A DNA stretch of 25,965 nt from a virus, in the IMG/VR virus record IMGVR_UViG_3300010885_013691, positions 1 to 25,965 of that record; one strand, written 5' to 3'. The notes under the pieces were generated by a model. That model saw nothing but the letters and a program-made list of their open reading frames with translations. It ran no database searches and was not told where the DNA came from. Numbering within the stretch: position 1 is the stretch's first letter; every line of letters begins with the position of its first letter. Made by a program: the position numbers and the translations under genes. Shown piece after piece: positions 1 through 25,965 of this stretch.

Positions 1-1373
1 ATACGTCTGGGCAGGAAATTATTATCATTCTGCTTACCGACAAACTGTATACCTATAACCCAGCGACAAGCGCTTTGTCTGCCGCTATAAACTATCCAGC
101 GGCAACAACCATTACAGACGCGTCTGTTGTTAGCATGGTTCAGGCAGGTGATAAAGTCTACATTTCCAGAGGATACGCGGTCCGCGCGCTAATTTTTGAT
201 TACGCCACAAACTCGGTCACAGTTATTACGTCTGGCGCGAACCAATTCCCCAATGCCGTAAGCCTGCTTTACTACGGCAACCGCATCATTGCTCAGAACT
301 CCGTAGACACCATTGCAGTTAGTCATTACCTTGAGTTTACTTCGTTTAACTCTGGTGACATGTTTAGGCTTAACGATGGCGGAAATGATGAGGTGGTAGG
401 CATCTGCCCTTGGACCCTTAACGAGTTTGTAATCTTGATGCGAAACAGCATCTTCTACGTCTCAGTTGGGACTGGCGCCTATGCTTCTGGCGCCAACATT
501 GCCGCAGATGCTTATGTCAAATCCTTAGCCTCAGACATAGGTTGCGTTGCGCGGCGTAGCGCCGTTCAGGCGGCTGGCGGCATCATCTTTTTGTCAGATA
601 ACGGGGTATACTTTCTTACTCCTCAGAACATTGGGGCTAATGAGGGTATCCGCCTTTTGACCATTGGGGAACCGCTTTCCTCGGCCATTGACGACGTCAT
701 CCAGCGCATTAATCGGACCTATTCCAAGAACGCCATTGGTATCTATTGGAACAACCGATACTACCTTGCCGTTCCGCTTGACTCAAGCACCACAAACAAC
801 GCGGTGCTTGTCTACAATTTTTTTAACAAGGCTTGGGAGTCAATAGACACGTTTCCTGCTGGTTTTAGCATCCAAAACTTTATTGTTGCTAAGAAGGGTT
901 CCGCGCGGCGGTTGCATGCGATTGATGCAACGCAGGGCCTTTTTCTGATGGAGGAACTGGAATACGACGAATACGGCCCTGCAACGGGAACCCCAATCCT
1001 TCCGTTTTACATTCCCACAACGCTTAACACGCTTGCTTTTACTTCCAATCAGATTGCTGGTCGAGCAGACAGTCGAACATACATTATGGGTTCTATGTAT
1101 GATAAGCGTTTTGCAAGCCTTGAATACGACCTTCAAATCCCTACTGGGGCCGCAATCAAGGCGTCTTGCATTACGAACAACCCAGACGCGACTACGATTG
1201 TAGATGAGTTTGGCTCTGATGCCGATGGAAACGACGCGTCGCGTCGCGTCCCTATCAGAAAAACGGCCTATGGCATCCGCATAAGGTTTGACGCAATTAG
1301 CCTAAGACCTACTATTAGGGGTATATTGATTAACGCCACAATTCCCGGTCATAACACTCAAAGCCAAGACTAA
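1..1373 (+). CDS. Phage tail protein, beta-propeller-like (5' partial)
   Basis: The frame is open to the left edge (first full codon at position 3), so this is the C-terminal part, about 457 residues, of a longer protein; the TTG at 75 is not a convincing start. It consists of repeated short beta-strand blocks (for example DKLYTYN, DKVYISRG, NRYYLAVPLD, NAVLVYNFFNKAWES), each a hydrophobic strand then a turn, as in beta-propeller tail hub or DNA-stabilisation proteins of podoviruses (P22 gp10-like in general character). No catalytic motif is seen. It lies directly upstream of a fibre-like gene (2-nt gap) and the ejection cassette, which supports a role in the tail. The exact family is inferred from sequence texture and position only; another neck or tail component is possible. 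Confidence 0.6.
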   Translation, partial: TSGQEIIIILLTDKLYTYNPATSALSAAINYPAATTITDASVVSMVQAGDKVYISRGYAVRALIFDYATNSVTVITSGANQFPNAVSLLYYGNRIIAQNSVDTIAVSHYLEFTSFNSGDMFRLNDGGNDEVVGICPWTLNEFVILMRNSIFYVSVGTGAYASGANIAADAYVKSLASDIGCVARRSAVQAAGGIIFLSDNGVYFLTPQNIGANEGIRLLTIGEPLSSAIDDVIQRINRTYSKNAIGIYWNNRYYLAVPLDSSTTNNAVLVYNFFNKAWESIDTFPAGFSIQNFIVAKKGSARRLHAIDATQGLFLMEELEYDEYGPATGTPILPFYIPTTLNTLAFTSNQIAGRADSRTYIMGSMYDKRFASLEYDLQIPTGAAIKASCITNNPDATTIVDEFGSDADGNDASRRVPIRKTAYGIRIRFDAISLRPTIRGILINATIPGHNTQSQD

Positions 1374-1375
1374 CA

Positions 1376-2503
1376 ATGCCACAAATCAACAAGGGCGATA
1401 CATTCGCAGACGGACAGCAAGTTACTGCGGCACGTCTTAATCAGTTTATCGACTCAGCCACACTTTTGGTTGACTCTATTACATCGCAGACCGCTCTCAC
1501 GGCTGGGACAATTGAAGCCGCCGACCAAGTAAACGTTAGCGACAACTCGGCCTCTGCTTTGCGCAAGGCTACTGTTGGTGATTTGCTTGGTAGCAACGTG
1601 TCAGTTGTTACTTCGTCTGTCACGGCTGGAAACACAAACGACATCGTTATCACGCCTAATGACGGCACTATTGTCACAGGAGTTGCTTATACATCTGGCG
1701 ACGGCCTGACTGTCACAGTCACTTCCACGGCTCACACCCTGACAGTTGGACAGGTTGTCTTAGTCACAGCCGCCGCTACTGGTTACAACGGCACATTCCG
1801 AGTGGCTACTATTGCCACAAACTCGTTCACCTATGTGATGACTACGGCGGCTACCGCTGGTTCTGGGACGCTTTCTTACGTTAAAAAAGGTCTTGTTAAA
1901 AACACGGCAAACAAATCGGTTGCGGGAAACTTGTATGTTGATGGGGCGTTAGTTGTTGCTGGCACAACGCTTCAAACTGGCGCGGTAACTCAGTCTGGGA
2001 CTGTAACTCAGTCTGGGACTGTAAATGTAACTGGTGCTATCCAATACAACGGGACACCTGTTTTTGGATTGTATGAAGTATCAGAAGAAACTGTTGCCCC
2101 CTTTACTGCAATCGCAGTTGCAAGCACTTATGCTGTGATGTTCACTTCGGCAAGTTATACTAAGCCATCAGATGAAATCTGGCATGTAGAAATTGTTGGA
2201 GTTATGCAATATAACACTCAAGGCTACCTTGGTTATAAACTCAAAAGAACTTCTGGTGCTGTTAATTTAATCGGGACTTTTGATGTTGACCACGCCCCCG
2301 CCGCATATAATAGAATGGCTCCATTAAGTCTAAGTGCTATTGAAAATACAGGAACTTCATTTACATCAACTTATACCTTTGAAATGGCTTTTAGTGATGC
2401 AGGATTCACGATTGGCGTTGGTCAGACAACAAGTGTTAATACTTCCATTTCTGCTACTATTCCCGCAACCAAGTTCCGCATCTACAAATACAAGACAGCC
2501 TGA
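1376..2503 (+). CDS. Tail fibre / appendage-like structural protein
   Basis: 375 residues. The N-terminus is a short helical segment (DGQQVTAARLNQFIDSATLL), typical of phage appendage proteins that trim onto the tail. The middle is Thr/Val/Gly-rich beta repeats, including a perfect tandem repeat of six residues (TQSGTV twice) from an 18-nt DNA duplication at about 1990-2025. The last 150 residues are a different beta-rich domain with aromatic residues, suitable for a receptor-binding tip, and the DNA there is visibly AT-richer with AGA, TTA and ATA codons. The ATG follows the previous stop after 2 nt. Its TGA overlaps the next ATG (TGATG), so translation is coupled. Fibre function is inferred from composition and position; no named domain is recognised. 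Confidence 0.65.
   Translation: MPQINKGDTFADGQQVTAARLNQFIDSATLLVDSITSQTALTAGTIEAADQVNVSDNSASALRKATVGDLLGSNVSVVTSSVTAGNTNDIVITPNDGTIVTGVAYTSGDGLTVTVTSTAHTLTVGQVVLVTAAATGYNGTFRVATIATNSFTYVMTTAATAGSGTLSYVKKGLVKNTANKSVAGNLYVDGALVVAGTTLQTGAVTQSGTVTQSGTVNVTGAIQYNGTPVFGLYEVSEETVAPFTAIAVASTYAVMFTSASYTKPSDEIWHVEIVGVMQYNTQGYLGYKLKRTSGAVNLIGTFDVDHAPAAYNRMAPLSLSAIENTGTSFTSTYTFEMAFSDAGFTIGVGQTTSVNTSISATIPATKFRIYKYKTA
1990..2025 (+). repeat. 18-nt perfect tandem duplication in the fibre-like gene
   Basis: The unit ACTCAGTCTGGGACTGTA occurs twice in a row and codes for TQSGTV twice. It keeps the frame, so it lengthens a beta-repeat shaft by six residues. Confidence 0.9.
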
Positions 2504-2919
2504 TGCTACTTAGGCGCATCAAAGATTTTATTCACCAAACAGACAGGGCTAAGAGGCCCTGTTTTGCTTTATCCGACGAGAGCCTGCACCTCTATCTGGT
2601 CTGGGCTTTTGACCGCGACTACATCCTGACGGCTGGAGACATTGACGGAATAGCCATTGCCTATCCTCTGCCTTGGCCCTGTGATGGCATCAACAAGTCG
2701 CAACTGGTCCCCTATGAGGAGTATGTAGAGCCGAAATCGGAAGGGGATAAAGAGTTGGTCGTGATGGATTGGATAGCCAAGACGCCAGAAGCGCGCAAGA
2801 TGCTCCTGAGGGCTTTCAAGGAACGATACCCTAACTGGGATAAGGTCCAGAAGTGGGGGCTCATAAAAGGGTCTATTCGCTCGCTTTCTAACAACTTTAT
2901 CAACATACTCGAAAGATAA
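2503..2919 (+). CDS. Small phage protein, acyltransferase-like (uncertain)
   Basis: 138 residues, no signal peptide or membrane segment. The layout resembles small GNAT or toxin-activating acyltransferase-like proteins often coded among phage tail genes. A strand with VWAFDRDYIL is followed by DIDGIAIAYPLPWP, then a strand ending VVMDWIAKTPEA, then a helix with FKERYPNWDKVQKWGLIKGS. I recognise the overall pattern (regulator-like first half, then a helix with a Tyr-Pro-x-Trp motif) but cannot assign a catalytic residue. It begins within the TGATG overlap with the fibre-like gene and is followed after 1 nt by an ejection-type protein, so it is expressed with late structural genes. The acyltransferase assignment is inference from a weak resemblance. 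Confidence 0.6.
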   Translation: MLLRRIKDFIHQTDRAKRPCFALSDESLHLYLVWAFDRDYILTAGDIDGIAIAYPLPWPCDGINKSQLVPYEEYVEPKSEGDKELVVMDWIAKTPEARKMLLRAFKERYPNWDKVQKWGLIKGSIRSLSNNFINILER

Positions 2920-2920
2920 C

Positions 2921-3814
2921 ATGGGCATCGAAACAGCAATTATTGGCAGTTCTCTCATTGGCGCGGCGTCCTCTGCTTCTGCGGCAAAGCAGGCAGGCAA
3001 GCGACCTCCGCCCCGTTCTTACTTTGGTGAGATGGATGAAGCCCTTGATGCTCAGGGGCGCGTTCTTCCCAAAATTATTGGCAACGAAAGTCAGGCTCAG
3101 GATGCCTATCGCGGCCTTCAAGAGCGTGGTCTTATGGGCCAGATGGGTTCCCTACGGAACCTCTACAATGCCTATACGCCAATGGCGGCTGATGTTAGCA
3201 GACAGAACATGTCTGCCATGTCTCCCCTTTACCAGCAGGCTTCTACGGGGGCCCGTGATGCCTACGTTGCTGGAATGGCGCCGGGTTCTTACAACCTTTT
3301 AAACTCGATGATTGGTGGCGCTCAAGGCGAACTTGACGCTGGAACTTCTCTTACTCCTGAGGCTCAGGCTTACGCCGAACAAGCCGCTCGTCGTGCTATG
3401 GCCGCGAGGGGCCTTACGGGTAATCAGGCTGTTCAGCAGGAGGTCCTTAACACCTACCAGATGGGTCAAGCCCGTCAGGACCGCGCCCGTCAATATGCAG
3501 GTGCCGCCTATGGCCTTGGCTCTGGCCTCTCTGGTCAGGCCGCGCAGACCTATGGCAACGTCATGCTTTCAAACATCATGAGCCCGACTGGCATGATTGG
3601 CGCCGCTGGAACTATGATTGGCGCTCAGGGTCCTCAGTTTACTCAGGCCGAGTCTCAATACATGGCTGGCATCAAAGGTCAGGAATACAATACTGCCGCT
3701 CAATCAAACATGGCCAAGGCTCAGGCTATGGCTGGCATTGGTTCTGGCTTCATGTCCATGGCTGGCTCCATGGGTCAGGGTTACTTCAGCAATCCCAACT
3801 TTAAGATTACATAA
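2921..3814 (+). CDS. Virion/ejection-type protein (Ala/Gly/Gln-rich)
   Basis: 297 residues. It begins with a hydrophobic small-residue segment (IIGSSLIGAASSASAA, residues 7-22) and continues as Ala-, Gly-, Met- and Gln-rich helices with many small residues. This is the character of podovirus internal virion or DNA-transfer proteins (T7 gp14 and P22 gp7/gp16-like proteins), which leave the capsid to form a trans-envelope channel. No enzymatic motif is seen. It is followed by two larger proteins of similar start, matching the usual small-medium-giant ejection cassette. The start ATG at 2921 lies 1 nt after the previous stop; its own TAA overlaps the next ATG (TAATG). The class is well supported by position and composition, the exact homologue is not. 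Confidence 0.7.
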   Translation: MGIETAIIGSSLIGAASSASAAKQAGKRPPPRSYFGEMDEALDAQGRVLPKIIGNESQAQDAYRGLQERGLMGQMGSLRNLYNAYTPMAADVSRQNMSAMSPLYQQASTGARDAYVAGMAPGSYNLLNSMIGGAQGELDAGTSLTPEAQAYAEQAARRAMAARGLTGNQAVQQEVLNTYQMGQARQDRARQYAGAAYGLGSGLSGQAAQTYGNVMLSNIMSPTGMIGAAGTMIGAQGPQFTQAESQYMAGIKGQEYNTAAQSNMAKAQAMAGIGSGFMSMAGSMGQGYFSNPNFKIT

Positions 3815-6051
3815 TGGCCAACCCATTTCAACGCTACCAAAGCGGCAGTTTTGAGCCTATTCAGGGCCTTGCCCAGTCTGGCGCCAACATCGGCCAGATG
3901 CTTGGCTCTGGCATCGCAAACTTTGGTTCAAGCATCGCTAAGGGCCTTGAGGCTTACAACGAGAACAAGGCTAAGTTTAGCGCCGCTATGGCTGATGGCG
4001 AGATTGCTGGTTCCCAACTGCTCCAGCAACAGCAGGCGTTCATTAATGCTTCTGGCATCGACCCTGAGTTGGCTAATCAGTATCTGACTTGGGATGGTAA
4101 GCCTGACGACGCCCTCGACACCGACGCGCTTCAGGCTATTTCAGATAACCCTTTCCTTCGTTACGCAAAGATGCTTCAGACTGGTCGTGATGGTCTGGAG
4201 AAGTTGCCGACTATGGCTCTGCCTAAAGCCCTTGCTACGCTTAACGCGGCCAAGGGCTCTATGGCTGTTGTAGACCAGCAGATGAAATTGGACCAGATGG
4301 TTGCTCAGGCTCGCCTTGAAAACGTCTCCGCTGGCCTTCCTGACGCAGTCCAGAAAACTCGCAAGGTCACAACCAGCGGTGAGGCTGGCGTCGACGCTAA
4401 CAATCCCTTCTTCAAGAACGTTGAGCAAGTCCGCGCTGGCCTCATTAAGTCAGGCGTTACTGCCGACCAAGTTGAACTTGGCGTTCAGGATTACATCAGG
4501 AAAGTCGAAAGTTCTATTGCCACCTCTGGCGCAACCGAAGAACAGAAGGCTGGTTTTGCCGAGGCTATTGCTCAGTATCGCGAAGGTCTGCGCACAGATA
4601 CTGGAAATGTTACTGACTATGGCCGCGCGGAGGACTTTGCCAACAAGGCTGTTGCGGATGCCCTTGCCGCAGGTCGTGCCGCTCAAAATGCTCCTAATAA
4701 CCCAGAAGGAAAGTCTCCCGAAGAACTGATTATAGAAAACGCCACAAAGGAACGTAAAGCCGCGGCTCTCAAGAAGGCTTCGGTTGAAAAGTTTGGCTCA
4801 CAACTACTTACTGACGTAAACTCCGCTCTCGACTCAGCAGTTCAACGAGAAAAGTCAATTACAGCAAGAGAACTGCTTGGTGTTATTGCAGGAAAGGAAT
4901 ATGCACAAAACCCAACTGGACCGAGTGTAGTTGTAACCCAAAATGCGCCCCGTATTGGCATGGGCGGCGCTGGCATGCCCGGAGGTGGTGGCTTCTCTGG
5001 ATTTGAACAGAGGGAAACAAATCCATCCTATGTGCCATCTCCTGCTTTTAATCAGTTCAAGAAGGTCATGGACGAACTTCGCTTGGACCCGAACAAGCCG
5101 ATTACCTATGACCAGATGTTCCAGATTAAGAAACAAATGGGCATTATGTCTGGTGAAAATCTCGCAAAGTCTGAGGCGACCTTAAAGCAAGAACAGAAGA
5201 TTACTCCTGCGACAGTTACCGCAGAACTTAATGCGGCAAGAACTGGCGCTCCTGCCGCTAAGTCTGCTCCCTTTGGCGTTGGCAAACTTGAACTTGGTGA
5301 AGAAAAATACGATGAGTTCCTTACGTCCATTCAAAAGGAAGCCGCCGCGCGCGAGTTCTACAAAGCCAAGTTTGGTGCCGTTCCTGTTGGCTTTACCGAC
5401 ATGTATCGTAAGATGTATCCTGAGGCTTCTGTCAGGTCTACTACCATCAAGGTCAATGGTCAGGACATTCCTATCATGATTGACTCTAAGGGCAACGCTA
5501 CGCAACTCAAGCAGGCTGAAGCCCCTAATGTCGTCGATGCCGCCAAGGCCAAGGCCGTCACGTTTGCCAACACCGAGATTGCCGATGGCGTCCGTCTTAA
5601 CGGCATCTTCTCTGGAACAGTCGACGGAGCCCAAGCCTTCCGAAAGGACTATGCTCACATGGCTAACGTTCGCACAGCCATTGGTCGCCTCATTGAAATC
5701 AACGAGTCTGGCTATGAGTCGCTTTCTCCGACCATGCGTCAGGAAGCCGACCAGTTGCAGTCTGAAATTATTGCCGCCCTCCGAGTGCCTATCATTGGTC
5801 CCGGTCAAGTTGCCGTTCCAGAACAGGAAATCCTCCATCGCATTGTTAAGAACCCAACTTCCCTCTTTAGCCTTGAGGCTTCTGACCGCGCCGCCCTTAA
5901 GGGCCTTATGTCGCGAGTTGACCGAGAACTTGTCAACTGGCCAAAGTCCATGGGTCTTGACGTCAACATTGCTGGCAACAAGAGCCAGACAATCCGACAG
6001 TTACGCTTGAACCGCGAAAGCAAGGCGCGTATGGTCGGTGAAACTGAATAA
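3814..6051 (+). CDS. Large virion/ejection-type protein
   Basis: 745 residues, mostly predicted helix with Ala, Gln, Lys and Glu; no signal peptide. The first 45 residues are Gly/Ser/Ala-rich (for example SGANIGQMLGSGIANFGSS), like the start of phage internal virion proteins that insert into membranes. A Gly-rich loop (around residues 383-393, GMGGAGMPGGGG) separates two helical halves. It is the second member of a three-gene set: about 300, 745 and 2661 residues. By analogy with T7 gp14-gp15-gp16 it would be the middle ejectosome protein. Translation is coupled by a 1-nt TAATG overlap with the upstream gene, and the next gene starts 5 nt after its stop. The function is inferred from order and composition. 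Confidence 0.65.
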   Translation: MANPFQRYQSGSFEPIQGLAQSGANIGQMLGSGIANFGSSIAKGLEAYNENKAKFSAAMADGEIAGSQLLQQQQAFINASGIDPELANQYLTWDGKPDDALDTDALQAISDNPFLRYAKMLQTGRDGLEKLPTMALPKALATLNAAKGSMAVVDQQMKLDQMVAQARLENVSAGLPDAVQKTRKVTTSGEAGVDANNPFFKNVEQVRAGLIKSGVTADQVELGVQDYIRKVESSIATSGATEEQKAGFAEAIAQYREGLRTDTGNVTDYGRAEDFANKAVADALAAGRAAQNAPNNPEGKSPEELIIENATKERKAAALKKASVEKFGSQLLTDVNSALDSAVQREKSITARELLGVIAGKEYAQNPTGPSVVVTQNAPRIGMGGAGMPGGGGFSGFEQRETNPSYVPSPAFNQFKKVMDELRLDPNKPITYDQMFQIKKQMGIMSGENLAKSEATLKQEQKITPATVTAELNAARTGAPAAKSAPFGVGKLELGEEKYDEFLTSIQKEAAAREFYKAKFGAVPVGFTDMYRKMYPEASVRSTTIKVNGQDIPIMIDSKGNATQLKQAEAPNVVDAAKAKAVTFANTEIADGVRLNGIFSGTVDGAQAFRKDYAHMANVRTAIGRLIEINESGYESLSPTMRQEADQLQSEIIAALRVPIIGPGQVAVPEQEILHRIVKNPTSLFSLEASDRAALKGLMSRVDRELVNWPKSMGLDVNIAGNKSQTIRQLRLNRESKARMVGETE

Positions 6052-6056
6052 TCTTC

Positions 6057-9000
6057 ATGGCTGAACTTTATAGCAATCCACCCAGAGAAGTTGCTCTGGG
6101 TGGTCCGTTGGCATTTAATGGCCAACAGCAATCAGAAGAACAGGCGTTTCTGGCTACGTTGAACCCAGAAGAACGTGCCGCCGCGGAAGCCGAACTTGCC
6201 GCGCCTATCACGGGAGACGAGTTGGCCGACATTATGTCGCAGAACCCGCGCTATAAGCCGACCTATGAGGAGTATGGTCTGTATAAGGACTGGATGAAAA
6301 AGAAGGAAGTAGACGTCATCGGAGCGTTTACTGATGGTTTTGGTCAGGTCCTTAATGACCTTAGCAACGCCGTTTCTGCTGGATGGGAAGCCGACGACAA
6401 GTTGGCCAAGGCCCTGCCTACTGTCTTTGAAGGTTTCGCCCGTGGCACCCGTGACTTTTATGGCATGCTGGCTCAGTCTCAGGACCCGAACAGCGTCTTG
6501 TTCAAGTTCAAGAATGTCCTCATGGGAGATGGCTCTGACCCTGAGGCTGAATACAAGCAGTTCCTTGAAGCGCGTGAGTTCAACGCGACTTCGATGGACA
6601 TTATGGGAGGCAAACTTAACGCCTCCCAACTTGCTGGCATCCAGATTGACCCAAGCATGGTCATTCCTGAGGTCGCTCAGGCGCTCTCTTACATCGCAGA
6701 CCCTACCCTATTCATCCCTGCTGGTGCCGTCGGCGCCGTTGCTAAGGCTGGAGCCAAGGCTATCGGGGCTGGTCACTTTGCCGAGAAAATCATCGCCGCG
6801 GCTGGTCGTGCTTCGGTGATGAAGGACCTCGTCATGGGCGGTGCCCTGCGCGTTGCAGGCACCCCTCTTGAGTTTGTTGGTCGTGCCGTCAGCGGAACTA
6901 TTGATGGTGCCGTATCCCGTGGCTCTGGCCTCTTTGGCGACCTTGTTGGCATGACGCCGCAGGCATTTGAACAGACAGTAAAGGGTGCTGGTCTTGCTGG
7001 AACTGCTTTCCGAGTTCCGGGTTTGTCCATGGTTTCTGACGCTTATTACGTTGGCAACGCCGCCGCGGGAGTTGGCGAGACATTAGGTGCCGTTGGACGC
7101 CAGATAATGAACAAGCCGCGAGGCATCCTTTCGTATGCTGGTCGCGCTCTTAAGGAGGAGGCCGCTCACCTTAGTCCTCAGGCCAAGCGCATGCTTCAGA
7201 TTATCGACACAGTCGACCCTGTCTTTGGCTATGCTTATGCCGCCGCCGAAGGAGCCATTGAAGGCTCTATCATCGGCGCTGGCCTTGGTGGTCTTGCTGG
7301 CGGGCTTGAAGGTGCCGCCGCTGGCGCTGGTTCTGGTTCCGCGCTTGGCGCTATTGGTGGCACAATCGGCCGCGGACTTACGGACGTCGTAAAGGAACAC
7401 ACGCGTATTCAAGCCGACATGGTCATTGAGGGTCTTAAGGATACAGACCAGACACAGCATGGCGCAATGACGTTGCTCCGTCAACTTGGTCAAATCCACG
7501 ACAAGTCTTATGACCATATTATCGTGGGTCTTGATACTGTGGCTCCGGGCGCCCGTCTGCACATGCACGACGGCGCCTCTTTTGAGGCTTACCTTCAGCA
7601 GAACAAACTCGTCGACAAGTTTGACCCTGACCGCAAGAACCGCATCACACGCGGTGAGGACCCGAAGAACCCAACGATGTATCATCAATGGGAAGGGTTT
7701 GTCATTCAGGAAACCGCTGGCCACGCCACGGACATTTACATCAACACGGATTGGGCCAGCAAGAACGCCATCGGACATGAACTGTTCCATGGCATCATGC
7801 GTTCGTCCGTCCACGCCAAGAACTTCACCGACGCAGTCCGTCGCTCGTTCATCGGCGAACGCGGTCCTAACGGAGAAGTCCTCAAAGGCGCTGAAGTCGC
7901 TCCCGCTGAAACGCATGAGATGTTCAAGCGCTACATTGAGGCTGAATACAAGGACCCTGCTTCGCGCAAGGCAAAGATGGACCAGTTGGATGCGGCCATC
8001 AAGGAGTGGGAAACTAAAGGTAGCCTCATCTCTGAGTCTGGACTCGAAGGACGTGCTGTTCTTGAAAATCTGTCAGAGGAGTTCGGTGCTTACTACTTCA
8101 ACCATTGGCTCGATGACCAGCCGCCTGACTATCTTTTCTACGGCGGTAAACTTCCGGGCCTTCGTGGCGTAATCGAGAACGTCAAGTTGGGCTGGCTCGA
8201 CTGGACTGAAGCCCGCCTTAAGAGTTCTACCAACGGCTTTGATTTTAGTAAAGAAGTCATCGACGCTCAGACAGGCAAGCCTCGCAAGGCTTACCTTGAC
8301 GAAGTGTTTAGGCCCGGAAGTGGCCGCGTAAAGCGCTCCTCGCTTGAATACCTGATGCGTGACCTTGTGCGCGCGGCCTCGGGTGTTGAGCGTGGTGACA
8401 TTATCGACCTTAACGGAATGACGCCTGAACAGCGTGGGCGCTTCATGGATGTTCATGGACTTGATGGTTTGTTCCGTCGCGACCCTGCTGGTGGCGCCCG
8501 TGAAACCTCTGAGGCTCAAATGCGCCGCGAAAACCAAGCGCGCGTCAAGGGTATCATTGACGTCCTTGGAACCATGCAGGCTACTGACCGCAGTTCTAAG
8601 ACCATTACTCAGACCGACGGAACCATTAGCATTGTCGGAAACCTAAACGACGCAGAACTTGGACAGATTGTTCGCGCTGGTCACATGACTCAAGCGCTTG
8701 CCGACAAGTATGCCATGTTCCGCAAGATTAGCGAAAACAAGGGCAAGACCGACAACGTCGTTCAGGTCAACTATTGGGGTGAAACCTTTGAAAGAGGTTC
8801 TGGTGCCTCTCCTCGCCGCGCTCGTCGCGGTGCTGGCGACGCCGTTCCAATGACGCGTCGAGTCCTTGTGCCGTTTGGCATGGAAACGGAAATCGTCCTC
8901 AAGCCTAATGGCGACTTTGTCCTCGGATTACGTTCTGCTTCCCTTGACTACAACAACCTCCAGAAGCGCAGTCAGGCCGTATATGACCAGCCGCAGGCCC

Positions 9001-12000
9001 GAGCGCTCTACAACAACGACTACAACTCGTTCCAAGCGGACTTCTACCGCTACCTTCAGAACCTTAGCGACCCTAATGCTATCCCATCCGCTGACCTTTT
9101 TGGTGGCGGTGCTGACGGCGCGGCAAAGCGCAACTTCTTCCACGAAGTCGTAGGCGCCGCTTTACGTCAGGGTGAGGCTCACACCAACGCGCCCCGTCAG
9201 GGCTTTGCTGGAGCCTCTGGTCGTGGAGAATACTTTGTGTATCAGACGCTCCGTTTGGACCGCATGAGCCACGTCACAGTCCGTCCCCATACTGTTCCTT
9301 ACGACCATACTGTTGCCTACGATGGCCTGCGTCTAAACAAGAAACCGCACGAACTTCCGCAGGAGTCAACTCCCAACGGGACTGTTTACAAGCATCCTCT
9401 CGGCTACAACATCATTAAGAGCGGAGCCAAGGTTAAGGTCTATGACCGAAGCAACGAACTCGTAGGAGTTCATGACTCTGTTGAGTCCGCTTCCAATGCG
9501 GTCACGGCTCATAGCGACAGGGTTCATGCCAACCTTACCGAGAAGATTGCCGAGCCTTCTGACTACGCTATCAAGAACGCTGGCAATGGAACCTTTGATG
9601 GTTCTTACAGCGAGACGCGTGGAACCCTTCCCATCAACAAACTTTCTGGCGGCGTCCGCCTTACGGACCCCACCGAACGCGCCAAGGTTGATGCGCTTAA
9701 ACAGAAGATGCAGGGCAAGGATGGATACATCCAGCGCATCATTGTAGACCAAGAAGGCAACGTAATCGAAGGCCAGCATCGCCTTGAAGCCATGCGCGAA
9801 CTTGGGATGAAAGACATTCCTGCCATCATCCTTACCGAGACAATGTCTAAGATGCCAGACGCCAAGCAACTTCTTGAGAAGTTCAAGGATGCCTCTGGAC
9901 TACGTCCTGAACAGTCCCGTCAGATGGTTGAGCATGCCATCAACATCATTGGCAAGGAAGGCGTCCGAGCGCTTAAGAACTATTCCATGCCCGACGAGTT
10001 TGCTGGCGCGTGGAAATCTCTTATTCGCATGATGGATAAGGAACGCGCACCTGACGTCAGCCTTAAGCCCGTAGAAAGCCCTGAAGGCAATTCGCGTCGA
10101 GACTTTGCAGATGCCCGCGATGAAGTTGCATTTAAGCGCTTTGCAAAGGGGACCGAGATTGTCGACCCAGCAGACGACGCGGCCTCTTACATTGACGTTT
10201 TTGGTAACATGGCACCGCTTCCAAGCGGAACGGCAAGTTCCAAAAACCTGATGGGAAAAACATTCTCAAAGGGCGGAACGTTTTTTGCTTATCATGGCTC
10301 TACAAGCCGCCGCCGCTTTGGAACGCTTCGCACAGAACTAACACCAGAACAGTCGTATTGGGCGCGCAAAGGTAGCACAGACTCCTCAATGGGAACTCAT
10401 TATACCAATGACGAGGTCCTTGCGACAAACTTTACGTTACGCAAAATCGACAAAGATGGCGCTGGTTATGCTTGGCGTCGTGACAAAGACGGAGATTTTG
10501 AAACCTCAGGTCCAAGCGGTAAGGGTGGACAGTTGTATAAAGTGGCCGTTCGGATGGATAGCCCGTTCTACTTTGACAACGAAGTAACCATGAAGTTGGA
10601 AATTGATGCCGCAGGCGGCGCCGAAAAGTTAAAGGAAAAACTTAAAGAGATGGGTCATGATGGCATCATCTACCGCATTGAAGCCGAAGTCCGCGACCAG
10701 CAGAAAAAACTGCGTGGAGATTTTGGCGTTAAAGATGCTCCTGATTTTGCCAACCAGTATCTGATGGAAGATGTGTTTGGCTACATTCCCTTCGACGCCA
10801 AAAAAGTAAAGGACGTCGAAAACAACAAGGGCACCTATGACCCTAAGAGCGACCAAATCAACATGAAGCCCGTTGAGGAAGGCGCCAATCCTCCTCGTAG
10901 CATCAAAGAACTCGTCGCCGAACAGGGCGCTAACTTTGACCCTAAATCTCTTGTTGGCTCCATCATCCGCTATAACGCTGACCGAACAGGTGAGACGCCT
11001 CAATACTCGCGCATCCTTGATTACGGACAGAACAAGAACGGCCACTTCTTTAAGATTATCAAGGAGGACGTTTATCAGGAAATCCTAAGCAACAGACTTA
11101 CTGGACGAGCCCTTGACATGGCAATCAAGGATGCAACCAACATGTTTGGTGGTAACAAGAATGAGCCTTACAAGACTGTTCCAGAACTGACCAAGTGGCT
11201 TGGACGTATCTACGATGAAGCCCAACTACCCAAGGAAGGCGCTGAAGCCGCGGCTCCCGTCCGTCCTGTTCTTGACAACATCGACGTTCAGAAGATGCGT
11301 GACACGCTTACCGATGCCGAAAGCGTAATTGATGGCGTAGACTTTGGAAAGGAAGCCAGCACCATCCTTTACGGGAACAAGTCTGGCTCTAAGAAGGGCG
11401 CCATGAAGTCGATGAACGAGGCTATGGATGCCTTTGAAAAGGCTACTACCCCTGAGGCCCGACAGGAAGCCATCCAGCAAATCCAAGAGGCTGTTGAAGA
11501 AATCACGCAACTGCGCGATGAACTTCAAGATACGCAGGACCGCTCTGAGGCGTTTGAGAACACCGAAGGATACCAGCGTCGCGAAGCCCAGATTGAAGCG
11601 CTTGATGAAGCCGTCCAGTCTTTTGAGGACGCCCTGACGCCCGACGAACCTGACGCTGGCACCGCTACCCCTGACGCACCGCGAGCCAGCATGAAGCCCT
11701 ACGAGGGCAATGCTGATGAGATGCCTAATCAGAACATGCCGTCTGAAGTGTTTAGCGTCCTTGAACGTGCCAACGGACGGACACCTGAAGAACTAAAAGA
11801 ACGTAGTGAAGAACTACGTCGCCTTGGCATGAAGAACCCTGCTGTTGCGGCTCTTATGACTGAGGTTGAAAGGCTCAACAAGTTGCTTCCAAGCGGAAAG
11901 AGTGGAGGCATGACGTTGGACTTTGCCGACCTTATCACGCGACTTTCAAACAAGTTTCGCAACTCAGCAAAAGACCCGTCTGGAAACATCGTCGATAGCG

Positions 12001-14042
12001 GAGGCTATGTAGACTATCAGAGTTTTGGCATCAACGACTTTAGCGAGTTAAACAAGACGTATCGCGGAGTAATTAACGAGATAGCCACGCGACTCATTGA
12101 CCTTAACAAGATTTACGCAAGGTGGATTACTGACCAGCAACGTTCTCCAACCCGTCCTATGGACGCCTCAAGTTTGCGCGGCGTAGGCGGTGTAGATTTG
12201 GAAACAAAAATGACGAAGTTGAACGAGGAGTTGAGCGCCCTTCGTCACGCTATGGCTGTTGCCAAAATACCTATCTCTGTTCGTCAGATGGTTCACGCTA
12301 TGTCAATGGGAGGAAGGATGCAAAAGATTACTTCGGGCGCCGTTGCGCATCCGAACGGAGGTCTTGATGCGTTGCACACAAAAAACAAACACCTGTTGTT
12401 TGCAGACCAAGCCTACATTAGCGGGTTACATCCCGGCCGAGAACCAGTCACGCATTTCATGATACTTGCCGCTTGTGAGGTTCAGGGCGGAATGGATGGC
12501 GCTACTGCCAACATGTATCGAAGGATGCTTACCACTCCGACACTCAATAGTCGTGGTTCTGTTTATTCCAATGTGCCAAGCAAGCCGCTGTTGCTTGAGG
12601 AGGCAAGTTTCAAGGGTGGCTCAATGCACTACTCTCAGAACAAAGAGGGCATCAACATCCCTATCTCTGGCTACACATACCTTCCCGAACTGGGCCTTAG
12701 AAATGCCACCTCAATTTCGGACAAAAATCTACGAGTTCACTCAGGACAAGATACGTTTGCTGGCGTAATGCTACATGAGATTGGACACTCTTGGCAACTT
12801 GACCGACTTGACTCTGTTCGTCGTGGAAGCACTACATTCCTTAACCGAGCAAATCAGGGAGGAGAGATTAAGAGACTTGCCGTTAATGACGTTGAAAGAA
12901 ACATGGGGGCCTTCCTTCGTCATGAACCTTATGAGGTTAATGGATTAACAATAAAAGCAGACCATGACGGAGTTGCTTGGTTTGACGGAGTTAATCTTTG
13001 GTTAGACTACTTTGAAACAAACCCCAAAGCCATGCGCGATGTAGACATGGCTTTGCTTACCAAACTTTGCGTCGCAAAGTTCTGGAAAGAGTCGGCTCAA
13101 AAAGTTCTTAAAGACCCAGCCAATCCTAAAGACGGAACGATTTGGCAATACTACAAGAAAACCAAGTTAATTGGTGTTCAGAACAACAGCCGTTCCTCTA
13201 ACAAGGGTATTTATCATTGGTCTACGATGGCTGAGTTCATGACAGGCATCCACACCAACGTCGCGCAGATGAAGGACTTGGCCAAGATTGACAGGGTTGA
13301 CATGGGCAAGGCTCAAGCAATTTTTGACTTTGTTAAAACCGAGATAATGAAGTCTGCGGGCCAGAACAGCGCCGCTTATCAGAACGCTTTTGCTCAGGGC
13401 CTTGATTACGCAAATACGGCAAACGGAATTAGCACAGGCGACCCCAAGGCTTTTGCTCAGATTACGGACATTATGGTAGCCATGATGATTGCTACATCTG
13501 GCGTCCGCCCCGAGTCGATTGGAGAGGGTTCATTTAAGGGTGGAGGTGCGTATAAAGCCGCCAGCGGTAAGTCTAATGCTCCTCCGACTGGCCCGCCTGC
13601 TGGCGGCGCCGCACCTGCCCCCGCACCTGCACCAGCGCCTGCACCAGCGCCCGCCCCTGCCCCTGCCCCTGCACCAGCCCCTGCGCCTGCACCCGCGCCA
13701 GCGCCAGCCCCTGCACCAGCACCTGCCCCCGCCCCTGCGCCTCCTCGGCCAGCCCCTGCGCCTGCTCCCGTTCCTCCGCCCCAGCCAGCCCCTGCTCCCG
13801 CACCAGCGCCTGCGCCTAACCCCCTGCCCGGAAATCCGAACAAGCAACCGCCTATCATCTGGCGCTCTTGGACAAATGATACTACCGAAAACGGCTCTAT
13901 CTTCAAAAACGCCGTGGGGTATAGCATCGTCTACCTTGCAGGTAAGAAGTTCAGGCTCTACAACCCTCAGAACGCGCTCATGGGCATCTACAATGACATT
14001 GAGGAAGCCAAGAAGCGTGTCCGTCGAGACGAACCAAAGTGA
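6057..14042 (+). CDS. Giant polyvalent virion protein (2 x HExxH, ParB-like, ART-like)
   Basis: 2661 residues. Order: hydrophobic and Gly-rich segments (about 200-240 and 400-440) suited to membrane insertion; a metallopeptidase-like HELFH at 574-578 with a downstream Glu pair at 674-675; a 47-residue module at 1107-1153; a ParB/sulfiredoxin-like domain about 1190-1265 with G-Q-H-R at 1239-1242; an ADP-ribosyltransferase-like domain about 1405-1600 (YHGS at 1412-1415, a GHDGIIYR block, and GTYDP at 1592-1596, as in ART-PolyVal domains); a coiled coil about 1788-1858; a second HEIGH site at 2240-2244; a Pro-Ala tract about 2516-2592; and a second copy of the module at 2612-2659. This mix is the hallmark of polyvalent proteins, which accompany phage DNA into cells. 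As third gene of the ejection cassette it is likely packaged and ejected. Activities are inferred from motifs. Confidence 0.8.
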   Translation: MAELYSNPPREVALGGPLAFNGQQQSEEQAFLATLNPEERAAAEAELAAPITGDELADIMSQNPRYKPTYEEYGLYKDWMKKKEVDVIGAFTDGFGQVLNDLSNAVSAGWEADDKLAKALPTVFEGFARGTRDFYGMLAQSQDPNSVLFKFKNVLMGDGSDPEAEYKQFLEAREFNATSMDIMGGKLNASQLAGIQIDPSMVIPEVAQALSYIADPTLFIPAGAVGAVAKAGAKAIGAGHFAEKIIAAAGRASVMKDLVMGGALRVAGTPLEFVGRAVSGTIDGAVSRGSGLFGDLVGMTPQAFEQTVKGAGLAGTAFRVPGLSMVSDAYYVGNAAAGVGETLGAVGRQIMNKPRGILSYAGRALKEEAAHLSPQAKRMLQIIDTVDPVFGYAYAAAEGAIEGSIIGAGLGGLAGGLEGAAAGAGSGSALGAIGGTIGRGLTDVVKEHTRIQADMVIEGLKDTDQTQHGAMTLLRQLGQIHDKSYDHIIVGLDTVAPGARLHMHDGASFEAYLQQNKLVDKFDPDRKNRITRGEDPKNPTMYHQWEGFVIQETAGHATDIYINTDWASKNAIGHELFHGIMRSSVHAKNFTDAVRRSFIGERGPNGEVLKGAEVAPAETHEMFKRYIEAEYKDPASRKAKMDQLDAAIKEWETKGSLISESGLEGRAVLENLSEEFGAYYFNHWLDDQPPDYLFYGGKLPGLRGVIENVKLGWLDWTEARLKSSTNGFDFSKEVIDAQTGKPRKAYLDEVFRPGSGRVKRSSLEYLMRDLVRAASGVERGDIIDLNGMTPEQRGRFMDVHGLDGLFRRDPAGGARETSEAQMRRENQARVKGIIDVLGTMQATDRSSKTITQTDGTISIVGNLNDAELGQIVRAGHMTQALADKYAMFRKISENKGKTDNVVQVNYWGETFERGSGASPRRARRGAGDAVPMTRRVLVPFGMETEIVLKPNGDFVLGLRSASLDYNNLQKRSQAVYDQPQARALYNNDYNSFQADFYRYLQNLSDPNAIPSADLFGGGADGAAKRNFFHEVVGAALRQGEAHTNAPRQGFAGASGRGEYFVYQTLRLDRMSHVTVRPHTVPYDHTVAYDGLRLNKKPHELPQESTPNGTVYKHPLGYNIIKSGAKVKVYDRSNELVGVHDSVESASNAVTAHSDRVHANLTEKIAEPSDYAIKNAGNGTFDGSYSETRGTLPINKLSGGVRLTDPTERAKVDALKQKMQGKDGYIQRIIVDQEGNVIEGQHRLEAMRELGMKDIPAIILTETMSKMPDAKQLLEKFKDASGLRPEQSRQMVEHAINIIGKEGVRALKNYSMPDEFAGAWKSLIRMMDKERAPDVSLKPVESPEGNSRRDFADARDEVAFKRFAKGTEIVDPADDAASYIDVFGNMAPLPSGTASSKNLMGKTFSKGGTFFAYHGSTSRRRFGTLRTELTPEQSYWARKGSTDSSMGTHYTNDEVLATNFTLRKIDKDGAGYAWRRDKDGDFETSGPSGKGGQLYKVAVRMDSPFYFDNEVTMKLEIDAAGGAEKLKEKLKEMGHDGIIYRIEAEVRDQQKKLRGDFGVKDAPDFANQYLMEDVFGYIPFDAKKVKDVENNKGTYDPKSDQINMKPVEEGANPPRSIKELVAEQGANFDPKSLVGSIIRYNADRTGETPQYSRILDYGQNKNGHFFKIIKEDVYQEILSNRLTGRALDMAIKDATNMFGGNKNEPYKTVPELTKWLGRIYDEAQLPKEGAEAAAPVRPVLDNIDVQKMRDTLTDAESVIDGVDFGKEASTILYGNKSGSKKGAMKSMNEAMDAFEKATTPEARQEAIQQIQEAVEEITQLRDELQDTQDRSEAFENTEGYQRREAQIEALDEAVQSFEDALTPDEPDAGTATPDAPRASMKPYEGNADEMPNQNMPSEVFSVLERANGRTPEELKERSEELRRLGMKNPAVAALMTEVERLNKLLPSGKSGGMTLDFADLITRLSNKFRNSAKDPSGNIVDSGGYVDYQSFGINDFSELNKTYRGVINEIATRLIDLNKIYARWITDQQRSPTRPMDASSLRGVGGVDLETKMTKLNEELSALRHAMAVAKIPISVRQMVHAMSMGGRMQKITSGAVAHPNGGLDALHTKNKHLLFADQAYISGLHPGREPVTHFMILAACEVQGGMDGATANMYRRMLTTPTLNSRGSVYSNVPSKPLLLEEASFKGGSMHYSQNKEGINIPISGYTYLPELGLRNATSISDKNLRVHSGQDTFAGVMLHEIGHSWQLDRLDSVRRGSTTFLNRANQGGEIKRLAVNDVERNMGAFLRHEPYEVNGLTIKADHDGVAWFDGVNLWLDYFETNPKAMRDVDMALLTKLCVAKFWKESAQKVLKDPANPKDGTIWQYYKKTKLIGVQNNSRSSNKGIYHWSTMAEFMTGIHTNVAQMKDLAKIDRVDMGKAQAIFDFVKTEIMKSAGQNSAAYQNAFAQGLDYANTANGISTGDPKAFAQITDIMVAMMIATSGVRPESIGEGSFKGGGAYKAASGKSNAPPTGPPAGGAAPAPAPAPAPAPAPAPAPAPAPAPAPAPAPAPAPAPAPAPAPAPPRPAPAPAPVPPPQPAPAPAPAPAPNPLPGNPNKQPPIIWRSWTNDTTENGSIFKNAVGYSIVYLAGKKFRLYNPQNALMGIYNDIEEAKKRVRRDEPK
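13602..13830 (+). repeat. Pro-Ala low-complexity tract in the giant gene
   Basis: About 75 residues alternate Ala and Pro almost without interruption, coded by mixed GCN and CCN codons. Such tracts form stiff, extended linkers. It joins the second metallopeptidase-like half to the C-terminal 47-residue module. The synonymous-codon variety argues for selection on the protein sequence and not simple recent slippage. The opposite strand carries a long Gly-Ala frame that is only its shadow. Confidence 0.9.
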
Positions 14043-14449
14043 ACAAGGACTTTTATCTTTCCGCCTATCCTTATCAGGAAACTGATAGGCAAGGGAGCAG
14101 TCCCTATTCAAGTGGGCTTCAATTTGAATACAGGCCGTCGTTTACAGACGTCTCACTACAAGGCGGATACCAGAAGGGTCAGTATAGGGCTGGTGAACAA
14201 ACCAGCAGTTACAATCTTGGGGTAAGTGTCCCCATCGTCCCCAATAGCCTTCATGCTTTATATGGCATCAATGGATATGATGTTCGTAACTCGCAGGCTG
14301 GCCAGAACTACCGCGGAGTTAGTCCTTCTATTGGGCTTAACTACACAACCCCGCTATGGCAGGGTTCTGGCTGGAATATGAACGCCAGCATGAACAAGCA
14401 AGGTCAGCAAAAGCCATCATACAACATTGGCCTTAGCAGGACATACTGA
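14039..14449 (+). CDS. Small beta-barrel-like protein, no signal peptide
   Basis: 136 residues from a GTG start overlapping the TGA of the giant gene (GTGA). The protein is a series of alternating polar/hydrophobic strands joined by Gly/Ser/Gln turns (for example GLQFEYRPSF, DVSLQGGY, YNLGVSVPI, GLNYTTPLW, WNMNASM) and ends in a strand with a terminal aromatic (YNIGLSRTY). That is the texture of a 7- or 8-stranded outer-membrane barrel, yet there is no Sec signal. Its position directly after the ejection proteins and before the holin suggests either a virion-delivered barrel or a lysis/host-surface role. No homologue is recognised; the fold is inferred from strand pattern only. Confidence 0.7.
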   Translation: MNKDFYLSAYPYQETDRQGSSPYSSGLQFEYRPSFTDVSLQGGYQKGQYRAGEQTSSYNLGVSVPIVPNSLHALYGINGYDVRNSQAGQNYRGVSPSIGLNYTTPLWQGSGWNMNASMNKQGQQKPSYNIGLSRTY

Positions 14450-14451
14450 CC

Positions 14452-14760
14452 ATGAACAGCGATTACGATTACGCGGCCGCCATAGCGGACTTTAAGCGCG
14501 GAGGCTGGATTACCGCGTTGTTCGGTGGCGCTGGTATGCTGGCTCGGTTGCTTATCAGCGACAAGAAGCACCCAGCCTTTTGGTGGATTAGGCGCATCCT
14601 TGCCTCTATCATCATAGGCATCCTTTCCTACTTTGCTCTTTGGAACGTAGAGATGGCTGGCATCTATAAATCATGCCTGCTGACGTTCTCTGGCATGGCG
14701 GGTCCAGAGGTCATTGATGCTGTGCTTTCAAGGTTAAACAAAGCCAAGTCAAATGACTAA
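14452..14760 (+). CDS. Holin, LydA-like
   Basis: 102 residues with three hydrophobic segments: about residues 18-36 (GGWITALFGGAGMLARLLI), 45-65 (a run starting WWIRRILASIIIG) and 70-95 (containing CLLTFSGMAGPEVIDAVL). Charged residues sit between them (SDKKH, RR) and the tail is basic (SRLNKAKSND). Size and the pattern of a Gly-Gly first helix, an Arg-Arg turn and a third helix with G-x-x-G resemble LydA-type phage holins, which make the inner-membrane lesion that starts lysis. It is followed, with an 8-nt overlap (ATGACTAA), by a lipoprotein with coiled coil, another likely lysis gene. ATG at 14452 is 2 nt after the preceding stop. Confidence 0.7.
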   Translation: MNSDYDYAAAIADFKRGGWITALFGGAGMLARLLISDKKHPAFWWIRRILASIIIGILSYFALWNVEMAGIYKSCLLTFSGMAGPEVIDAVLSRLNKAKSND

Positions 14761-15526
14761 GGTCTATCTGGCCTTTCTCCTTGTCCTGCTGACGGGATGC
14801 GCAACCTCCGCACCCAAGGTGGAGGTCAAAGAAATCGTCAAGATAGTAGACAATCCTGAGAAGGATGCCTACATCGACAGGGTCGAGCATGAGGCTTCTG
14901 AAGCCGCCGCCGCCCTAATTGTTGTCCAGCCTGCGGTCAAAGGTCCCCAAGCCAAACTTGTTGAACTGACCAAAGACCGCATGGCTGGGCTTAAAAAACC
15001 GAGCGCGGAGCAGGTTCAGAAGTATGAGAAGGCTTTGGTAGATGAAGCGGCTATGAAAGCCGAACAGGACAAGGCACGAAAAGTCGACGAGGAGACAACC
15101 AAACTTTACGAGCGGGTCGAGAAAGTAGACTCGGAGAACAAGGACCTGAAAGAAAAGGTCCGCCTTATGGAAGAACAGAGACAGGCCGAGATACGCGCCG
15201 AAGCCTACGAGGACCTCCGAGACACCTGTCTGCTCCTTTGCACCATCCTTGTAGTGGCGGGCGTAGGCATAGCCCTTATCGGCTATTGGATGAGTAAGGG
15301 CATCAAGGCTGGAGTCCTTGTAACCATGGCTGGCATTGGTGTTGGCGCCGCTCCCTTGGTCATTCAGGACGTCGTCGAGGCGCCTTGGTTCAAATGGACT
15401 GTCGGAGGCGTCGTCCTTGCGGGCATCGCCTATGGCATCTACGAACTCTTTGACACGGATAAGCAAGTCAGGCGAAAAAAGGCCAACGTGCTACCCGATG
15501 TAGTTGGTTCACGGGAACAAGGATAA
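14753..15526 (+). CDS. Lipoprotein with coiled coil and membrane segments (spanin candidate)
   Basis: 257 residues. The N-terminus is a lipoprotein signal with lipobox LTGC (Cys16). Residues about 30-150 are charged helix and coiled coil (EEQRQAEIRAEAYEDLRD at the end). Three hydrophobic segments follow: about 159-180 (LLLCTILVVAGVG), 186-208 (VLVTMAGIGVGAAPLV) and 214-233 (WTVGGVVLAGIAYGIYELF). An outer-membrane lipid anchor plus a periplasmic coiled coil plus inner-membrane helices is the layout of a one-piece spanin (T1 gp11 type), which fuses the envelope membranes at lysis. The extra helices are unusual for that class. It overlaps the holin by 8 nt and its last 59 nt overlap the convergent nuclease gene. 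Function is inferred from topology and holin linkage. Confidence 0.6.
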   Translation: MTKVYLAFLLVLLTGCATSAPKVEVKEIVKIVDNPEKDAYIDRVEHEASEAAAALIVVQPAVKGPQAKLVELTKDRMAGLKKPSAEQVQKYEKALVDEAAMKAEQDKARKVDEETTKLYERVEKVDSENKDLKEKVRLMEEQRQAEIRAEAYEDLRDTCLLLCTILVVAGVGIALIGYWMSKGIKAGVLVTMAGIGVGAAPLVIQDVVEAPWFKWTVGGVVLAGIAYGIYELFDTDKQVRRKKANVLPDVVGSREQG

Positions 15527-15878
15527 CCTCGGATGTTGCGTCGTCCCCACCCCTGCACACGCGGGCCCCGAACTTGTTTGGGTCGCGGTAGACAGCGCGC
15601 AGGAACTCGCGCAACTCTTGGACGCGGAAAAGATAAGCCATCACGGCCTGCCCGCGCTCGCTAAAAATATGTAGCCAATAGTCAGATTGAGTGACGGCTA
15701 TGCCTGATGCCTTGTCGCGCGAGCGAAACTCAAAGACCGCGTTGCCCGTCTCCATCCAAGTATCGCGCTCGGTTTTTACTTCAACCTTGGCCATGTCGGT
15801 CCCAAGCCAGATGAGCCATCGTTCGCCTTGCTGGCCGAACTGAAGGTCCGCATCAAACTTAGGGTTCCAGCCAGCCAT
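15468..15878 (-). CDS. PD-(D/E)XK-type phage nuclease-like protein
   Basis: 136 residues. The N-terminal half has the restriction-nuclease pattern: an acidic strand with a Gln/Gly-Glu block (KFDADLQFGQQGE) then a strand with E-x-K (KVEVKTERD), then ETGNAVFEFRSRDKASG, and an IAVTQSDYW strand-turn. I recognise this as a common phage family with the GQxGE ... VEVKxxRD ... SGI layout. It likely cuts or resolves DNA, but specificity is unknown. Last gene of the minus-strand replication operon; its ATG overlaps the preceding stop (TGATG). The 3' 59 nt overlap the convergent lipoprotein gene, in opposite orientation. Confidence 0.6.
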   Translation of the reverse strand: MAGWNPKFDADLQFGQQGERWLIWLGTDMAKVEVKTERDTWMETGNAVFEFRSRDKASGIAVTQSDYWLHIFSERGQAVMAYLFRVQELREFLRAVYRDPNKFGARVCRGGDDATSEVILVPVNQLHRVARWPFFA

Positions 15879-16138
15879 CAGACAAGCGAGCCTTCAATGG
15901 CGTTCCACATGGCAAGGCGTTCCTCCTCGGTAAACACATGACCCTTGGTGTGCAGTTCCAGCGCGCTCATAACCGCGGACCGAAGGCGGTAGTTGTTGTT
16001 GAGTAGGACCTTCACGCTTTCCTGTTCCTGCTTGAGAAGTTCTTTGAGCGCAAGTTCCTTAGCCTCAAGCGTTTTGATTTGCAGGTCTTTCATGTCAAGC
16101 GCGAGGTTGACGACGTGGAGTGGAATGAGGTTAGACAT
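15878..16138 (-). CDS. Small helical protein, function unknown
   Basis: 86 residues. I start it at the ATG at 16138, 1 nt after the upstream gene's TAA; a longer frame to 16228 exists but would overlap the neighbour by about 90 nt. The middle (residues about 15-45, with KDLQIKTLEAKELALKELL) is a charged amphipathic helix suitable for a coiled coil, followed by a second helical segment and VFTEEERLAMWNAIEG. No named family is recognised. It is co-transcribed with the recombination genes and its stop overlaps the next start by 1 nt. Confidence 0.65.
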   Translation of the reverse strand: MSNLIPLHVVNLALDMKDLQIKTLEAKELALKELLKQEQESVKVLLNNNYRLRSAVMSALELHTKGHVFTEEERLAMWNAIEGSLV

Positions 16139-16139
16139 G

Positions 16140-16436
16140 TTATTCAATAGTTCCGATAAAAACGGGTGTGCGCTCTCCAACGAAAGCGCAATAGATGTTG
16201 AAGTGGGCATACTCGTTGGCCTCGTCATAGTCCCACTTGTTTTTTTTCATGAGTATCTTTACCACCTTCTGTTTGTCGTAGACGATGCGGAATGGTTCGC
16301 TGTCGTCGAAGTATCCAATGATAGCCTCGTCAAGCCCGTCGGCAAACAGGAGACTTGCGTCTCCCGTCTGCTCGACAAGGTCCTTGCGGATGTTCCGTTT
16401 AGAACGGGACGTCGTCTTGTGGGGCTTCAGCGGCAT
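16140..16436 (-). CDS. Small phage protein of the DEAIIGY family, function unknown
   Basis: 98 residues from the ATG at 16436; an alternative ATG at 16472 is also in frame. The conserved-looking core runs LDEAIIGYFDD, a strand (FRIVYDKQKVVKILM), then a helix-turn (WDYDEANEYAHFNI) and a final strand (YCAFVGERTPVFIGTI). I recognise this as a frequent small hypothetical of phage replication regions with no known function. The first 13 or so codons overlap the 3' end of the ERF gene in another frame, so the true start may be nearer the core; no ribosome-binding sequence helps to decide. Confidence 0.6.
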   Translation of the reverse strand: MPLKPHKTTSRSKRNIRKDLVEQTGDASLLFADGLDEAIIGYFDDSEPFRIVYDKQKVVKILMKKNKWDYDEANEYAHFNIYCAFVGERTPVFIGTIE

Positions 16437-17148
16437 TGGCAGGGGCGCCCGTTGCCTGCGCGTAAAGCGCAAGCGCGGTGCGCTTCAGTTTAATGTCACG
16501 CTCGGAGACGCGGCCCGTCTTTTCAAACGGACGGGGCTCCCAAGTGTTCGCCCAATAGGCGAGGTCATCCACGCCAAGGGAACTGATTTGATTGCCCTTG
16601 TTGCGGCCGAAGGGGATGATGGCGGCGGGGTCAATGTCCCCAGCAGGAATGGCCACAGGAGCCGCAGGAGCGGCGGCAATAGCGGCGCGGGCGCCAGCCA
16701 CAGCGGCCGCGGTCTTGGCGACGTAAGCCTGCGCAGGGGCCTTATGCGCGGTGCGCACAACGCGGTCAGACTCTGCATCGTCATCCGTGGTAGCCAGACC
16801 TGCGACGGCCGCGATGGCATAGCGCCTCAAATAAGAGAACAGGCTACCAGCATCCTGACCCTTCACAGTTTCACCGACAGGCAGGGTGACATACTGCTGG
16901 AGGAAGCCTCCGTCCTTGTGGAGAACCATCGTGTTGACGCCGACATGATTGCCGTCCCCGTAAGGGAACTGCACGATGGCGAGGCCATGCTTGGAGAACA
17001 CACCTTTCGTTGCCGACAGGTGCGCCCCGAGGGTGGCGTAGGAGTTCTTATGAAACGGGTTCTCGGCGTCAGCGACGACCCCCGTTCCGACTTCGTTGAT
17101 AGCGGCCACAAGAGCGGCCGCGAGTTCTGGCGTGATGTTGTTGTTCAT
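16399..17148 (-). CDS. ERF-family single-strand annealing protein
   Basis: 249 residues. The first 130 match the ERF recombinase pattern: NPFHKNSYATLGAHLSATKG, FSKHGLAIVQFP, NHVGVNTMVLHKDGGFLQQYVTLP, and a motif with QDAGSLFSYLRRYAIAAVAGLATTDDD. ERF proteins anneal complementary single strands in phage recombination. Then comes an Ala-rich linker, then IIPFGRNKGNQISSL...DLAYWANTW, a short module often seen at the ends of phage recombination proteins, and the extreme tail QDDVPF, which resembles the SSB acidic tip. It works with the exonuclease of the same operon. The ATG is 2 nt after the stop of the small RHH gene; no Shine-Dalgarno. Confidence 0.85.
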   Translation of the reverse strand: MNNNITPELAAALVAAINEVGTGVVADAENPFHKNSYATLGAHLSATKGVFSKHGLAIVQFPYGDGNHVGVNTMVLHKDGGFLQQYVTLPVGETVKGQDAGSLFSYLRRYAIAAVAGLATTDDDAESDRVVRTAHKAPAQAYVAKTAAAVAGARAAIAAAPAAPVAIPAGDIDPAAIIPFGRNKGNQISSLGVDDLAYWANTWEPRPFEKTGRVSERDIKLKRTALALYAQATGAPANAAEAPQDDVPF

Positions 17149-17150
17149 GG

Positions 17151-17318
17151 TTAGCGGGAAGATTTGATGCGATGTTCGATAGCGGCGCGAACTAATTTAG
17201 AGCGCGTTGTCTTAACGCGTTTTGCCTCGGCGTCCATTAGCGCGAGGAGTTTTTTGGGCAGGCGGACAGTCAGCATTTTTTCGGACAGCGGCGCGTCCTT
17301 GGCGAGTAGTGTGTTCAT
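17151..17318 (-). CDS. Ribbon-helix-helix (Arc/CopG-like) DNA-binding protein
   Basis: 55 residues. The layout is textbook RHH: a short strand (KMLTVRLP, residues 14-21), helix A (KKLLALMDAEAKRV), turn (KTTRSK) and helix B (LVRAAIEHRIKS). RHH dimers insert a two-stranded sheet into the DNA major groove at short palindromes. The ATG at 17318 overlaps the TGA of the transglycosylase gene by four nt (ATGA) and the ERF ATG comes 2 nt after its TAA, so it is clearly part of the operon. Likely a phage regulator or operon autoregulator; the TGTA-N-TACA dyads near the right-arm promoters are candidate sites (inference). Confidence 0.8.
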   Translation of the reverse strand: MNTLLAKDAPLSEKMLTVRLPKKLLALMDAEAKRVKTTRSKLVRAAIEHRIKSSR

Positions 17319-17839
17319 TTGGCGTAGAGAAGAAGAAAAGCCCTTGCAAGAATACGACGACGCGTTTCAGGAAGGAAGGGGTTGGAGTGTTGGTGGCCAT
17401 AGCGATTGGCACCTTTGATACCAAGGTTGTAAGACATGTAAAGAGAAATCTTCGTCGGAGTTAAACCCATCTTCAACTGACGTTCTTCCAGCCAGCGGAG
17501 GTGTTCCTGCGCCACGACGTAAGACTTCTTCCAATCAAAGCAGTTGGCCTTGCCGTAGGCATAGGACTTGGGGATGTGCCCGAACAGGCGCCGCACCGAG
17601 TCGTCCCAACTTGCGCGGTGCATCTGGAAGGCGCCAAGCGCCAGCCCAGAGTCTCCGATGGCGGCGGGGTTGACGTTGCTCTCAATCTGGGCAACCTTCA
17701 TAAGCAAGCCATCGTCGACCAAGGACGCCGCGGAAAGGGGGAGGGACGCCAGCAGTAACGCTGGCGCCCCTGTTGATGCTATGCAACCCGCAAGGCTCAA
17801 CAACACCCTGCGAAAGATAGATTGGGGTTTGTATGTCAT
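17315..17839 (-). CDS. Lytic transglycosylase / lysozyme-like endolysin
   Basis: 174 residues. N-terminal basic segment and hydrophobic stretch (about residues 10-37, with LLSLAGC and SLPLSA) resemble a signal peptide, with a lipobox-like LAGC. The catalytic part starts LLMKVAQIESNVNPAAIGDSG, with Glu at about 53 as the likely catalytic acid, then LGAFQMH, as in soluble lytic transglycosylases; a Tyr/Asn motif (ISLYMSYNLG) follows as expected. It would cleave peptidoglycan for lysis or entry. It is coded in the middle of the replication operon, four nt overlap on each side (ATGA with DnaC-like and RHH genes), while holin and spanin candidates are on the plus strand. Whether it is exported, membrane-anchored or signal-arrest is uncertain. 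Confidence 0.7.
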   Translation of the reverse strand: MTYKPQSIFRRVLLSLAGCIASTGAPALLLASLPLSAASLVDDGLLMKVAQIESNVNPAAIGDSGLALGAFQMHRASWDDSVRRLFGHIPKSYAYGKANCFDWKKSYVVAQEHLRWLEERQLKMGLTPTKISLYMSYNLGIKGANRYGHQHSNPFLPETRRRILARAFLLLYAK

Positions 17840-18516
17840 CTGTCAAGCCCTGCCCCGATGAGGGTATAGTAATCCTTGAACCGACGGATTAGCGCCGTGG
17901 CCATCTCCTTGTCGTCAAACCTATCCGCAAGGCTTTGACTGTTGAAGTTCGTCGTGATGATAGTCGGCCGCATGGCAGTCGTGCGCTCGTCAAGGACGGC
18001 AAACAAGTCAGACGTCAAGCGCGGCGTGGCCCGCTCCTTGCCCAAATCGTCAAACACAAGGACGTCAATCTTGGTCAGGTCGTCCAGCATGCGGGCGTGA
18101 GCCTTCTCGCCAAAGGACTCCTCAATGAGCCCCTCAAACTTACGCATCGTTAGAAACTGATAGGGCATGTTCTTATCGCGCGCGGCCTTCTCGGCCCATA
18201 AACGATTAAGAACATACCACGCGGCGCGCGTCTTGCCTACGCCCGTGGTCCCGTGAAGTAGCAGGCCAGACTTGGAGTCCTTGGGCGACCAATCGACGGC
18301 CGACTGCAAGCGCGGATGTAACTTGTCTACCGACGTGTCGCGGAATAAGGCTGGGTAAGACGGGATGAACTTGGGCATCTGATAGCCCTCCGCGGCAAAG
18401 CGGGCTTGGTCGTAATGCTCTCGGCACTTGTGGTAGCGGACCAACTTGCCATCGGTATTGACGCCGAGGACACAGCGCTTGCCACAATGGCAGGCTATCG
18501 TAAAATCAGAACTCAT
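17836..18516 (-). CDS. DnaC-like ATPase (replicative helicase loader)
   Basis: 226 residues. An N-terminal Cys cluster (Cys9, Cys11, Cys15, then Cys31, with His34) suggests a small metal site. Walker A is at about residues 86-95 (HGTTGVGKTR), Walker B in LVFDDLGKE, then sensor 1 (IITTNFN) and a terminal Arg pair (LIRRFKDYY) as in AAA+ loaders of the DnaC/IstB family. Such proteins bring the host replicative helicase to the origin. It follows the winged-helix initiator (11-nt overlap), the order known from lambda O-P and DnaD-DnaC phage modules. No helicase or polymerase gene is visible in the window, so it probably loads the host helicase. Confidence 0.85.
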   Translation of the reverse strand: MSSDFTIACHCGKRCVLGVNTDGKLVRYHKCREHYDQARFAAEGYQMPKFIPSYPALFRDTSVDKLHPRLQSAVDWSPKDSKSGLLLHGTTGVGKTRAAWYVLNRLWAEKAARDKNMPYQFLTMRKFEGLIEESFGEKAHARMLDDLTKIDVLVFDDLGKERATPRLTSDLFAVLDERTTAMRPTIITTNFNSQSLADRFDDKEMATALIRRFKDYYTLIGAGLDR

Positions 18517-19177
18517 CGTGGTCTTTCTTGGTTAAGGCTTTGGCGGGCATCTTGCCCTTGCGAACGGGGAACAAGCCCCTCCATCCGTTGCGGATAGACG
18601 TCTCGATACACTCGACAGCATCGTGCGCCGACATGGCGTTGAGGAACTCCAACTGCCCGACGTAGGTCAAGTAGGGGACCTTGCGCTTAGGGAAGGCATA
18701 CTGAACCCAGCGATGCCATGCCGCGGAGAACTCGGGAACAGTCATGTGCGCTGGCTGTTGGGTGAGCATAAAGTCAGGCGTCTTTGGTGCCCTCTCCCCT
18801 TGTATCTTATCCTCTTTATTATCTTCTTTGTTATATGGGTGCAGTTTTCTGCGGGGGCCCCCCGCAGATTTCTTCACCCCTCCCCCGCAGATTTCTGCAC
18901 CCCCCAAGGCGATGCTCTCGACTGTGCGGATGATGCGGCGCCCCTCAACCTCGGTGCGCTGGATGATACCGATGGCATCCAACTCCGCGAGGAGGACCTG
19001 AACGCCCCTCTCGCTGACGCCCAGAAGGCGTTGGAGGTAGGCGTTGGAGGCGTAGCACCCGTCGTCCCCGTCCAAGCCCGCCACGACCCCGTAGAGGATT
19101 TTAGCGGACGTGGTCAGGTTCGTGTTATTGAACACCGCGGAGGGTATCCAGACTCCTGTGAACTTGGGCTCACTCAT
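18506..19177 (-). CDS. Winged-helix replication initiator
   Basis: 223 residues. Residues about 1-85 form a winged helix: LTTSAKILYGVVAGLD, then CYASNAYLQRLLGVSERGVQVLLAELDAIGIIQR and a wing RRIIRTVESIA, as in phage O/DnaD/RepA-type initiators. Residues 92-125 are a Gly- and Lys/Glu-rich linker coded over the origin-like repeats. The C-terminal part holds a helical module with Trp (AAWHRWVQYAFPKRK) and ends KKDHDEF. It would bind the repeats in its own gene and hand over the helicase loader coded next. Start ATG at 19177 overlaps the upstream stop by four nt (ATGA). The family is clear by architecture; the C-terminal domain is not identified. Confidence 0.8.
   Translation of the reverse strand: MSEPKFTGVWIPSAVFNNTNLTTSAKILYGVVAGLDGDDGCYASNAYLQRLLGVSERGVQVLLAELDAIGIIQRTEVEGRRIIRTVESIALGGAEICGGGVKKSAGGPRRKLHPYNKEDNKEDKIQGERAPKTPDFMLTQQPAHMTVPEFSAAWHRWVQYAFPKRKVPYLTYVGQLEFLNAMSAHDAVECIETSIRNGWRGLFPVRKGKMPAKALTKKDHDEF
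18800..18905. other. Candidate phage origin: AT-rich stretch plus three 23-bp-spaced repeats
   Basis: Three 12-bp cores lie at 18841-18852 (GCAGTTTTCTGC), 18864-18875 (GCAGATTTCTTC) and 18887-18898 (GCAGATTTCTGC). Their starts are exactly 23 bp apart, about two helical turns. The outer two cores are dyads. Flanks are C-rich, and core one is in inverted orientation relative to the others. An AT-rich stretch (about 18800-18836, beginning TGTATCTTAT) lies directly next to them. Repeats plus AT-rich DNA inside an initiator gene is the lambda O arrangement. This is read directly from sequence; origin activity is inference. Confidence 0.7.
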
Positions 19178-19395
19178 TTTCCAAAAGCGTGGGGGTGATT
19201 GTAGGAGTCGCCGCCGTCGTCCTCCTCGTCGAGTTGCTTGTCGAGTTGCTTGTCAAGGTAAGCAACGTTGTTCTTCAACCGCTCAACCTCTGACTTGAGT
19301 AGGGCGTTCTCCTTGTTCAGTTCGCCAATGCGCTTCATCATGGTTACTTCCAAGGGGACTGACTTCGTCCGCTTGGGGTTTAATGGGTCGCTCAC
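19174..19395 (-). CDS. Small coiled-coil protein A
   Basis: 73 residues from a GTG start at 19395. Residues about 17-55 form a leucine heptad (MMKRIGELNKENALLKSEVE, then RLKNNVAYLDKQLDKQLDEE). A 12-nt direct repeat codes for DKQL twice. The tail is acidic (EEDDGGDSYNH). The GTG start overlaps the TGA of the upstream small gene (GTGA), and its TGA overlaps the initiator ATG. The gene upstream codes for a similar coiled coil, which suggests a pair that may dimerise. Function unknown; a partner or modulator of replication proteins is a guess from position. Confidence 0.7.
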   Translation of the reverse strand: MSDPLNPKRTKSVPLEVTMMKRIGELNKENALLKSEVERLKNNVAYLDKQLDKQLDEEDDGGDSYNHPHAFGK

Positions 19396-19571
19396 GACTG
19401 TTCCTCCTTGGCGTCTGGGGTGATGGCGCCGCGAGTGATGGCGTCGGTCAGACGCTCGACCTCAGCCTTAAGGCGGGCGTTCTCGGCCGCAAAGTCCCGA
19501 CACTCGTTGCCGAGGCGGAGGACGGAGGCGGCGAGGCTGGCCCTAATACTTTCATGGGTGTCCTCGTTCAT
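19392..19571 (-). CDS. Small coiled-coil protein B
   Basis: 59 residues (ATG at 19571). The centre carries a heptad helix: RLGNECRDFAAENARLKAEV then ERLTDAI. The Glu-Asn-Ala-x-Leu-Lys-x-Glu-Val-Glu-Arg-Leu pattern is also present in protein A next door, which hints at a duplication or a heterodimer. The last residues are polar (TPDAKEEQS). Four-nt overlaps tie it to both neighbours. No family is recognised. Confidence 0.65.
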   Translation of the reverse strand: MNEDTHESIRASLAASVLRLGNECRDFAAENARLKAEVERLTDAITRGAITPDAKEEQS

Positions 19572-19774
19572 TCGATGCCTCCATCTCTGATACCGAACGT
19601 GTCGTTGCGCACAAACTTGAATTGGTCGGAGGCAAAATGACGGATAGAGCCATCTCCATCCAGCACGATAGCAAACACGTCATTGGAAAACGTGCCGCCA
19701 TCGCGAACATAAACCAGCATACCATAGCCAATCGGCGTCTCGACAGGCATGGGATTGCGGAACTCGTAAATCAC
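19568..19774 (-). CDS. Small beta-rich protein, function unknown
   Basis: 68 residues from the GTG at 19774, which overlaps the exonuclease TGA (GTGA) and follows GGAGGTGG by 4 nt. That is the only good Shine-Dalgarno match I see at a gene start here, though it also codes for the exonuclease C-terminus. A longer frame to 19870 would overlap the exonuclease by 100 nt. Strand-like blocks are MLVYVRDGGTF, FAIVLDGDGSIRHF and QFKFVRND. No family is recognised. Confidence 0.65.
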   Translation of the reverse strand: MIYEFRNPMPVETPIGYGMLVYVRDGGTFSNDVFAIVLDGDGSIRHFASDQFKFVRNDTFGIRDGGIE

Positions 19775-20592
19775 AGGACCACCTCCAACTCGATGATTTT
19801 GGTGTCGGAATAACCGGGCCAGATACCCTTGGTCTGACAGTCGTAGAAGTTCTCTAACGACAGACGCCACTCGTCGATAGCGTTACCGACTGTGCGCGCG
19901 GATAAGACGTAGACCGCCACGGCGAACGGCGCATGCTTCTCTTGCGCAATCCACTTGAACGTCACCTCGTCGCGGCCAAGGCCAGCGTAAGCGATGAGGT
20001 GCTTATACTGCGCTTCCTGCATGTCATAACGGAAGTCACGGACTGCTTTCTTAAAGCCAGCGGGGCTTGCGTCCTTACACGTTTTCAGGTCGAAGATGGT
20101 TTTCGTTTCGTCAATCCAACCATCGAGCAAACCCTTGATACGAAGGGTCTTTCCGCCGTGGATAGGATGGTCGGCCTCGATAGCCATTTCATTCTCGCGC
20201 TTCTGCCCGAGGATTTCAGCCGCGATAGGATGCGACATGAGGGCCTGACTCATCGCGATAATGTCATTCATCTCGTCCTCGCTGATACAGACGCGGCCGT
20301 TAAGGCCAGCCTCGAAATCGGCCTTGGCCTGCTTGCCCTCCTTGGTTCGCGCATCCCACTTGGGCTTGATGCAGACGTGGTCATCGAACCTGTCGGGCGT
20401 TAGGATGTAGGTGTGGTAGGCGGTGCCGAACATCATCGCGTCCGTCGTTTCTTTTGGCGTTTCAGTCGCCGCGAGGTAATGCGCGGGCGACGTGAGGAAC
20501 GACGTCAGAGACGACTTCGACAGGGCTTTGATAGAACGATACTGTGCATCGGGGATGCCGCGATGCACGACGGCGTTGTGTGGGTTTTCCAT
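19771..20592 (-). CDS. RecE/Cas4-type exonuclease (PD-(D/E)XK)
   Basis: 273 residues. The pattern is that of phage exonucleases of the PD-(D/E)XK class (Exo VIII/DUF3799 type): MMFGTAYHTYILTP with a conserved His; a catalytic Asp in IKGLLDGWID followed by the strand IFDLKTCKDAS containing D-x-K; and a final helix motif EAQYKHLIAYA with Gln/Tyr. It degrades one strand of dsDNA ends to make substrate for the ERF annealing protein, which is coded downstream. Its ATG is preceded by a promoter-like site 9 nt upstream. The small gene after it starts in a GTGA overlap. Confidence 0.85.
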   Translation of the reverse strand: MENPHNAVVHRGIPDAQYRSIKALSKSSLTSFLTSPAHYLAATETPKETTDAMMFGTAYHTYILTPDRFDDHVCIKPKWDARTKEGKQAKADFEAGLNGRVCISEDEMNDIIAMSQALMSHPIAAEILGQKRENEMAIEADHPIHGGKTLRIKGLLDGWIDETKTIFDLKTCKDASPAGFKKAVRDFRYDMQEAQYKHLIAYAGLGRDEVTFKWIAQEKHAPFAVAVYVLSARTVGNAIDEWRLSLENFYDCQTKGIWPGYSDTKIIELEVVL

Positions 20593-20601
20593 AGCGGGGG
20601 T

Positions 20602-20631
20602 TATGTATTACGGCCCCCGCCCTGTTGTCAA
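20602..20631 (-). promoter_or_regulatory. Promoter for the exonuclease and downstream operon
   Basis: On the minus strand TTGACA (20631-20626), 18 nt, then TACATA (20607-20602), which is preceded by GTAA as in the right-arm promoters. The ATG follows 9 nt after the -10, so the transcript should be leaderless or nearly so. The -35 sits inside the last codons of the RusA-like gene. Confidence 0.6.
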
Positions 20632-21104
20632 GCGTCGTCTTGCAACCAGATTTCCAGATAGCCCTCGGCGGCTTCGCTCTTGTGCAAGACCAACGTCGAC
20701 ACGATAACGTCATCCCGAACCCAGCGGGCCGCGGTCAGGGTATCCAGCACAGTCTTGCATGCGTTATCCAAGTCAGGTTTTGTCTGACACGGCGTCAGCC
20801 CCTGCGTCTTGGACCTGCTCTTGGGTCGTTCAAATACCCAATGAAAAGTTATCCTAACGGGGGTCCCGATAGGGTCTGGGGGCTTGGCCTCGGCCAGCAG
20901 GAACCCAAGGTGTTTAAGGAACCCGCTTAACGGCCCTTGCCTTGTAGCCTTTCCAATGAAGTAGCGGCCCGAGCGGGTTTTGAGGACACGGAGGGAAGCC
21001 TGATGTGTAGTGCGCGGCGGCGGTAGTCCGTAGCAGAAGTGGAGCCGAACAGGCCCACAAGCCAGCACACTATCGTTAATACGCTTCCGCCTGCAATCAG
21101 ACAT
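20628..21104 (-). CDS. RusA-like Holliday-junction resolvase
   Basis: About 158 residues from the ATG at 21104; a GTG at 21068 is also possible. The core is RusA-like: an early strand with LPPPRTTHQA, a strand and helix about LHFCYG and KATRQGPLSGFLKHLGF, then PVRITFHWVFERPK, then the catalytic-type motif TKPDLDNACKTVLDTL and an acidic pair, WVRDDVIVSTLVLHK. RusA cuts four-way junctions at the end of recombination. It completes a set with the exonuclease and ERF protein. Its 5' third overlaps a small membrane-protein frame in a different frame, so the start is uncertain. Confidence 0.75.
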   Translation of the reverse strand: MSDCRRKRINDSVLACGPVRLHFCYGLPPPRTTHQASLRVLKTRSGRYFIGKATRQGPLSGFLKHLGFLLAEAKPPDPIGTPVRITFHWVFERPKSRSKTQGLTPCQTKPDLDNACKTVLDTLTAARWVRDDVIVSTLVLHKSEAAEGYLEIWLQDDA

Positions 21105-21130
21105 ATTCCAAAAAATACGATGAGTTCCAT
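20927..21130 (-). CDS. Small single-pass membrane protein (overlaps RusA-like gene)
   Basis: 67 residues. The N-terminus is strongly hydrophobic (MELIVFFGICLIAGGSVLTI, then VCWLVGLFG), one membrane helix, followed by a basic tail (DYRRRALHIRLPSVSSK...LERLQGKGR). The ATG sits in the context CCCCCGCTATGG, identical to the context at the exonuclease start, downstream of a TTGACA box. About 178 nt overlap the RusA-like gene in another frame; the basic tail lies in that overlap. Either frame could be read first. No homologue is recognised. Confidence 0.45.
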   Translation of the reverse strand: MELIVFFGICLIAGGSVLTIVCWLVGLFGSTSATDYRRRALHIRLPSVSSKPARAATSLERLQGKGR

Positions 21131-21140
21131 AGCGGGGGCG

Positions 21141-21168
21141 AGAACATTCCATTTGCATCCCATGTCAA
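21141..21168 (-). promoter_or_regulatory. Divergent promoter, leftward arm
   Basis: TTGACA at 21168-21163 and, 16 nt further, TGTTCT (21146-21141), a weak -10. It would drive the leftward operon starting at 21130. It overlaps the rightward promoter on the other strand. Confidence 0.4.
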
Positions 21169-21180
21169 GCGTGATACATT
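21153..21180 (+). promoter_or_regulatory. Divergent promoter, rightward arm (leaderless start)
   Basis: TTGCAT (21153-21158), 16 nt, TACATT (21175-21180); the ATG of the HTH gene begins 6 nt later, where transcription itself should begin. It shares the TACAT -10 of the other right-arm promoters. Confidence 0.5.
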
Positions 21181-21186
21181 GACGCC

Positions 21187-21687
21187 ATGACTTTTGAAAG
21201 CGAACCCGAGCGCCTGCCCACGAACCCGTCGACGCGGTCAACGGGCGAGGGCCTGACTAACGACCAACGCCAGCGCGTCATTACGCTATTGAAAGACGGG
21301 GTCAGCGTGAACGAAGTCGTCGACCAGACGGGCCACTCAAAGCATACTGTCCTCGCCATCCGCCGCGCACAGGAAGATGCCAACGGCCTGAACCTAATGA
21401 ATTGGAAAAAGGCCACGGCCGCTACCATGGCGGCTATCGTGGCCAAGGGTAGCACCCGCCTGCTGGAAGAAATCGAGAACATCCCCGCGGGCCAACTGCC
21501 CCTTGCGCTGGCCATCCTGACCGACAAGGTGCTGGCCTTACAGGACGTCCCGACAGTCGTGGTCGAACACCGCCTGCGCGTTAGCCATGAGGACATTAAC
21601 AAGATGCTTAAAGGAGAAGCCGACGTCATTGACCTGCCGCCCGAGCCAGCGGAGTCCCCGTCAACGGGGCCCGAGCCGAAAGAATAA
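21187..21687 (+). CDS. HTH DNA-binding protein (terminase-small-like possibility)
   Basis: 166 residues. A helix-turn-helix lies at about residues 26-60 (LTNDQRQRVITLLKDGVSVN, then EVVDQTGHSKHTVLAIRRAQ). A helical middle follows (KKATAATMAAIVAKGSTRLL) with LALAILTDKVLALQDVP and VVVEHRLRVSHEDINKML, a pattern I know from phage HTH proteins often placed near terminase genes. The tail is acidic and Pro-rich. No terminase large subunit is in this window, so the packaging role is only a possibility; a transcriptional role is equally possible. First gene of the rightward arm, started from a leaderless-type promoter. Confidence 0.7.
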   Translation: MTFESEPERLPTNPSTRSTGEGLTNDQRQRVITLLKDGVSVNEVVDQTGHSKHTVLAIRRAQEDANGLNLMNWKKATAATMAAIVAKGSTRLLEEIENIPAGQLPLALAILTDKVLALQDVPTVVVEHRLRVSHEDINKMLKGEADVIDLPPEPAESPSTGPEPKE

Positions 21688-21811
21688 GGCGTTCGTTAAG
21701 CGCGGCCTGACGCCGTCGGAACGCCGCGTTGTGGCCGAAACCATGGCCGCGGTCCGCGAGCGCTGGAAGGCCCTGCTTGCGCTCAACAAGTGGCAGGCGC
21801 CCGAAAAGTAA
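21587..21811 (+). CDS. Possible small gene overlapping the HTH gene end
   Basis: 74 residues from an ATG inside the HTH gene. Only the last 43 or so residues (after the HTH stop) look like real protein: FVKRGLTPSERRVVAETM and AAVRERWKALLALNKWQ form an amphipathic helix and the codons are strongly G/C-ending, like real genes nearby. The first 30 residues look like a shadow of the HTH gene. No start is obvious after the stop, so the true N-terminus is unclear. Confidence 0.4.
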   Translation: MRTLTRCLKEKPTSLTCRPSQRSPRQRGPSRKNKAFVKRGLTPSERRVVAETMAAVRERWKALLALNKWQAPEK

Positions 21812-21814
21812 ATC

Positions 21815-21842
21815 TTGACTTTGGCCAAAAATGTATTACAAC
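21815..21842 (+). promoter_or_regulatory. Promoter of the histone-like gene, with dyad
   Basis: TTGACT (21815-21820), 16 nt, TACAAC (21837-21842). The dyad TGTATTACA lies at 21832-21840. The ATG of the histone-like gene lies 23 nt after the -10. Confidence 0.55.
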
Positions 21843-21865
21843 GATAGGTGCATCCCTAACTCCCA

Positions 21866-22066
21866 ATGAAGTATAAATACCTAAAACCAGCCGCCGTCCG
21901 TAAGTTTATTAAATCCCACGGCAAACGCACCAGCCACGAATACCTCGCCGCGTTGGACCGCTATGTTGAATACAAGTTATTGCAGTCCGTAGAGGTCCAC
22001 AACGGGGGCAAAAAGACCCTCGACGCGGGCGTGGCCGCTTACTCGCTTGGCCTCGGCAATCGCTAA
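21866..22066 (+). CDS. Histone-fold-like small protein
   Basis: 66 residues. The layout matches one histone fold: a first helix (AAVRKFIKSHGK), loop with Arg-Thr-Ser, the long central helix (HEYLAALDRYVEYKLLQSVEV) and a loop NGGKKTLDAGVAAYSL, where G-x-K-T-(L/I)-x-A is the typical loop/third helix of archaeal and bacterial histones (the equivalent in archaeal HMfB is GRKTIKAEDIELA). Strongly basic (Lys/Arg) at the start. It would bind or compact DNA. The ATG follows a promoter with TGTA-N-TACA. Family placement is from pattern recognition, not from a search. Confidence 0.65.
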   Translation: MKYKYLKPAAVRKFIKSHGKRTSHEYLAALDRYVEYKLLQSVEVHNGGKKTLDAGVAAYSLGLGNR

Positions 22067-22069
22067 CCC

Positions 22070-22285
22070 ATGGCCAAGCGCAAGTCCCTGCCCTGCTACG
22101 CCGAACTCGCGCCTGACGAACAGGCGCGGGTCCTCGGCCATGTAGAGGAACACATCCGCCACGCGGTCCGCAAGGGAGGCGCCGCGGGTATCTCGGACCT
22201 CGCCCAATGGGTATGCACGAACCTCGACAACGACGTGGTCAGGACGACCCTCGACTACCTCGCGCGGCGCCCCCCAACAAAGTGA
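22070..22285 (+). CDS. Small protein, function unknown
   Basis: 71 residues, ATG 3 nt after the stop of the histone-like gene and so probably co-transcribed. It appears helical (LAPDEQARVLGHVEEHIRH, then SDLAQWVCTNLDNDVVRTTL). The N-terminus is basic (MAKRKS) and the C-terminus Arg/Pro-rich. No family is recognised; a short winged-helix-like pattern is conceivable but not supported by a clear motif. Confidence 0.65.
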   Translation: MAKRKSLPCYAELAPDEQARVLGHVEEHIRHAVRKGGAAGISDLAQWVCTNLDNDVVRTTLDYLARRPPTK

Positions 22286-22295
22286 AACCCAGCGC

Positions 22296-22323
22296 TTGAC
22301 TTGGACTAAAATTGTAATACATC
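22296..22323 (+). promoter_or_regulatory. Promoter of the DUF3846-like gene, with dyad
   Basis: TTGACT (22296-22301), 16 nt, TACATC (22318-22323), with TGTAATACA at 22313-22321. The ATG of the next gene is 23 nt downstream of the -10. Confidence 0.6.
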
Positions 22324-22346
22324 TATCAATCCCAACCCGCAATACC

Positions 22347-22736
22347 ATGCCCAAAACTACGAAACCTAAAACCATCAAAGCGCTTATCCTGCGCACCAGC
22401 AACGGCCACTTCGACTGCCTGAATGTCGAGGTCGTCGACGCCCCCGCTGACACCGCGGCGTTCGTCGACTTCGTCCAGAAACACGTCGGCGGCTATTTCG
22501 AGGCCCACGGCGCGCAGTTAAAGCGCAAGCACCTGACCATCTACGTCAACGAGGAAGCCGCTATCAATGGCACCGACATTGGCTTCATCCTCGGCAAATC
22601 CCGCCCCCTGCTCGGCAACGCGGTAATCGTCGAGAGCAAGCGCGGTAAGGACGTCGACTTCTCCCTGACCCCCATGGACATTGGCAAGAATACCCTTCTG
22701 GTCCGCCTCACCCGTTCTAACGACACCAACAACTAA
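22347..22736 (+). CDS. DUF3846-like protein
   Basis: 129 residues from the ATG at 22347; an upstream ATG at 22296 lies in the promoter. The layout fits DUF3846: VVDAPADTAAFVDFVQKHVG then GYFEAHG, then a strand with LTIYVNEEAAINGTDIGF and a turn with a Leu-Gly-Asn segment (LLGNAVIVE). That family is common in phages and plasmids of many bacteria and its function is unknown. The last third (VESKRGKDVDFSL to the end) is a strand-rich tail. Expressed with its neighbours to the right. Confidence 0.65.
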   Translation: MPKTTKPKTIKALILRTSNGHFDCLNVEVVDAPADTAAFVDFVQKHVGGYFEAHGAQLKRKHLTIYVNEEAAINGTDIGFILGKSRPLLGNAVIVESKRGKDVDFSLTPMDIGKNTLLVRLTRSNDTNN

Positions 22737-22740
22737 TCCC

Positions 22741-22962
22741 ATGGCCCTGAAAAAATACGTCTACACCGAAACCCTCTACATCACAGTAGAGGTCTACGCG
22801 GATGACATTGAGGACGCGGTTGATACCGCTGGCGGATACATCGGTTCCATCCTCGCGCATGAGGAGGCCGAGGCCCGCAATCACAAAGGCGTTAGGTGCG
22901 TCGAGTTTGACTCGCAGGACTGTAAAGCCCGCACCGAGGAGGACTTTGAAAAGGGTATCTGA
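22741..22962 (+). CDS. Small acidic protein, function unknown
   Basis: 73 residues, ATG at 22741 directly after the previous stop (4-nt gap); a longer upstream frame is not needed. The protein has a strand pair (KKYVYTETLYITVEVYAD) followed by a helix (DIEDAVDTAGGYIGSILAHEE) and an acidic tail (ARTEEDFEKGI). The strand-strand-helix pattern resembles small phage DUFs of the ferredoxin-like type, but I do not recognise a family. Confidence 0.6.
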   Translation: MALKKYVYTETLYITVEVYADDIEDAVDTAGGYIGSILAHEEAEARNHKGVRCVEFDSQDCKARTEEDFEKGI

Positions 22963-22964
22963 AC

Positions 22965-23675
22965 ATGAGTCATCATCTCGGCGTCATTCATTTCTCCTTG
23001 CCCGCTGGTTTCGCCGCCGTGGACCATGTCCACGCGCGCGTTAGGGCGAAACTCGATTGGGAGATTGAGGCGTTATCCAAAGCCCACATTTCCGGCCCTG
23101 ACTACTTCACGTTCGCGGGCCTTGTGGAGTTAGTTAGGGTCGCGGAGGTCTATGCGGCTTACGCATACAACCCCACGTCGGCCGATAGTTATGATAAGTT
23201 TAGCGACTTTGCCCGCTGGTTGTCGTTAGGGGACCCGACGATAGCGCATGGCCAGCGCAGGTCGATTAACGCCGAGGCGTTATGCGGCGCAGTTATCGAC
23301 GGGCTTATGCCCCGCCCGCCCGAGGGCCATGATAGCGAAACCGCCGACGCCCTGATAGAGTCTTTCGGCGTTAATGAATGGAAGGCCGAGCGCTTTTGCC
23401 GTTATGTTATGGGCGCCGTTAGCGCTCGGGTTATGGCGCTGGATGATTACCCCACGCGAACCGAGCGCCTGATAAGGTCGGAAACATGGCGCCCGCGCGC
23501 CGCGCCTGAACTTGACCGCCCGTTTATTTATGCGGCCGACGGCGCCGACGTTATGGAAGGCCCAAACGGCCTTACGCCCGAGGACCGCGGCGCCCACCCC
23601 AAACTAAAAGGGCGCTCAATCCTGCCGCCATCGGGCGCGGCGCATTGGCTCGCGTTCGTCGACTTCCATTCATGA
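22965..23675 (+). CDS. Hypothetical protein, 236 residues
   Basis: 236 residues, soluble, no signal. It starts 2 nt after the previous stop. Helices include WEIEALSKAHISGPDYF, LVELVRVAEVYAAYAYNP and WKAERFCRYVMGAVSARVMA. The last 70 residues are Pro- and Arg-rich with ERLIRSETWRPRAAPELDRP and PSGAAHWLAFVDFHS. No known motif is seen. Third positions are strongly G/C and the gene is closed by two hairpins, so it is a real coding unit. Confidence 0.7.
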   Translation: MSHHLGVIHFSLPAGFAAVDHVHARVRAKLDWEIEALSKAHISGPDYFTFAGLVELVRVAEVYAAYAYNPTSADSYDKFSDFARWLSLGDPTIAHGQRRSINAEALCGAVIDGLMPRPPEGHDSETADALIESFGVNEWKAERFCRYVMGAVSARVMALDDYPTRTERLIRSETWRPRAAPELDRPFIYAADGADVMEGPNGLTPEDRGAHPKLKGRSILPPSGAAHWLAFVDFHS

Positions 23676-23679
23676 CTTA

Positions 23680-23700
23680 CCCCGCGCGGCTAACGCGGGG
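23680..23700 (+). terminator. First hairpin after the 236-residue gene
   Basis: Stem CCCCGCG / CGCGGGG (7 bp, perfect) with loop CGGCTAA, 4 nt after the stop codon. It has no T-run and may protect the 3' end or assist the real terminator just downstream. Confidence 0.5.
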
Positions 23701-23723
23701 CATGGGATAGCCCTACGGGGCGG

Positions 23724-23757
23724 GGCGGCGCTGGGAGGCGCCGCCTTTTTCTTTTTT
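23724..23757 (+). terminator. Intrinsic terminator before the 513-residue gene
   Basis: Stem GGCGGCGC / GCGCCGCC (8 bp, perfect) with loop TGGGAG, then TTTTTCTTTTTT. A textbook intrinsic terminator closing the operon that ends at 23675. Confidence 0.9.
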
Positions 23758-23768
23758 AAAATTGCCGC

Positions 23769-23798
23769 TTGCAAACCTCGCGGACCTTGTAATACATA
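23769..23798 (+). promoter_or_regulatory. Promoter of the 513-residue gene (leaderless, with dyad)
   Basis: TTGCAA (23769-23774), 18 nt, TACATA (23793-23798), dyad TGTAATACA at 23788-23796. ATG is 8 nt after the -10. A block of 26 nt (23787-23812) is identical to the block at 25470-25495. Confidence 0.65.
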
Positions 23799-23806
23799 AA
23801 GGTCCT

Positions 23807-25348
23807 ATGCAACCCGCAAACAACGGCCAGCCCGCCGCAAAGGGCCCCAAACTCCGCTCCGTCCATGCAACCGAACAGGTCGCCCACTTGTGGGCTAATG
23901 GTATCGAGCGCTCAATCCGCAACGCGCAGGAAACGGCGTCGACGTCCGAAAACGGCCGCGTCCTTTATTCTTATGCGCAGGCAATCGCCGCGAGGACGGA
24001 CGTCGTCGACTCCACAGGTCGCCGCGTCTACCTCTTTAACGCCGACGCCCGCGAGTCGACGACGACGCAAAAGCACATGCGCAACGCGGCGCGGGCGGTC
24101 CCGTTCCACGTTGCCTACACCTCCGCGTCCTCGTCGTCGTCGGCATGGGACGGGCGCCGCGAGACTATCGCCGACGCGACTTGCCTTTATTACATGGGCG
24201 GCGCCGACAACGCGCCGACGACGCAACAGGTCCTGACGTTTTCCGTCCCCGACGTTAGCGCCGACGGACCCCACGCCCACGCCGCAAATTACAAGCGGAT
24301 GTTTGAGCGCGCCGAGGCCAACGCCCGCGAGGCGGCAAAGCGCCGTTCTAACTTCTACCCGTCGCACGTCGCGCAAAACTTCCGCGCCGCGGCCGAGTAT
24401 CGCGCGCTATTCTGCGCCGACTACTGCGCCGACAAGGCGGACAGTTATGATTGGGCCGCGCTGGCAACGGCGTTTGCAAAGGTCCTCGCCCGTATCGAAA
24501 AGGCCGCGGCCGCGGGCGCCGCGCGGTCCGCAGGTTATCGGCAGGCCGAGCGCGAGTGGATGACGGCCGTAGCGCCCACGCTTACGGACCTCGCGGCCGT
24601 TATGCGCGCCGAGGCCGACGACGGCCGCAGGGGCAACGTTCTACGGGATGCCGTTATCGCGTTTGAGGCAACGGGCGTCTGGGAACTCGCGACCCCTTCC
24701 TCCGACTCGCATACGCGCGTCCGCGCCGCCGTCGGCGCGCTGGTAAAGGACGGCGCCGCGGCCTTTTGCCAAGTCGCCGAGCGCGTGGGCTTTAAGGTCC
24801 TGCCCGCGTTTTCCCTTCCCGTCGACGGGGCAATCCGCCCGCCTTGCGCCGCGCTTGTGCGCAGTTATCCCAAGCCCCCGACCCGTAACGTTTTCGGCCG
24901 CGAGCGCGCGGAAGAATACTCCAACGCGGGGCAGGTTTATGAGGCCGTGGGCCTGACCCGTTATGAGTCATGGGGCGGCGCCCGCGGTAATGCGAACGCC
25001 CGCTTAACTATTGGCCGCGACCTTTTGTTTGTTAGGCAAGGCGGGGATGAGGTTATCACGTCGGGCGGCGCTCGCGTCCCCCTCGCGATTGTCGCGGCCT
25101 TGTGGCGCCGTTATGGCCATGAGATTAGCGCCGCGGCGCGCATCCCCGTCGCGGGCACGTTCCCCGAGGCGCGCCGCGTGGGCACGTTCGTTTGGATTGG
25201 GTTTGACCTCGGCGACAGCGGGGCCCGCGCTACGGACGGGGGCGAGTCCGTCCTTTTAATCGGGTGCCACAAGGTCGGCGCCGCGGACGTCGCGCGCCTC
25301 GCGCGGCGCCTCGGGTGGACGGAGGCCGCGCCCGAGGCCAGCGCCTAA
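23807..25348 (+). CDS. 513-residue phage hypothetical (VAHLWAN family)
   Basis: 513 residues from the ATG at 23807 (a TTG at 23762 lies in the terminator-promoter spacer). The N-terminus has VAHLWANGIERSIRNAQE then VLYSYAQAIAARTDV and ESTTTQKHMRNAARAV, which I recognise as the start of a common phage hypothetical family (VAH-x-WA, then SYG-like, then T-T-x-x-H). A long Ala-rich helical middle follows (about residues 160-330). The C-terminal 80 residues end with SVLLIGCHKVGAADVARLAR and RLGW, also typical of that family. No enzymatic motif is known. It is its own transcription unit: promoter just upstream, hairpins after the stop. Confidence 0.7.
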   Translation: MQPANNGQPAAKGPKLRSVHATEQVAHLWANGIERSIRNAQETASTSENGRVLYSYAQAIAARTDVVDSTGRRVYLFNADARESTTTQKHMRNAARAVPFHVAYTSASSSSSAWDGRRETIADATCLYYMGGADNAPTTQQVLTFSVPDVSADGPHAHAANYKRMFERAEANAREAAKRRSNFYPSHVAQNFRAAAEYRALFCADYCADKADSYDWAALATAFAKVLARIEKAAAAGAARSAGYRQAEREWMTAVAPTLTDLAAVMRAEADDGRRGNVLRDAVIAFEATGVWELATPSSDSHTRVRAAVGALVKDGAAAFCQVAERVGFKVLPAFSLPVDGAIRPPCAALVRSYPKPPTRNVFGRERAEEYSNAGQVYEAVGLTRYESWGGARGNANARLTIGRDLLFVRQGGDEVITSGGARVPLAIVAALWRRYGHEISAAARIPVAGTFPEARRVGTFVWIGFDLGDSGARATDGGESVLLIGCHKVGAADVARLARRLGWTEAAPEASA

Positions 25349-25353
25349 CCTTT

Positions 25354-25371
25354 CCGCGGCCGACGCCGCGG
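25354..25371 (+). terminator. First hairpin after the 513-residue gene
   Basis: Stem CCGCGG / CCGCGG with loop CCGACG, 5 nt after the stop. No T-run follows. The arrangement repeats the double hairpin seen after the 236-residue gene. Confidence 0.4.
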
Positions 25372-25384
25372 GGGTTGCATACAA

Positions 25385-25420
25385 GGGGGTCGGCCGCGAG
25401 GTCGGCCCCCTTCCCTTTTT
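25385..25420 (+). terminator. Intrinsic terminator after the 513-residue gene
   Basis: An 11-bp stem (left GGGGGTCGGCC, right GGTCGGCCCCC, two G-T pairs) with a GCGA tetraloop, then TTCCCTTTTT. Strong intrinsic terminator. Confidence 0.85.
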
Positions 25421-25451
25421 AGGCGCCCGAAAGGTCGCCCGAAATTAGCGC

Positions 25452-25481
25452 TTGCAAACACCGCGGGCTTTGTAATACATA
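25452..25481 (+). promoter_or_regulatory. Promoter of the 100-residue gene (leaderless, with dyad)
   Basis: TTGCAA (25452-25457), 18 nt, TACATA (25476-25481), dyad TGTAATACA at 25471-25479. ATG is 8 nt after the -10. The sequence is nearly the same as the promoter at 23769. Confidence 0.65.
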
Positions 25482-25489
25482 AAGGTCCT

Positions 25490-25792
25490 ATGCAATACCG
25501 CATCACCCTCGGCGGACGGGTCAAGTCCGCGGGCGCTCGCGCAGGCCGCCCTTACAATGCCTGCACCCTCATCACGAAAACTCTCGGCCGCGGGCGTCCA
25601 TGCCGCGCCGACACGCTGGCCGCGTTCGCCGCCCTCGGGCACGAACTTGACCGCCTCGCCTTCCTCTCGGGCGCCGTCTCCCTCGGCCACGCGCCCGCCG
25701 CGGTGGCGCGCGGGGTCTGCATGGAACTCAACCGCCTCGGCCGCGCGCTCGGGCGCGCCGCGAACGCGGTCCAGAAAGGGGGCGTCAAGTGA
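25490..25792 (+). CDS. Small hypothetical protein, 100 residues
   Basis: 100 residues. Begins MQYRITLGGRVKSAG; the rest is Ala/Arg/Leu-rich helix (LAAFAALGHELDRLAFLSGA, then VSLGHAPAAVARGVCMELNR and LGRALGRAANAVQKGG). No motif is recognised. Start is fixed by the leaderless promoter block it shares with the 513-residue gene. Its TGA overlaps the next GTG (GTGA). Confidence 0.65.
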   Translation: MQYRITLGGRVKSAGARAGRPYNACTLITKTLGRGRPCRADTLAAFAALGHELDRLAFLSGAVSLGHAPAAVARGVCMELNRLGRALGRAANAVQKGGVK

Positions 25793-25965
25793 GCCCCGAC
25801 GTCCCATCCTTCCCGCTGGACCGCCTCACGCCGTTGTCGGCTCTCCGCGCGGCGGCGTCCACGCTCGGCCTCGGCGTCGGGCGATACAACGCGGGCGCGG
25901 GCTCGCGCTACGTTGTCGGCCCTGACCCCACGGGGCGCGGGCTTGTGGATTATCACGCGGTCAGC
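25789..25965 (+). CDS. Hypothetical protein (3' partial)
   Basis: A GTG start in a four-nt GTGA overlap opens a frame of 59 codons to the window edge: MSPDVPSFPLDRLTPLSALR then AAASTLGLGVGRYNAGAGSR and YVVGPDPTGRGLVDYHAVS. Strongly G/C-ending codons support coding. No family is recognised from the visible part; a strand-turn (RYVVGPDPTGRG) is seen. Confidence 0.55.
   Translation, partial: MSPDVPSFPLDRLTPLSALRAAASTLGLGVGRYNAGAGSRYVVGPDPTGRGLVDYHAVS

Follow-up and report, generated by a model that had tools for sequence, protein, structure and literature searches.

Among the described systems, those closest to the giant phage protein analysed here are the polyvalent proteins and the largest ejection proteins of T7, P22 and N4. 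According to Iyer et al. 2017 (PMC5512222), phage polyvalent proteins are encoded in a late-gene context and are believed to be carried in the virion and to enter the host with the DNA; the proposal of 2017 is that metallopeptidases within these proteins carry out their processing. The same work describes P1 DdrB as processed before packaging, and N4 vRNAP, though it carries an MPTase, as packaged unprocessed. N4 vRNAP is a giant ejection protein with an HExxH domain, which is expelled after two smaller ones and has been proposed to traverse the tail as beads of 250-300 residues (PMC12633501). T7 and P22 likewise have three ejection proteins, with large differences in the size and domain content of the gp16-like one, and T7 gp16 depends on five basic residues at its C-terminal end (PMC8954989).

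The window, i.e. the whole stretch of DNA under analysis, corresponds to a 25,965-base virus record of IMG/VR and is probably a fragment. Since its left end lies within or close to a gene for a tail tubular protein B, or nozzle (Table 1), its source is most likely a short-tailed phage. This gene also matches PHROG head-closure families, and its start may lie off the contig. It is followed by genes for a fibre-like protein of 375 aa, for proteins of 138, 297 and 745 aa, for the giant protein, and for proteins of 102 aa and 257 aa, the last of which is lipoprotein-like. The giant gene is encoded among virion structural (late) genes and is the third of three cassette genes downstream of the nozzle gene, with the 375- and 138-aa genes intervening between nozzle and cassette. 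A preliminary description of this DNA had placed it directly behind two smaller ejection-type proteins, and this placement holds: the gene order around the giant is identical in five related contigs, as far as these reach. With hhalign, we found no significant match to T7 gp13, gp14, gp15 or gp16 for the 138-, 297- and 745-aa neighbours and the core of the giant; the comparison with gp16 used a single-sequence template.

Table 1. Location of the nozzle gene, the putative ejection cassette and the parts of the giant protein in the window (residue numbers refer to the giant protein)
Feature	Position	Strand	Basis
Tail tubular protein B / nozzle (stabilization protein)	75..1373	+	39% identity to C75C1 Hc3 head-closure protein; PHROG tail families
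Putative ejection protein 1, 297 aa, gp14-like by position	2921..3814	+	synteny
Putative ejection protein 2, 745 aa, gp15-like by position and size	3814..6051	+	synteny
Giant polyvalent gene, 2661 aa, third in putative ejection cassette	6057..14042	+	five open homologues
Constant N-terminal core, residues 1-1156	6057..9524	+	67-69% identity to five relatives over ~1140 aa
Gly/Ala-rich borderline hydrophobic stretches, residues ~211-300 and ~390-445	6687..7391	+	composition, hydropathy
Zincin-type metallopeptidase 1: H574 E575 L F H578, distal E674/E675 in LSEEFGAYYF	7494..8126	+	invariant residues
Small repeat domain, copy 1, residues 1106-1153	9372..9515	+	similar to C-terminal 61 residues, E=2.5e-8
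ParB-like module, residues 1157-1336, GQHR at 1239-1242; window member only	9525..10064	+	profile matches
Junction motif 1, LKPVES, residues 1336-1341	10062..10079	+	motif scan
ART-PolyVal-like module, residues 1337-1603	10065..10865	+	Pfam; identity of 53-55% to three relatives
Junction motif 2, MKPVEE, residues 1603-1608	10863..10880	+	motif scan
Conserved helical module, residues 1604-1879	10866..11693	+	49-52% identical in five relatives
Junction motif 3, MKPYEG, residues 1879-1884	11691..11708	+	motif scan
Second zincin-type module, residues 1880-2516, HEIGH 2240-2244, distal E2393	11694..13604	+	30% identical to one relative
Pro-Ala linker, residues 2517-2589	13605..13823	+	relatives have Pro-Pro or Pro-Thr
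Conserved C-terminal tail, residues 2600-2661, repeat copy 2	13854..14042	+	79-89% identity, six proteins

Position, size and the precedents of T7 gp16, P22 gp16 and N4 vRNAP make it probable that the giant is packaged in the phage head and enters the cell together with the DNA. That it is instead a host-interacting protein made in the cell and not packaged appears very unlikely, since in all relatives its gene sits between that of the 745-aa cassette protein and genes of lysis type, and since a late-gene context is general for phage polyvalent proteins.

Some neighbouring genes have features of their own. The 138-aa protein (2503-2919, +), between the fibre-like gene and the cassette, gives a weak GNAT-family match (0.019); it has the length and place of T7 gp13, for which hhalign provided no support. 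A 136-aa ORF rich in beta-type alternation (14039-14449, +) starts at a GTG that overlaps the stop codon of the giant gene and sits between the latter and the 102-aa gene; no match was found in the five relatives, whose 102-aa gene directly follows the giant. By eye, the product of 17315-17839 (-) resembles a secreted lytic transglycosylase or lysozyme. Its gene adjoins a helicase-loader-like one (17836-18516, -), and the pair, similar to one in L025 and L046, stands apart from the holin-like and lipoprotein-like genes. We also considered a giant encoded in C75C1 (OQ984151.1, 38751..7576; 2769 aa), at the same place after nozzle and fibre genes, as a homologue, which was not supported; it is coiled-coil-like, with PDFNV, PEFTV and PDFSV strings repeating between helices. 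Two genes on (8707-12738), C75C1 encodes a 1343-aa protein in which a KLYRGGT stretch of ART-like look comes after a Gly-rich segment.

The giant gene of the window is real, as it begins with ATG, is open throughout and has five homologues that are open over 2862-3282 aa. Its reading as a polyvalent protein, advanced in the preliminary description, is well supported, with ParB-like, ART-PolyVal-like and zincin-type sites in one chain. It fits the definition that Iyer et al. 2017 (PMC5512222) give of phage polyvalent proteins: at least two domains of disparate biochemical function share one polypeptide, and in a relative a GNAT domain scores above the cut-off. Other parts of that description fared unevenly. 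The Pro-Ala linker is present as described. The proposed membrane-type segments are indeed Gly/Ala-rich but borderline, with 19-residue hydropathy peaks of 1.2-1.4, and are not clear transmembrane helices; the proposed coiled coil corresponds to a charged helical region (residues ~1780-1870) but matches generic helical families only. The exchange of cargo, the junction motif and the fact that only the first HExxH site is conserved, all described below, had been missed.

The ParB-like domain is supported by Pfam ParB_N (1.8e-4 on a slice, under the gathering score; residues 1209-1260), by PHROG ParB-like families (to 3.7e-6) and by ParB/Noc chains in the PDB (0.02-0.06), and the conserved GxxR core of the ParB/Srx superfamily is found as GQHRLEA (residues 1239-1245). 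For the ART-like domain, Pfam ART-PolyVal (PF18760) matches the window module with E=0.014 over 122 of the 140 profile positions and two of its three orthologues with 3.4e-5 and 4.6e-4 (none in the third), but all these matches lie under the curated cut-off of 31.2 bits. H1413 and D1535 are invariant, and strand 2 carries an invariant H1448, followed by Y/F1449; the first two fit the H-Y-D active-site triad described for ARTs of this kind, of which they may represent the H and the D. Given scores under the curated Pfam cut-offs, the ParB-like and ART-like domains are either diverged members of these families or look-alikes.

As noted in the preliminary description, the protein contains two HExxH sites (residues 574 and 2240), where 0.06 would be expected by composition or from shuffled sequences. 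Their assignment to metallopeptidases is backed by the motif itself, by invariant residues and by secondary structure, but no named metallopeptidase family was matched. The first site, HELFH, is invariant in all six proteins, as is the subsequent LSEEFGAYYF; in a low-confidence AF2 model, it lies in a strand-strand-HExxH helix arrangement that is followed by a helix with the distal Glu. This peptidase matched neither Pfam nor an MPTase profile. The second site occurs only in the window protein and one relative, while in the other four EExxH stands in the matching module. Since the first HExxH is invariant whereas the second has been lost in four relatives, the core peptidase is the better candidate for any general processing, and the second one may be cargo. 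In L048 (8750-10240) and the same module in L029, L044 and L045, FEEVMHTFHGE or a similar string stands where the window protein has LHEIGHSWQLD, and the module is possibly a degenerate zincin or one with another ligand set. Another giant zincin-bearing phage family is found in L088, L089 and L093 (IMG/VR), with ORFs of at least 837, 1864 and 2060 aa. These large phage proteins are unrelated to the giant; they have a GHELFHG site after a strand-like LMLHIN and no KPxE motif.

AlphaFold models of residues 440-1336 and 1337-2516 reached a mean pLDDT of 46 each, probably due to shallow alignments, so structure searches decide little. With these models, no confident PDB match was obtained (Z at most 4.6), and the payload model matched no viral structure. 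Foldseek searches of predicted viral proteins with the model of residues 440-1336 gave hits (E 1e-25 to 1e-5) to proteins of uncultured phages, such as A0A6J5R0Z9, A0A6J5MBV1, A0A6J7X551 and A0A6J5NJD3, with GNAT, ART-PolyVal-like or LPD (large polyvalent protein) annotations. The model being poor, these hits are best read as remote sequence similarity picked up by the search and not as a fold match. PDB sequence searches with profiles of the core, the ART module and the second peptidase gave chance matches only.

Starting from the nozzle gene, we found 14 related contigs, five of which (IMG/VR) contain the giant gene as a whole: G2 (2862 aa), G5 (3200 aa), G9 (3243 aa), G10 (3282 aa) and G11 (3267 aa). 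Among named phages, tblastn searches with the whole protein and three slices gave no match, and a scan of genome contigs with the core yielded no relative. The six proteins share constant ends. All begin with the core, and all end with a Pro-rich linker and a 62-residue tail, whose terminus VRRDEPK is invariant. The first copy of the small repeat domain, with five strands and a helix (pLDDT ~70-79), lies just ahead of the variable region, so that the cargo is bracketed by two copies of one small domain, at the end of the core and in the tail.

Between core and linker, the cargo varies and comprises ParB, up to three ART-like modules, GNAT, the helical module and a true or degenerate second peptidase; most modules are 175-293 residues long. 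When the six proteins were cut at [FMLY]KP[VASYT][EDS][GSDEN] and the segments grouped by BLAST, the groups were clean, with the repeat domain as the only cross-link. The core and the helical module are present in all six proteins, a first ART-like module and GNAT in five each (both are missing from the window protein), and a second ART-like module, the window-type ART module (including the window) and the degenerate-peptidase module in four each. The HEIGH peptidase is shared by the window protein and G2, the ParB module is found in the window protein only, and one unmatched module in G5 only. Calling the other modules ART-like relies on inspection, as hhalign comparisons with the window ART module were not significant. 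In G5, residues 1908-2142 (L029:5922-6626) have no Pfam, PHROG or NCBIfam match and carry the junction motif on either side, making this a candidate for an unknown injected domain.

A short motif, [FMLY]KP[VASY][ED][GSDEN], marks almost all module junctions, with 3, 4, 6, 6, 6 and 6 copies per protein. Shuffled versions of the same proteins have a mean of 0.03-0.04 copies, and none of 1000 shuffles exceeds 2. K-P is constant in 31/31 copies by definition of the pattern; it is followed mostly by V or A, then E, G, and D or E. An exception is the core/ParB junction of the window protein near residue 1155, which lacks the motif and has its nearest copy 183 residues off. A broader pattern, KP[VAYS][DE], adds only a single conserved site in each relative, a KPSE at ~1097 of the core, the sole site of this pattern away from a module boundary. 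On the related contigs examined, KP[VASY]EG[DE] is restricted to the giant genes, and in an exact scan of 2.9 million viral contigs MKP[VA]EGD was found in 33 stretches, with more than one copy per ORF only in family members. The motif was also considered as a general mark of polyvalent proteins, which the giants of F116, USP_25 and Dfl-JY45, found with an invented ART-like consensus probe, do not support, as it was not found in them. A junction motif of this sort is not mentioned in the parts of PMC5512222 used here.

The ends of homologous blocks in BLAST alignments also fall near the motif. In a breakpoint test, 48 of 73 block ends lay no more than 15 aa from a motif, against a null mean of 8%, a count to which the shared motif letters contribute by drawing block ends towards them; with the motif masked, 35 of 41 distinct ends lay within 20 residues (null mean 4.3 of 41), where the bias is the opposite one, as masking can end blocks. 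In both tests, the six proteins are related and not independent, and the clean grouping of segments is the stronger evidence.

That module exchange occurs at these points could suggest that the motif is a trace of module gain, i.e. a short homology for recombination, without a function in the protein. This is very improbable, since 5-7 residues are short for homologous recombination and the codons differ between copies in one gene. The codons for Pro, Val/Ala, Glu and Gly all vary in this way, which disfavours a recombination seam in the DNA and suggests that the motif letters are kept more at the protein than at the DNA level.

Our preferred explanation, to which we assign a probability of roughly 60%, is that the giant is the largest of three putative ejection proteins and a polyvalent cargo chain, with the junction motifs as processing sites or hinges. 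The constant core and C-terminal tail would serve in packaging, tail passage and anchoring, while the exchangeable modules, here the ParB-like, ART-PolyVal-like and helical modules and the second peptidase, would become active inside the host shortly after entry, possibly on host targets and against host defences. The K-P-x-E motif would be either a cleavage site of the chain, for which the invariant zincin-type peptidase of the core is the simplest agent, or an unstructured hinge that allows the modules to pass through the tail singly.

In its most specific form, the cleavage version describes an injected self-cleaving polyprotein, whose core metallopeptidase recognises K-P-x-E, so that any module flanked by the motif could be added, delivered and released. 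We offer this as a tentative model that is rather unlikely in its entirety. The motif may be only a hinge, because N4 vRNAP is packaged unprocessed in spite of its MPTase (PMC5512222). The modules would then work as one long, uncut chain of beads on a string, as has been proposed for N4 vRNAP, whose giant chain leaves the virion as beads of ~250-300 residues joined by linkers that are not visible (PMC12633501). Module sizes similar to those of the N4 beads, and the suitability of Pro and charged residues for a linker, point in the same direction. However, a hinge does not require the same K-P-x-E letters between unrelated modules, and the Pro-rich linker of the same protein retains its composition and not its sequence. 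With these points weighed, we consider an uncut hinge a serious possibility that falls somewhat short of even odds.

Cleavage need not be the work of the giant's own zincin, and another phage protease could cut the motif in head assembly. Some prohead proteases cut after glutamate. Most motif copies read x-x-E, followed by G, S, D or E, and SPN3US gp245 cleaves C-terminal to glutamate (PMC10052503). Yet three of the proteins carry Asp for Glu in their first motif copy, and PHROG searches recognised no head-maturation protease among ten structural-region proteins of a 39-kb relative, several of which had no match at all, which makes such a protease an improbable agent.

Within our preferred reading, either role of the motif would have consequences beyond this family. 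A junction motif at nearly all boundaries of six giants is a precise and testable candidate for the place where polyvalent proteins are cut. A cleavage site would account for the swapping of injected effectors with the delivery machinery left intact, and a hinge would favour the beads-on-a-string model of protein ejection. In practice, the motif provides a rule for splitting such giants into single modules for assay, and the family makes the processing of polyvalent proteins directly testable.

Compared with known systems, the giant is most like the polyvalent proteins of Iyer et al. 2017, which also combine several unlike enzymatic domains in one large chain beside virion structural genes, including ART-PolyVal-like and ParB-like domains and a zincin-type HExxH with a distal Glu. 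Unlike these, the window protein has diverged domains below the Pfam cut-offs, constant ends, exchanged cargo and a repeated junction motif. P1 DdrB (PMC5512222) unites a ParB-like domain and an MPTase in one virion-associated protein, a combination that the giant probably shares, but belongs to another phage type and has another domain order; the window ParB module was assigned by its matches to general ParB/Noc profiles. With N4 vRNAP (gp50) of the Schitoviridae, the giant shares two smaller, in its case putative, ejection partners, an N-terminal region of membrane type (borderline in the giant), an HExxH domain and a chain of domains, whereas the linkers of N4 vRNAP are long and unlike each other, and the window protein has a repeated short motif and no recognised RNA polymerase domain. 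Like gp16 of T7 and P22, it is the putative third ejection protein after gp14-/gp15-like genes that follow the nozzle, and it has a basic C-terminal end; it differs from them in being 2-4 times longer, without a recognised transglycosylase domain or detectable sequence homology. The class of protein is known; what is new is a family that combines constant ends with modules that are exchanged and a junction motif that recurs.

Follow-up and report, generated by a model that had tools for sequence, protein, structure and literature searches.

A putative phage replication origin formed by an iteron array within a winged-helix initiator gene, with half-sites that covary with the recognition helix

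The window analysed here, that is the whole 25,965-bp stretch of a virus record, carries on its minus strand a gene for a replication initiator followed by a gene for a helicase loader. Three dyad repeats (iterons) and an AT-rich element are located inside the initiator reading frame, in the part that encodes a linker between two predicted domains. Domain limits were taken from an AlphaFold2 model obtained with a 53-sequence family alignment. The features are the following:

18506..19177, minus strand: replication initiator gene P0001, 223 residues, an open reading frame encoding an HTH_36 winged helix, a linker and a helical C-terminal domain
18905..19177, minus strand: winged-helix DNA-binding domain, residues 1-91 (AlphaFold2 model)
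18971..19012, minus strand: recognition helix, residues 56-69 (AlphaFold2 model), with candidate specificity residues 57, 60 and 61 (covariation)
18779..18904, minus strand: linker, residues 92-133, predicted to be disordered (pLDDT below 50, AlphaFold2) and bearing the putative origin DNA
18886..18899, minus strand: iteron 1, the first on the gene strand, TGCAG AAAT CTGCG
18863..18876, minus strand: iteron 2, the weakest and degenerate, TGAAG AAAT CTGCG
18840..18853, minus strand: iteron 3, with flanks inverted relative to iterons 1 and 2, CGCAG AAAA CTGCA
18800..18836, minus strand: AT-rich presumed unwinding element of lowest duplex stability, ATATAACAAAGAAGATAATAAAGAGGATAAGATACAA, 12-bp periodic, encoding the peptide YNKEDNKEDKIQ
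18509..18772, minus strand: C-terminal helical domain, residues 136-223 (AlphaFold2 model)
17836..18516, minus strand: DnaC/IstB-like AAA+ helicase loader gene (PF01695, 8.6e-12; phrog_50, 6.9e-24)

P0001 matched the Pfam profile HTH_36 (PF13730) with an E-value of 2e-8 and 34.3 bits, above the cut-off of 25, and the PHROG profile phrog_678, 'replication initiation O-like', with 2e-12. Both profiles were also matched by 53 of 53 family members, HTH_36 at E ≤ 0.1 and phrog_678 with a best value of 2e-27. The repeat cores and the AT-rich stretch encode residues ~92-125, within the predicted disordered linker, and helices follow C-terminal to it, in line with the preliminary description of this DNA, which had placed the repeats in the codons of a linker between the winged helix and a C-terminal module. 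The C-terminal helical domain is presumed to contact the loader or the helicase.

The loader reading frame begins 11 bp ahead of the end of the initiator frame (an overlap of 11 bp) and thus follows directly, as had been described. A P-loop reading frame homologous to the loader adjoins the initiator in 44 of the 53 family members by a crude rule that takes the reading frame directly after the initiator. The loader of the window is AAA+/DnaC-like (phrog_50, IstB) and in this differs from lambda P. Upstream of the initiator and on the same strand, Pfam and PHROG profiles revealed an exonuclease VIII-like gene and RusA; together with the initiator and the loader they make up the usual phage replication/recombination cluster. 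An SLT transglycosylase gene (17315-17839; Pfam SLT, 1.2e-7) lies in this cluster, directly downstream of the loader, and a single open reading frame of 2661 residues lies at 6057-14042 on the plus strand.

The 12-bp cores of the three repeats are found at 18841-18852, 18864-18875 and 18887-18898, with start-to-start distances of 23 and 23 bp, exactly as first reported. In the two outer cores the GCAG/CTGC arms are perfect, and in the middle core a single pair is broken, which also bears out the earlier count of two perfect dyads. The repeat is better described as a 14-bp unit on the gene (minus) strand, with 5-bp arms and a 4-bp A-rich centre, and the array then extends over 18840-18899. Outside the cluster, TGCAGN4CTGC with at most one mismatch occurred at chance level (three isolated one-mismatch matches in the whole window), and the same search across the whole window showed no second dyad cluster near a gene start. 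When codons were permuted with the protein unchanged (synonymous shuffling, 2000 trials), dyad-array scores of 20.9 ± 1.1 were obtained versus 26 observed, and 1 of the 2000 shuffles reached 26. The flanks within 18837-18902, read on the gene strand, are G-runs for iterons 1 and 2 and C-runs for iteron 3, which creates large 21-bp inverted repeats; the orientation of these flanks varies across relatives. DnaA boxes, searched for as TTATNCACA, had no match anywhere in the window. The GC skew did not show a clean flip at 18.85 kb, which is uninformative for a fragment of 26 kb whose genes switch direction.

The AT-rich element is located directly beside iteron 3. Positions 18800-18836 are 78% AT in a gene of 42% AT, and by nearest-neighbour stability the least stable 30-, 36- and 40-bp windows of all 25,965 bp start at 18797-18806 (region 18797-18836), whereas for 50-bp windows another place (2325) is less stable. 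The AT-rich stretch noticed earlier beside the cores thus corresponds to the lowest-stability 30-40 bp of the contig. In the relatives, the element has a 12-bp period of roughly (ATAAYAAAGAAG)2, encoding the peptide NKEDNKED. Its codons, when compared to those of the N-domain in the same genes, were GAT for Asp in 124 of 124 versus 94 of 205 cases, AAA for Lys in 113 of 132 versus 55 of 185, and AAT for Asn in 69 of 91 versus 68 of 210. This AT-biased codon choice points to selection on the DNA. Three distant initiators with 23-32% identity (L043, L040 and L180, the latter from Oceanospirillum phage GJ44) have a TATAACAAAGAAGATAACAAAGA-type element or a YNKEDNKE peptide beside quite different repeats.

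Relatives were collected from IMG/VR and GTDB genomes and comprised several hundred loci, 254 of them distinct by N-domain and linker when analysed. The last viral genome scan was nearly saturated, and a scan with the C-domain (closer relative set) added no more than two N-domains of this type. No match was obtained for DNA similarity to cultured phages; the relatives from cultured phages are distant, as are those from plasmids. The best array of three dyads downstream of each winged helix was selected with a detector that did not use the protein sequence, and 173 loci passed the filters. This detector gives a best triple for any sequence, and in distant clans without Arg57 the triples were often low or ambiguous; those clans therefore entered only the all-clan statistics. 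In 48 of 52 family members the array was significant at p ≤ 0.05 over synonymous shuffles, in the other four it was not. Among 144 strong arrays, a 4-bp centre was best in 133, and dyad spacings were mostly 23/23 or 22/23. The half-site letters, however, vary by subfamily (TGCAG, TGCAA, TGCGG, GGCAA, GGAAA, GGAAG, CGAAC, GCCGA, TGAAA and others). Conservation of the repeats in related phages, which the preliminary description had proposed as a check, therefore holds for number, spacing, dyad form and place and not for the letters, which covary with the recognition helix. Loci with an identical half-site at site 1 carry it in one of two reading frames (GGCAA 8 versus 8, TGCAA 7 versus 7, TGCAG 3 versus 4), which indicates that the DNA and not the peptide is conserved; the linker peptide itself differs widely among relatives. 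Two loci (L030:3001-3647 and L035:3001-3647) measure 647 bp as compared to 693 bp in close relatives of L035, with 46 bp, corresponding to two repeat units, missing and the frame shifted. This is either an assembly collapse of near-identical iterons or a real recombination between iterons.

Mutual information was calculated between the half-site bases and 90 N-domain columns for 46 representatives of the Arg57 clan and, in an additional run, for all clans. With z-scores that are not corrected for phylogeny and for which the rank among the 90 columns serves as control, residue 60 ranked first for half-site position 1 (z 15.8, 1.03 bits, the next of the 90 columns reaching 8.3; Arg57 clan), residue 57 ranked first for position 2 (z 21.6; all clans) and residue 61 ranked first for position 5 (Arg57 clan). 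Positions 3 and 4 were not cleanly followed by any single residue. Arg57 was accompanied by G at position 2 in 81 of 82 loci, compared to 3 of 91 loci without Arg57. Arg or Lys at residue 60 went with G at position 1 in 42 of 43 loci, and Gln60 with T or C in 36 of 36. The sole exception to the residue-base rule is L040, which has a weak array call. On a tree calculated from the N-domain columns without the recognition helix, the residue-60 class, the base-1 class and the joint state each change nine times. Nine independent pairs were counted on the best tree and two on well-supported branches alone, both concordant. In the closest switching pair, L017 and L018, the N-domains are 90% identical, the helix differs at residues 56, 60 and 62, and the half-sites are GGCAA and TGCAA, respectively. 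As a small held-out test, two N-domains that came to light only once the rule had been formulated (L471 and L472) both fit it. Such covariation of the letters with the recognition helix is stronger evidence for binding by the initiator than unchanged letters would have been, and on this basis it is almost certain that the initiator of the phage itself binds the three repeats.

Taken with the AT-rich element and the loader gene, the array is very probably a phage replication origin embedded in the initiator gene, lambda-like in layout and likely mechanism, although no homology of the initiator to lambda O could be detected. In this model, dimers of the winged-helix initiator would bind the three dyads (half-site TGCAG, with an A-rich centre of 4 bp and a phase of 23 bp) via the recognition helix, and the array of bound initiators would open the 37 bp of AT-rich DNA alongside. 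The C-terminal domain would then help the DnaC-like product of the next gene to load the replicative helicase. While binding is deduced from the covariation, the filling of the array by dimers, the opening of the AT-rich element and helicase loading by the loader are proposed by analogy with lambda, SPP1 and the RepA_N and RepC plasmids.

The same dyads could be initiator binding sites that act as an operator, for autoregulation or as an in-gene roadblock, and not as an origin. Dyads bound by winged-helix proteins are often operators, and the covariation speaks for binding and not for which function follows. The array, however, lies well within the gene and beside the least stable DNA of the contig, the codons of the relatives at the AT-rich element are AT-biased, the loader gene comes next, and the window has no second dyad cluster near a gene start. 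An operator function in place of an origin is therefore improbable. Still less probable are hairpins formed by the inverted repeats in the initiator mRNA, as an attenuator or for translational control. The stretch in the window folds strongly as RNA (−39.6 kcal/mol, z −3.05), but any dyad array folds. The pairing partners are not kept either, being sites 1 and 3 in the window and in L003 and neighbouring sites in L014, and of the 111 imperfect pairs 25 are G.T, a share close to the 2 in 12 that equal frequencies of all mismatch types would give. Such hairpins would also leave the covariation with a DNA recognition helix unexplained, and the RNA-structure reading was rejected since the pairing differs between relatives. 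That the repeats result from selection on a Gly/Lys-rich flexible linker peptide, with no role of the DNA, is hardly credible, as the linker is indeed predicted to be disordered but its peptide varies widely in relatives, the same DNA dyad occurs in two frames and the array is lost on synonymous shuffling.

The origin reading can be compared to several known systems. The term lambda-type, used in the preliminary description, is appropriate for the layout and the likely mechanism, with a winged helix, iterons in a disordered linker, an AT-rich element, a C-terminal module and the loader next, but not for sequence kinship: hhalign of the family alignment against a single lambda O sequence gave a probability of 0.3%, a result compatible with remote homology, and P0001 had no match to PF04492 (Phage_rep_O) at E ≤ 1. 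The repeats of the window also differ from the four ~18-bp iterons of the lambda O family. The lambda origin is located inside gene O, where dyad iterons are bound by initiator dimers and an AT-rich element of 38-40 bp lies directly beside them (PMC3349717, PMC5043065). The window shares the position in the initiator gene, the dyad iterons and the adjoining AT-rich element, whereas lambda has four 18-bp iterons at 20, 24 and 23 bp and the window three 14-bp dyads (4-bp centre) at 23 and 23 bp. In SPP1, gene 38 codes for the initiator G38P and includes oriL, which has repeats and a DUE that is AT-rich, and a separate loader, gp39, acts with G38P (PMC6316719). As judged by the published description alone, SPP1 resembles the window in the origin within the initiator gene and in the separate loader; its repeats, unlike the dyads of the window, are described as direct repeats.

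The nearest solved folds to the predicted winged helix were RepA_N initiators (4pql, 4pt7 and 5kbj, Z 8.9-8.1, including a Rep-DNA complex). The best match had Z 8.9 over 82 residues at 3.2 Å, other winged helices reaching 7-8, and this is taken as similarity only. P0001 did not match RepA_N (PF06970) at E ≤ 1, and this family was not among the 25 most frequent of the 43 families matched by family members. In RepA_N iterons, inverted repeats converge on a poly-A tract (PMC7145576), and the pSK41 origin lies inside rep, encoding a dispensable linker (PMC5703833). Inverted-repeat iterons, an A-rich tract and, for pSK41, the origin inside the rep gene are thus features in common with the window. 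In PLE satellites the RepA_N domain and its origin are known to change together as whole alleles, with the C-domain unchanged (PMC8263062); unlike in the window, the PLE origin is intergenic, and the covariation concerns two allele groups and not residue-base positions. By sequence profile, RepC is the nearest initiator to the N-domain after HTH_36, with PF03428 matched in 52 of 53 family members (best 4.3e-8) and NF040974 in 22 of 53, whereas P0001 alone gave an E-value of 0.042 for RP-C (PF03428), which fell short of the cut-off. The nearest relatives are therefore RepC by sequence profile and RepA_N by fold. In repABC plasmids oriV is located inside repC, where iterons were not detected, and silent changes in an A+T-rich region of oriV abolish replication (PMC3155836). 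The window has the place of the origin in common with these plasmids, but not the lack of iterons. An iteron origin embedded in an initiator gene is thus a kind already known, to which the present data add family-wide initiator-site covariation and natural chimeras. In the literature searched, largely outside subscription journals, we found no description of a residue-to-base code or of gene-embedded origins for the HTH_36 family.

The chimeras were recognized by different identities in the two domains. Between the window and L062, identity is 75% for the N-domain and 33% for the C-domain, and the half-site is identical; between the window and L004 it is 46% and 81%, respectively, and the iteron differs. 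Likewise, L014 and L026 have 75% identity in the N-domain and 98% in the C-domain but different iterons, and L013 and L019 have 95% and 56%, with half-sites that agree. Across these pairs, the iterons are inherited with the N-domain and not with the C-domain, which is exchanged independently of both. The conserved AT-rich element between the two domains may be the natural crossover place. We propose, tentatively and with slightly less than even confidence, a residue-to-base code in which residue 57 reads position 2, residue 60 position 1 and residue 61 position 5, together with an origin cassette, made up of the N-domain and the iterons, that can be swapped relative to the C-domain by recombination, probably at the AT-rich element. 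This would let phages switch replicon type, for instance in escape from incompatibility or from origin-directed attack such as that of the Odn nuclease.

In every genome of the family, a single gene holds both the DNA-binding domain and the target of that domain, so that sequence data by themselves provide hundreds of natural initiator-site pairs. They would yield a recognition code for winged-helix initiators and would locate origins of uncultured phages without experiments. The natural chimeras would allow a test of the evolution of origin specificity where protein and site share one reading frame and have to change jointly.

Finally, initiators with unrelated N-domains among L449-L486 (for example L450, L452 and L461) share a C-domain with the motif 'AWxxWxxYRKExKKPL...GWQGLFEP'. 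Many of these loci have short-period AT-rich simple repeats just before the C-domain, in the ~150 bp ahead of the matched part, such as (GGATAA)n in L461 and L463 and CCATAAA-like repeats in L473. It may be that a periodic unwinding element moves together with the shared C-domain.
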